A stretch of DNA of 64,000 bases from Antedon bifida (taxonomy: Eukaryota > Echinodermata > Crinoidea > Comatulida > Antedonidae). The DNA lies in NCBI GenBank assembly GCA_963402885.1, contig OY727095.1, positions 12,839,001-12,903,000 on the forward strand, in the 5' to 3' direction. Below the pieces are notes generated by a model, which did not search any database, had not been told where the DNA came from, and worked only from the letters and a program-made list of their open reading frames with translations. Positions 1 to 64,000 of this stretch are shown here, in pieces. The translations under genes were made by a program, and so were the position numbers. Each line of letters starts with the position of its first letter. The first letter of the stretch is position 1.

Positions 1-109
1 TAAGATGAGAAACTTCTAATAACAAGAGTCAATACCAATTTACAGTTACACGACAAGGATAACACTTGTGTCGACGTGGAATGTACACGCACTATTTATA
101 CGTGTACGA

Positions 110-256
110 TATGCTTAAATATGGTAGATATGACATCATCATGTCCATATATGGACACATCACATTTTGTAAATAAAGTTTGATAGTGTTGTCTATACTA
201 TCAAACTTAGTGATAGACTTTTTTGTCAAGCTATTTTGATCGTGTAGACAGAGCTT
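110..256. mobile_element. MITE family A (compound, degenerate copy)
   Basis: The right end carries GTGTAGACAGAGCTT, the terminal repeat seen in the better copies at 23.7, 37.5, 46.5 and 52.0 kb. The interior has the family block with GACATCATCATG and ATATATGGACACATCAC. Around 178-209 a truncated right end meets a left end and forms a local palindrome, so this is probably one copy inserted into, or rearranged with, another. No coding capacity. Confidence 0.6.
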
Positions 257-2813
257 CACATATACGCGTACACTACGCGTTAAGATATTTAACGGTAAAG
301 TTAAAGCTTATCCAGACATGAAATGATTCCATACAAATCTTTTAATATTAGATCAAGCAAATGTTTGATGGGTAAAGAAAGGCAACGACGGGGTCCTCCG
401 CTAGGCTAATAAAATGTTTTAAGCATTCATTTATGTAAACAATCAGTACATGAAATGTTTAGGGGAAACCTTTTCATTTAACCGTGCCAAGAAATCATCA
501 TAGATTCAATGTAAGGACTAGAGTTCATAAAGTGTTTGTTAACGACTCTCTCGTTACGGAAATATATCGTTAGGCCCTCGATAAAAAGTTCAACCATCAA
601 CTTTGTATGTGTCTATTGACGTTGATAATCCAATAACTCTGTTAATCCAAACACTAACTTGTTCTAGGCCACTAACAAAACCACACAAACGTGAGAATAT
701 ACCAACTGCCCTGGTCGTTCACAAAGTTGTGTCGTCATCACTTTGATTTGATTTGAATTTATTTGGAAAATCATCATAAAAAATACATACAAAGTGATAA
801 CATAAATTACGGACATTACAAATAATACATTTATAAAAGATTTTCCAGGATAGCCCAAAAAGCTTATCAGCTTATTTCCATTGGGATCCTTTACAATCTA
901 AAATAAAAAATATAAACATTACAAAGTATAGCATTAAACACGTAAATATAACAAAACCAATAATATAAAAAACAAGTTAAATTAAAGACTATGATTGACT
1001 TATTATTATTTGGTAGAACAGAAATGTGATTTAACTTTCGATATTCAATTGTGGTTTGATAACCAACTAGTAGCCCTAACTGTAAAACGAATAATAAACA
1101 GCTTGGAAGTACACATATCGTAAATCAAACTTCATTGTGAGTGTTAAGTGTATTATTAAATTTTGTAAAACGGTGTCGTCCGATCAAGGTTACTTTATTA
1201 CATTAGTTCTTGTGACGTACGTAAAACGGAATAGATTCAAGAACTTGATTGTAGATAGTGGCAAATTCCCTATTTGATAGGGGTTTCTCCGACCTCGTTT
1301 CCTATTATGTATAAAACAATAAATATAAAACACAGTGGTTGTGGTTTACAACACCACAAAATAGTATTATTCTACTTATGTTTTATTAATTTAGCAGGAT
1401 GTTTCAAAAAATTCTTTTATATATCAAGCGTTATTTACTATACAAAATGCTATTCCCTAATCATTGTTCGGAGTTCTCTCTTACATCAGTCTACTTAATG
1501 CTTTAAAGTGTAGGCAACCGTACCAACTCGTACTAGTCTATAATCAGCTGTAATTGTGCAAGCAAGTCTGAATAAAAAACACATGAAGACTGACGTTATC
1601 CGCGGCCCCTGGTAGTAAGGTACTGCGCGGGGAGCGTATTAAAAGAAACCCATGGGACGGGATACATCACCTGACTTGAATTATAAGTATATACTTGATT
1701 TGTAAGAACGCCAAAAGTTAGTACGCGTCAGTGGATCGAATATGGAACGCCGAACATGTCTTATAATACGATATTTGACACCATCTCTCAACTCAATTCC
1801 ACGATAACCTTTATGATGATTTATTCTTTCTTGACTTCTTAAAAAACATCGTTGAAAAGTATAGAACCATTCACACGCCTTCTTCTTCGATTAGGTACGT
1901 CTACATGTACAGTATATCTCTGCATGCTATACCAAAATAACGTGAATTCCATTCCTGATGCTGGAAGAAAGAAAAATATATAATGTCACAATCACCAAAA
2001 CCTTCTTAGTTGTAAGTGTGATACTCCCTATTGCAGCTAAACGACGCACTGGGTTTGCGTGCAGGTCAATCTGATACACATCGCCCAACCCACACCCACA
2101 CCCACCCTCCTATTACTGCTGTAACATCAACGGAACCAGAACTGGGTCTTGCACACGAGCCTGTTTTATAAGCATTGTTATGTTATTTTACTGAATTATA
2201 CAGTTATAGCCTACCTGTTGCCTACTCGTCATTGACCAAAAGTTATGTTAGCGTTTGCTGGAGTAGGCTGGCAAAACGGTTAGGTATTTCATTGCACTGT
2301 TTCACGTGTCATCTTCAAACTCCATGTTTAGGTAAGCCAGGTGTAATTTCACTCTTCCCTGGGTAGGCCTATGTTAGCAATACACAAACTTCTTGTCGTT
2401 CACCTGAAAGAACAAAAATTGCCTGCATTAGAGTCGTTGTTTTGTATAATATGTACGGTGTACAAACATTATTTGGTCAAAAGTTACCGATGTATAGGCT
2501 ATAAATTCCCTCTACTCTATGTGTGAACGTCGTTTCTTACGGTAATATTTATTTGATAAAAAGTAGGCCTACATACTTGATCAGGACCACGATAGGTGAT
2601 GAGCTCATCATCCCACCAGTATCAACCATACAGTTAGTACAAACTATTTAAAAATGATTGAATCAAACGCGGCTGTGTATATATGGTGCTAGGTTTTCAC
2701 AAAACGATTTTATTGTCAAATTAACATATTTGTATTGCTTTAATATGCATACTAACGGGTAGGCCAAGTATCATAACAATATCATCGAAATATCCCGCAC
2801 GTGCATTTATTTC
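257..2813. other. Intergenic, no gene seen
   Basis: AT-rich sequence with only short chance reading frames (longest about 74 codons, not protein-like). It contains scattered TAGGCCTA palindromes and a short C/A-rich run near 2090-2110. I see no exon with credible splice sites and coding bias. Confidence 0.5.
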
Positions 2814-3012
2814 ATACGCATCCAACAGCGAGTATAAACTCGCTAATTACCGGGATGGATAAACTATTTTTATACTCCCTAAGTGTCATTTGAGGGTTAG
2901 GGAATGGAGTTGAAAGAGTCGTGAGCTAAAACCCTGGCAGTAGGTCAGGATTGAACCCCGGACCTTGGGGTTGGAAGGCAAGCACGTTAACCACCAAGCT
3001 CCAGCCCCACTA
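2814..3012 (-). mobile_element. tRNA-derived SINE, copy 1
   Basis: On the minus strand, a box-A-like stretch (AGCTTGGTGGTTAAC, about 2986-3000) is followed by a perfect pol III box B, GGTTCAATCC (2948-2957). The rest matches the element at 57.8-58.0 kb closely, including the shared far end ATACGCATCCAACAGCGAGT. A shared body plus a tRNA-like pol III head makes this a tRNA-derived SINE. It is not a functional tRNA, because the acceptor stem does not close. Confidence 0.7.
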
Positions 3013-4327
3013 CATTATTAGTAAGTAAGTATTATCTTGAAATACAGTAGCAATGATCGCATTTTGTTATGAATTAAAAACAGACTATACTATGACGTAA
3101 TTACTATGTGAACAGAACCATCTGTGAAACAACTAGAATTGATCATTCATGTCATGTTGAGTAAATAAGCAATGTATTCTCGGATACGTGCAATGACTTG
3201 CTTTTATTTACCAGACCAACGTATAGTTAGATCTATGATATGGCTTACTCGATAATTGATCCTTGAATCGATGTCAAACGTAGAAGTAGCTATTGTCAAC
3301 GCGCTGTGTGACGCTCGCTCTTTGAGAATTAATTAATCGGGAATGACGTCACATATTTTAATAACGCACTAACGGTGATGTTGTTTTCTCGGTCTCCAAT
3401 TGTAAATTATTAACAATTCGAATTATCGTATTTATATTATAATATCGTTGTTATACTGCTGTTTCACCTAACTACTGTTTTACTTGATGTTGCGTTGATT
3501 AAATTGTTTAAGATTGTGCCAAGGGTGTCTATTGTATAATTGTGATCATGTGACAACAGACTTATATATATCAGTACTACTTTTCTTAAAAACATTGTAT
3601 ATTTTTTTAATTTATATGTTTGTGCGTATTATTCAGATTAAAATGTTCATGAGCTGAGAGTTCGTCATTTTGTCAGTAATCGTGATTTCGGTGTGCTCAA
3701 ACCAAATAACTCCTTTGCTTGAATTATCAATTGACATCATCATAACATACCTATTTGCCAAGGCCTAAGTAATAATAAACTGTATAGAATTCATATCCAC
3801 TGTACTTACAGCATTGAGTGATAAAGTGTAAACGTAGCTGAAGTCAGAGGGGCAGAGGTGCACAGTTTGAATGTAAACAAAACAAGATGATTCTAGATTC
3901 TTCAGGTTACCTCGTTTCGTCACATTACCGGGTCACGTTGTGACGAAACGAGCTGGAAAGCATGTGACAAGTGTTTCCGGGAATTCGAGGCTTTGGCAGA
4001 GTTATAGTAACCTTGACTACTGAGAGGAAAACCACTAGTAGACCTACATTTTAATTTGAACAAGGTCACTGGGTCAAAACTCTCCTCATCACACACAAAC
4101 GGAATTGATACAATAAAGCCATTTTCCAACAGGACAATAGAAATGTCCGATTGTTTCTAACATTGTAATTAAACAAATAAACACATTAAATCGTATTTAG
4201 TAATAATACTGTAATTTATGATTTTGATCATGTTCAGTATTTTATACATTGATGACGTCATGAGATAAATTAACGCCACTTGACAGAGCTCCAACAGGAA
4301 ACCGAGATCAAACCGAAAGAAAATATT
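3013..4327. other. Intergenic, no gene seen
   Basis: AT-rich with no convincing coding exon. Around 3910-3960 there is a short inverted repeat built on TCGTTTCGTCAC / GTGACGAAACGA, 33 bases apart end to end. Its function is unknown. Confidence 0.4.
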
Positions 4328-4600
4328 ATGAACCAGGTACCTTATGGTCAATCAGGACCTGGGGGTATACCTTATGGTCAATTAGGACCTGGGGGTATAC
4401 CTTACGGTCAACCAGGACCTGGAGGTATACCCTTACGGTCAACCAGGATCTGGAGGTATACCTTACGGTCAACCAAGACCTGGAGGTATGTCTTACGGTC
4501 AACAGGAACTGGAGCAACAGGTACCTTACAGTCAACGAGGACCTGGAGCAACCAGGTGCCTTACGGTCAACAGGATATTTTGGTGGTAAAAGGTAGACGT
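4328..4600 (+). repeat. 30-bp coding-like minisatellite (PYGQxGPGGI repeats)
   Basis: From the ATG at 4328 the plus frame reads M-N-Q-V and then a ten-residue unit PYGQ(S/L/P)GPGGI. After the third unit a single extra C (about 4431) shifts the frame; the same unit then continues in the next frame as YGQPGSGGI, YGQPRPGGM, YGQQ before it degenerates. A 30-bp period with mostly synonymous or conservative differences suggests the repeat was once coding. Pro/Gly/Tyr/Gln repeats of this kind occur at the N-termini of peflin- and annexin-like proteins, but no EF-hand or annexin domain is nearby. I call it a repeat or broken exon, not a gene. Confidence 0.5.
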
Positions 4601-7600
4601 CATAAAAATGGACAGGATGGAAGGGCGATTTAACAAAGAAAAAGATATGTGAACATGAAGATGTATCAGGAGGAATGAAGGAAAACAATAATATTGTTCC
4701 TCCAGCATGGACCAGGCGTTGTACTTAAGGACCATTTGTATAGGCTATAGCTGCAGCATCAATATTGATTATGTATCAGTGCAAGAAACTCCATATCATG
4801 ATAGTAACCAGACCAAAGAAAAGATCATGCGCTATAGATTGACGTGACCGTAGGCTATCAACTATTCGTTCGTTCACCTTTTTATTTCGGAATATCATAA
4901 TAATTCTCATAACATCCCACAGCAAATATAATAAACACAAAAATCACACAAGAAAAGAACAAAATTAAGAAAGCGTCGTACAGAAAAAATATATACATTA
5001 ACGCGGAAATAGTTGTACACTCACAAATAGTGACTTTTAATTAAGAATTACACTATATTATAACATTATATATTCTTTTCTTCTTCTTTTTCATCTTACG
5101 ATGGTAGTTAAAAATGGATTTATATCAACTGCAGAAACAGAACAAGGGCATTCAAATAGAAACACGACGCGAGAATATGACATCAATTTATACGTTCAAT
5201 CGCAATACTCTCGTGTCATGATCAATATTAATTATTCATAAGCAGATCTACGTCATCACCGTCAATGCATTGTTCTATTTTTAGCAATACTGGTTAGATT
5301 TATTACGTATCACAGTGGGAATAACGTTAGCAATAGATTACAAGCCATTACCGCCAGAATAACACACGATATTATTGAGCACAATATCGTAATGTAACAT
5401 TTTGTGTAATGGACCAATAATTTGTATTTTTATAATGTAGTAAAATAACACGAATGGTTGGGAATAGCTTTCTAAGTTTATCAGCAAATATCTGGTTCGA
5501 TTCAATAATCTAATGGAATGAAAATATATTTTCTATAAAAATAAACTAAAAATAATATTATGATTGTGAATACGAAAATTGGTGGTATAAGTATGCTAAT
5601 AGGCCTCAAGTATTACTTAAATATTTTAAGAGACAAATGTATGCACACGGTATGGAACTACCACTTTTTCATCAGTGTAGGCCTAAATCTAAATGAATGG
5701 AAATAAGCTAAAAAGATATACTGCATCTATACGCAAATGTTGTAGTAGTTTATGTCTTTAGGCACATGTGGCCAAGTATTATATTATTATTATTATTGGA
5801 AAACCACCACCATCATCATCATCAAATGATGTAAACGGATGATAATAAACATTGACGTACACAAAACTGAAACCACAAAATACTGAAGTATCTCACTGAA
5901 TATGGTAGAACCGGAACATCCTGTTTCACAGGTCAGTCAAATCTCGAACGCAAAATCCATTGGTAAAATTACTGTATTATTATTATACATACAACCATGG
6001 AGATCGGGTGGGTCAAAAGGTAAGACTGTTCACGTTATAGTTTGTCGGCAAATAAACATAATAATAAACAATGTACTATTTTAAAAACCCTGTTTTCCAT
6101 AACTACCACAAACTAACAGTCCATTCTCCTCCTCATACAATGTATTATAAATAAATACGGGAACATTCAGTTGAAAATCCATAAAGGCAATATTGTGTTG
6201 ACTGTTAAATGTTATTGAGAACACAAATGGGTGCTATATACAGACCTATTCCTGTGCTCAGATTCAACGCTGTGAACTTAATATTAGGCCTATACAAAGT
6301 GATTTTGTTTTCATAATTTACGAAGAATAGGCATACTCGCGTATCGAGAAATATCGTATAGACGGGCATGTTTAGAAAAACAAAAATAAATAAATTACAA
6401 CACTAGTATAAGTACTAGTAGGCCTCCTATGATAATGAACATTATTACTAAAATAATTGAATAACTGTTTTCTACATTTTTATGATATTTTTTACTACTG
6501 CCACGTTTTAACCTGTAATATGTAATATTTGTATTTGTTGCTTTTGTATTTTACTCCTTGGTGTCGTACTGTTTGTATTTTACCCATTTTATCATATTTG
6601 TAATGTTTTATATACGTGTGACAAGCAAGGCCATTTTCAAGCAAGACATTTTCGAGCCAGAGTGCTTGACGGAATCAAATTATTGAATTGAATTGAATAA
6701 AACTTTTTTAATTTTAACGAGGATTGTTTTTTAAAGTATAAATTATAAAAACAGTAGGAGTATGGATGGGGTACCCGAGCACGAGACATGCTATGATGTA
6801 GTATCGACGTATTTTAGCTGGTTATAATAAGAAATATATTTAATGTTTTTAATTTGTTGGCGTTTTTATGTTCGTCAAATCTTTGAAACGAATGTTTCAA
6901 TCATCTCTTTTCAGGACATCCTAATGCACGGTTTGAAACTTCTGATTAGTATTAGGCTTGTAATGGAGCAACAATATATAATAAATATTACTGAATAAAC
7001 ATAACAATAAATGTAAAATGTAACCACATTTTTGCAATTTTATTTTCAACTAAATACTGTATAGTTTTAGTATAGGCCTACAAGAGTTATATCGATACAA
7101 GACTTATTTCGATATAATACAGGTCATACATGATTGGAGGGTTTATACGCGTAAAGGAAATGCATCGTGCGTCTAACAAGCCAAAGCTCTACTTGAGGAA
7201 GCTCTGGTAATTTCCTACGAATGACTCCACAGTATAAAAAAACACAAGCCACTATAAACAGCATTCGGATTGCAACAACGGCGAAATATTACAAATAATG
7301 TTTTCAATGCAAATGATTAAATCGTTTTCTATTCGTATACATAGCTTGGTTTGCTTTCAGCTATTTAGCTGGAATGACATCAAGCGAGTACGTCTGACGA
7401 TGCTCCTTACACAGGCTACATAAAATGATGACGTGAACACTGCGTTTGCTAATCAATTCACTGCTCTCAGCTTGGATATGCTGTTTTAAAATTAGAATAT
7501 CAACGACTATCTTATTATGTTAAATACAACGCAGCTGATTACAGAGCCATCGTTGCTATTATTAGCATCTACAACTACTGGTCGGAATTAATGTATATTG

Positions 7601-8640
7601 CCGTCATTTTCGTCATCAGTTACCTGGTGTAGATGAGCGCAAGCCTGTAGCGGCTTAACGTTATTCTATAGAACACTAACTGCACTATATTGATATCGTT
7701 ATTAATCAAAGTATGATGGGCGCGAAAGGCTATATGACGAAAGCTATCAATGAATATTAATTGAGTTAATGCTAAAAATAGATTCAACTCTCAATCTTTA
7801 TAGTATTTCTTCGAATACGCGGACGAACAAATACATTCTCTCGATGACGACATTGGTGAATACATTTAATTTCAATCATGTAAATTTACAACATTATTAC
7901 GTATCTAGTACTTGAAGGGCCAATCTCGTTAAATAATGTACAAGTCGATTTAAAAAAGGCATCAATGACATGTATCGAGAAATGATTTGGCGCCATCACT
8001 GAATAATACAGGGTTACTTGCACACTTAGAACGGGGTATAGGCCTAACCTAAGTTTATGACTAGATGATTCCTTTACACACAATGTTCATGGCGTCAATT
8101 ATATGAGTTTTACAGGACATTACCAGTACAATAAGCAACAAATCATCGCTGGTGATGTAAACAAACCTGGAAATGTGTCCCCCTAATAAAATATATATTT
8201 TTTATCCCCAGGCTCTTTTAGCAGTTGGGCCACGGGAGAGGGTACGGGGCGCCACGGACACGAATACAATATATTATTATGGATATATTCTACCATGGGG
8301 AATTGCTCTATAGTAGATTTAGGGGTATAATAATGTTAGTCATACTACTTACCGTACAACGTACAATGAATGATAATAATACAAATACACAATGTATTCG
8401 ATACAGTTTATGTAACGATTGTTATTTTTGTAAAATGTTACTACCTGTTTATTCATAGCAGCTTTGTATATTGGTTATTATTTCCGCTATAGGCCTATGT
8501 CGCTGATGGAGAACTCTCATATTTAGGGAAAGGGCCATTTTGTTTCGAAACGGGTATACTAGGAACTTCCTAACCGGGGTGAACCTTTTGGCGTATCTCC
8601 TTCTATTGTACGTTCTACTACTGTGCCATGACCGTCCAAC
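4601..8640. other. Intergenic, simple repeats, possible LINE 3' tail
   Basis: No gene recognised. There are short microsatellites near 5785-5825 (ATT and CAT runs). The stretch 6470-6705 ends in repeated TTGAA units followed by AATAAAAC, the look of a retroelement 3' tail, but no reverse-transcriptase reading frame is preserved. Reading frames here are short and of random-looking composition. Confidence 0.4.
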
Positions 8641-8654
8641 ATTCATAATACCCT

Positions 8655-9008
8655 AGCCCCTCCTGGATGGTGAACTTTATATACTTGGCGTACCTCCTGT
8701 ATACAAGTTATATTACCGCGCGACCGACGTACCGTACAAAACAAGCGCACTTTACTTTATCTTATTTCAGGCCCGATTTCAGGTTCCGACAAACATCGAA
8801 ATAACTATACAGACTTGGGTCAAGTCTACTCCCTCCTCCTGTTAGTTATATACCGCGACTGTCGTACAAAACAAGTGCTTTATACTTGGCGTGCCTACCT
8901 CCTATATATAAGTTATATTACCGCGACCGACGTACAATACTTGGCGTACCTCCTCCTGTATAAAAGTTATAATACCGCGACCGTCGTACAAAACAAGTGC
9001 ACTTTATA
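8655..9008 (+). repeat. Degenerate tandem repeat, about 75-bp unit
   Basis: The block TATACTTGGCGTACCTCC, then AAGTTATATTACCGCGACCG, then GTACAAAACAAGTGCACTTTA recurs about four times with indels (about 8680, 8820, 8880, 8935). It is noncoding as far as I can see. Confidence 0.6.
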
Positions 9009-10865
9009 GGTAGACCATGTCTGTGGGATCCGTGGTCGTCTGATAATCACTATATTATAGTATCGTATTATGTCGGATTGCTCAAAGGCAAATAAATACT
9101 ACACAAAAAGAACATGGTAATACTAATAATGTAGTTAGTACATGTATATAATACTTTAAGTTAAAAAAAAGTTCTCTTGCCTGTGGGTATCTTTTGTGTT
9201 GCTCAACAACTGAAAGGCCTGGAATGCTGTTTGTCGTGTGTACTTAGCACCAAAGCAAACATTTTGTTGATAGTGGTTTATCTCCTATTTTGATTTCCAA
9301 ATAAAAAGGTCGCACGGGAGCTAAAAATAAAAAAGTTTAATGTTTACATACGCCCTTTTGTTTATTCATAAATACGCCATAGAGATTATACGCTACAATT
9401 ATGAATTTTGACTGAACCTGTACCCACTCAGGTTAATTATACACATCTTTGAGTTAGGATCTATATATACTTAAAGCGTACAGTATATTTGGTAAATTTC
9501 TCCATGGTATAAGTAAAGCATTCCACCATTTTAAGGAGCGCCTGTACGATCCTTAACTACCTCTAAGGATAGGAGAGCAACTATTTAAATTAGTCCGCCG
9601 GCAAGTTACCAAAAAGGGGATTTCCCTGCCTGCTTTCAATCGCGTCCATTACCTCAGTGTACCAATGCGGTGTCAGAAAAATGCCTCCTCTAAAGGACTG
9701 GTTACGGTACATTATAAGACATTGGTATAACGCACCTGACTGACTATCGTACGTTTCAAATAAGAATTTAAATAAAAATCGGTACAGTACTAAGGAAGGA
9801 ACCAGAACACCTTCAATGTAGGCCTATTTTTTTTATTATTGTTACATTTTAAGGGCGTACGCGCAACGTTTTACCAGCTAATCCATCCTTTTTTCATCAT
9901 ATTTTTTGCGCTTATAAAGTGTGCTCTTATCAATTTTCTATATCTTGTATTAAAATATAATAACAATATATTACTTTAATCGAACAATTTCATTTTCATA
10001 CTTAAGTTATACTGATATCATATGCATAGGCTTACATTAGGATCTATAATAAAATTGATACTTAGATTTTGTAATTGTTTCCCTTGTTTATAACTTATAT
10101 AATTCGTAATGTTGTATATATTTTCATCAATTTGTATTTTAATTTTTGTTTTATAAATTGCAATAAAGTTTTTATCTATCTATTACAATTGATAAAGTCC
10201 TGGTACGATTTCAAAACAAACATCCTATTTTATAGTAAATTGTAAAGGTCTTGAAAGAAGTTTGTAGGGTAATTTTAAACACAAACCCGTCGGAAGTATT
10301 TAACTAATTTATTCTTAAATGTAAATTACAACCGGTAGCTTTACACCTCCCATTTATGCTAATTTAATTGCCCTTCAATTGGTTTATGCTAACTTGAGGA
10401 TGTTGGATTTTACAACCGAGTACAGCCGAGTGGACTTCGGGCAAATCTCATGCCCAAATATGGTTATTTCCGTAAACGTAAGCACGTTCGTACTCTCGGA
10501 TTACCGACAGCCTTGTTTACACACTAGGCGTGCCAGACAATGACGTAGTTTAATGTATGTGATGTTTGTCGGAAGTTATTATCATTCAGCCTTCTGATTG
10601 GACAAAATTCCGGACATGCCTGCTACTACTACTAATTTGGAAGATTACATTACCTGAAGTATAGCTAGTCTAAACGTGTACGGCACACTAAAAACTATTA
10701 ATATTTCATTTTGAGACATTTTTTAACATTTCAAAGGCTAAAAAACTATAAAATAAACAAACATTCATAAATACTTTTCATTTAAATATTACGTTTTAAA
10801 TATTTAAATAAGTGTGCTGTAGCAACAACAATTTCTATTCACCTATAGTCAAAATGGTCTCGTCG
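9009..10865. other. Intergenic upstream of EGR
   Basis: No coding exon seen. The stretch 10030-10190 ends in AATAAAG followed by TTTTTATCTATCTATT, resembling the 3' tail of a non-LTR retroelement. The rest is AT-rich. Confidence 0.4.
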
Positions 10866-10897
10866 TAGTATTTCCTTTGTGATTCGTCTAAAGCCAT

Positions 10898-10942
10898 TGA
10901 CGTCAATAAATTTGCATTGACGTCACGATTTGCCAAATAAGG
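10898..10942 (+). promoter_or_regulatory. EGR promoter: two CRE sites plus CArG/SRE box
   Basis: Two perfect full CRE palindromes TGACGTCA lie at 10898-10905 and 10918-10925, spaced 20 bp start to start (about two helical turns). Eight bases further on is a perfect CArG box CCAAATAAGG (10933-10942), the SRF site. Mammalian EGR1 is a classic immediate-early gene driven by SRE and CRE elements, so this cluster about 230 bp upstream of the start codon fits. A TA-rich stretch at 10983-10996 could be the TATA region. Function is inferred from motifs. Confidence 0.7.
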
Positions 10943-11098
10943 ACATGCTCTTTCTCAATGAAAGAACGAAACGTAAAATACTTTTAATAAAAATATCGAC
11001 GAGAGCCGAAAAAGAACAGTCGGTATTCGGTAGAGCTCGGGTTAGTAAGATCGGAAACAATCGTAGCAAACAGAAAAACTACTTACAAATCTAGACTT

Positions 11099-11122
11099 AT
11101 GTGTTTATTTTCTACGAAATAA
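11099..11122 (+). other. Short upstream ORF ahead of EGR
   Basis: ATG at 11099 opens a seven-codon frame (MCLFSTK) ending in TAA at 11120-11122, 50 bases before and out of frame with the EGR start. If transcription begins upstream it would be read first and could lower EGR translation. Confidence 0.35.
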
Positions 11123-11172
11123 TTTATTTTGGAGGACGAAAGCCTGCCCACCTTCTTCTAAACTACCCACGT

Positions 11173-13529
<2,357 letters not shown>

Positions 13530-14362
13530 ATACTGGGATATTATATAGCCTACAAGAAATCGAAACAGCTGTTATTATTGTGTGTAATTTTTGGAAATAT
13601 ACTGCTTTACAGTGTTATCGTGTCAATTATTATCGAAATGAAATTATGTCTTTTTGCTATTTGTTTCCAAGTGAATACATTTGTAATGGAATTCCACTTG
13701 TGTTGGACTATGCTTAGCCTTCTTAATTGAATGGTCTAAACAATATTCGGTATATTGATATATACCAGCGGACTATAAAGCCTTTCAATTAGGCTTGTAT
13801 TTTTGACTATATACCTAGAATTATCTAGGCATCCTACTATACGTAGGAAGCTACATGAGCGCCATGCCGGTGACTCGGTAGAAAGGACTTAGACAATGGC
13901 AATCGCCTTGTCAAATAAGCATACTAATACATTTTTTAAAAGCTGCAATAATTGCAACTGAAGCTTATTTTTGGTAGAAAATTATTATATTAGAGGTATC
14001 TTTGCTAACTTTCTTCTTCTCCTATCACACGCTGCATCCTTTAATAACTGATTTCTGTTCATTTTCTAACCCTTTCTTAGCCCCAAGAGCATCGACCGAA
14101 TCATGGCGATATACGGGGGTTTGTTTTCTAAAGCTAAAATCCTATCCATACGTCTGTGTGGGCAGGTCCTACTTAACATAACAGTATTCAACTGCTTCTA
14201 CTTGTTTTGATGTTTTTGGCCATAATTCTAAATATTTTTAATACAAGAAATGTTTTTACAATAATAAGATATATATTATATATATACAAACAGAACATTC
14301 ATCATTTGATATGTTGAATATAATTATATGAACTTTTTCTAACTGAAATAAACTGTAATAAA
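13530..14362 (+). terminator. EGR 3' UTR with poly(A) signals
   Basis: The first canonical AATAAA hexamers on the plus strand after the EGR stop are at 14347-14352 and 14357-14362, giving a 3' UTR of about 0.83 kb. Nothing else is recognised in this stretch. Confidence 0.5.
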
Positions 14363-17300
14363 ACAAATAACTATAATTTATTGATATAATTTTAGTAATT
14401 TATACATTTCATTGTTTTTCATATGCTATGACTTTGTTAAGGACCCATATTTAATTTGGATGTTAAAAATACAAAATACCATTTCTGTATTTCAAATAAA
14501 TTATTATAATGATTCGTGAATTTGATATAATATAGAAATTTAAAGAAGTTATGATGGGTAAATAGATAAACTATTATATAAAACAATATAACAAGATCAT
14601 AATATGTGAAGATGCAATGGTTTAAAACTGAAATCATTGGAATGTATTGGCCAAGATCCTCGTGTGGATTTACCTAAGTTATTTATACACTTTTATTCTT
14701 AAAAAACAGTTTAATGGACTGTTTAAGTTTATTGTAATCAGAGTGGTGGTAGGGAAAAGCCCGAATGGGCTAGCCCGTAACTATCTCTATCTAGTCGTTT
14801 AGTGTCGCACTTGTGTAGGCCTAAACCATCTCCTTGTCGCTACCTTTTGCATAAGGAAGCCATGTATCAAGGAGGCTAGAAAATTGCTGCTTTTATCTAT
14901 AAATCATGTCGGTGCATTCGGCTTGAGAATAAAAAATATTTTAAAATATAATTTATGATGTTTCAATTGTATTATTTAATATTTCGTTGTGTTTGAAAAT
15001 GGTGTGGTGATGAGATGAAAGACCAGTATACAAACAGAGAAAAGAGTATATACCTCTAGCAGCTTAGCGGACTATACACATTACGAATAACTTATTTAGG
15101 CCTACTGTCCTACTGTAACTGTTCTATCAGCCGCACATTACACATCAACAGGCCTTTAGATTTTATATAGGCTTGAATATATCTTCTTTACAACAAATCC
15201 ATTGAGGGTTGGAATTGAATAAACCGTGAAATAATTTGTTGTGGGCCTACCACTTTAAATGTAGGCCTAAATTCACTGTGCTTGCAGTCATGATGGAAAT
15301 AGCCATGGAGAATCCAGGAACAAAAACATAACATGTTATATAAGTTATGACCGTAAACACCTTTTTATATAATGCTCTGCTGTATACATCAATTATTATA
15401 AGACACAATTAACCAGGCACGGCCGTTGTTCGTCAAAAACAGAAAGAAATCGTCACGTGTTACCGTATTTAAACAAGTCAACCATGCTATGTAAGTGATA
15501 ATTATCATTATACAATATTATTTATACGTTATAGTTGAAAATTCAGTCCAAAATAAATAAATTTAATATAATTCGCGTTGATATTTGTTTGTTAATTCGT
15601 TTACTGGCCCTTTGCCTACGTATTTTGCGTGGGACAATGTTACAAATATGACACAACGGTGTTAAAAAGTGTCTGTGAAACCGTGTGTAACTTATTTTAT
15701 CGGTCCAATAGGATGTATTCTACACTGTATATGTTATGCTAATTAAACCAAGTTTTAAAATCAGATGTAGGCATCTCAATGAAATACCTTCATTAATCAA
15801 CCCACTTAAGTCTTGTAAATACACGCGGTATTAGGCCTATACTTTAGTTTAAAGGCTATTTTGGGAATGAAATTATATTATTATTATATTGTTATAAGTG
15901 ACGGCACTCTTGGTGCCGCAATAAAATTATGATTTTTTATTCGAATAAATATGATACTCAATAACACAACATTTCATTACGGTTCTTTCGGGATAAGGGT
16001 TGGAAATAGGCTACGCCGACAGAGCATTTGAATATTATAGGCCTACTGTACACAAAATAGATGCAGTATTACTTAAAATGATTATTTCTTAATTCTCGCA
16101 GAACGAAGAATACATTTTGAAATATTTTCTATTCAAGTCTTATTTCAGAAAGATATTGGATTAGGCCTAATTAACTTATTTTCTGATTGGAAATTATGAA
16201 ACTGGTCGTAGGCCTATATCATTATAAAACAATTGATAGAAAGTGTTATTCAATTTCATTGTGGTTATACTTTACAAAATCTAGTTTCTAATTTGATAAA
16301 GAATGCAATATTGTAATTTTTTTAAATAAATAAAAGTGCTAAACAGGATATCACGTTTTATGTATAACTTGCCAAGAACCAAAGTCGCGGCAATAAGCCT
16401 ATGTATAAATCAACATCTGTGCAGTATCTATAAATATAGTAGGCCTTAGAAAGAAAGTTTGAAGTTAAAACAAAACAAGGTATCATTCCAAAAAACTTAT
16501 ACATTACGTTTAATGTCTGACGTAAACGCAACACGAAACGCGAATTTTGCGTTTACCGTCAATGAGGAATTTGATGTTGGGTTCGTGTCATGGGGAAATT
16601 AAACGCAATTTTGAATTTTGCGTTCACGATTAAAATACAAACGCATAAACATTAACATAAGTCTGATCGAAACAATTATTAGTGATAATTACAAACAATT
16701 CATTTACAACGTATTTAGATCATTATGTTCGGTTCAAACATAACAAATACACTGTGAACACCCACGTCAGCTCTGTTATTAAAACCATGAGTATACTTAT
16801 TTCATCTGCTACAGTAAATTGTATACATAAATATTATATAGGCCTAGTATTCTTGCATGTGTGGAAGCGCGACACCCACACAGGCCCGGTGGTTACGGCC
16901 AATGGTGCTGTCCCAATGGACTAAAAACAAACGTTGGAAGTAGTGGACAAAAATTAGGCCTTCAAATGCAGCAGCCCCACGCATTATAATTTCCATTCAT
17001 TTACCTCCACACAGATTACTTAGAAAAGCAGATAAACCTACACAGTTTGTCCTTTTAATATTACACACCTTTTCATTATCAGTAACGTCTTGCCTTCGTT
17101 ACCATCTGGAATATTTTACTAAGGTAAGTCTTGGCATTATATTTCTACAATATTTTCAAGTGCAAAACCCGATGTACTGTAGTAGGCCTACTAAAGATAA
17201 AGATAACGTTTCAAATTGTACTTTATAGGTTAAATAAATTTAAATAAGTGTGCTTCATTATTTTAGGGACACCTTCGCGATAAGTATTTTCGACAAAGTA

Positions 17301-17400
17301 CACCATGTGTCCTGATTCCTATGTGAAATGGATATCTATAATGATTCCAGTAATAATTATAATCAAAAGAACTACTTCTTTTTGGACAACCCTATTTTAG
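14363..17400. other. Intergenic, no gene seen
   Basis: AT-rich with many AGGCCTA motifs (for example 15100, 15245, 16030, 16165, 16210). Between about 16505 and 16640 there is an imperfect inverted block built on GACGTAAACGCAA and TTGCGTTTACCGTC, probably a decayed foldback element. No coding exon seen. Confidence 0.4.
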
Positions 17401-17578
17401 TTGACATCCCTATTAAGGGGATATTTTCTTGTCAACAAAATGAAGGACCATTTAATACGACCCCTTTTATGAAACACCCACATTTTAAGGGGACGTCACT
17501 CGCCCATTTTTTGGAGACACTCGCCCATTTTAAGGAGACACTCGCCCATTTTTTGGGGACACTTCGGGTGTCCGCTTG
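17400..17578 (+). repeat. Short tandem repeat of GACACTCGCCCATTTT type
   Basis: Units ending in GGGGACA or GGAGACACTCGCCCATTTT repeat three to four times (about 17490-17575), preceded by diverged units with CCCTATTTTAG and AAGGGGATATTTT. It resembles the tandem array at 30.8-31.2 kb, which is also built on CAGGACACCCCTATT. Confidence 0.5.
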
Positions 17579-17751
17579 ATAGAGATTCTATTGTATTGTT
17601 ATCTTGATATAAAAGTCAGAGTTGGGTAATCATTGATAAAAATTCTTATCTTTATTTAATTGTTTAGAATAAAATAAATAGTAAATTGTGAATGAAATAA
17701 GTTTTCTTATTAGGCCAATTGATATACAAATACGCGGTTGGCATATTACAC

Positions 17752-18046
17752 TTAAAGAAATATTGTCCCCCGAAAATTGTTTTTGTTGAGTATGCCATTT
17801 TAATGAAAAAAAAAATATGTGAAAGAATTTAATTTAAAGCAAAAAATAGTCAAATTGTCAGAGAATGATTTTTTGGTATATATATATAACTGTTTATTTT
17901 ATTTTTTATAAGTAAAATCATTCTTTTTTGTTGGTTTCTTTCCCTATGGAAGTGAATAACATCATTCAAAATACAAAATGGCCTATTCAAAATTTGATTT
18001 TTTACAATATTTATTTTCATGATTTTGGGAGACAATACATCTTTAA
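17752..18046. mobile_element. MITE family C, copy 1
   Basis: Bounded by TTAA at both ends (17752 and 18043), with inverted ends TTAAAGAAATATTGTCCCCC and GGGAGACAATACATCTTTAA. The interior is AT-rich with ATGCCATTTTAATG and AATTTAAAGCAAAAAATAG blocks shared with the copy at 43.5 kb. No transposase. The TTAA flanks suggest piggyBac-type mobilisation. Confidence 0.65.
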
Positions 18047-18063
18047 ATTGAGCATGTTAAAGC

Positions 18064-18360
18064 TTAAAGATGTATTATCCCCCAAAAACATGAAAATGAA
18101 GATTTATAAAATCAGACTAAATAGACCATTTTGCAGTTTTAATAAAGTTATTCACTTCACAAAAAAACAAAACAAAAATTATTTCACGTATAAAAAGACA
18201 AACGAAATGGTTAATTTTAACCAACAATCATTGTCTGACAGACAATTTATTTTTAGATCCAATTTTTGGTCCACGTGAATAACTATTACGTGACATTAAA
18301 ATGGCATATTCAATAAACAATTTGAAAAAAAAATATTTTAGGGGACAATTTATCTTTTAA
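18064..18360. mobile_element. MITE family C, copy 2
   Basis: TTAA-bounded (18064 and 18357) with ends AAAGATGTATTATCCCCCAA and AGGGGACAATTTATCTTTTAA. It sits only 17 bp from copy 1. Its internal blocks (GCAGTTTTAATAAAGTTATTCA, split here into shared pieces) are also found in the copy at 45.4-45.8 kb. Confidence 0.65.
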
Positions 18361-18461
18361 CCAAAAAAAAGAAAGAAAAAGATTATGGCGGATTTAAAAA
18401 CATAATTGTGCAATTATTCCAGACGAAATCTCAGGCCAGGACTATACATAATAATTCAGCA

Positions 18462-18657
18462 TTAATGCTTTCTTGGTAACGCAAATACGTAGTTGACGTA
18501 GCGCAAATACGTAGTGGACATAACGCAAATAGGTTGTAGACGCAACGCAAGAGAATTGACCAATTACAGTGACAGTCCTAATCCATCGTTTGTGATTGGT
18601 CAAATTACCTGCGTTGCGCTTACGTCCTTGTGTCCTATAGCGGAAGACAAGCTTTAA
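18462..18657. mobile_element. MITE family D, copy 1
   Basis: TTAA at 18462 and at 18654. The interior has the family signature: GACGCAACGCAAG, then TTGACCAATTACA on one side, and GTGATTGGTCAAATTACC then GCGTTGCGCTTACGTCC on the other. The far end is AAGCTTTAA. Noncoding. Confidence 0.6.
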
Positions 18658-18958
18658 TATGTCACGTACCGTATAAAAAGTGATGTTATCATCAACGTAT
18701 CATCGATATTAATCGTTATCTATAAGAATCATTGTACCAATAATCGCCATCATCAACTGTCGTCGTTGAGATCTTATCATCAACATTAGGCCTATTACAT
18801 TTTTAAGGCGAAACAATGCCTTTAACATTATCTGCCTTTTAAAGTTATATTACGATTGTGATCTGTATTCATTAATCTCTTTAAATGTTAAATTGGCGTA
18901 GATACAATCAAACGTAAGCCTTATAGGTTAATCCCTATTAACTTTAAATTATGGTTTT

Positions 18959-19257
18959 AACTAAACGTTTCATTTACATTTTTTTTTTGTATATTAGTTT
19001 AACCGTCTTACGTTTAGTGAGTTTTACGAAAGGCAACCAGACTGATCAATAACCACATCATTTTATATTGATTATAACATTGTTAAGTAAACTTCATAAT
19101 GTTATTATTAAACTAAACGTTTCATTTACATTTTTTTGTATATTAGTTTAACCGTCTTACGTTTAGTGAGTTTTACGAAAGGCAACCAGACTGATCAATA
19201 ACCACATCATTTTATATTAATTATAACATTGTTAAGTAAACTTCATAATGTTATTAT
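18959..19257. repeat. Two-copy tandem duplication, about 150-bp unit
   Basis: The segment starting AACTAAACGTTTCATTTACA occurs at 18959 and again at 19111. The copies are almost identical apart from poly-T length and one or two substitutions (GATTATAACATT versus AATTATAACATT). This looks like a recent local duplication. Confidence 0.85.
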
Positions 19258-19365
19258 TATTAATATATATTATCGTATAGAAGTTGCTTTAGTTTGTATA
19301 CGTGAAATCTCATCGGTTCTCGAAAACCTGATTGAAACTCATTCGAGAAAAAATTGAGTAAATCT

Positions 19366-19590
19366 TACAGTATCATAGGAACATTCTGTGATACAATGTC
19401 ACATGTGCCACCTGTGTCAAACCGTAATATATTAGTATAGCCTAACACATAGATGCAGCGCATATGTGATGCTGTATTACAGAATTTGCCTGATACTGGA
19501 AATGGTGTCATATGTGGACTGTATACAGAAAATTGGAAAATGTTGACAATCATAAAAAGACCCAAAATGTATGTTGAGGAATGCATACAT
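19366..19590. repeat. Dispersed repeat (CAGTATCATAGG family), copy 1
   Basis: This shares CAGTATCATAGG, TTCTGTGATACA and TGTCACATGTG-like blocks with 28685-28910. The two copies are about 9 kb apart and clearly diverged. Class unknown. Confidence 0.45.
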
Positions 19591-20035
19591 TCTTCCTGAA
19601 ATAAATACCGGTATCACATTAAGATTACTATTATTATTAAGTGAATTAATGTTCAATAATTATGTTTCATAAAACATGGCGATAGTAAAAACAGGATAGT
19701 AGGCCAATGGTTACCATTGTGTTTCTAAAACCGGATTGGAGAAGGTATGAGCTAAATAATAATAAAAAGATTCCACTTAATTTGGCAAGTCACGTAATGG
19801 ACATACTTTAAATAGAATACTCATAGGATAAACCTCTTTCACAATCGTTTTATTATAAGATATTTCAAAACCAATACAATACAGTCGGTGCATGCGTACG
19901 ACCAATTTTAATTAATACTGACAAGAACATCACTTCATGCTTCAAATTTCAATGTTTTAATTGATGTTAACATTTTTATAAATGTTTTGCTATTTGATAT
20001 TTTACTGTTAAGGACTAAAATACTACAATAGATCC
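19591..20035. other. Intergenic, no gene seen
   Basis: AT-rich, no coding exon, no recognisable repeat. Confidence 0.4.
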
Positions 20036-20275
20036 CATAACACCGAGGCTCACTCGGTTCTTGTGGAAGAACGAGTCTTCTCGGATAAACCGAGGTCCGG
20101 TGTACTCAGATCATGTCTATCTCACGTGCACTTTAAGAACCTACTAGTACATCTTTCGAGACGAGTATGGCGTTACCCGGTGTACTAGTACACTGATCAG
20201 TACCACTGATCGTAACTGGGCACTATGGGAGACCAGTCTTTGACTAAAGAGGTCACCCAGTATAAATAAACAACG
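20036..20275 (+). mobile_element. SINE-like element with conserved core (diverged copy)
   Basis: The core TCTCGGATAAACCGAGGTCC, then GTGTAC and CACGTGCACTTTAAGAACC, aligns with the SINE core at 30.2 and 36.3 kb (CTTCGGATGGGACGTAAAGC, CCCGTGTAC, GTGCACGTTAAAGAAC). The tail ends in AT-rich and (ACGACA) sequence. I cannot assign the named SINE superfamily. Confidence 0.5.
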
Positions 20276-20840
20276 ACAACGACGAAACCCATCTTTTGGT
20301 ACATTCATGTATTCAGGGGGCATTTATCAATGGCATGCATCGACGGCAAAACTACTACTACACTACAAACTCCGTCGGAGGACGCCCCATTATTAGGGGA
20401 CATTTTAATGGGTCCAGAATGTGTTCCCTTGGTTTCTAATGTATTAAATTTGCAGACAGCGGTCCCTGCCGTGAATTTTCTAAATTCTGTCTTATATCAT
20501 ACACCAAAATAAAAGCAAATTGTAATTTGATATTCAAATCTGTTCTTGGCTAAATCTCAAAAGTTGTCTCATGTAAATCATAATGTTATTTTTTGATTAG
20601 GTAAATTATTTTGTTTGCACTTCTTGTTGATTTTGTTTTTCTGGGTGCAATGCCAGGGAAAGAATAAGCTTATTCGTCATAGTAATCTTGATACCTTAAT
20701 AATGTTTGCATTCTTAATTTGGACTGGAAAATACTTATTTACAATAATATTGTAAATTAATTTACACTAACAATTATATTTATGTACTGTTTTTTTTTTG
20801 TTTAAGTTTATAAAGCACCAATTACCAAATAAAAATAATG
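20276..20840. other. Intergenic, no gene seen
   Basis: A 60-codon open frame at 20330-20512 starts with a normal ATG, but it has no recognisable domain, no splice context and no neighbour that supports it. Confidence 0.35.
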
Positions 20841-20845
20841 CGATT

Positions 20846-21062
20846 GCGCGTGCCTTGTGTGTACCTTGAGTGTACCTTGTGTGTACCTTGCGTGTACCGT
20901 GTGTGTACCTTGAGTGTACCTTGCGTGTACCTTGCATGTACCGTGTGTTTACCTTGCGTGTACCTTGCGTGTACCGTGTGTGTACCTTGCGTGTACCGTG
21001 TGTGTACCATGCGTGTACCGTGTGTGTACCTTGCGTGTACATTGCGTGTACCTTGCGTGCAC
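20846..21062. repeat. 11-bp minisatellite (GTGTACCTTGC)n
   Basis: About twenty units of an 11-bp motif, CGTGTACCTTG or CGTGTACCGTG, in tandem. Because 11 is not a multiple of three, each frame reads an 11-codon cycle; no stop codon occurs in most frames, so long spurious open frames appear on both strands. I do not consider any of them a gene. Confidence 0.9.
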
Positions 21063-21943
21063 AAAATCAAGAATTCTGTCAATTATGATATTGACTTGGT
21101 TGTCTTCAACGATTATCTTATAACAACAATGATTAATGTGACTGCATCCCAGGAGACAAAATCATATTGTATTAAGTGATTGTTAAGTTGTGGTTATTCA
21201 ACTAATTCACTCTATATCATGAGTGAAACCACGAAAAGACTACGTCCGCGTACTAAAGCCGTTTCAGTGTTTGAACGCGGGCGCGGTTAATTGATGAGAT
21301 TGGTGATACTGGCGGAAAACTATGACATTTTAAGACATCTAATATAAAGCTTTTACTTAAGTATAAAGATTAAGTTATAAATATCACATTGTCATTTAAA
21401 TGTTAACTATTTGAATTTTCGTTTCTATCAGTTAGTGTGCGAGTATGACCTTTGACACAAGCGTATATATATAGCTTGTTTTATTACATTTTTCCAATCA
21501 ATCACCTGTTTGTGGTTTTACCGTACTAGAGTGCAAGAACTAAATGCAAACGTGTTATTAGTTATTTATTTCATAATTTAAATTTTAATTTTTGTGTTTG
21601 TAATAAATAATGAAGACTGATCAAATTTTAAAAACAAGTGCTTACTGATAAACATGCTTATCTATGGTCATTAACATTGTGAATTACGTAGGTAGTAGCT
21701 GAATCCTTCTGCCCCCGTCGCCGTTCAACAAAATCTCGTACAATTATCCAATATGTCTAATATATTACCTTGATTCGTGAATACCTTCTGAATTCCAGCC
21801 GTCTTGTATAAATAGAATAAACTTTAAATAAAAATGAAGTATCTAATTAATATCAACCCTTGTGACGGTAAACATACACTATATTTAAAACAACTGACGT
21901 AGTTTGCGTAAATGTAATAATTTATAATTATTTTTATTTTCTA
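21063..21943. other. Intergenic, no gene seen
   Basis: AT-rich with no coding exon or clear repeat family. Confidence 0.4.
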
Positions 21944-22279
21944 TAACCACAATTAGGAATTGTTAGTGTTAGATAGGTACACTCACTAAGAGAAATACAA
22001 TTTTATTTTAGAAAGGATTATTATATTGTTGTATTGGATGTAATATGCATACATGTCCATAAATATTTTATATTTAATTTATATGGTTTACTACCTATAT
22101 GATACTGTAATGCGAATATAACCAAAATTAGGAATTGTTAGTGTTAGATAGGTATACTCACTAAGAGAAATACAATTTTATTTTAGAAATGATTATTATA
22201 TTATTGTATTGGATGTAATATACATATTTTGTTTTTAATTGATATGATTTACTACCTATGTGATACTGTAATGTGAATA
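21944..22279. repeat. Two-copy tandem duplication, about 170-bp unit
   Basis: The unit beginning AATTAGGAATTGTTAGTGTT and ending in GATACTGTAATG(C/T)GAATAT is present at 21944-22117 and about 22118-22279. The copies differ by a small deletion and scattered substitutions. Confidence 0.85.
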
Positions 22280-23708
22280 TTACATTCCCGTCAACTCATT
22301 GTTGGATAAAGTTGAAATGAAAATAGGTCTTCATTATTCCATTTTAGTCATTTTAATAATGTGACAGTTGACGAACATGGACGATATAACTAATAATAAT
22401 TGGAATTATTGAGACGAGAAAGAAGCATAGTCAACGACTACCGAACGATACAAAAGCGAACGATAAAGCAAACGATAGCGATACATATATAATCCTATAA
22501 CGATTTGTTTTAAATGGAATGTGCAAACAATCAGGGAAATAGGCCTAATAGGCCTACATGCCTTTACGAAGCCTTTAATAAAACAAAAAAAAGCACTCTA
22601 ATGTTGGGTAGATTTGTGTATAGGCCTACACATTCTGCATTCGATAGGCCTACAACAATTAATTTATATACAATTAATTAAAGTTCTTTTTGTAATAATC
22701 TTTCAACAGCATATAAATGTGACCGTTATTTCAACCCTTTGTTTCGTTAGATTTTTTGCATGCTCTACCTCGTACTGAGTTAATGTTTCTCTCTCCAATT
22801 TCATCTTTTGACACAAAGGTAAAATGGTGGCCCACCCACACATGATCAAACCACGCACGACACACGCTCTTTTAGTCAGCTACAATCTGTGTATATTTCT
22901 CCATGAAATATTCTTCAATAAAATGTTTTTACTTGTATTGTTAATATGATTGTGAGCTTTGATTAGATCACATTTTGTCACCAACATTGTTGATTTTCAA
23001 AAAGAAATACGACTAACATAAAGAATTTTTAGATTTAAATTTCTAGGTCTCAGTTCTAAAATACATCAACGAAACAAATATTTCACTAATATACTACAAT
23101 ACAATTTTTACCTTATTTTAAGTGCATGGTATTTGAATTTAAGTAAGCTTGGCTTAAACAAAATAAGAACAAAATTATGCATTTTGCAGTGTTTGTTTGA
23201 TGGTTTAACCAAACCAAATTTACGAATGAAACCGAAAAATTGTGCGCCGGATAGATTGATGAACCTGTACAGAAGTTAACAGTTTTAATTATTAGATTAT
23301 TAAGTTACAATAAAATTAGGATTAGGATAAGATAAGATTAAGATAGGATAGATTAGGATTAATTGAATGTTCTAATGATCAATGCCTGGAGCATGATGTA
23401 TAAAGTTTATGCGTAAATGGAGTCATCTTAGGAAACCAGGTAATAGTAATTGCACATAAGTACACATAGGCCTACATGACTTATACTACACCCACTTATT
23501 TATGACATGATAAGAACCTATTGGTGGAAAGCTTATTTTTAAAATGAATTGATTGATTGATACTCTCACATTGTAAAAAAATAATTTTGTTGTCGTTGTT
23601 GTTGTTGTTGTTTTGTAGAGATATATGTAGATCTTTCTTTTTAGTTATCTTATTTCTTAGGTTTGTTTTTCTAACTCGTCAACATGTTTTTTTTCTTTCT
23701 AACTGCTG
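22280..23708. other. Intergenic, no gene seen
   Basis: AT-rich. TAGGCCTA motifs cluster at 22538-22655. A (GTT)n microsatellite lies near 23590-23612. No gene seen. Confidence 0.4.
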
Positions 23709-23908
23709 TTAAGCTCTGTCTACACTATCAAACTAGTTTGGCAAAAAAGTGCATTGATGTGCCTAAATATGGTAGTGATATGCCCAAATATGGTAGTGGT
23801 ATGCTTAGATATGGCAGTGATATATATGACATCATCATGTTCATATATGGCACATCACCTTTTTTTGTCACATAAAGTTTGATGGTGCATGGTGTAAACA
23901 GAACTTTA
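23709..23908. mobile_element. MITE family A, copy 2
   Basis: The left end TTAAGCTCTGTCTACACTAT starts at 23709; the right end is a decayed GTGTAAACAGAACTTTA. The interior has three consecutive AAATATGGTAGTGATATGCC-like units, then GACATCATCATG and TATATGGCACATCAC. Noncoding. Confidence 0.75.
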
Positions 23909-24984
23909 GATAACCTTAATTTTGTTGTCTTTTCATATATTACATACCTTTCTTGCTTTCGTGTCAAATATTTCTTATTAAGAATGCCAGCAAACTCACC
24001 ATTTGGTTTTAAATGTTTTGGTACTGAAACCGATACATATTTAATAACCAACTAAATAAATTTTAAAAACACTTTAACAATTAACAATACGATCGTGTAA
24101 TGGCACTGATTTGAATTTGGTTAGGTAATTCGACATTCTTCGATAAAGCAAGCAGAATAAAGGTCTGTATTATTACAAGATAATTATATATTCTAACAAA
24201 ACTATAAATGTTTTGCTCCATTTAGGCTAGGCCTAAAGGAAGGATAATAAAACAGGAAGAATAATAAAACCGCTTAAACGAACATTTAGCTAAATATAAT
24301 TATATACAGTTTTATATTCGCACAAATAAATCGATATTAAGTATTTGCAATAATCACCCACATATATTCAAAATAAGCAGGATTATAATATACAGAGGAG
24401 CACCTTCCGTATGGTCCCGTTTTTAATTGTACATTTTTAAAGATTCAACTTTGCGTTACCGACCGAATATTCTTTGTGATTCCAATTTTATCAATTTTTT
24501 TGTATTTATCTTTTCTTACAAGGCCTCCATCATTAAATCGTATTATTTAGCACTACCTACGGTACAAAACAACATGCAGTCTATACCGCTAACATAACAG
24601 TTTCTGCTACGGTTGGTACCCCGTACAGTGTACACTTTGGTACACCATACGAACACTGGGCTGGGATACTGGGCCAACACATTAAGAACAATTTTGAGTT
24701 GCGAGAATTTGGAAAATTAAAAAAAAATTATTTATATATGCATAAAAAAACAAATAGTAAAATCATAAATCTTTTTTGAAAACTGTAAATTAGGATTAAT
24801 TTTTTTAAACTGTAAGATAAATTGTAATTTTTAAACTTTTATATTCTATACCAATTTTATCAGTTCCTTGTTTTTTGGGCCCAAGTGGAAATAAGTTTTT
24901 AACTTTTCTTGGCATTCCTTGTAATCAAGGCCTGTGTTTCTGTGCAATTGTTTTTTCTATGTATTATATTTTATTGTTTTTTAA
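23909..24984. other. Intergenic, no gene seen
   Basis: AT-rich sequence. GGTACC-rich imperfect repeats near 24560-24660 have no assignable function. Confidence 0.35.
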
Positions 24985-25270
24985 CCTTGATTACCAAATG
25001 AAGAAAAATCCAAAAAATAATAATAATAATTTCAATAAACATAGTGTTTACAGAAGGCCATGTTTCATAACAAATGCATCAACCCATTAAACTTAATGCT
25101 TGCTCAATTTCGTTCCTCACTTGCTCAGAAAAATATTATTTGTCAAGGCCCAAAACTATATGGAATAATTTACCATATGATTTAAGAATGATCTCAATAA
25201 AAAATGTTTAGGCATACACTTAAAAGTTAATAAATATTTACTAGGCAAATATTGTTCTATGCTTTTCAGC
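24985..25270 (+). pseudogene. Decayed LINE reverse-transcriptase C-terminus
   Basis: One plus frame around 25140-25225 reads IWNNLPYDLRMISIKNV, the typical end of non-LTR retrotransposon ORF2 (xLWNxLPxxLRxxxSxxxFK). The upstream text HSVYRRPCFITNASTH fits the preceding segment in a shifted frame. Frameshifts and stops show it is a dead 5'-truncated copy. Confidence 0.45.
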
Positions 25271-25594
25271 GACATCTTTCATTTTATGTGTTTTAATTAT
25301 TGTTATTTTCTGTATGTATTTATATGCTATAATCATTTAATAACTACCTATAGCCTCTGTTAAATAATTAAGTATATTTTAAGGCCAAAACTATAGACAA
25401 GCGAAAGCTTTTTATTTGATCTTTTTGTCAAATCATCAGTTGAATAATGTAAATTATTATTTTTCATTTTTTGACAATAAAGAGATATGAGAAGTAAGAA
25501 CAGAGGACATTTTGTGCCTGAAAGGCAAAACACATGAAACTGGCATGGCTATCTAAAGATCGATATAATGTGTTACTTATTGGGTTTGGTCGGT

Positions 25595-25974
25595 GTCTAG
25601 CCTGGGTTGCAACATTCATTCAATAGATTTAGGCCTAGGTTTTTACTAGAAATTGTGAACTCAATTAGGTTTATTACTAACCCAAGCCCTGTTAACATTC
25701 GTTTAGTTTATATACTACAGATTGATTCCTTTATATTCAAATTTAAATTTTGGATTGAAAATGTAGTCCTGATTTGCATCAATAAAACATGTCTAGCCTG
25801 GGTTGCAACATTTTATTTTCATTCAATATATTTAGGCCTAGGTTTTTACTAGAAATTGTGCTAACTCAATTAGGTTTAGTACTAACCCAAGCCCTGTAAA
25901 AATTCGTTTAGTTTATCTACTACAAATTGATTCCTTTATATTCAAATTTAAATTTTTGATTGAAAATGTAGTCC
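25595..25974. repeat. Two-copy tandem duplication, 196-bp unit
   Basis: GTCTAGCCTGGGTTGCAACA starts at 25595 and again at 25791. Both units continue through TTTAGGCCTAGGTTTTTACT and end at GAAAATGTAGTCC. Differences are small indels. Confidence 0.85.
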
Positions 25975-26634
25975 TTCATTCATTATCTGTTATTTATAAA
26001 TAACAATGGAGGCAAAAACCACAACAAATCGCGGAAACTGATGAAGCGACGTAAATATAGCAAACAATCTATTTCAAGGTTACTTGATTTTGTGGTTTTT
26101 AACAAAAGTTTGAAATATTGAATAGTAAAAAATAGTTTAGGATCGGGCAATGCGATATAGATCGACAGAGCTATGATAAAAAAAAGTGGCACGGGCCTAT
26201 TAGTTGGTCATTTTAATGGGTCTGGTTTAATATGTGGCGGCTCATACCTATATATAACGAAAATTATTCAATAATAAACTGTGGAATAAAACTGTAATTA
26301 TGTGTGCGTGTTTTACAGTCCATTCCAATTATTATAGGATACAATTAAAAAGATGTTATATAAGAAAACATGGTACCCATTTAACATGAGTGAGTTACAT
26401 ACCGCCCTCCAGAAATAAAAATAAGTCCAACTAATGTTAAGACCTCTAATCCAGTAATGTATTAAGTACATGCTTATAAATGATTTATTGACATACAAAA
26501 ATGTATGATACGCGCGTCGATAAACTGATAAGTGGGTTCTGTACACGCGCGCGCGTCAACTTTGTGGTCATCAGATTAGTGTTCGGCACTCTAAACGGCT
26601 TAGCATAATCTAAACAAATTCTGAACACAACATT
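25975..26634. other. Intergenic, no gene seen
   Basis: Contains TACCGCCCTCCAGA at 26400-26413 (one of the recurrent GAGGGCGGTA motifs) and an alternating CG run near 26545-26555. No coding exon. Confidence 0.4.
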
Positions 26635-26700
26635 GAGTCTACGATTCGAACCCATGCTTCTTATTAGAGGTCACCAGCTCTGTTAAATCTATATCGTATA
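26635..26700 (-). repeat. tRNA-like fragment (box A/box B)
   Basis: The minus strand reads a box-A-like AGAGCTGGTGACC and then a perfect box B GGTTCGAATC (26643-26652), about 30 bp apart as in a tRNA. No acceptor-stem pairing is visible, so I take it as a tRNA pseudogene or SINE head, not a working tRNA. Confidence 0.4.
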
Positions 26701-27780
26701 AAAGGTGAATAACTAATATCAATATTGTGGCCTTCAGGTACTAAAGTTGAGTGATTTTGGCGTGGGTAAGAATTACTCACGAGAGTGACTAACAGCTTAG
26801 ATAAAACCACATAGGAAAGCTGATTTTCTCTTTCAAAAAACACAATTTAGTGGGTAAAATATCATACGCTTAAAATATATATCTTTACACAATATCATTA
26901 TAATTTCTCTGACCGCAAGGACATTCAGGTTACAGTATTTTAACTAATTTATACTGTAAAATTAAAAGGTAAAACGTATTAAAGAAACGGGTAGTATTGA
27001 GTTTATAGGCCTAATCAGTAAAATATAATTACAGTTTTACTCCATAGTTTTTTGTATTGAATAATGACAAAATAGTGCAACTTTTTCTTCAATATCTTAC
27101 TAGTCTGCTAAATTCTTAATTGGTTCGTCACCCATCTTTTGATTCATTTGGATTTTCACTTTTCACCTCCGACGCTCGTTGCGAACTTTTTCAATTTTGC
27201 TGCTTCAATTGTTTTGTAGATTTTTGTATGAAATTATTTGTTTTGATGTTTTTAATTAAAAGCCTTTTGTAAAAAAAATCCTCGATCCAGCTTTTTTGGC
27301 TGCTACGGATTTTTATTTGCCTCAATGAATTGTTTTTGATGTTTTTTTAAAAGTGAAATATAGATTCCGAGATATATTCAAATATGGCGACGAAAACCCA
27401 AATACATCATGAAGTGTTGGTATTTTTGTTTTTATATATTTTAAAGTGCCACAAAAGCCTTGGTTAAATATCCACAAGAGTATATTTATAAAAACAAAAT
27501 GAAATCCGGACGTGAAACTAATTTTTTTTTATTTGGCCTTGTGTCAAAATCTTCCACACATTTCTGGGCTTGGTGTTACCACATGAATCAGTCTGTGTTT
27601 TTCACATATAAAATTAAAAAATAAACAGTCAACTGAGTGGTGACATTAGTGCCACTCCCAAGTCGTATTGTGTCAAACTAGGTGAATATTTTGTAGCTTT
27701 AAGTCATTGACCGAATCATATGAACAGCAGAAGAATGGCCATGCATAAAAGTTGTTATTTCATGATTGGAACTTTTGAAG
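26701..27780. other. Intergenic, no gene seen
   Basis: AT-rich with T-runs. No exon or repeat family recognised. Confidence 0.4.
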
Positions 27781-27958
27781 TTAAGCGTTGTTCCCACCAC
27801 TTGGGCGCAGCGCAATGGCGTATACAAAACGCAAGTGAGTTGACCAATCACAGACGACAGTTCAGACAATCCACATCGCGTCGTGATTGGTACGGTCAAA
27901 TTACATGCATGCAGCGAGCTTACGACTTTGTTGCGTTGCGTCCAATAAATCGAGCTAT
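27781..27958. mobile_element. MITE family D, copy 2
   Basis: Starts at TTAAGCGTTGTTCCCACCAC. The interior shows GAGTTGACCAATCACAGACG and GTGATTGGTACGGTCAAATT, and the exit is GTTGCGTTGCGTCC. The right end is worn (CGAGCTATA). Confidence 0.6.
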
Positions 27959-28684
27959 ACGTGATTTTTGATGTACTAAGATAAGAAGCTATAATATACA
28001 TACAAAAACAATCAACCCATCACTTGATTTAAAATCAATATATGTTTTAAAATGTATTTATTTCATTCCATCCGACAGTGTGAACACCAATTACAGGATA
28101 AATAAATAATTATGGGTTAGAATTTCTTCTGCTTATACATTATTGTCAAAGAAAATGTGTTATGCATATTCATTTTAGAAAGGTAGCCCTTATTTATTTA
28201 TTTTTTTGTATACATAGCTATTTATTTTTCAATTTTGAGGGCTGAACTTGATTTATAGTTTTAACTATTTTTAGCCCTTCCCTTGATATATTATGTTTAC
28301 TTTATGTTAAAATGTCTATATTTTATATTTTTGGGTAAATGAAAGAAAAATGAAAGAAAAGACATAGGCCTATCATAAAATTGTTCTTTTTCAGAACGTT
28401 TTGCGACTGATGTCAATTGGAACGGACAGTGAACATTTAATGTTAAGTAATAATAAATCTTTAGCTATTATGTTTAATATAAATATAGATAACATTTTAA
28501 AACTATTGTCTGAGAGTTATCAGGATTTACCCGCCCACATAATGGAAAGCCAAGCGTAAAATGCCTATAATAACAGCATGATTTATAGCATGTGTTACAC
28601 ATGCGACATTCTAACCAATTTCGACTCTCGAATTAAAAACGCGGTTTTTTTTTTAGCCAATTTTTAGTATTGTATCTATAATTC
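27959..28684. other. Intergenic, no gene seen
   Basis: AT-rich sequence with no supported feature. Confidence 0.4.
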
Positions 28685-28910
28685 TGTACAGTATCATAGG
28701 CAACTTCTGTGATACAGTGTCATATATGTATCACATGAGAAGAATGTATCATAAGACCGTAAATTTGACATTACTTTAACATACATGCGGTACATGCATA
28801 GCCTACATTTAATGTGACACGTGACTTGTGTATAGGGCAATACAATATTCTGGCGCTTTTGGAGGAAAAGTGTACCCCTTTCGTAGTGTGACCGTCGGAC
28901 TTTAGTCATG
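28685..28910. repeat. Dispersed repeat (CAGTATCATAGG family), copy 2
   Basis: This is related to 19366-19590 through CAGTATCATAGG, TTCTGTGATACAGTGTCATA and the following CACATG block. Class unknown. Confidence 0.45.
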
Positions 28911-29548
28911 CCGAATGTGTAATCTTATAAGATTACTTCAAAGGGAATATTATAGTTTTCCACCGTGTGGGGTACTGACAACCTTAAAAACTTAAACACA
29001 ATTTGAAGGAAAATGAGAGTTTACTCCAATGATGAGGAAACAAATTACACGAAAATATGGTGTAAAATCCGAATTACTTTTTACAGTGTATTACAGAATT
29101 TTGCATACTCGAAATAAATTTTGAGATAAATTTGGAGATATAGTATAGTATGAGAATCGGATGAATTAATGTGGCCTAAATAACAGAATGCAAAATGGAC
29201 ATCTAGTATTATAAAAGAGACAAGGTATGGATTTAAAGAAGAGGGTTTTAAGGTTGGAAACTGCACTGACTCTCTAATAATGACTCCTACTCTAAAATTG
29301 ACCAGAAATTCAGGAGGAGGTTTAAAGATGTTTATAATCTTACATTAGCTAAAATCTTCCGCTTTGCTAATGAACACGTCTGAACAGGAAAATGATCACC
29401 GTGTCTAACCAGCACTACCGGGTCACTAGTCATTAGGCGATGACAGGGCTGGTCATCTCTTATAAAGTTAATTTTTTTTCAAATAAACCATTTTAACTTA
29501 TGTAAAAACATTTGTGTAATTCATTGAAGTTATATTTTAAGTTAAGGG
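28911..29548. other. Intergenic, no gene seen
   Basis: AT-rich. No supported feature. Confidence 0.35.
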
Positions 29549-29833
29549 ATGCAACGGGTCAAATGCTTGTTTGTGGTAATCCTGTTTTTCACACTTTTAT
29601 TGTACTTTAATTTATTTTTATATGGTTATGAATTTTGTGTGAAAAATAAAGAATACGCAGGATACACTCTGAGGAGCTATAGCAGATTGAAAAAAAGTCC
29701 TCCAGTATTTGTACGACGTAACAACAGAGAGCGCGTATTACGATCGCTTGCGCATGTCAATAAACCGATCGACGTTAGGCACGTGAAAGCTACCAATATG
29801 CGCAAAAAAACTCAGAACAGGGTCGCAGTGTAG
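29549..29833 (+). CDS. Possible small basic membrane-anchored protein
   Basis: An ATG-started frame of 94 codons. Residues about 5-27 (CLFVVILFFTLLLYFNLFLY) form a strong hydrophobic segment, which could be a signal peptide or type II signal anchor. The remaining 65 residues are very basic, with KK, RR and RKK clusters and no cysteines. It could be the first coding exon of a Golgi type II enzyme, a small secreted basic peptide precursor, or chance. No downstream exon was found and I recognise no family. Confidence 0.25.
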   Translation: MQRVKCLFVVILFFTLLLYFNLFLYGYEFCVKNKEYAGYTLRSYSRLKKSPPVFVRRNNRERVLRSLAHVNKPIDVRHVKATNMRKKTQNRVAV

Positions 29834-30205
29834 CAATCTTTTTGTCGTGCAATCAACATAATTATTATTATTATGTTAACAGTGTTTAGAGTACCGTAAC
29901 AATTAGTTGTGGCGTAGGAGGTGTGTTATGCACTCCGTTGACCAACGACGAATATCGGCGTGGGGTTAAAACTTAGTAATTACAAGATAACGACATGGCT
30001 TAGTACTCGTTAAGAGATTTACACCCCCAAAAACTAACATTTAAAAGCTTCTTTAAATTTAATAACTGTGTATCAACCACGTTGTAATTGCTTTGTTAAC
30101 CAATCTGTGTGTCTCGTTTGCCCCATGTCAAATGTAGCGCGTTTAGTAAATTAACACATTCGTAACAATAATTCGTATTTCACAACAAACGAAATTATTT
30201 TGTTG
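29834..30205. other. Intergenic, no gene seen
   Basis: AT-rich. No supported feature. Confidence 0.35.
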
Positions 30206-30435
30206 TATTAACTGTATCCTTAGGCAAGATGCTTTACTCTCATTGCCTCGTCCTTCGGATGGGACGTAAAGCCGTTAGTCCCATGTACATAGTGCACGTT
30301 AAAGAACTTGGTACACTAAATTATTCGCAAAGAATGTGTAAAGATCTAGTAGGCACTGTACTGCTGGCTGCCGTGGGTCAGTAGAGTGCCTAATCCGAAT
30401 GTCCTCAGTTTGAGTAAAAATATAAATACCTTTAT
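30206..30435 (+). mobile_element. SINE with conserved core, copy 1
   Basis: Nearly collinear with 36.29-36.53 kb: CTTAGGCAAGATGCTTTACT, CTTCGGATGGGACGTAAAGC, GTGCACGTTAAAGAACTT, CTGCTGGCTGCCGTGGGTC and AATCCGAATGTCCTCAG. The order of blocks and the AT-rich tail fit a SINE with a conserved central domain. The tRNA-like head is missing in this copy. Confidence 0.7.
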
Positions 30436-30540
30436 ACCTTTATTGTATAACGAACAAAAAATGATAAAAGCGACACAATTATATTTTTTTGTCTCATATT
30501 TTAAAGCTCCAGACAGTTTAGCTTAATTTTGATAATCAGT

Positions 30541-30722
30541 ACAGGTAAAATTAGGGAGCTTTCGCACGAGCACGTAAACGTTAACTTTAACGGATGACGT
30601 CAACATTCTACTCATTTGCATAACAGCATAGTTCAGTTGTGCGCTAACGTACTTGTTGGAAATTAAATTGCATTAAAGTTAACGTCTACGTGCTCCTGCT
30701 CTTTACCTTCTAAATTTCCTGT
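30541..30722. mobile_element. Foldback element with 23-bp arms
   Basis: The arm at 30568-30590 (GAGCACGTAAACGTTAACTT plus TAA) and the arm at 30673-30695 are reverse complements with one mismatch, around an 80-bp loop. Weaker pairing continues outward for about 20 bp. The loop contains a CRE-like GATGACGTCAA and ATTTGCAT. It is probably a separate MITE. Confidence 0.65.
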
Positions 30723-30819
30723 CCGTAAAAAGACATATTAATTTTAATGTTTTAAAAGTTTTTGTATGAATTTGATTAAATAGAATTATGTGAAATACAA
30801 AATGATTAGAGTAATACAG

Positions 30820-31163
30820 TAGAAATCCCTCTTTTGAGACATCCCTAATATTCAGCAGGAGACCCTTATATTAGTGGCATCTATATTCAGGACACCCCTA
30901 TTAGTGGCTTCTTTATATCCAGGACACTCCTATTAGTGGCATCTTTATATTCAGGACACACTTATTAGTGACATCTTTATATTCAGACCACCCCTGTTAG
31001 TGACATCTTTATATTCAGGACACCCTATTAGTGGCATCTTTATATTCAGGACACACTTATTAGTGACATCTTTATATTCACGACACTCCTATTAGTGGCA
31101 TCTTTATATTCAGGACACCCCTATTAGTGACATCTTTATATTCAGGACACGCCTTCAGTGACA
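30820..31163 (+). repeat. Tandem repeat, about 32-bp unit, ten units
   Basis: The unit AGTGGCATCTTTATATTCAG, continuing GACACCCCTATT, repeats about ten times with variants (GTGACATC, ACACTTATT). The first and last units are degenerate. Noncoding. Confidence 0.9.
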
Positions 31164-31624
31164 TTTTTCTCAAAACAAACAAACGACAGGAAGTATATTT
31201 TAAAAAAATATGAAATTAAAAATATTGAGTAGGCTAAGAAAAATCACGTGTAATATTTGAGGTATTTTTCGATAAAGGATGTGGCCTACAGTATATAACA
31301 TTAAAATAAATATAAACATTCAAACCCTAATTTTAATCTATAAATTGTAATTAATGAGATTCTATATCCTCCTTTTGCAAAAGCAGGTCAAGGCTAGGGT
31401 TTATAATATAAACAAATACTATTGTACACACGTGTAAAACACAAATAAAAGAAAAACAACAAAGAAAGAGTAAAACTACATTCAATAATAAGTCACGCCC
31501 CGGTTTTACTTCCGTCCGGTAGTAAAGACGCGCACGACGGAGTTTCAACCCCAGTGGGCATGCGTACAAAGTTCTAGGATGTAGATAAGGCAACAAACTT
31601 AAATACATGATTTTCATCTACAGT
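31164..31624. other. Intergenic, no gene seen
   Basis: AT-rich, turning more GC-rich near 31495-31570. No gene seen. Confidence 0.35.
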
Positions 31625-32190
31625 GTTGAACCTCCCGTAAGCGGCCACCCTTGGGACCGGGAAAAGTGGCCGCTTACGGGAGGTGAACGCTTACGGGAGG
31701 TTCTGCAGATAGTAGGGCCAAAATCACGTATTATGGCTGCACGATATTTTCGTGCAACGCAACGCAACGGGCCTCTACATTCTCCAGCTAATTGTATGTT
31801 ATGCTTTAGTATTATTTATGATTTTCAAACAAATTTTAAAAGCTTTTATCATATGAAAATGGTTGGTCAAAATCTGTGTATTTTTCTCATCTAAAAACAC
31901 AGGAATGTTCTTTACAGAAATGTTTAAAACGGCTTTCAAATAAAGCTAATATATAAAACACAATAAGTATCGAAATTGTATTTTTGTTCAATACGATAGA
32001 TCGATCAGGTGGCCGCTTACGGGAGGTAATTTACCAGTCTAAAAGTCTAATTTTTAGTTTAAAAAAAAGTGGCCGCGGCCGCTTACGGGAGATACCGAAT
32101 GCACTAATTAGATAGGATTCGAACAAACGGGCTTTTGAAAGTGCGTTAGAAGGTGGCCGCTTACGGGAGGTGGCCGCTCACGGAGGTTAT
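31625..32190. repeat. Clustered GTGGCCGCTTACGGGAGG motifs
   Basis: The 17-19 bp motif occurs at least six times within 570 bp: inverted at about 31630; direct at about 31665, 31685 (5'-truncated), 32008, 32072 and 32153, followed by a variant GTGGCCGCTCACGGAGGT. The first two form an inverted pair around 15-20 bp. The spacers are unrelated AT-rich DNA, so this is not a simple tandem array. Confidence 0.8.
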
Positions 32191-32329
32191 TGAGGTGATG
32201 AATAAATAAATTGGTTTAATATCTCAACATTCAACGCCACCAAACGATTTTACCCCAAAGTTTCTAAGATCATTGATTTTACAGACAGTACTTACTTTAC
32301 TTTTCAAAGTAAAACGGCACACAAGTATA

Positions 32330-32587
32330 TTATATTACGCTCCGCCGCCCGTGTGAACCAGAATTGTTAATGAGCGCTCCCACGCGCTATGTGCGCGCAC
32401 TGTATAAAGGTCATCAAGAGGGACAGCTTTTTGGATTCATAAATCAGCTGTTATTATGTGTCCTGACATGAACTATTCAAGAGCTTGTGTTTCGTGGGCA
32501 GAAAGTCACCAACCGATTCAAGTTACTTTAGCGTTACCAAATCCTATCCCAGCAGAGTCCATCCTAATATCTCGATTCAACATTTGA
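32330..32587 (+). promoter_or_regulatory. Promoter-like segment with small ORF
   Basis: A GC-richer stretch (32340-32400) leads to TATAAAGG at 32403-32410. About 50 bp downstream an ATG (32456) opens a 43-codon frame starting MCPDMNYSRACVSWAESHQ and ending at TGA 32585-32587. An NRF1-like TGCGCATGCGTA lies at about 32708. This could be a first exon of an unrecognised gene; the tell-tale downstream exons are not seen. Confidence 0.2.
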
Positions 32588-33992
32588 CAAGCTTATTATT
32601 TTGGTGAGGGGAAATTTGACGCACGTCGTCACGCCTGAAAAATAAGTAACCCGGTTACGTTTCTTCCCACTAGACGAATTTATTCGCGCGAATCTAAAGC
32701 GTTCACTAATGCGCATGCGTATTAATATTTTCATCTACTTATTTATTAGTATTCAAACCGTGTTTTGACTTAAATATTAGTAAAAAGATAAATATTTTTG
32801 GCACATATGGCGTTTCATACGTATACTACTTGACAAAAATCGAAACGCCGACTGGTGGACAAACATAAAAAAGACAATAATAACAATAATAACAATAATA
32901 CAGACTTGGGCAAGTGTACGCGTTTTCTAAAGTTCACTACCCGGATATATGGTTGGTTCCTATCCACCAACAAGCGATCGATAACTGTGCTAACGACACT
33001 TACCCGAACTTAAAACAAACCGGATAGAGGGTGTTGAATAAATTTTATCTACCGTCACCGATACTCTTTTTCTAGTTTCGCTTCCAGGTAATTTCCGTTT
33101 TGTTTGGTCTTTATTTTGCAATTTAACAAACAATTGTTCGGCTTGATCAATCGAATAAATAAATCATCAAACATAAGTGAATACTTTTGGCAAAAATCAT
33201 ATAGTTGTAAAAATCTAATGATGTTATTTTGAACATTATATTCACCAAGAGTTATGTGATCAATACATGAAAAAACGCTAATTTTTACTCTATCGTTGTA
33301 ATACAATAGCAAACATCCGATAATTTTATACTTTAAGCCTATTTTTATTTCCGTATAGGTCAAGAATAATAATAATATATTGTAGTTTTAGGCCTAAATT
33401 AAAAAATAAAGTACAAAATCTGTCATTTGAATGAGCTAGTCGCTTGCAGTAATAAATATTAACCACAACGCTATAAATACTACACGATTGTTGTCATCGG
33501 TCGCAATCTTAAGTAGTTAATGAGTTGTAGACAACGTAGATAGCTCGCATTTGCATCAGATTTCGTATAAATATACCTGCTGTATTGTAATCACTCATAT
33601 TGATCACTGATGATTTACTCTCTACGACGCGTAATATTACGTCACACTCGGCTCAAGGATCGTATGCGCTATTGTTCGGCCGAGTTGACGTCGACTAATT
33701 TCGTAGTCAATGCTTTATTTTTATTTACCCGATATTAATTCCAGTAGAACTGGAGTGTGACGTGAGCGATGATGTACTCCACCTTATCCACTGTAATCTC
33801 GACTCAAAGCTATACATAAATTCACACTTGTTCCGTTTCACGTAATTCAACGGCGACGTTCAATTCTTATGATGACGCGTCGTAAATTGGAATGAAACGC
33901 AAAAGCCAGAACCTGAACGAGTTTGTTTGATACTACAAGCTATTATTTTAATGCAATAGGCCTACACTATAATATATGATAAGTTTAATTTA
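32588..33992. other. Intergenic, no supported gene
   Basis: Contains an (AATAAC)n microsatellite at 32877-32900. A 102-codon minus-strand open frame (33055-33363) begins with TTG, not ATG, and is rich in AT-coded residues; it might be a fragment of a retroelement frame but has no motif that I can name. Confidence 0.35.
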
Positions 33993-34598
33993 GCCACAAT
34001 AGGACATTTGGTACGACACGTGACAATGTTGACGATCTGTCGTATTCCGATCCCGGATAGACATGCTCATGAATGTACGACACAATAGAAATTTGGTACG
34101 ACACGTGACAATGTTGACGATCTGTCGTATTCCGATCCCGGATAGACATGCTCATGAATGTACGACACAATAGAAATTTGGTACGGCACGTGACAATGTT
34201 GACGATCTGTCGTATTCCGATCCCGGATAGACATGCTCATGAATGTACGACACAATAGAAATTTGGTACGGCACGTGACAATGTTGACGATCTGTCGTAT
34301 TCCGATCCCGGATAGACATGCTCATGAATGTACGACACAATAGAAATTTGGTACGGCACGTGACAATGTTGACGATCTGTCGTATTCCGATCCCGGATAG
34401 ACATGCTCATGAATGTACGACACAATAGAAATTTGGTACGGCACGTGACAATGTTGACGATCTGTCGTATTCCGATCCCGGATAGACATGCTCATGAATG
34501 TACGACACAATAGAAATTTGGTACGGCACGTGACAATGTTGACGATCTGTCGTATTCCGATCCCGGATAGACATGCTCATGTAGTACATGTACGACAG
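33993..34598. repeat. 85-bp satellite array, seven units
   Basis: GTACG starts recur at 34011, 34096, 34181, 34266, 34351, 34436 and 34521, exactly 85 bp apart. The units are almost identical: the first two have GTACGACACG, the rest GTACGGCACG. Each unit contains the palindromic E-box CACGTG. The last unit is cut at about 34580. The high homogeneity implies recent amplification. The long minus-strand frames across it are repeat artefacts. Confidence 0.95.
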
Positions 34599-35483
34599 GT
34601 GCGTTGAACCCTGTTGATTCCAAATGCCCACAAGTGTATACAACTAAACGCTGCCAATGAACTTTTAAAATGTCAATCAAGTTTACGGCCATGTTGTAAT
34701 ATTACGTCTAATGATGATGAGAATGAGAATGGTAGCCTAATTTCAACCCTCATAATTCCTCCTCCGTCAGGACTAACAGTCATCCCACGCTTTTATCATA
34801 AACATCTCCCTTACAATACGAACTTTGTGCTTAGCATGGAGGTCATCAACTTACAGGCCTATTACATGTGTATTATCATTATACATGGGAATAATTAATG
34901 TTACAAATGACGTCATCGGTGGCGTTAGACAGGGGATTTCCCTAAAAACAAGATATGACGTAGCTTCATTTTAACATAACTGATAAGAATCAGTTATTGG
35001 AGAACAATACTCTTTAGGCCATACTCAAGGGTCCCTCTAAAGGTCGCTTTCAAGATACACTGACGGGACCTATAGATGAATATTATGTAATAAAAAAATA
35101 AAAACAGTAAGGAATTCCCCTTTTGAATGGGAGTATCCAGGATATGACGCAAAATGACAACGATAACTGAATGACGTAGAAAATAAGATAATCTCCTTTT
35201 TAGAGAAAAAAAAACACTTCAATCACTACCAGCATAATTAAAGACACTTACATTGTAGCACTAGCCTCATAACTCGATTTTAAAGACCTTAGGAGACCTG
35301 CCGCCGTTCACATGGTAGCCATGTAACTGGATAAACATTCACGGGCGTTGATCGGAGAATATAAGGATACGGTATCTGTTTCAAACAGGTTTTAACGTTA
35401 AAATTATTAGATTCACATGGGAGTTATAATAATGAAGAGTTGGTGTACAAACACGCAGCTAGATGAGACTACTAGATACAGAC
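34599..35483. other. Intergenic, no gene seen
   Basis: A 94-codon plus frame at 34614-34898 overlaps the satellite edge, begins with a non-ATG codon and has no recognisable domain. Nothing else is supported. Confidence 0.35.
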
Positions 35484-35595
35484 CAGTGGCGTAACGCAGG
35501 GTTTAGGCTAGAACCCATATTTTAATGCCTGTTTTTTCCTCTGGCTCCGGGCCCCTGGGTTTAGCAAGTGAGTGCTCATAGCCGTCACGCCACTG
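35484..35595. mobile_element. hAT-like MITE
   Basis: The inverted ends CAGTGGCGTAACG and CGTCACGCCACTG enclose 112 bp. CAGTGGCG-type termini are typical of hAT superfamily elements. Flanking 8-bp target duplications are not clear. Confidence 0.55.
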
Positions 35596-36180
35596 ATAAG
35601 ACGAATATTCAAGGTTCAATAAGTCTTTTTCAAAATTCTTATCCATTCTCAAGTGGTGGATGTTAAGTTTTGTCACTTCTACATGAACAATTTATTTTTA
35701 AACAAATAAACACAATTAATACGTTAGATTTATTATTGAACAATAATTTACTCGACTTATTTCTACAGAAAATTTAATTAATATGTGGAGTTCGCGGTGG
35801 AAGACACAAACAATACATTACACAAACAGGTTAAAGACATCATTATTTTTGACGTAACAACGTGACGTGTTCATTAGGCACATTACACATAGAGAACAAT
35901 GCCAGGACAATGTGTCAATATACAGAACGTCACAAGAAGCCAATCAATGACATTTTAACGTCAATTGAATTTTATTATTTTTATTTAATACATAATTTAC
36001 ACGAATTTGAAAGAGAGTAGGGCGCTAAATAGGACTTTATTTAATCATGTATCTAAAAGGGGCAAAAGAAGGGCCGGTAATGTGGTATTTCCAACTCTTT
36101 TTAAAGAAAATAATATACGATCCGTCAGATCACCAAAGTAAAGCAACGTTGGGCCCGGTTGGGTTCTGGATGAAAATCCG
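35596..36180. other. Intergenic, no gene seen
   Basis: AT-rich. No supported feature. Confidence 0.35.
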
Positions 36181-36214
36181 TCTAGAAATATCGGCGGGTG
36201 CTGTAAAGTATACA

Positions 36215-36535
36215 CCAGAGAGTGATGGTGTAATGATAATATCGGACTAGCATGTGATAGGCATGGGTTCGAGGTTATCTGTACCATACTAATTGCATCC
36301 TTAGGCAAGATGCTTTACTCTCATTGACTCATCCTTCGGATGGGATGTAAAGCCGTTGGTCCCGTGTACTTAACAGTGCACGTTGAAGAACTTTGTACAC
36401 TATTCCAAAAAGAGTAGGGGATCGTCTCCCGGTGTGCTGATCTGGTAGGCGCTGCACTGCTGGCTGCCGTGGGTCCGTGGAGGGCATAATCCGAATTTCC
36501 TCAGTTTCCAGTTAAGCTTGAGGACCAGAATAATA
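36215..36535 (+). mobile_element. SINE with tRNA-like head and conserved core, copy 2
   Basis: The head has a box-A-like TGGTGTAATGATAATATCGG and a box-B-like GGGTTCGAGGT (about 36265). It is followed by the same core as at 30.2 kb: CTTCGGATGGGATGTAAAGC, GTGCACGTTGAAGAACTTT, CTGCTGGCTGCCGTGGGTC. This more complete copy shows that the family is tRNA-derived. Confidence 0.75.
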
Positions 36536-36589
36536 CATTTAACATTTTATATTTTAAAAAGCGACGATAAACAAACAAGGCATATCTGT

Positions 36590-37100
36590 TGCGGTTTCAA
36601 GTCACGCCTATAACAACAAAATAATTATCTTTTCAGACTGTGTTTTAAATTGTTTGTATTATATAATGTTAATTCAACCATCACTTTCCAAATCGCTTGT
36701 CATACCATAATATTATAAGTAGACCATTAAGTCCGTGTCGCCAATCAAACATGAGTAGTTGGACGCGAGCGCAACGCTTGACTAATGACAAGTGAAAGTT
36801 GGGATAATCCATTGCTTGTGATTGGTCAAGTTACCTACTTTTTATTTACTTCCCAACAACAGTAGGCATACTGTTGCGGTTTCATGTCATGTATTTCATA
36901 TTTAACAAACAAAATAATTATCTTTTTAGAATTATATATAATGTTAATTCAACCATCCCATCACTTTCCAAATCGCTTGTCATACCCATGGAGAAATAAG
37001 TTAGAAATAGTTCTCCATGTCATACCATAATATAATCGCTTGTCATACCATAATATAAGTAGACCATTAAGTCCGTGTCGCGTATCAAACATAAGTTAGT
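36590..37100. repeat. Imperfect duplication with embedded MITE D fragment
   Basis: AAAATAATTATCTTTT, ATATAATGTTAATTCAACCA, ACTTTCCAAATCGCTTGTCA and AGTAGACCATTAAGTCCGTG occur twice (about 36615-36745 and about 36905-37085). Between them, 36760-36835 has the MITE D core (GCGCAACGC, TTGTGATTGGTCAAGTTACC). The second copy has an extra small internal duplication. Confidence 0.65.
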
Positions 37101-37548
37101 TGACAATGGTGTTGTTGATATTTAGGCTATTTTTTACAACTCAAATTGACGCCCCCACCGATCGACCCTATTCTACACCTGCCGCCCAAAATAAATACAG
37201 TAGCAATCATTGTTGCAGTTATTATTTTAAGGCACATTTTATTTCTTTTTCCGACTGTTGTGTAGGTGTTAAGGTCTATCTTTTCAATACCTATTTATTT
37301 ATAAGCGAGTCATTTTGCAATTATATTACAGTATATACTATGTTTTAAAAGAAAGGATGGTTTGTACTTACATTACATCATACGTTACATCATACGTAAG
37401 TAATGTTATAGATGTTTTCCATTCACTCTCCAACACTGTTTATCTTGCGTCACTTTTGGTACAACATTTTTTCTGCATTTGCTTAAAAGGAAAAACGTCA
37501 TACATAATATAATTTCATACATAACGTTTTCATTGTGCACTGGACCGT
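37101..37548. other. Intergenic, no gene seen
   Basis: AT-rich. Open frames here are not protein-like. Confidence 0.35.
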
Positions 37549-37696
37549 TTAAAGCCCTGTCTACACTATCAAGCTTTATGTAACAAAAACATGTGATGTG
37601 CCCATATATGGACATGATGACCTCATATCACTACCGTATTTGGGCACATCATACTTTTTTGGTCAAACTAGTTTGATAGTGTAGACAGAGCTTTAA
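37549..37696. mobile_element. MITE family A, copy 3 (best preserved)
   Basis: TTAA target duplication at 37549-37552 and 37693-37696. The terminal inverted repeats AGCCCTGTCTACACTATCAA and TTGATAGTGTAGACAGAGCT differ at one base. The element is 148 bp including targets and noncoding. Confidence 0.85.
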
Positions 37697-38119
37697 TGTT
37701 TACCACCTGTTGGTCCTATGCTTCACTAATATGTGTCTATTAATGTATATGCATTTTAGTGAAAAGCTGAATAAATAAATAAATTTGAATTTAATAATTA
37801 ATTGTAAAATACCGTATTACATCTGATCCATAGATTATGTGTAGATACATATAAAACTAGAAAGCCACTCCGAGAGTGCATACCTCCGCCTACTGTAAAA
37901 TTATTCTACATAAGATTTCTCCGGGGAAAAATATATATATATTTGTGTCTTAATGCGGTTTTTGATTTAGGCTAATTTCACTATAAGCATGGAGTGTATG
38001 CGAGTTTTGGTGTAATGGTTATGTAACAAGCCTTTCAATTAACAATAGCTTCAGTTGACTTAACAATAGAACAGCAACGCGAAAATCAACATTGTTACGA
38101 GATATGGTGTAAATATATC

Positions 38120-38405
38120 AAATATTTGACACTGGTTAAATTCGCATCTCTAGTACACTGCGCACATAGAGACACTCACACACATACGATTCACAGTATA
38201 TACACATTATCTTTTATTAATTAAAACTCTTTCATTCAACAAAATATTTACGGTATGCTAGAGGCTACTGGTTAAATTCTCATCTTAGTACACAGCGCAC
38301 ATAGACACTCTCAAATATACGGTTCAGTATTGTTATTTAGTTTTTGTTCTTACAGTATATACACATAATATTTGTATTAATTAAAACTCTTTCATTCAAC
38401 ATATT
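38120..38405. repeat. Two-copy duplication, about 125-bp unit
   Basis: CTGGTTAAATTC(G/T)CATCT, GCGCACATAGA, CAGTATATACACAT and AATTAAAACTCTTTCATTCA appear twice in the same order (about 38130-38255 and 38268-38402). The second copy carries an insertion. Confidence 0.75.
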
Positions 38406-38639
38406 CATTTATCTGCAATAATTAGCCTAGGAGCCAATTCAATTACAAACAATATAGTCCCACTTCCGGGAAGTGTTCAAGATATATTATCTTTTTTGGA
38501 TTGTAATTTTTAAATTTATAAGTTCTTAACTTAACTTATATAAATTATTATTAATAATATATACTTCTTAATCTTAGAAACCCATATACTGACAAGGAAC
38601 ATACATTTCTCTTTCTAAGAGAACAATAATATTTTATGT

Positions 38640-39368
38640 TTATTTTATTTCAGGGCCAGTATATGGTATTTCATCAGTCCAAAATTCAGCCGGTGGCGGA
38701 ATCTCCAACAACCATTTAATGTCTCCTCCTTTTTTTGCCGTCAACAACTTATAATACATACAGTCTCTGCCTTCATCGGGGGCGTAAGGAGGGGCCAAAA
38801 TATCCACAAACGCAGCCGGTCCATCAACAGCTTTTAATTCATGACAGTTGCCAACGTCCGGGAGCAGCAAACATACATCCGAATCTGAGGTAACGTTATC
38901 GGTCAAGTAGTGCTTCGTAGGTGTCAAAAGTTCTCGTGGTGTTGTTGGCCTATCTTGTTGTTGGAATTCATAGAATTCTGGAATATCTAAATTATTATCT
39001 TTTACTATAGGTGAAAAACTTTGAACATTAATGGTACCATACAAAACTTTGCACAATCCGTACATGTTAGGATGATTGTGCAAAGGAATGCGACTACCTC
39101 CTCTCAGAAAAAAAACACCCATCGAAAGCCCCTCATCCTCGTACAGATGCATGTACGAAACCGGCGGGAGCTTACAATCAGCAGGCATAGACGATGAAAA
39201 CAGTTCCTGCGTAACCCCAGCGGTTATATTCAAATCCGATGCTTTAATCTCATTACAACAGATTTTAAGTTTCTGTAAATGTTCCATTAACACAGTTTTA
39301 TCCGACAAAATGGTCTTAAACGTTTCCCGAGCAGCGCTTACAACTTTGTTTATCGTCGACGCTGCCAT
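38640..39368 (-). CDS. ADO: 2-aminoethanethiol (cysteamine) dioxygenase
   Basis: A single exon encoding 242 residues, close to vertebrate ADO (about 270). ADO is an iron-dependent thiol dioxygenase that oxidises cysteamine to hypotaurine and also N-terminal cysteines of proteins, linking oxygen level to protein stability. The cupin motif IPLHNHPNMYG gives iron ligands H97 and H99; NCHELKAV gives H176. The sequences VSYMHLYED, KVLYGTINVQ, GPAAFVDILAPPY and GRDCMYYKLL are family signatures; C203 and Y205 sit where vertebrate ADO forms its Cys-Tyr crosslink. The start ATG is the first in frame, with a stop-free run to TAA at 38640. It lies upstream of nothing on its own strand but AS3MT, 2 kb away. 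All expected residues are intact. Confidence 0.96.
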   Translation of the reverse strand: MAASTINKVVSAARETFKTILSDKTVLMEHLQKLKICCNEIKASDLNITAGVTQELFSSSMPADCKLPPVSYMHLYEDEGLSMGVFFLRGGSRIPLHNHPNMYGLCKVLYGTINVQSFSPIVKDNNLDIPEFYEFQQQDRPTTPRELLTPTKHYLTDNVTSDSDVCLLLPDVGNCHELKAVDGPAAFVDILAPPYAPDEGRDCMYYKLLTAKKGGDIKWLLEIPPPAEFWTDEIPYTGPEIK

Positions 39369-39414
39369 TTTAAAAAGTGAATGATGGGAAGGATTGCTAT
39401 TATCTGTGTAATAT

Positions 39415-39424
39415 AGAGGGCGGC
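39415..39424 (+). promoter_or_regulatory. GAGGGCGGC (CTCF-like half) at ADO promoter
   Basis: AGAGGGCGGC lies 47 bp upstream of the ADO start codon. It equals the right half of the CTCF core; the left half is not matched. It is one of a set of related motifs in the window. Confidence 0.3.
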
Positions 39425-39862
39425 ATGCAATACAAAATACACAAAAAAGTTACAATTACTGTACTTGTTTAATCAATTTACTGTACAATAACTTTATTGC
39501 TAAACTCCAATGGATGAAAGGAGACAATAATTAAATTAAAAGTTAAACTTGTGTTAATTACTCATCCACCTGATTATCCATTTGTAAATTTAATCATTAT
39601 TAATAAAGGAAAATAATATATTTCCATTAAAATTATTACTGTATTATTGGGTTTTTTTGTCCGATTTCGAACAAAATGTTGGTTAAAATCAAGGATATTT
39701 TGTGCAACAATTTTCAATCATTATTACTGTACATTACATGTAATAAAAACAAAACAAAACTTATCATGGTTGTCACAAGTGACATAAAGTTGTGTATATA
39801 TTTTGCAAGTCATTCTTACTTTTCCTTTTGTTTTCACTATTTGAACCTTTCTTTTGTTTTAG

Positions 39863-41144
39863 GAAGCTATTGTGTGAAGCCAGTGGAGCAGAGTTTTTGT
39901 GTTGCAGAGAAGGATTGTGTGGTGTTTGCTGATTGGAGGAGAGGTATAAGAGTTAAGTTAGTGTGTGAGTTGCTGATTGGTGGAGAAGGATAAGGTGGTG
40001 ATATGTGGATAATTGAGGGAATTTTGAGGTAGATGGAAATTGAGAGGAGACAGAGAAGGAGGGCTATGTTATGTTAAGCCAGAAAGGGATAGGTGAATAT
40101 TGATATGAGAAACTAAGACGTACAGGAGAAGAAGTAATTGAATTATGGTGATATAGAGCTGAAGCAGAAAGGAAATAAAGAGATATACATGAAGTAATAA
40201 ATTGTGAGTTGGAGATAATTATGGTGATATAGAGCTGAAGCAGAAAGGAAATAAAGTGATATACATGAAGTTAATAAATTGTGAGTTGGAAGTAATACTA
40301 TAAGGCTGTACTTAAATGTAGAACTGTTAATTGTTGAGATTACTGAGGATTAATTAAAATTGTGAATGTAAATTGACGGAAGAAATAACTGTTGGAAACA
40401 GCAGAAGTTGTTGCATGTAAAGAATTGTTTGGAAATATTGAAGAGTAACTGGATTGATACTGATATTATTTTACGTGGAAAGGAGAAAGGAATAATTGGT
40501 CGGGGAGCGGATTGCAGTGCAGAACGACATCAAGAAACATTTTAACTTTATATTTGATTTATTTATATGTCAGAAAATAGGAAGAATTATAATTGATAAT
40601 ACAAGCAGAACGGGAGCAGAGGCGTGGGAGTTGTTTAGTTGCAGAATCGGTTTAACTTTTATCTTTCTAATTTGGTTTTGTGTCAGCGTAGGAGAGAAGG
40701 CAAGAAGGAACGATATTGTGGACCTTTATTATTGTTTAATTATTCATCTTGTGATATTATTGTATTTGAAAGGGGGGTTTCGGGGATTTATTTAAAAATA
40801 AGAAGATTGTTGATATTTTGTTTGGAAGGATTGGGAAATTTGGGGAATTGCATAAAGGTTGTGGGGAATAGGAATACGGTATCATTGGTTGAGAATTGGT
40901 TGGGTTTTTTTGTGGGTTTTTTTTGGGGGGTTTGAATTATAAAAGAAAGAATTGGTTGTCAAAGATTATTATTAAATTTTACTTTTTACATTTATATGTG
41001 TACAGTTGTGGCTATTTACCGTTGTTCATCGTTGGTTACCGGCAATTACATGTCCGAAAGAGCCGTAATTGCGGCTGTGTGACAATGGTTGGCATTTAAA
41101 TGGGCAAGTTAGAAAGTAATCAAAAAGTTGAGGACTAAAATAAA
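39863..41144 (+). ncRNA. C-poor segment, possible plus-strand noncoding transcript
   Basis: A polypyrimidine tract ending TTTCTTTTGTTTTAG (splice acceptor-like) at 39862 is followed by about 1.1 kb in which the plus strand is strikingly poor in C and rich in A, G and T (GGAGAAGG, GAAGCAGAAAGG and so on). AATAAA at 41139-41144 could end it, just before the AS3MT poly(A) signal on the other strand at 41163-41168. No long conserved reading frame. It might be a divergent transcript from the ADO promoter or part of an unrecognised retroelement. Composition is seen; transcription is inferred. Confidence 0.25.
40142..40293 (+). repeat. Two-copy 76-bp tandem duplication
   Basis: ATTATGGTGATATAGAGCTG starts at 40142 and 40218. 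The copies are nearly identical through GAAATAAAG(A/T)GATATACATG and AATTGTGAGTTGGA. Confidence 0.85.
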
Positions 41145-41162
41145 TATGATTATCATGTCTCA

Positions 41163-41168
41163 TTTATT
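41163..41168 (-). terminator. AS3MT poly(A) signal
   Basis: TTTATT on the plus strand (AATAAA on the minus) lies 201 bp past the AS3MT stop codon. It is a plausible polyadenylation signal. Confidence 0.45.
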
Positions 41169-41368
41169 TGTTTTGTTTAATAAATAATTATATCTTCAAG
41201 AAAGAAGCAAATCTGATATACAAATAATCATGTCACAAATTTTTCACCACGCAGCTCCACATGATTAGCCATTGGAACTAAATAATGTTTTATTCATGTC
41301 TCCCAATTTCGGTTATGACTCTGCATGCAGCATGCTTTTAATATCTACTATAACTAGCAGGTTCCAAT

Positions 41369-44300
41369 TTAACAGCATTTGCCACTTGTTTTTGGACCAC
41401 ACCCAGACGCCACAGGCTTCGTCTCAAGGTATACAAATGGATCCATTGTACAGTCCTGTCAAAATAATATTCAACATTCCTATTAAGTTTTTCTGTGTTA
41501 TTGAGTATCTTCAATACTTTTAATCTACAATAAATAATTGTTGTCTCTAACTTTTAAAGGAAATAGATACAAACATTTTCCGTATCAAATGCTGTAGTGT
41601 TTATTCACTAATTAAACACTTAAACAATACTAATACTCACAAGTTTTTTAGGTTGACAGGATTTCTTAGCCTCTGAAGGACCAGAGGTATTGAAGGTAAA
41701 ATCGTCTGCATAGCGACTGGATTTAAGAATTGTTGCCATGGTACTGTCAACAGATGTAGGACAGCTTGCCTGTTTTCGCAAAAGAGAAAAGTAAAGAATT
41801 AGTAATGATCCCTATTATGAGTTTTGTATTTCATCTTGTTTTCCCGTCTTTATTTCCTTGAATAGATTTCTTTCAAGTAATCTGCATTACACTACCGACT
41901 TACTGAATTATATCAGATTTTGGGACGATTGATACTATAGTGAGAGGCCTTATACCATATTCTGTGCAATGTTTTGCATTATATAACATCTAAATATATT
42001 CCTTTTATTTGATTGGACGACTGTGGTCACATGGAGTGCAATAGTATGCACTATTTTCAACAATGTTTTCGTGTTTGGAAAATATTTTTTTATACTATTT
42101 GAAATACAACAGCACCACCTATTTTGTACTTCCACTGCAAATATTGAATGTTGTGACTGGTTTCGCGATGGAAGTACATTTTTGAAGAGATATATGTTTA
42201 TATAAAATGAAAGTTTTATATATATGTAATGGTACAAATAATGGCATTTGGTGAATGATGAAAGGTTATATTTCATCATTCACCTCATGCCATTATTTGT
42301 ACCATTACACTCATAAAAATTCATTATTTTTATACTATTGTGTTTGAATATGATTAGTCAACTTGCATACATACTTCAAATGTTGAAGAGATGTCAATAT
42401 TCAAGCTGTCGGGATGATCAGTGACAGTGCCCTCATATATAACGTCACCAGCTTCTTCCATCGTAGCTGGTAGTTTGAACACTCTACATGTCACAGAGAT
42501 AAACTTCATATCACCTAAAAGTACAGTAACCATGGAGTAAGTAAATTGTGTTACTCCAGTAAAATGTCAATGTACTGCAGTAGACTAGGGATCTCATTCG
42601 AAATGGGTGGTTGTGAAAAGTAAAGAGGTAACATACCTACAAGCTTGACGATCTCTGGATTTGTGATGTCAATAGGTGCGACTGATACGAGGCGTGGAGG
42701 AGAAAAGCCAACCTCTTTTGAAAAGTTGACCAAATCCTCCCACGTAAGAGCACCAGACAAACATTCTCCTGTAGAAAAATATTCAAAAAATATCTGATAT
42801 TATAAATATTTGCTTTCAAACTGGTTCATAATAACTACTAAATGATTCCATACAATTTATTAAGCTCTTTCTACACTATCAAACTAGTATTCACACACAC
42901 AGTATACTACAATATAATACATTGCATACTTTATGTTGCCGTTGTACCTGGACAGACCAGCAAGTTCCGGGATTTTGAACACCAATCTTAGTTAAAGGAT
43001 GTACTTATTGAAATAACAAAGAATTGGTACAGGAGTCTGTACATATACATTGTACTGATCAATCAATCTACCGATCTTCACACACTTATTAGCAATACAT
43101 AACCTATATTCAATTAACATAATTATTTAAACCTATACATTCATTTAAATACACTGTTCAGTGTTGTAGCCACAAGAAATAAAGTGGTCCGGAAAAGGGA
43201 ACAATCTCTGTTCAAGCCACTGGGTTGTCAAAGGCCTCTGTGAAAAAAAGTAGTCAGGTTAAAATCTTACCAACCGTACTGGTGGCTACAGCCGGGCCCT
43301 GTTATATTTAGAGTTACTTACCCCACAATACCTTGTTTTGTCTCAGATCTTCTGGCACAGGTCTGCTAGCATACACATCACTGAAGTACAGTTCTCCTCC
43401 TTCTTTCAGAGCTCTGAAAGCCTCTTCTAAGACTGTTTTTTTGTCAGGAGACAGGTTGACTACACAGTTTGATCTAGCAAAAAAAAAACAAGTTAAAGAT
43501 GTATTGTGCCCCTGAAAAAATAATTCTGAAACATTTTTTTATTGAATATGCCATTTTAATGTCACCTAATAGTTAATCCACTTTGACCAAAAATTAGATA
43601 GAAAAAAAATGTAGTACCTAAAAACTGTAATTTAAAGCAAAAAATAGGTTGGCTGCCAATGGGTTTTTAGTTGAATTTAACCATTTATTTTGTCATTTTA
43701 TAAGTGAAAACATTAATTTTTTCCCGTTTTTCCAACGCAAGTGATTAATTATTAAAAGTACAAAATAATATATTCAGTCTGATTTTATTAATCTTTATTT
43801 TTCATGTTTTTGGGGGACAATACATCTTTAATTATTTCATTTACAAATAGTCAAAACTATTATTTAGTTGAATGCTTAAACTCAGTCACTTACACAATCA
43901 CATCAAAAAAGTTTTCCTTAATTCCTGCCTCTGTTAACTTTTCGATGTAACCAAACAAAAAGTCAACATTGCTAGCTTTGTGTCCAAACAGCTCACTGTG
44001 ATAATCTTTGTATTTTCTGGCAACTTCCAACTGAAATAAATAACATTACATATTTACCAAACATATATCTTGGTATCTTTATTATCTAAATTCATTCATC
44101 AATACATTGGTAGCCAGGGGGTTGAATTGTTGCAATTTTTAGAGAAAAATTATGTACCAAATACACAGAGACAGAAATGCATACAAATATACTTAAGTAT
44201 ATGACCAAGTATATATATATATGTATCGAAAGCTCTGCTAACTTTTCTGGCTGTTTTACTTCTCGTTTTGATTTAGCTTTTCGCTTTTATCCAGCCACTG

Positions 44301-45295
44301 ATACCCACAGCATTGTCATTTTTTCAGTAATTTGCCTTTGGATTTATATATGTATGTTCATATATAATCCCACCCACTAAATTCAAATACAAGACTTCAG
44401 TAATTCTATTGTTATGGACCTGTTATTTTTTGCCAAATTTCGTACCCAGGCCTCTGGGACTATCAGTAATTGTATAAGGAAAACTAAGGTTTATAAAGTA
44501 TATATGCATAGGATAAGAGGATCTTTACCCAAATTGCAACCAACAATATCGTGTACATTACAATCATTAAGTTTGTTTGTTTTAGATAGGCAGGTACAGA
44601 ATATCATTTTAGATAAAACTACAATGTTTTATCAAATAGGTAACCTGCTATACACATGATTATCTGTGGCAATCACATGATCATTTCAACCAATCACCCC
44701 AGATTTTTCAGTAAAAAATGTAAGTGTAGGGGTTTCATTGTAAATAATAAAGTTGTATACAACACAGTAGGCCTATAAAGCAATACACCTGAACATAATG
44801 AATGTTATTGGATACCTGTTCTTCTGTCATGTCAAGTCCAGTAACATGACCATTTTCACCAACTAGTTTACTCAGCAAGTAGCAGTCGCGTCCTGCCCCA
44901 CTTCCAAGATCTAGAACTTTAGCTCCTTCTAGACAAGTCGGTATACAAAGACCACAACCATAGTACCTACAAAAATCAAGTTATCAATTCATAAGTTAAT
45001 ATTTTACCATGCATAATTGTTGCAATGTCATCGTCGAATTTGAAATATTTACTCTTCTATCTCTTGATTCTTGCTGACTCATGAAACTTTTAAACATTGT
45101 TACATAATTAATCTTAGCGTACCTGTTTTGAACTTCTTCATGTATTTGCGATAGTGCATCTTTGATATTCTTTGACATGTTCAGAGGTCTTGTACAACAT
45201 ACTGGAGTTTTTAGATCATCTGAACTTTTAAGAACTTTTCCATAATAATCTTTTACATCAGAAATAATCTGGTTAGAATCTGCTGTAGTAGACAT
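41369..45295 (-). CDS. AS3MT: Arsenite methyltransferase
   Basis: Eight exons, all with GT-AG junctions and matching phases: 45123-45295, 44816-44966, 43894-44030, 43322-43473, 42637-42768, 42375-42514, 41641-41769, 41369-41455. The product is 366 residues (human about 375). The cytosolic enzyme transfers methyl groups from S-adenosylmethionine to trivalent arsenic using thiol reductants. Visible are the SAM motif LDLGSGAGRDC (76-86), the GLDMT loop after it, and the arsenic-binding/redox cysteines C33 or C34, C62 (YYGCG), C157 (SNCVVNL) and C207 (GECLSG). The last exon encodes DPFVYLETKP and a Cys-rich end GKCC, as in animal homologues. The start ATG at 45295 gives MSTTADSNQ; the frame upstream lacks another ATG. 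A family C MITE sits in the intron only about 20 bp from the exon 4 acceptor. Confidence 0.96.
42225..42309. repeat. 39-bp near-perfect hairpin in AS3MT intron
   Basis: The arms 42225-42263 and 42271-42309 pair at 37 of 39 positions around a 7-base loop GGTTATA. The two mismatches are adjacent. It lies in the intron between AS3MT exons 6 and 7 and would fold in transcripts of either strand. Confidence 0.9.
42864..42890. mobile_element. MITE family A solo end
   Basis: AAGCTCTTTCTACACTATCA with the following AACTAGT matches the left terminal repeat of family A. No right end follows, so it is a fragment inside an AS3MT intron. Confidence 0.55.
43493..43831. mobile_element. MITE family C, copy 3 (in AS3MT intron)
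   Basis: TTAA at 43493-43496 and 43828-43831. The inverted ends AAAGATGTATTGTGCCCCTG and GGGGGACAATACATCTTTAA are well preserved. It fills most of the intron next to exon 4 without touching the acceptor. Confidence 0.8.
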
Positions 45296-45446
45296 TTTCA
45301 ATTTCTATAAGTAAAAAGCATTTTTAGTTATTATTAATAAGTAGGAATCTAAATTAATAACTTTCTTATCTAGTGCATATGAAGTTTACAATTATATAAA
45401 TATTTAAAATAATAATGCATAAATATGACAACTATTTATTAAAAAG

Positions 45447-45817
45447 GAAGATTAAAAAAATCAGACTTTAAATAGGCCATCTTGCAGTTTTAATAAAGTT
45501 ATTCAATTCTGTCTGTAAAAAAACCAAAAAAATAATAATTTCACTTAGTGTATTTATAAAAAGACAAAAGAAAGGTTTAATTTTAACCAAAAACAAAAAC
45601 CATTGTAATTGTATGGTCTGACAGACAATTTAAGTATTTTTTTCAGGCAAATATTTTTTTTCGATTCAGTTTTTGGTCAAAGTGAATAACTTACTATAAT
45701 GTGACATTTGGCACATTAAAAAAATAATTTAGCAATCAATACTTCTTTTTTCTATTTCAAGATCCAAAAAATGTGAAAATGTTTAGGGGGGAGGGGGGGG
45801 GGGACAATATATATCTA
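45447..45817. mobile_element. MITE family C, copy 4 (truncated)
   Basis: Shares AATCAGACT, GCAGTTTTAATAAAGTTATT and the GTGAATAACTTA block with copy 2, and ends GGGGGACAATATATATCTAAA. The left terminus is lost. A G-run of about 18 (45785-45803, one A within) has expanded at the GGGGG of its right end. Located 150-520 bp upstream of the AS3MT start. Confidence 0.6.
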
Positions 45818-46238
45818 AATCAAGCAGTTAATATTATCATTAACTTATTATCTTTTTTTTTGTCTTTGATAAACAACTGCTCGTCAATTAATGACATTGA
45901 TTGTAGCATCCAGACATGTTATTTAGCCTCTGGACATAGTTATTCTATTATCTAGCCTACTACTCTAAAGAAAAGGGGAGGCTTCGCGCCATGCGTCAGT
46001 CTGGATGCATATATATCAGCTAGAAAGAGGGCTAGACAACACATACAAGAAGGTAGGCCTTCTAGGCCAGGCTAGGACTAAACAACTGTGGCCTAGGCCT
46101 AGGCCTAGGCTTGGCCTTAACAACATACGCCTAGCATATTTTTGTTATGGGTTATGCATACTTACATTTTGTTGTCCTTGACTTGAAGTAAAATTAATCT
46201 ATATGTTGCAACAATGCTTTTATATATTTTCATAAGGA

Positions 46239-46254
46239 TTTTCTAGAACTTTTC
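46239..46254 (-). promoter_or_regulatory. Heat-shock-element-like site upstream of AS3MT
   Basis: TTTTCTAGAACTTTTC contains the optimal HSF core TTCTAGAA plus a third imperfect unit. It is about 950 bp upstream of the AS3MT start codon. Arsenite is a known activator of the heat-shock response, so the placement is suggestive but unproven. Confidence 0.3.
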
Positions 46255-46458
46255 AAATGCTCTTTTGTATATACCGCCCTCATGTGTGAAGTAATGTTTT
46301 GTTGAATTGTAAAAACTTAATAATAATTAATATTTGTTAATATTTTATAAACAGAAAGTCAATTCAAGTCAAGAATAAACTAAAAACCAACAATAAAAAT
46401 AGAGTCTTCGTTTTCATCGTATAAGTAGGTACGAAAAAGACAGGACACCATTAGTTTA

Positions 46459-46631
46459 TTAACCAGCCTCTGTCATGTCTACACTATCAAACTGATAAAA
46501 AAGTGTGACGTGCCTATAAAATATGGTAATGATATGCCAAAATATGGTAGTGATATGACATCATCATGTCTATATATGGGCACATCATATTTTTTGTCAC
46601 ATAAAGTTTGATAGTGTAGACAGAGCTTTAG
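46459..46631. mobile_element. MITE family A, copy 4
   Basis: Left TTAA then a worn terminal repeat (CTGTCATGTCTACACTATCA); clean right end TTTGATAGTGTAGACAGAGC. The interior has two ATATGGTA(A/G)TGATATG units and GACATCATCATG. Confidence 0.75.
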
Positions 46632-47340
46632 GACTTAAGTATGTAGGCCTAAAATGTAAAAGAATTTGATTTATGATCACTAACTTTGTAATTTATTAAC
46701 AATAAACATCACTAGCATTTGTTATAATATTAAAATGTGTTGCTGATTTTAAGCACTTCACATGAATTTATCAGAATTATGTGTATTTAATATAAAGTTT
46801 TATTTTTTTAATATAAAAAAAATGTAATTATCTATTAAATAAGACCATTTTCAAATTTATTATGGCTAAAACTTAATTAGATACAGGCAAAAAAGTGTTT
46901 TTACTTGTATGAACAGCGCCCTCAGTTAGTGATCATAAATGGAATTCTTTTACATTTCTATAAAATGTTGTTATTATACAACATATAAATGTAAATTTTT
47001 CGAACAATTTCACAAAAATAACCCTTCGGCCAATAGTTTTTGAGATTATAAGAATGTGTACTACCAGTACAGGTCGAAGGTCAATAAGAAGATTTTGCGT
47101 AATTTTCTTGAAAAAGTTCTTATTAGACTGAATAAAAACATATACCTTCATATTAATTTGAGCCCTATATTTAAAGTTTGTCCAACTGTTAGTTACGGAG
47201 TTATATGATATGTAGGTCAAAGGTCAAAAATGCCAAAAATCATACTTCTGGCCATTTTTTGACAAACTTTTCCATGGACGAACCACTAACCAAAATCCCG
47301 AAGAAAAATTTACGAAAAATAATCTTGCTGATGTTCGTCC
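46632..47340. other. Intergenic between AS3MT and creatine kinase, with DR1 motif
   Basis: No gene seen. CAGCGCCCTCAGTTAG (46914-46929) is another GAGGGCGCT-type motif. At 47214-47226 AGGTCAAAGGTCA is a perfect DR1 nuclear-receptor site. The 46.93-47.34 kb stretch has the look of an old dispersed repeat. Confidence 0.4.
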
Positions 47341-47759
47341 GCGCACGCCAATAAAGTGTTGTAACGTGTAGTCATGACGACGCGCTTAGGCCATGGCAAC
47401 GCATGGCGCATCATATGCGGAATCTGACCAATGGCGTAATGGTATCTCCCAATACGCTTATTGTTTATCGAACAATCGAATTGAGACGCAAAACCCATCA
47501 TCATCATTTTGTTATTATTTCATTCTACTGGGGAGTGTAACCAAGGAGGCGAGGTGCGGACCTGTGATAACGGTAGGTAAGTTTTTTTCTTTATTTGGAA
47601 GTATTTAGTTTATATTTTATTTACAAATTAATTTTAAATTATGAAAGAAATATAGGAATATGGTGCAAATAAACAAATTTATCCTTTCATAAATAGGCCT
47701 AAAGAAACCTAACAAACTTATGTTGAACAAGGCTGCTCCAACGTGTTCAAAATAAGTTT

Positions 47760-48086
47760 GTAAACGTTTTGATGTTGTTAATTGTCTTGAACCTCTTAAG
47801 TTTAGAAGATTTAATGTTTCTTTACAAGAGTGTCAATTGTTTGTTTACTAGGCTAGGTCTAGGTAGGCCTAGTTGTGACTGCTGTTCTCTTTTCAGTTTA
47901 CATGCTCCTTCTCGTAAAACTAGAGTTAAGTCCACTTTTTATGTTCCGAGTAAATGTCTCGAAAATGGGTTTCAGACACGCTTGCCTTCTTTGTATAACC
48001 ATTTAAGTGAGTCAAATATAAATGTTGATATTTTTTCCAATAGCCATTCTTCATTCAAGACTCATTGTATTCTTTTTAAAAAATAA
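47760..48086 (+). pseudogene. Decayed LINE reverse-transcriptase C-terminus
   Basis: One frame reads HAPSRKTRVKSTFYVPSKCL, then GFQTRLPSLYNHLSE and FKTHCILFKK, ending in a stop. This is the style of the C-terminal tail of non-LTR retrotransposon polymerase. Only about 60-70 codons remain and the upstream part is interrupted by TAGGCCTA-rich sequence. Not a host gene. Confidence 0.5.
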
Positions 48087-48327
48087 TTGTGCTGAATAGG
48101 CCTAGGCCCTAGGCTAATTTTTACTAGGCCTATTTAACATATATTTATTTAAGTTTGCTTCATAGATAGAGTATTTATTGTAGGCCTATCTGTTTTCTGT
48201 TTCATACCTTTAAGTGGCAACTTTCGTTGCTGTTGATTTTGATGAAATAAAATAAAAAATAAATAAATAAAATAATAAAAATAGTTTTCTTTAAATAGAC
48301 GTGTCATCAATATCACAACGGTAAAAA

Positions 48328-51300
48328 ATGTCCCCAATATTTTCACGATTGAGTTGGACAGCAAGGAAGCGGATGTTAGCGGCACTGACCGTCGGTGGCG
48401 GTTTCGTAGGGGCGGCAGCTCTCAAGAACGCCGCATATGCCAAATCCGAAAACAATCGTAAATGCTATCCTGCGTCTGCGGATTTCCCTGACGTTAAAAA
48501 CCACAATAATTTAATGGCGCGCTACATGACGCCACGTATCTACGCGGAGTTGAAGGACCGCAAAACGCCGAGTGGTTTCACGATCGATGACTGTATTCAG
48601 ACGGGAGTTGACAATCCTGGTCACCCTTTCATTGAAACAGTTGGAATGGTTGCTGGTGACGAAGAGTCATACGAGGTATTTGTTGAAACCAATTTTCAGT
48701 CTGCAGTTTCAAAGGAATAAGGTTTATCGCGTGCGCGACGCATGGTGGGAAGGATTTATGAGCAAACGTCACGACGCGTACGTAGGCCTACGTGATTTGT
48801 TGTTTGTACTTGTACGTACGCGTCGTGACGTTTGCTCCCAAACCCTTCACATTTATGCATTGTACAATGACGTTCCTCTCGCAAAATCAAGCTATTTGCG
48901 ATAAACCTTAGGCCTATGTCTGTGAAGTTAATTAGGCCACCTAGGCCTGGATTCTAGAAAACAAACTACTGTGTACAATAAAATGATATGGAAAAAATCC
49001 CAATATCTCTGAGCAGGGAAGAGTTGTTGAACTATGGCCTAGAGCCAGCTTTGTCTACTCCACTAAAGAAAGAAGAAGATTTTTTAAATGCTAACCTTAA
49101 TTAGGTGATCATTTAGAATAAAATGATCACCTATTGTTATTGTATAAAATCTTTATTGTTTCTGTACACTATTTTGTGTAACAATTATCTCAAAAAGTTT
49201 AATGTCAATGATTACAAAAATTTCAGAATATCTTTCAAATAATATAACTTAATCCTAATAAGCTTTCCAGCGTGATCACTCATCCGTGACGACATTTATA
49301 CGCCATTTTGCGAAATCACATTATCAATCATATCTCCATAATTCATTATCACATATTAATGAAATTCACTACACGTAAACTTCAGATCAAGGGTAAAAAT
49401 ATTAGCAAATAAAAACGCACGCGCACGTAGGTTCATGCGCGTGATATCGCGCGTTAAAAATTTAAAACGCTCAAAATTAAGTTTTGATCAATTTAGAGCA
49501 TGAATTAGGCCATTTGCGTGTTTAAAAAAATTACTGCGCAAAAATGCGTTTTTGCGCGCGCGATACTTAAAAAGCGTAAAAAATATGAATTTTTTTTACA
49601 AATCGCATTCTACTCACCATTCTTAGTACATTCACCAAATTTGAGTCAGTTCCGACTTAAAACAACACTATACGAGCAGGTTAAAAATGACAAAATGCGC
49701 AAATTAATTGCATCAAAGTGCTGAAAATGGTGAAAAATAAGGCCTTTTTAAAATGAATATATATAAATCTTCAGAATGGCAGGTGACCCCTAATTTTTTT
49801 AACTTATTCGGGAAGCCATTGGGTTGTAGATACATATTCATGTACACATTAGACGTACAAAATGGTATGACGTCATCAAATGGCCACTTGAATTTAAAAA
49901 TTAGTAATTTTTATCTTTTTGTGTGGGTTATCACATTCAGTAGAGCGCATCTCCGTTATTTGAGCCCGATTTTCGCAAAAATTTTAGAATGTGCTTGCTC
50001 AATTGATTATCTTTCTCATGGGTTGTAAACATTTTTATTTTGATGACGTCATCACGCGTAAAAACTTGAATAACCTAGGTCGTGTAATTTTAGCTACACC
50101 ATACATTTGAATATCTAATAGCTCTTCAGAATTAAAGGTGACCTTGAAGATTATAACATATTATGAAAGCTGTTGAAATGTAGATATGAATTCATATAAA
50201 AATTAAGCCTATCGGATGTTGCGATGTTATAATATGGCCAGTTGAAGTTAAAACGTAGTTTTTAGATTTCTTTAGTCGAAGTTATACAAATTTCAATGAG
50301 CGCGCATTGCGCTTCTACGTATCAAATTCTCTTCCAATCTTTATATTTATTTGCTCAATTCATTATCTTTCGAAATTGTCATCTTCGAGTTTATTTTGAT
50401 AATTCCATCATACCAACAAATTTGAACATGATGTGGGTCCCATAATTTTACCTATGCTACACTGTATATAGATATACAGTATATACTGTATATATTGTAT
50501 ATGACACATAATAGGTACAACTCAGCACTATAAGTGTATATGCATCATGTCATAGGATGGCGTACATCAGCTTTTTACGATCGTATGTTAACGTACGTGC
50601 ATGTTTAAAAAATGTTAATTTCATTAAAATGATAAAAATGATCACCTATAATTCGTCAAAGTGACGAATTAAATTCTAGTTTATCTTAATATTTTCATTC
50701 TTTATAGGTATTTAAGGAGCTATTTGATCCAATTATATTTACACGTCATAATGGTTATGGACCAGAAGACATCCACCCAACAGATCTCGATTCGTCCAAG
50801 ATCCGAGGTGGAATCTTTGACTCGAAATATGTCTTGTCCTCTCGTGTTCGTACAGGACGTAGCATTCGCGGTTTGGATTTACCGCCTTCCTGTACACGGG
50901 GCGAACGACGAGAAGTGGAACGTGTAAGTTTGATTTCTGCATGCAATATTATCTAATTATAATGCGTGTTGATTATTTTTAAAGTATCATCCGGGTTGAG
51001 AGCACAAAGTGGAGAAGAATCCGTTATAATAATAAGCTTTATTTATTCACGGACACTTAAAGGGTCTTTCACACCTGTTCCGGCACGGTTCCGGTCCGGC
51101 GAATCAACATCAAAATGTTTCGTTTTCACGACGCTCCACGCGGCTATGAGCCAATGGATATGGTGCGTAGCCGCGTGAAAACGAAACATTGACGTTCGTT
51201 GGATTTTCCGGCGCCGGACTGGAACCATGCCGGAACAGGTGTGAAAGACCCTTAACTCAACTGAAAGTTGTTTTTCAGTAAGGCCATGAAACGCTCAATA

Positions 51301-53307
51301 GAAAACACAAAAAAACAAATGTAAACAGACCTTATTTACTATCAAAGCAGATAACAAACTACAATGAAATCAAATGAAATAATGATGATTATCGTCGTTG
51401 TTTCCAAAATAGACAATATAGACTTACAGAAATATCAACCGTAGTCTAATAAAATGACGGCTTGGTTCTTTGTTTTGTAAACTGTTGCACACATCCATAT
51501 ACAGTATCTATTGTATGGATAGTTACATGGGGAGGGCGGTGAGCTTATATAGATTTAATACAATTTATATTCCTTCTATAGGTTGTGAAGGCAGCCCTTG
51601 ATGGATTAAAGGGGGATCTGCGAGGAACTTACTATCCGCTTAACAACATGACAGAAGGCGAACAGGAGCAGCTTATAAACGATCACTTCTTATTCGACAA
51701 ACCAGTGTCTCCACTTCTAACATGTGCTGGTATGGCAAGAGATTGGCCTGATGCCAGAGGAATTTGGTTAGTAACGCCTATCGCTTTGTTTCAAATGGGT
51801 AAAATAAGATGCAGGCCATTGAAATATCAGTTCTCTTTTCCAGGCACAACGACCAAAAGAACTTCCTCGTGTGGGTGAACGAAGAGGACCACACGCGTGT
51901 CATCTCCATGGAGAAAGGGGGAAACATGAAACGTGTATTTAAGAGATTCTGTGATGGACTAAAAGAGGTAACTTAAAATATCTCAAACTTATAATTTCAA
52001 TTTAAAAAATGTATGTTGAATTTAGGAAACTATAAAGCTGTCTACACTATCAAACTTATGTGACCAAAAAAATGTGATGTTCCCATGGACATGATGATGT
52101 CATAATCATTGCCATATTTGAGTATATCACTACCATATTTGGGCACATTTGATAGTGTAGACAGGCCTTAAACTAACATCGCTTCTTTATTTTTTTTTTC
52201 AGGTTGAGAAGCAGATTAAATCAAACGGCTGGGAGTTTATGTGGAGTGAACATTTAGGATATATTTTGACATGTCCTTCCAACCTGGGAACTGGTCTGCG
52301 TGCGGGTGTTCACGTAAAGCTTACCAAACTCCATAAGGTATGGTATTGGTAATAAATCATCGGTGGTTTTGCATACTTTATTGCTACTATTGTACTGCAC
52401 ACCAAGTGTTACGCGCGCACTCAAATGGATATGGTACGCGCTTTGGGTTTTGCGCAGGTGTTTAATTTAGTAGTAAGTACGGTAAGGTATGCTTAATGGT
52501 ATAGTGAGGAGGGGAGGAGACAGTGAGAGGTTCTGGGGTTACTATCATAGGAGGCGAGAATGCTTAAAGTATTTGACGGTCTGGAAATCACTAAACATTA
52601 TACGAAACGTTATTTTCTTTATAGGATCCGAGATTCGAAGATATTTTGGCCTCTCTTCGTCTACAGAAACGTGGAACCGGAGGAGTAGACAGTTCCACAG
52701 AAGGAGATACGTTTGACATCTCCAACCTTGATCGTTTGGGACAATCAGAAGTAAGTACACGTTAATGTATACCTTTTGAAATTATTGTTTTCCTGGTTTA
52801 ATAATTACAGTAATATAAAATATATTCTTTATTGTGACGTGGAACTACTACAAATTGTGTGGAAATACCGTTGTTATTTTCAACTTCTTTTTACTTTCTA
52901 CTAGTGAGAGAGATTATTTAGAGGGCTAGTACTATAGGAAGTAGTTCGGCTATTTTTCACATAAGGATCCCCAACTTATATACGAAAACAAAAGATAGAA
53001 CATCAAATTAAACTCAGCCCTTCATTTCACCATTTTTAGCCCCACCCCCACCCCCTCCATTTCAAAATCCTGGATCCGCCACTGGTGGTACGCACGTGAA
53101 TTAAAGGTTAATTGTGCCCGCGAAAGCATGGGTCGATGAGAAATACATCGATTCAGTCTAGTTACGTTTGATAACCTCTCTTTTCGTTTTCTTTCGCTGC
53201 AGGTTCAACTAGTCCAACGCGTCATCGACGGTGTTGAACTCCTTGTAAACATGGAGAAAAGACTCGAACGAGGCCGGTCTATCAATGACCTAATTCCACG
53301 CCATTAA
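48328..53307 (+). CDS. CKMT: Mitochondrial creatine kinase
   Basis: Seven exons, all GT-AG with consistent phases: 48328-48675, 50708-50923, 51582-51766, 51844-51967, 52203-52337, 52625-52750, 53203-53307; 412 residues. The enzyme transfers phosphate between ATP and creatine in the mitochondrial intermembrane space. The first about 38 residues ([16 protein letters not shown], then [14 protein letters not shown]) are basic and then hydrophobic, as in mtCK presequences; cytosolic isoforms lack this. Signatures include [82 protein letters not shown] and the active-site TCPSNLGTG with reactive C315. CPSNLG (not CPTNLG) supports creatine over arginine kinase. The first in-frame ATG is used. Exon 1 is followed immediately by a MITE, and intron 1 holds a 1.6-kb element. 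Confidence 0.97.
48717..48911. mobile_element. Foldback MITE beside creatine kinase exon 1
   Basis: The outer inverted ends TAAGGTTTATCGC and GCGATAAACCTTA enclose about 190 bp; inside, 25-bp perfect arms (48760-48784 and 48813-48837) surround a 28-bp loop. TA at both borders suggests a TA target. It lies 41 bp after the exon 1 donor. Confidence 0.75.
49099..50670. mobile_element. Candidate 1.57-kb non-autonomous DNA element in intron 1
   Basis: The left end AATTAGGTGATCATTT and the right end AAATGATCACCTATAATT are inverted matches; the left side repeats AAAATGATCACCTATTG just inside. The interior has CGCGC-rich and GATGACGTCATC segments unlike the flanks, and no transposase frame. Borders are approximate. 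Confidence 0.45.
51057..51255. mobile_element. MITE family B, intact copy
   Basis: TTAA target duplication (51057 and 51252). The terminal repeats GGGTCTTTCACACCTGTTCC and GGAACAGGTGTGAAAGACCC are perfect reverse complements, and further inverted blocks (CGTTTTCACG, CGGCTA, CGTGAAAACG) continue inside. Located in creatine kinase intron 2. No coding capacity. Confidence 0.9.
52031..52171. mobile_element. MITE family A, copy 5 (creatine kinase intron 4)
   Basis: Ends TAAAGCTGTCTACACTATCA and TTTGATAGTGTAGACAGGCC then TTAA. The interior is shortened but has the CATGATGATGTCATA block, in opposite orientation to copy 2. Confidence 0.8.
52915..53088. mobile_element. hAT relic (one end)
   Basis: AAAATCCTGGATCCGCCACT followed by G is the inverted form of the common hAT terminus CAGTGGCGGATCCAGG. 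Preceded by a C/A-rich tract (CCCCACCCCCACCCCC). The other end is not found. In creatine kinase intron 6. Confidence 0.5.
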
Positions 53308-53361
53308 AGACGTAACATGGAATTAGTTAATTTATTTATAGTAATATTTGTAAAGATGTAC

Positions 53362-53367
53362 AATAAA
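53362..53367 (+). terminator. Creatine kinase poly(A) signal
   Basis: AATAAA 55 bp past the stop codon is the nearest signal. It implies a very short 3' UTR and leaves about 500 bp to the tetraspanin start. Confidence 0.6.
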
Positions 53368-53868
53368 TACTTTTATAATGTAATATATAAAATAAAACTA
53401 GAAATGTACATGATATTTGTGTATAACTATTTTGAAAACGATACTCGGGAGTGTGTGCAATATATAGAATAAATTTCATTGGAAGTAATAAACGTTTTGC
53501 TATAATTATATACTTTGTGCTGAGTTTGCTCGATGATTCCTTCCTACACGTGATCCTTATCCTACAATCTTTCTTTAGAAAACATTCATTTGATTTGTTA
53601 TATAAGTTTTTAAACAAAACGTTATTATATATTTTCATTATTTGTATATTATTAAACAATATTCGGGATAATATTATATACTTTCTTCACACCAATGAGA
53701 GTTATCTTAATCTGAATTGAATGCACACAAGACGCGCCATATCTAGGTGGGTGGAGTCGAGCTTTGTTTTGTTTTAGTCATCAAAAATCGCGTCCACAAA
53801 CTAAACTGTCACTCTGTAGCTGGCTTGATTTTGATGGTTCGAAGTTTGACTCTTATCTAAACGTCAAT

Positions 53869-56800
53869 ATGTCCCATCAAGATACGAGGCCGGTAGTCAA
53901 ATACCTTTTATTTGTTTTTAACTTCTTATTTTGGGTAAGTAAATAGTGTTTCCGATTTTATCACTACTGTACTGTATCGGATGTTAATGTTACTTTCGAG
54001 TTTCACAATGAGTCATCGATTGGGCTAGGCCTAATGTCCCTACAGCCACTTGTAGACTGGCTATCAAAAGACTTTTTTAAAGGTATTGTCTAAACCGACA
54101 CTGTGGTCGAATCGACCTAGGCCTAGACTATTATAGGTGGCGGCTAATATATCAGAATTATATTATAGTATCTAGGCCAGTACACAGTAATCTCTCTCTT
54201 ATTTATACTTATATTAAGTCGGATTATTGGCAAGTGTTTGATTTGATGTAATAGAATTACTAAAAAATACTGTATAAAATTTAATTTTAAAACTAAAAGA
54301 AATAAATAATGTATAGGCCTAGGCCTAATTATTAATTAAGGCCTAATAAAAAAATATTTAAAAAAAATTATGAGACCTGGGAGTTGTAATGAACATATTA
54401 ATGATACCAAAAGGCATTGTGATCTTCAATATGAAGTATTTCCTTTGTATGCTTATACTATATAATAAGACTACTAAGTTTTACCAAATTATTTTGTATT
54501 TATAGTTATTTGGCATTGTGTTGATGGGAATTGGCATATGGGCACTCGTAGAGCGAGAAAGTGAGACAAGCATCAACTCTTACGTGGACTTCTTCACGGA
54601 CCCTTCAATTGTTCTTATTGTTGTTGGTGCTTTGGCCTTTATTCTCGGTTTCTCAGGATGTGTTGGTGCACTCCGTGAAAATTGTGTGCTTCTGACGATT
54701 GTAAGTATTACAGTACAGAAAGAAAGTACTGCAACTTTACCTACGAAGTAGCTTCGTAGATAAAACGTACAGTAAATCTTAAAAATGATGACCAACTGAC
54801 ATTTACAAATATGATTATATACAGTATTCCAAGTGCGAATAATGTATCAGCAAAACGTAATGTAAATATGCAGATTGAATGCCTTTTTAGCTAAATATTA
54901 CAATTTAAATTGTCATTTCTTTACCAATCTGCGTACATCTTTAATATTTCAGTATAAAGTCTAATAATTTGTCATTTAAAAAAAAATTTGTACGACTAAC
55001 GATATAAATATTAAGAATTGCTATCATAAACAAAACCTCTAAAATTCATTTTAAAATTGTGTAAATGTTCTATTAATGTACAGTATTAACCAATATTTTT
55101 ATTTGTGCGTAGTTCTACGCATCCTTAGCAATCCTTTTCTTAATAGAGGTGATTTGTGGGATAATGGCCTTTGCCCTTAAAGGGAAGGTAGGACTTGCTA
55201 GTTTGCATGAAATGCATTTGACCTTTGACATGTATTTGACTTTGACATGACATGCTGCATTTGACAGACCAATGAAGCTTGTTGCCATATGCATTTGCAC
55301 CATTACATTGGCAGTTTGAAGAAATATTAACAACATTTCATGCATGTATACCCTTTTTCCTAAAAAGTTTGTCTGTGTGTGACATTCACAGTGATACAGT
55401 ACTGTATACTGTATTTCTGTATACAATAAATGGTGAATGTAAAAGCATGCTACATATATTTTGTTGATATACTAAATAAACTATCAAAATTAGAAACCAT
55501 TCTGGATAGACAGAAAGACGAGAATTCAAACGGGCATTTAGCCAAAAATACTTTACTTTAAATACATTAAACTTTTTGTTTCTTTGTTCGTCATGTGATG
55601 TCTTCAGGAAGTATCTAATTAGTAGGAAACTTTGTTACATCATCATAATTAAAGTTAGCGAGTCACCCGCCGATGGGAAGTATGTAACTACTGTAAAATG
55701 AAATTTCACTTTTTAGTTTGACAAAGTTTCAAGTGAACAGAAATCAAACTTTGAAAATGTTGATAATATTAAATTATCTTTCCAAACATTTAGTTAATTA
55801 ATAAATACATTTAATGATTGATATTTAAAACAAAATATTTATAGTATTCTGTATATTAGTATTAATAAAGTTAAATAGAGTTGAAAATTATTCAAATTGA
55901 TAAATAACCAATATAAATGTATCATACAGTACATATAAAGTATTTTGCTTTGTGTTTTGGTTGAGTCTCATATTATTAGCGTAGATATTTGTAATCTTCA
56001 TAGCACAGAACTTAAAAAATTTACATTGTAAGTTGAAATATAAAACCAAATTGAATTGAAATCTAAAACAAAAAGTTAATGAATATTTTTGTATACTTTT
56101 TTAGTGTCTATTATTTAACTAACAGCATGTGTTTTTAACCTGCATTTTTCCTGCTGATCTTGATTTCAGTTTTACTTGCTTTTGCTCCTAATTTTTGTCT
56201 TGGAAGTTATGGCAGGTGTTCTAGTGTTTATATATTCAGATGAGGTAAGATGATTTACTAACCACCTGTAAATAGCATAATGGGGTCATTATATTATAGG
56301 GATGCAAGACAAAGAGATTAAACAATATCTTGTCAATATTACAATCTTTCTATGTGCGACAACCTATGATTTGATTTCAATACCAAACGAAAACAGATAA
56401 AAACGAACAAAAAACGCAATCATTTTGTATGGTACTGGGGATCATAGCGGCCAAATGTAGCATAATGTTGACCCATCTACAATTTATGCTAGGTATAATT
56501 TTAGAAAATCTAGCATAATCTGGCATTATGAAAAATCAATTCTGAAGCATATTTCCCATGATCTAGCAATTTTTCTAGAATTTTTTCGAAAAAATGTAGT
56601 ATAATTGTAACCAAATCTAGCATAATTTGGCCAAAAACCAGATAACTTTTCACTTTTGTGGTACATACACAATATTCATATACCGCCCTCTGATACAATG
56701 TTTGGTGACATTTGGCCATAATTGTGCCTAGCATGACATGGCATAATTTTGTGCTGCCACCTAACATAGCGTTGGCCACCCTGCTGGGGATAGCAGCCCT

Positions 56801-59041
56801 ATGACTTATGTTTATTGTGTTCATGGTTGGACCTCCAATGGAAAAACAATCAATAAGCAATAAAAAAAAAATAACTATAGTTTTGTGAAAGATAACATAT
56901 TTTGTTTTGTTTGATAGTTTGAACAGGAAGCAAATGATATAGTTGAAACATCAATAATGAGATACAGACAACCTGGCTATGAAGATCTCACAAACTTCAT
57001 TGACTTTTCACAAAGAACGGTAAGTAACATTTACCCCTTTCACACCGAACCTTAGCAGTGGTCTCCGGAGACACTCCGGGTTGGTGATCATTCAAAATGT
57101 TGAGAAACTCAGGAAATTCCCCATTCACACCAACCTAGCAACACCTGGGTTTTTTAAATAAAATCATAAGTACCGCCCTCTATTTTGTTTGTTTACTTAG
57201 CGACGATCATAATCATTTTAATTGATAATATTTTAAGTCATATAATGTTTTATATATGCTAATTATTATTTTTTAGATCCGCTATATATTTTGTACACAT
57301 ATGATTGACCTAAAAACTCACGAGTTTGATGTTGGTACCTTTCACACCAAAACCCCGGTGTTTTGAACTCCGAAGTTGTTTGATTTTACTTTTTACACCA
57401 AAACACCGGGGCGTCAACTCCGGAGTTCAATTTCAAATGTGGCCTTTTTTGTGATTCAAGTTAATAATTACAATGTTCACAGCAGATGAATTATGGCAAA
57501 GACATACTGTAAATACATTAGGTTATTCTTTCAACAGTTTGAATGTTGTGGAGCTGCTTCAACATATAACGACTGGACCAAGAACAAGTACTTTAACTGT
57601 ACACCAAGCAACCCAAGTCTTGAGAGATGTGGCGTGCCATACTCATGTTGTCTCAATAGTAATACTGAAGAAGAAATTATCAATACACAGTGTGGTTACA
57701 ACACACAGCGTTTATCAGTGAGTGATCATTTAGTAATGTTAGACTGATTTGCATTTCACTAAATATTTTCTTTACAATTTTTTTATTTGATACGCATCCA
57801 ACAGCGAGTGACTCTCCAATTACATGATGGATAAACTATTTAATACTTTATCGTGCTTATAAACTAAGTCTCATTTAAGGCTTAGGGAGTGGAGTTGAAA
57901 GGGTCGTGAGTTGCAACCCTGGTAATAGGTCAGGATTGTGAGTTACAACCCTGGCACTAGGTCAGGATTGAGCCCCAGATGGACTTGGGATTGGAAGGCA
58001 AGCATGTTAACCACCAAGCTACAGCTCCACTACTAAATATTAAATAGCCAATGTTATGACAGATGTGGCGTGCCATACAAGTTATGATGTACTGTACTAC
58101 TAGACAGAAGATATCAAAATTTTAAAAAGTGGACATTTTAATACAGTAGTTTAATTGTTCAATTCAATCCTACGCCTTAAAAAAATATTAAGTGGCTGCT
58201 TGTGACATGTTTTTTTAAATTTTTCTAGGTCGTGGAAGCAAACGATAAGATCTATACAGTGGGTTGTGTTGAAGCTCTCTTAGATGAAATTAAGACAAAG
58301 AGTTACATTGTGGGAGTTACTGTTATAATGGTTGCAGCCTTTCAGGTTTGTTATTCTAACCTAACTAGTATTGACTGTGCTTTTCTTGGGACAAATTCTA
58401 GCTTAAGAACTTCTAACCAAGATGTGGAGGTTATACCATCAGCTAATTTTCTATTTTTGTTTTATATGAATATGTTCTAGAACATTCTATGGTTACAAGG
58501 TAACAGATCAAAAAATATTATTTCTGGCAGCGACCAATCTGTATTGATCTTCAAATACATTTTTATCTGTTGACTCTTTTATTAATGGCCTTTTTAAGGC
58601 GTTAGCGTAATGATAAAGTTTAAATGAGCATGTTAAACAAATTTGTGGTTTGTGTTTATTCTGCATTCTGATATTGTGCTTTTTACCGCTCAACAAACAC
58701 ATTCACTGATAACTGATTGGGAAATCCAAGACTTCACAAAGGTTAGAGATATGCAAAGATTTGGATGTTAAATAGTATGTTGGTATAGTAACAAAACAAA
58801 CAGTAATACAATATATCCAAACCTCAATACAGATGTAAATGTGTTTTATTAATAGGGTTAAATGCTAAACAATTACTACATATTTGTATAATTACAATAA
58901 TAAATATAATAATGCAATAATTACTAAATTAATTTTCTTTTTAAACAGATCACTGGAATCGTTTTAGCGTACGTTCTTTGCCGAGAGATCGAAAATGAGA
59001 AAGAACGTTACGAACACTCATCCCGAGCACGTCTCAACTAA
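53869..59041 (+). CDS. TSPAN33: TspanC8-type tetraspanin (TSPAN33-like)
   Basis: Exons: 53869-53934, 54506-54700, then either 55113-55187 or 56170-56244, then 56918-57019, 57538-57717, 58229-58345, 58949-59041. All are phase 0 with GT-AG sites; using one of the two alternative exons gives 275 residues. It is a four-helix plasma-membrane protein: TM1 about 9-34, TM2 about 55-77 followed by GCVGALREN, TM3 88-112, large loop about 113-231, TM4 about 232-257. The loop has CCG (149-150), C167, C177, CC 183-184, C198 and C219, eight cysteines, which defines the TspanC8 group; vertebrate members bind and traffic the protease ADAM10. FNCT (166-168) is an N-glycosylation site. SERCGVPYSCC-like and NTQCGY blocks are closest to TSPAN33 and TSPAN14; the exact orthologue is uncertain. 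Confidence 0.93.
55113..55187 (+). CDS. Tetraspanin alternative exon 3a (TM3 version 1)
   Basis: A 75-bp phase 0-0 exon flanked by TTTGTGCGTAG and GTAGGACT. It encodes 25 residues FYASLAILFLIEVICGIMAF then ALKGK: a complete membrane helix with the conserved Glu of tetraspanin TM3. It would join ENCVLLTI upstream to FEQEANDIV downstream exactly as exon 3b does. Less like the family consensus (LELxAGxLxFVFxD) than 3b. Confidence 0.75.
56170..56244 (+). CDS. Tetraspanin alternative exon 3b (TM3 version 2)
   Basis: A 75-bp phase 0-0 exon flanked by TTGATTTCAG and GTAAGATG. It encodes 25 residues beginning FYLLLLLIFVLEVMAGVLVF and ending IYSDE, close to the tetraspanin TM3 consensus. It aligns without gaps to exon 3a (shared FY, the Leu/Ile-rich core, the E-V pair and the Gly), so the pair arose by exon duplication. 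Confidence 0.85.
56691..56704 (-). promoter_or_regulatory. Recurrent TACCGCCCTC motif (CTCF-like)
   Basis: TACCGCCCTCTGAT; on the minus strand ATCAGAGGGCGGTA. The same ten bases recur at 57171, 46272 and 26400. It lies in the tetraspanin intron after exon 3b, within a diverged repeat (about 56430-56800) rich in CTAGCATAAT. Confidence 0.35.
57030..57440. repeat. Foldback-like repeat rich in TTTCACACC and CTCCGGAGT
   Basis: CCCTTTCACACCGAACC at the left, and CACACCAAAACACCGGGG with CAACTCCGGAGTT at the right, recur with variants. It is probably a decayed MITE cluster in a tetraspanin intron. It also contains TACCGCCCTCTATT (57171-57184). Confidence 0.45.
57790..58034 (-). mobile_element. tRNA-derived SINE, copy 2
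   Basis: The same family as 2814-3012: ATACGCATCCAACAGCGAGT at one end and the tRNA-like head on the minus strand (AGCTTGGTGGTTAAC, then GGGGCTCAATCC as a worn box B) at the other. It has an internal duplication of the GTCAGGATTG block. In a tetraspanin intron. Confidence 0.7.
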
Positions 59042-59412
59042 TGCCATCGTTTTTATTAGACAAAGTTGCATGCTTCGAAATACTATGCAAGAAATTATAA
59101 GCAGGGGATAGGGGTGTAGAGGTTAGGAAGGGCCTCAAGTATTGGACAATATATATTACTGTAAAAATGATAATTATGGGCCGTTTGTAGTAGCTATCAG
59201 TCATATACCACTTTTACATCGTGTAGCAAAACTCTGTTGTTTACGCACACTGTGGTGTCAGCCCATGATGTGGGACCAGGTGTGTATAAAATTTAGAGTC
59301 TTGCTAGGCGATGTGAAAAGAGTAATAGTAAATTATCAGTCGGGTACTGGTATGTATTTTAAGAGTCAATCACTGGAAAGAGATTCATCACAAAATAATG
59401 GTTATTGTTCTT

Positions 59413-59418
59413 AATAAA
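59413..59418 (+). terminator. Tetraspanin poly(A) signal
   Basis: AATAAA about 370 bp past the stop codon; another lies near 59480. The open frames between stop and signal are not conserved-looking. Confidence 0.45.
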
Positions 59419-62400
59419 TTGTCAATAATCACAAATTATTTTATATAACACAAAAAGTATGTATGCTAATTGAAAAAGAATAAACAGAATATATTTTGTG
59501 GCTATTACTTAAAATTATTATTATGTATATTTGATATTATGTATCACCAAGAGTCTTATTCTGATGGTTCAGCATTTATTATAACTTTTGTCATTAATTG
59601 GAGACATTTTTCTCGGGACATTTCTATTAAAAAGATACATGTTTCTATTTTGTATGCAACTAAAAGTTAAAAGTAAACAAATATTTTTATTTTACTATAT
59701 TATTTATATATGTGGTGGTGTGTCTATACTCTTTAATGTTATAATTTAACTGCACAATTTTATTATGCTATTTATTACAAGAATTCTTTCTTAGCCTTTA
59801 TAGGTAAAACACTATTTTTTACTTTAATAATTGTGATTGAACCAAAGACGTTTTGAGCCAACATGTGCACTTATCCAGTTAAACCTTGATTATTACAGTA
59901 TTCAATGTAATCAATTGTTTAGGTAAAATGTCACATAGTGTCTATATTTATATAAATATCAGTCAGGGTAACTATTTTCTACTTTGGTGTGTGTGATCCT
60001 TCTAGAGAACTAGTCAGTTTGGGGTTTGAGTAACCCATTTAATTTTTTTTTCTTGATATATAAATTAAATGGAATTTAGTGAGTATGTATTATTCTAATC
60101 AACTTTTACTTTGTTTTTTTTGTCTTTCAAGTTTTTTATGGCTATTATGATATCTTTTTTTTGATGAAGATACTGTACATGCGAGAATGATCGCGAAGGG
60201 TATGCTCTAAATAGATAATATTTCAAAACAGAATAAATTAAAAGCGCCCCCTGGTTTGGTTCATTCGCGAGAACCCGACACAAAAGTTCAATTACGATAA
60301 TATGTGAATTAAAATACGGTAAATTTTATGAGGTCGTAAAAGACGAGGAAAACTGAAAACGCATAGTTCGTGAGACGTACCAATAATATTAATGAATACA
60401 CTAGGCCTTTAGACAATCATATTTATCTCACTATATACTTATTACTAGGTGGTTTAGACTTGTCCCTTTTAATTTGAACATAAAATGTACAGTTAAACAT
60501 TAATAATAGTTCAAAAGGGCAGACACAGGTGTGGGCAATTGCGCATTTTGCGGGGCAGGTCTATCGGTACACATCTTATGGATGGAACTAAAGCGACCAT
60601 CAAGCATAATTGTTTACTGGACGATACAATGTAGAGGAGCAGAAGTGCGCACCATAGTCTACGCTTCAGTGGAATCAACGAATCCACAACAAAGTTTGAG
60701 CATGAAGGAATAAAAGTAATAACTTACCTGTCATTCTTGTCCACACTAATGTTTTCCTATTGGTTAAATCATAAATTCTTTGGATGCTGTTTGGTTTTTA
60801 CAATTTAACACTTTGCGTCTCATAACTATCAGCTCTTGATGTCATAGTATCCTTATTTGTACGAAAATTGACTCCTTTAGATACTCAACTACACGCGTGT
60901 TTCGAGGCTTGAATCTCTGTCAATCAAATAATTTACTGCTTGTAAAATACATTACAATTTTCATGTAGGCCTACTTTGTCAGCATTCCAAACACGGTCAG
61001 ACAAATCGTCAAACTTCGTCTTGTTTTCTTACTTTCGCCCCCTGTACAATAATACAGTAAGCCACCGGTATTGACTATTCGACTCTCCATCCATCAAAAT
61101 GTATTCCTACAAAGTAGGCCTACCACTTGTTGTGGCGGGATATTCAATTATGTTAGTAGCCACGAGGCATGCAGCTCAACCAGGTGTTAATGGCGGATGA
61201 ACTAAATTGCAGTAAATTTGTTAATGTTTAGACCTATCAATGTCTACAAAATATGACCTACTTTTCGAACTAATTCGCTCATGTATGTTACCGGTACAAT
61301 ACCGGTTCTTGAGAACCGGCACTGAGTTGATACATGCATTTCTAAACTCGGCTTTCTTAGATTGTGGCGAGAATCGGGATATTCATTTGTGTTAGTAGCT
61401 ACAGCAGGCTAACTGTCTGATTAGTATGAAATGAAGCCAGCACTAAATGCAGTAATATTTCTTCTTAAATGCTCCAAAGTTTATGATAGGGCGCCTAGCT
61501 TGAATTTATAGACTAGTGACCAAAGTTTTCGGATACATCGATGAGATTAAGTACATTTTTCTGGGCCACCATTTAACATGTTCTCACCTGGTGGTGCACA
61601 CTAAATTCGTTTGTTAGTTCGAATGACAAGTTTTTGCTTAGATGGTGCACGTTTTTGCAACAACGCAATAGAGAATTCCCTTTGTTCTTTTTTGCGTAGA
61701 GCCTTCTAAGGGAGAATATGCTAATTTATCATCTGTATTGTTGTTTAGCATCAATAAAACGAATTTTAATTTGTATTTTAAAAACTGACAACAATTTATA
61801 TTTTGTATCTTGTAAGTTTACCAATTTTTAATAAATGCGCGATCCTTTCTTATTCAGTTGAGCGTTACCACCGAGTACAAATAACACAAAAGCTTCTATT
61901 CATAATAAACATGTTGTAATATGCGCCGTCACTACCTCGAACACAGATGACTTGAATATTAATATTAGCATGGTAATGAATATAATAGTAAAGACAATGT
62001 ATAGTAACATCTGAAGACATTGAAAATTCAACGTTTTCGATTTAGTTCACCTTCTGTTTATTTAAAATGATTTAGTGGTTCCGGCGGAGGTATTATGAGT
62101 GTGGTAATTGTTCCGATGGGGTAGTTTTTTAGAAAGCCTACATCCATTTTTAATAATAGGCCTACTATATACTATATCCCCAACAGCAAATTATGAGAAT
62201 AATAACTGCTGTTTTGTGTAACAGTTGGATGCAGATTGAGATACAAAATAAACACCTACATCGATATACGTGTCATTAAAAATAGAGAAACGTGGAAGCT
62301 ATAATACTGTTCATCTAATAGTTCTGCAAATCTATCGCGTCACGTCGTGATTGGTCAAATTACTTACTTACTGCACAACGTATAACACTTTACGTCGAAA

Positions 62401-63150
62401 CATGTTACGGTAAAAAAAAAAAAAATTACCTCCGCCAAGTCGATTGCGCGCGCGTGTGTTTGTAGGCTTACTCAACAAGTTATTGCCAGATCTTTACCAA
62501 AATATTGAAACCACAGATAGATATGGTCAAGTACCACTCCATTAAATTTTGGAGTCAATCCGGACCAGGATCCCAATTCCGGACCACTTTTTATTATTAT
62601 TTTCAGACCTGCTAGTGTTAAAGATAGATTAGCCTAATTACACTTTACTTTTACAAGATATATACACTATAAGACACAAGAATTTTTAAAATGCCGGGGA
62701 AATGATATGTAGGGGAATTATACTTTAGACGGGTGCCCCTAGCTTGTATTTTCCTTTCACAAGCCAACTTGTTCAATCAGTATATATTTGACTTGTTGAA
62801 TAATTAATACTGTTTGCTTGGTTTCGTAGATAAACAAATAATGATGCATCATTTCACTTATGTTCAGAGCGATTATTGTATCGATTTAAATTGATATTTT
62901 TTCAAAGCATACTATAATATTTAATTAGTCCTCTCGTTGTTGTTTGTGTACATACATTATGTATTCGGTATATTTTGTGTGTTAACAGCTATGATAATAA
63001 TATTATGACATGTTTATTTACCGTTTATGTTACCGTAATTTACCGTGTAGTTAATTTACTCGTATTCTTGGTATATATTCCAGGGGTACAGTAGACTCCA
63101 TTCTTTACGAGATATTGCCTGCTTTTGACGATCAGCTCCGAGATTGTTCA
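59419..63150. other. Intergenic, no gene seen
   Basis: AT-rich. Diverged duplicated block (GGGATATTCA, GTTAGTAGC, GCAGTAA) near 61135-61225 and 61375-61455. An ACCGGT/AACCGG cluster lies at 61289-61320. A MITE D fragment lies at 62335-62390 (GTCGTGATTGGTCAAATTAC). A poly(A) run and (CG)n/(TG)n lie near 62405-62460. No coding exon seen. Confidence 0.45.
60243..60257 (-). promoter_or_regulatory. Strong CTCF-like motif downstream of tetraspanin
   Basis: AGCGCCCCCTGGTTT is nearly the canonical AGCGCCCCCTGGTGG (reverse of the CTCF core). It lies 1.2 kb past the tetraspanin stop codon and could mark a gene boundary. Confidence 0.45.
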
Positions 63151-63299
63151 TAAAGGGTCTTTCACACCTGTTCCGGCACGGAAAATCCAATCGAACGCCA
63201 ATTAAAGTTTCGTTTTCACGCGGCTACGCGCATATCGATTGGCGCATAGCCGCGGGGAGCGTCGTGAAAACGAAACATTAATGTTCGATTCGCCGGAAT
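63149..63299. mobile_element. MITE family B, copy 2 (right end lost)
   Basis: The left end AAAGGGTCTTTCACACCTGT is identical to the 51-kb copy. The interior CGTTTTCACGCGGCTACGCG and GTCGTGAAAACGAAACATT match. It stops after GATTCGCCGGAATATG without the right terminal repeat. Confidence 0.8.
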
Positions 63300-63316
63300 A
63301 TGTACATATACAGTAA

Positions 63317-63470
63317 TTAAAGTTTTGTTACCACTTGGACGCAACGAAGGACGAAAGCAATTTTGTTATATCACGACGCATGCGATGGATCATCCGAACG
63401 CTTGTGATTGGTCAACTCAATTTCGTTGCGCCAACGTCGTTTCGTTACGTCCAACAGGAACCAAGCTTTA
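63317..63470. mobile_element. MITE family D, copy 3
   Basis: Starts TTAAAGTTTTGTTACCACTT, then GGACGCAACG; ends CGTCCAACAGGAACCAAGC then TTTA. The interior has CGATGGATCATCCGAACGCT and TTGTGATTGGTCAAC. Abuts copy 4 directly. Confidence 0.75.
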
Positions 63471-63634
63471 TGCTTGGATCCCACTAGAGACGCAACACAA
63501 CGACGTAACGCAACGTAAGGGATTTGACCAATCACAAGCGATGGATTATTCTAACTGTCGCTTGTCATTGGTCAACTCGCTTGCGTTGCGTCTACGTAAT
63601 TCTTACGTTGCGTCCAAGTGGGAACCAAGCTTTA
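63467..63634. mobile_element. MITE family D, copy 4
   Basis: GCTTGGATCCCACTAGAGAC at the left and TTGCGTCCAAGTGGGAACCA then AGCTTTA at the right form the family terminal repeat. Inside are ACCAATCACAAGCGATGGAT and TTGTCATTGGTCAAC. The tandem pair produces an open frame across both (63325-63675) that is not a gene. Confidence 0.8.
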
Positions 63635-64000
63635 GGGAAAATCTGATTCAACGCCGAATGCGTGTACAATATTGAATATAATAACAATATCTTCAATTTG
63701 CACATGGGGATTGTTTTTATACAGGGAAGTAATACACTCTTGCATTTATCGAGGACGTGGGTTCGAATGATAAAACTAGAATATACTTTTATTGTTCTAT
63801 CTATATACAGTACTGTATATAGAATGAAGAAATATATTTAAAAAAATACAAACATGAAGCCACTGGAGAATCAGTGTGTTGTATCAAAAGATTAAAAATG
63901 TATTATACAGTATCATCCAGGCATTTACATACAACAAACAAGCAATTTACCTATCAATTTGATAATGAAACACTTTCTTGTTTTCGAAACAAAACAAATT
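63635..64000. other. Window end, no gene seen
   Basis: AT-rich. GTGGGTTCGAATG at about 63760 resembles a pol III box B, perhaps a SINE fragment; nothing else is supported. Confidence 0.35.

Follow-up and report, generated by a model that had tools for sequence, protein, structure and literature searches.

Why should a tetraspanin gene carry two exons for one and the same membrane helix? The question is raised by a locus on contig C8 of a genome of 315.6 Mb in 27 contigs. The animal is most likely an echinoderm: its mitochondrial cox1 (contig C27) carries AAA at four conserved points where Asn is the expected residue, has four AGA/AGG codons compatible with Ser, and uses ATA where the usual residue is Ile, a pattern that corresponds to the echinoderm code (table 9). 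The stretch of DNA that was analysed (positions 12839001-12903000 of the contig, 64 kb, called "the window" below, with positions counted from its first base) holds a complete tetraspanin gene on the + strand, in which exon 2 is followed by two 75-nt exons, each encoding a version of the third transmembrane helix (TM3), before the common coding sequence resumes with exon 4. The best explanation, to which we assign a probability of roughly 0.84, is a prediction from sequence: the gene has two old, intact TM3 exons that are spliced in a mutually exclusive manner.

The gene and its family

The tetraspanin gene lies ~560 bases 3' of a neighbour that we take, from our own reading of its exons, to be creatine-kinase-like. 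(An incidental observation: an intron of this neighbour contains a fold-back element, at window 51060-51253, with 55-nt arms that are 85% complementary, and shorter arms nested; it looks like a small non-autonomous transposon.) Coding exon 1 (53869..53934, +; ATG start, donor GTAAGT, phase 0) specifies the N-terminus and the start of TM1. Exon 2 (54506..54700, +; open, GT-AG, phase 0), which falls within the match to the tetraspanin Pfam profile PF00335, supplies the remainder of TM1, the small extracellular loop, TM2 and the small intracellular loop. The two alternative exons come next: 3a (55113..55187, +), encoding the TM3 version FYASLAILFLIEVICGIMAFALKGK, and, beyond an intron of 982 nt, 3b (56170..56244, +), encoding FYLLLLLIFVLEVMAGVLVFIYSDE. 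The large extracellular loop starts in exon 4 (56918..57019, +; open, GT-AG, phase 0); its cysteine-rich part, with seven of eight cysteines, is encoded by exon 5 (57538..57717, +), as placed by alignment to TSPAN15. In the gene model, exon 6 (58229..58345, +) adds the final loop cysteine and TM4, and exon 7 (58949..59041, +) the end of TM4, the C-terminal tail and the stop. All of the introns are GT-AG and of phase 0, in agreement with the phase 0 reported for ancestral tetraspanin introns (PMC2650405). The positions that the initial annotation had assigned to 3a and 3b, their lengths (75 nt each), their phases (0-0) and their GT-AG boundaries are all as stated there. The predicted protein has 275 residues with either TM3 exon, 300 with both and 250 with neither.

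The tetraspanins are the sole family named by a Pfam search with this protein: PF00335 is matched over profile positions 1-224 of 225, with 188.7 bits when TM3 comes from 3b and 180.6 bits when it comes from 3a (the cut-off being 32.1), while including both TM3 exons in one protein yields 178.0 bits, in two stretches. Among solved structures, human TSPAN15 (8esv_B; E = 4e-42 with 3a and 1e-41 with 3b) matches best, with a lead of more than 50 bits over the next. Exons 5 and 6 contribute eight cysteines to the large loop, arranged as CC, C, C, CC, C, C. Eight loop cysteines are the mark of the TspanC8 proteins (TSPAN5, 10, 14, 15, 17 and 33), and since TSPAN15 is itself one of these, the original assignment of the gene to the TspanC8 group is supported on both counts. 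(TSPAN33 is perhaps the member that it resembles most.) Two further genes, on contig C11 (L061 and L062), are TspanC8-like by similarity. The diversity of the TspanC8 group is known from separate genes; here, in contrast, one gene offers two TM3 helices.

Two versions of one helix

How good is the case for regarding 3a and 3b as versions of the same exon? Their 25-residue peptides align without gaps, as had been claimed, and share 8 of 25 residues, two of which are a Glu (column 12) and a Gly (column 16); the other 17 residues differ, and 33 of 75 bases are identical at the level of DNA. A TM3 score, defined as the match to nine TM3 exons of other tetraspanin loci in the same genome, was computed for every stop-free 75-nt segment bounded by AG and GT on either strand of the window (n = 68). 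Exon 3b ranks first (43.8), 3a ranks second (34.2) and the third candidate scores 1.3; the mean for the 66 segments that remain when 3a and 3b are set aside is -19.9 (s.d. 9.4). The nine reference exons, scored among themselves, range from 22.9 to 47.4, and 3a lies within that range. Of 100,000 sequences made by shuffling the residues of 3a, one matches 3b as well as 3a does; against the other TM3 exons, none of 20,000 does so. The pairing of 3a with 3b is, by these comparisons, not a product of chance, and the proposal from which this analysis started, namely that a TspanC8-type gene contains two interchangeable TM3 exons, is strongly supported by sequence.

The two helices differ in character. 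Exon 3b encodes what is, by its sequence, the more canonical TM3, leucine-rich and with an acidic outer end (YSDE). The 3a version is lighter: small residues (A, G, S, C) make up seven of its first 22 positions and two of those in 3b; its outer end (LKGK) is basic, and it lacks a Tyr at column 22, where 10 of 13 other TM3 exons have one. Those 13 come from other tetraspanin places in the genome at which a 75-nt, phase-0 TM3 exon is present in single copy; a second copy was found solely in the gene considered here (the count covers both strands of stretches of ~3 to 6 kb at part of the 60 tetraspanin matches, which leaves room for undetected genes and for second copies lying farther away). Searched against the whole genome, 3a has one match as DNA and one as peptide.

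How long might the two copies have been kept? Sorted by codon position, 3a and 3b are identical at 11, 16 and 6 of 25 first, second and third positions, respectively. Set against shuffles of codon order, the agreement is beyond chance at second positions (P = 0.003), borderline at first positions (P = 0.053) and random at third positions (P = 0.57). The outcome of decay without selection was simulated for a copy of 3b at six settings, with 4,000 runs per setting. Stop-free products with a TM3 score of at least that of 3a arose in 503 of 4,000 runs when 80% of sites were left untouched and in 19 of 4,000 at 60%; at 40, 30, 20 and 10% untouched sites the yield was 0 of 4,000 each. Decay to a 3a-level score together with a third-position match of 6 of 25 or less was a combination that never occurred in the six settings, 4,000 runs each. 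Because third positions are at chance, yet the TM3 pattern has been kept, unlike what is seen in neutral decay, both copies appear to be old and constrained: in this single genome both exons are intact, and their state fits a constraint on amino acid sequence that was kept up until third codon positions had become random.

Where 3a came from is a separate matter. A blastn comparison of the flanks of 3a and 3b finds only the 982-nt intron that they share, a self-matching palindrome and short matches with E = 0.068 or worse, and the peptides of exons 1, 2, 4 and 5 have no second match at E <= 0.01 within 53935-56917. With the flanking introns showing no similarity above chance, only the exon is recognisably duplicated, if the copying took place in this gene in the first place. 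Bootstrapping the columns 2,000 times puts 3a nearest to a TSPAN15-like gene (C11:0.63 Mb) in 688 replicates, to 3b in 493 and to CD81 in 333; the nearest neighbour of 3b is another tetraspanin (L015) in 1,275 of 2,000. The origin of 3a is not decided by 25 residues.

Topology and the choice of exon

The path of a tetraspanin chain starts in the cytosol, passes through TM1 to the outside, returns through TM2 to the cytosol, leads through TM3 to the large outside loop, and ends in the cytosol after TM4 (PMC6773723). Since TM3 thus runs outward, connecting the cytosolic loop with the large extracellular one, the ALKGK of 3a and the IYSDE of 3b, which the initial annotation had taken for a cytosolic edge of the helix, were put on the wrong side of the membrane: they are extracellular and sit where the large loop is rooted. 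Over the final four residues of the exon, the net charge is +2 in 3a and -2 in 3b. The associated claim of a constant ADAM10-facing loop consequently survives for the body of the loop but not for its root, which changes from +2 to -2 with the exon. The TM3 exon ends at residue 112 of the protein; for comparison, the loop of Tspan14 is reported to start at residue 114 (PMC4751363).

Double inclusion and double skipping should both invert the cysteine-rich loop to the cytosol with the reading frame still open; exon lengths divisible by three provide no frame safeguard against either event. It is because both exons, or neither, would misplace that loop across the membrane that we infer exclusive use: this is the only pattern that would keep the tetraspanin topology. 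A like argument has been made for exon pairs encoding membrane helices, for which cassette splicing is considered very unlikely because it would flip the side of the sequence that follows (PMC5740500). The Pfam score is also higher with one TM3 (188.7 or 180.6 bits) than with both. The proposal, then, is of an ancient 75-nt TM3 exon present in two diverged copies, one of which would be used in each mature transcript; the two isoforms would share the four-helix layout and a disulphide-rich loop body, and would differ in TM3.

What might impose the choice? No steric block between 3a and 3b is to be expected, because the intervening intron is 982 nt long. Base-pairing between introns, which the initial annotation had suggested looking for, offers no help: ungapped pairings among the introns flanking the two exons fall within the range of shuffled sequence, and in each of the three flanking-intron pairs between 41 and 47 of 60 shuffles do at least as well as the best real pairing. 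The best of seven intron pairs (ungapped, 60 shuffles each), intron 1 with the intron after 3b, is reached by 3 of 60, which is not striking given seven tests. Splice sites were scored and set beside a small local sample of 20 donors and 21 acceptors. The 3a donor (8.3; 14 of 20 lower) is ordinary and the 3b donor (10.8) is the best seen, the 20 others spanning 1.7 to 9.9. Among the acceptors, that of 3a (10.0; 13 of 21 lower) is good and that of 3b (4.1; 2 of 21 lower) is weak, the 21 others spanning 1.5 to 13.9. The shared sites are a low-scoring exon 2 donor (3.7) and an ordinary exon 4 acceptor (8.6). Joining 3a to 3b would be disfavoured by its need for the weak 3b acceptor.

A candidate for the regulator is RBFOX. 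Two copies of TGCATG, a candidate RBFOX site, follow 3a on the + strand at distances of 17 nt (55204..55209) and 154 nt (55341..55346); the motif is one of 11 patterns that were counted. No other pair of TGCATG within 200 nt occurs on the + strand of the 64-kb window; on the minus strand such pairs start at three places, two of which overlap. Among the 13 other TM3 exons, the 300 nt downstream contain TGCATG in one case and GCATG in four. RBFOX at a downstream intronic UGCAUG usually promotes use of the exon upstream, and the two UGCAUG just 3' of 3a weakly suggest RBFOX control: binding there would select 3a, and the weak acceptor of 3b might help to keep 3b out. On the other side of the intron, a branch-point-like CTAAC (56119..56123, +; 51 nt before 3b and one of several there) adjoins a weak GCATG (56125..56129, +), an arrangement that would fit repression of 3b; as an RBFOX repression site this GCATG was given little weight, since GCATG is also found within 100 nt upstream of 3 of the 13 other TM3 exons. 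RBFOX-like RRM exons are present at C9:20.02-20.03 Mb, where the best two of 14 RRM matches have 88% and 69% identity to a human sequence; a profile search for the RBFOX C-terminal domain (PF12414) produced no match, its controls being equally silent. The intron after 3a is also richer than the window in TTGAC (6.1 vs 1.4 per kb) and in TGTGT (4.1 vs 1.8 per kb). (A separate observation on the same intron: an 18-nt tandem repeat, in 2.4 copies with the consensus TGACATGCATTTGACCTT, is located just 3' of exon 3a, at window 55208-55249.)

Could the second exon mean something else, or nothing? If 3a were a dead or dying TM3 copy, with only 3b in use, then the greater closeness of 3b to other TM3 exons (43.8 vs 34.2), the better Pfam score with 3b and the absence from 3a of the column-22 Tyr found in 10 of 13 other TM3 exons would all fall into place. 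But 3a is free of stops and has ordinary splice sites, its TM3 score is inside the reference range (22.9 to 47.4), and it retains the TM3 pattern with third positions that are random relative to 3b, which is what the neutral-decay simulation never combined; a dying 3a is very improbable indeed. As for the second copy being an artefact of assembly or of haplotypes, one would expect allelic or collapsed copies to be almost the same, whereas these share only 33 of 75 bases, have no flanking similarity beyond short matches at chance level and, in the single assembly, leave 3a with one match each as DNA and as peptide. That notion deserves next to no credence.

The two exons might, alternatively, be ordinary cassettes, in which case transcripts with both or neither would be real and would generate five- or three-helix proteins. 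The frame would stay open, both exons being multiples of three, and no structural cause of exclusivity was found. There is human precedent of a sort: we guess that exon 3 of TSPAN3 and of TSPAN16 is the TM3 exon. RefSeq forms of both genes without exon 3 are listed (PMC6773723 Table 1), so that products lacking that exon can exist, and non-conventional splice forms of human tetraspanins with one to three helices are described in the same source. Cassette splicing is nonetheless quite unlikely here: both exons or neither would put the eight-cysteine loop in the cytosol, the long upkeep of two TM3-type exons would be unexpected unless they were alternatives, and joining 3a to 3b requires the weak 3b acceptor (4.1; 2 of 21 lower). 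Mutually exclusive splicing is accordingly the reading that we retain, and it does not stand or fall with RBFOX. We lean somewhat toward a version in which the pair is real and exclusive and the regulator is another factor, or simply competition between splice sites: the motif evidence is thin, having been found after counting 11 patterns, and the strengths of the sites alone could give a bias. Against that version stands the TGCATG pair itself, at +17 and +154 of 3a and without a second instance on the + strand of the 64-kb window.

What a change of helix might do

TspanC8 proteins regulate the destination of ADAM10 and the substrates that it cuts. Which of these properties could be expected to respond to an exchange of TM3? 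For TSPAN14, ADAM10 binding is reported to be mediated by the loop (PMC4751363). Loop exchange between TSPAN5 and TSPAN15 in chimeric proteins did not explain why the two have opposite effects on ADAM10 endocytosis, to which the cytosolic tails contribute, and other parts as well (PMC6892437). In CD9 and CD81, either TM2 with TM3 or TM3 with TM4 is needed, along with the loop, for binding EWI-2 (as reported in PMC4751363). Because the body of the loop is constant here, we infer a function that changes sorting rather than ADAM10 binding: the exchange of TM3 would most plausibly act on the packing of partners and on sorting, not on how ADAM10 is recognised, and it is the packing, sorting or presentation of ADAM10, not binding itself, that would be affected.

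One can go further, on doubtful ground, and conceive of one echinoderm TspanC8 gene under RBFOX control, choosing between a canonical TM3 (3b) and a basic-ended TM3 rich in small residues, perhaps of the TSPAN15 type (3a), and thereby changing the sorting of ADAM10, or its choice of substrate, from one cell type to another while the ADAM10-binding body of the loop stays the same. Elsewhere that is the job of separate TspanC8 genes. Isoforms differing solely in TM3, if they are real, would also be a clean tool for analysing the role of that helix.

Mutually exclusive exons in membrane segments are known from ion channels; some alternative exons of calcium channels swap a membrane helix, and RBFOX controls some of them. 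Surveys of mutually exclusive and tandem duplicated exons mention CACNA1C and its relatives (PMC5740500, PMC9741552); these alternative exons of voltage-gated calcium channels encode channel segments and not a tetraspanin helix. Most substitutions of tandem duplicated exons are reported to be of ancient origin, and membrane proteins are over-represented among them (PMC9741552). The human exons of these two surveys are, like 3a and 3b, neighbouring homologous exons that serve as alternatives for one segment; in the present gene, by comparison, the unit is the whole membrane helix of a tetraspanin, and the words TSPAN and tetraspanin are absent from the main texts of both surveys (PMC5740500, PMC9741552). 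A survey of human tetraspanins lists, in its Table 1, one isoform each for TSPAN33 and TSPAN5 and, among 33 genes, exchanged coding exons only for TSPAN16 (exon 7) and CD9 (exon 1) (PMC6773723). Among the open-licence papers listed, judged by title and the start of the abstract, none concerned an exon pair in a tetraspanin, in line with what the initial annotation had stated for the TspanC8 proteins. Mutually exclusive exons are, in short, of a known kind, with none described in tetraspanins in the open-licence papers listed; within the same bounds, the switch proposed here would, if true, be the first case on record of splicing that exchanges a tetraspanin helix.

Other tetraspanin loci in this genome have peculiarities of their own. 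Several tetraspanin matches occur within ~1 Mb at C12:2.2-3.2 Mb. Most of the PF00335 matches in the genome come exon by exon; four that cover nearly the whole profile in intronless open frames are clustered at C14:13568847-13587870. An intronless frame of 544 residues at C14:13568820-13570454 (L003 1474-3108) contains two tetraspanin domains placed head to tail, that is, two four-helix units in one chain. Judging from the translation, its two large loops are almost identical and its helices differ, as if the loops had recently been homogenised.
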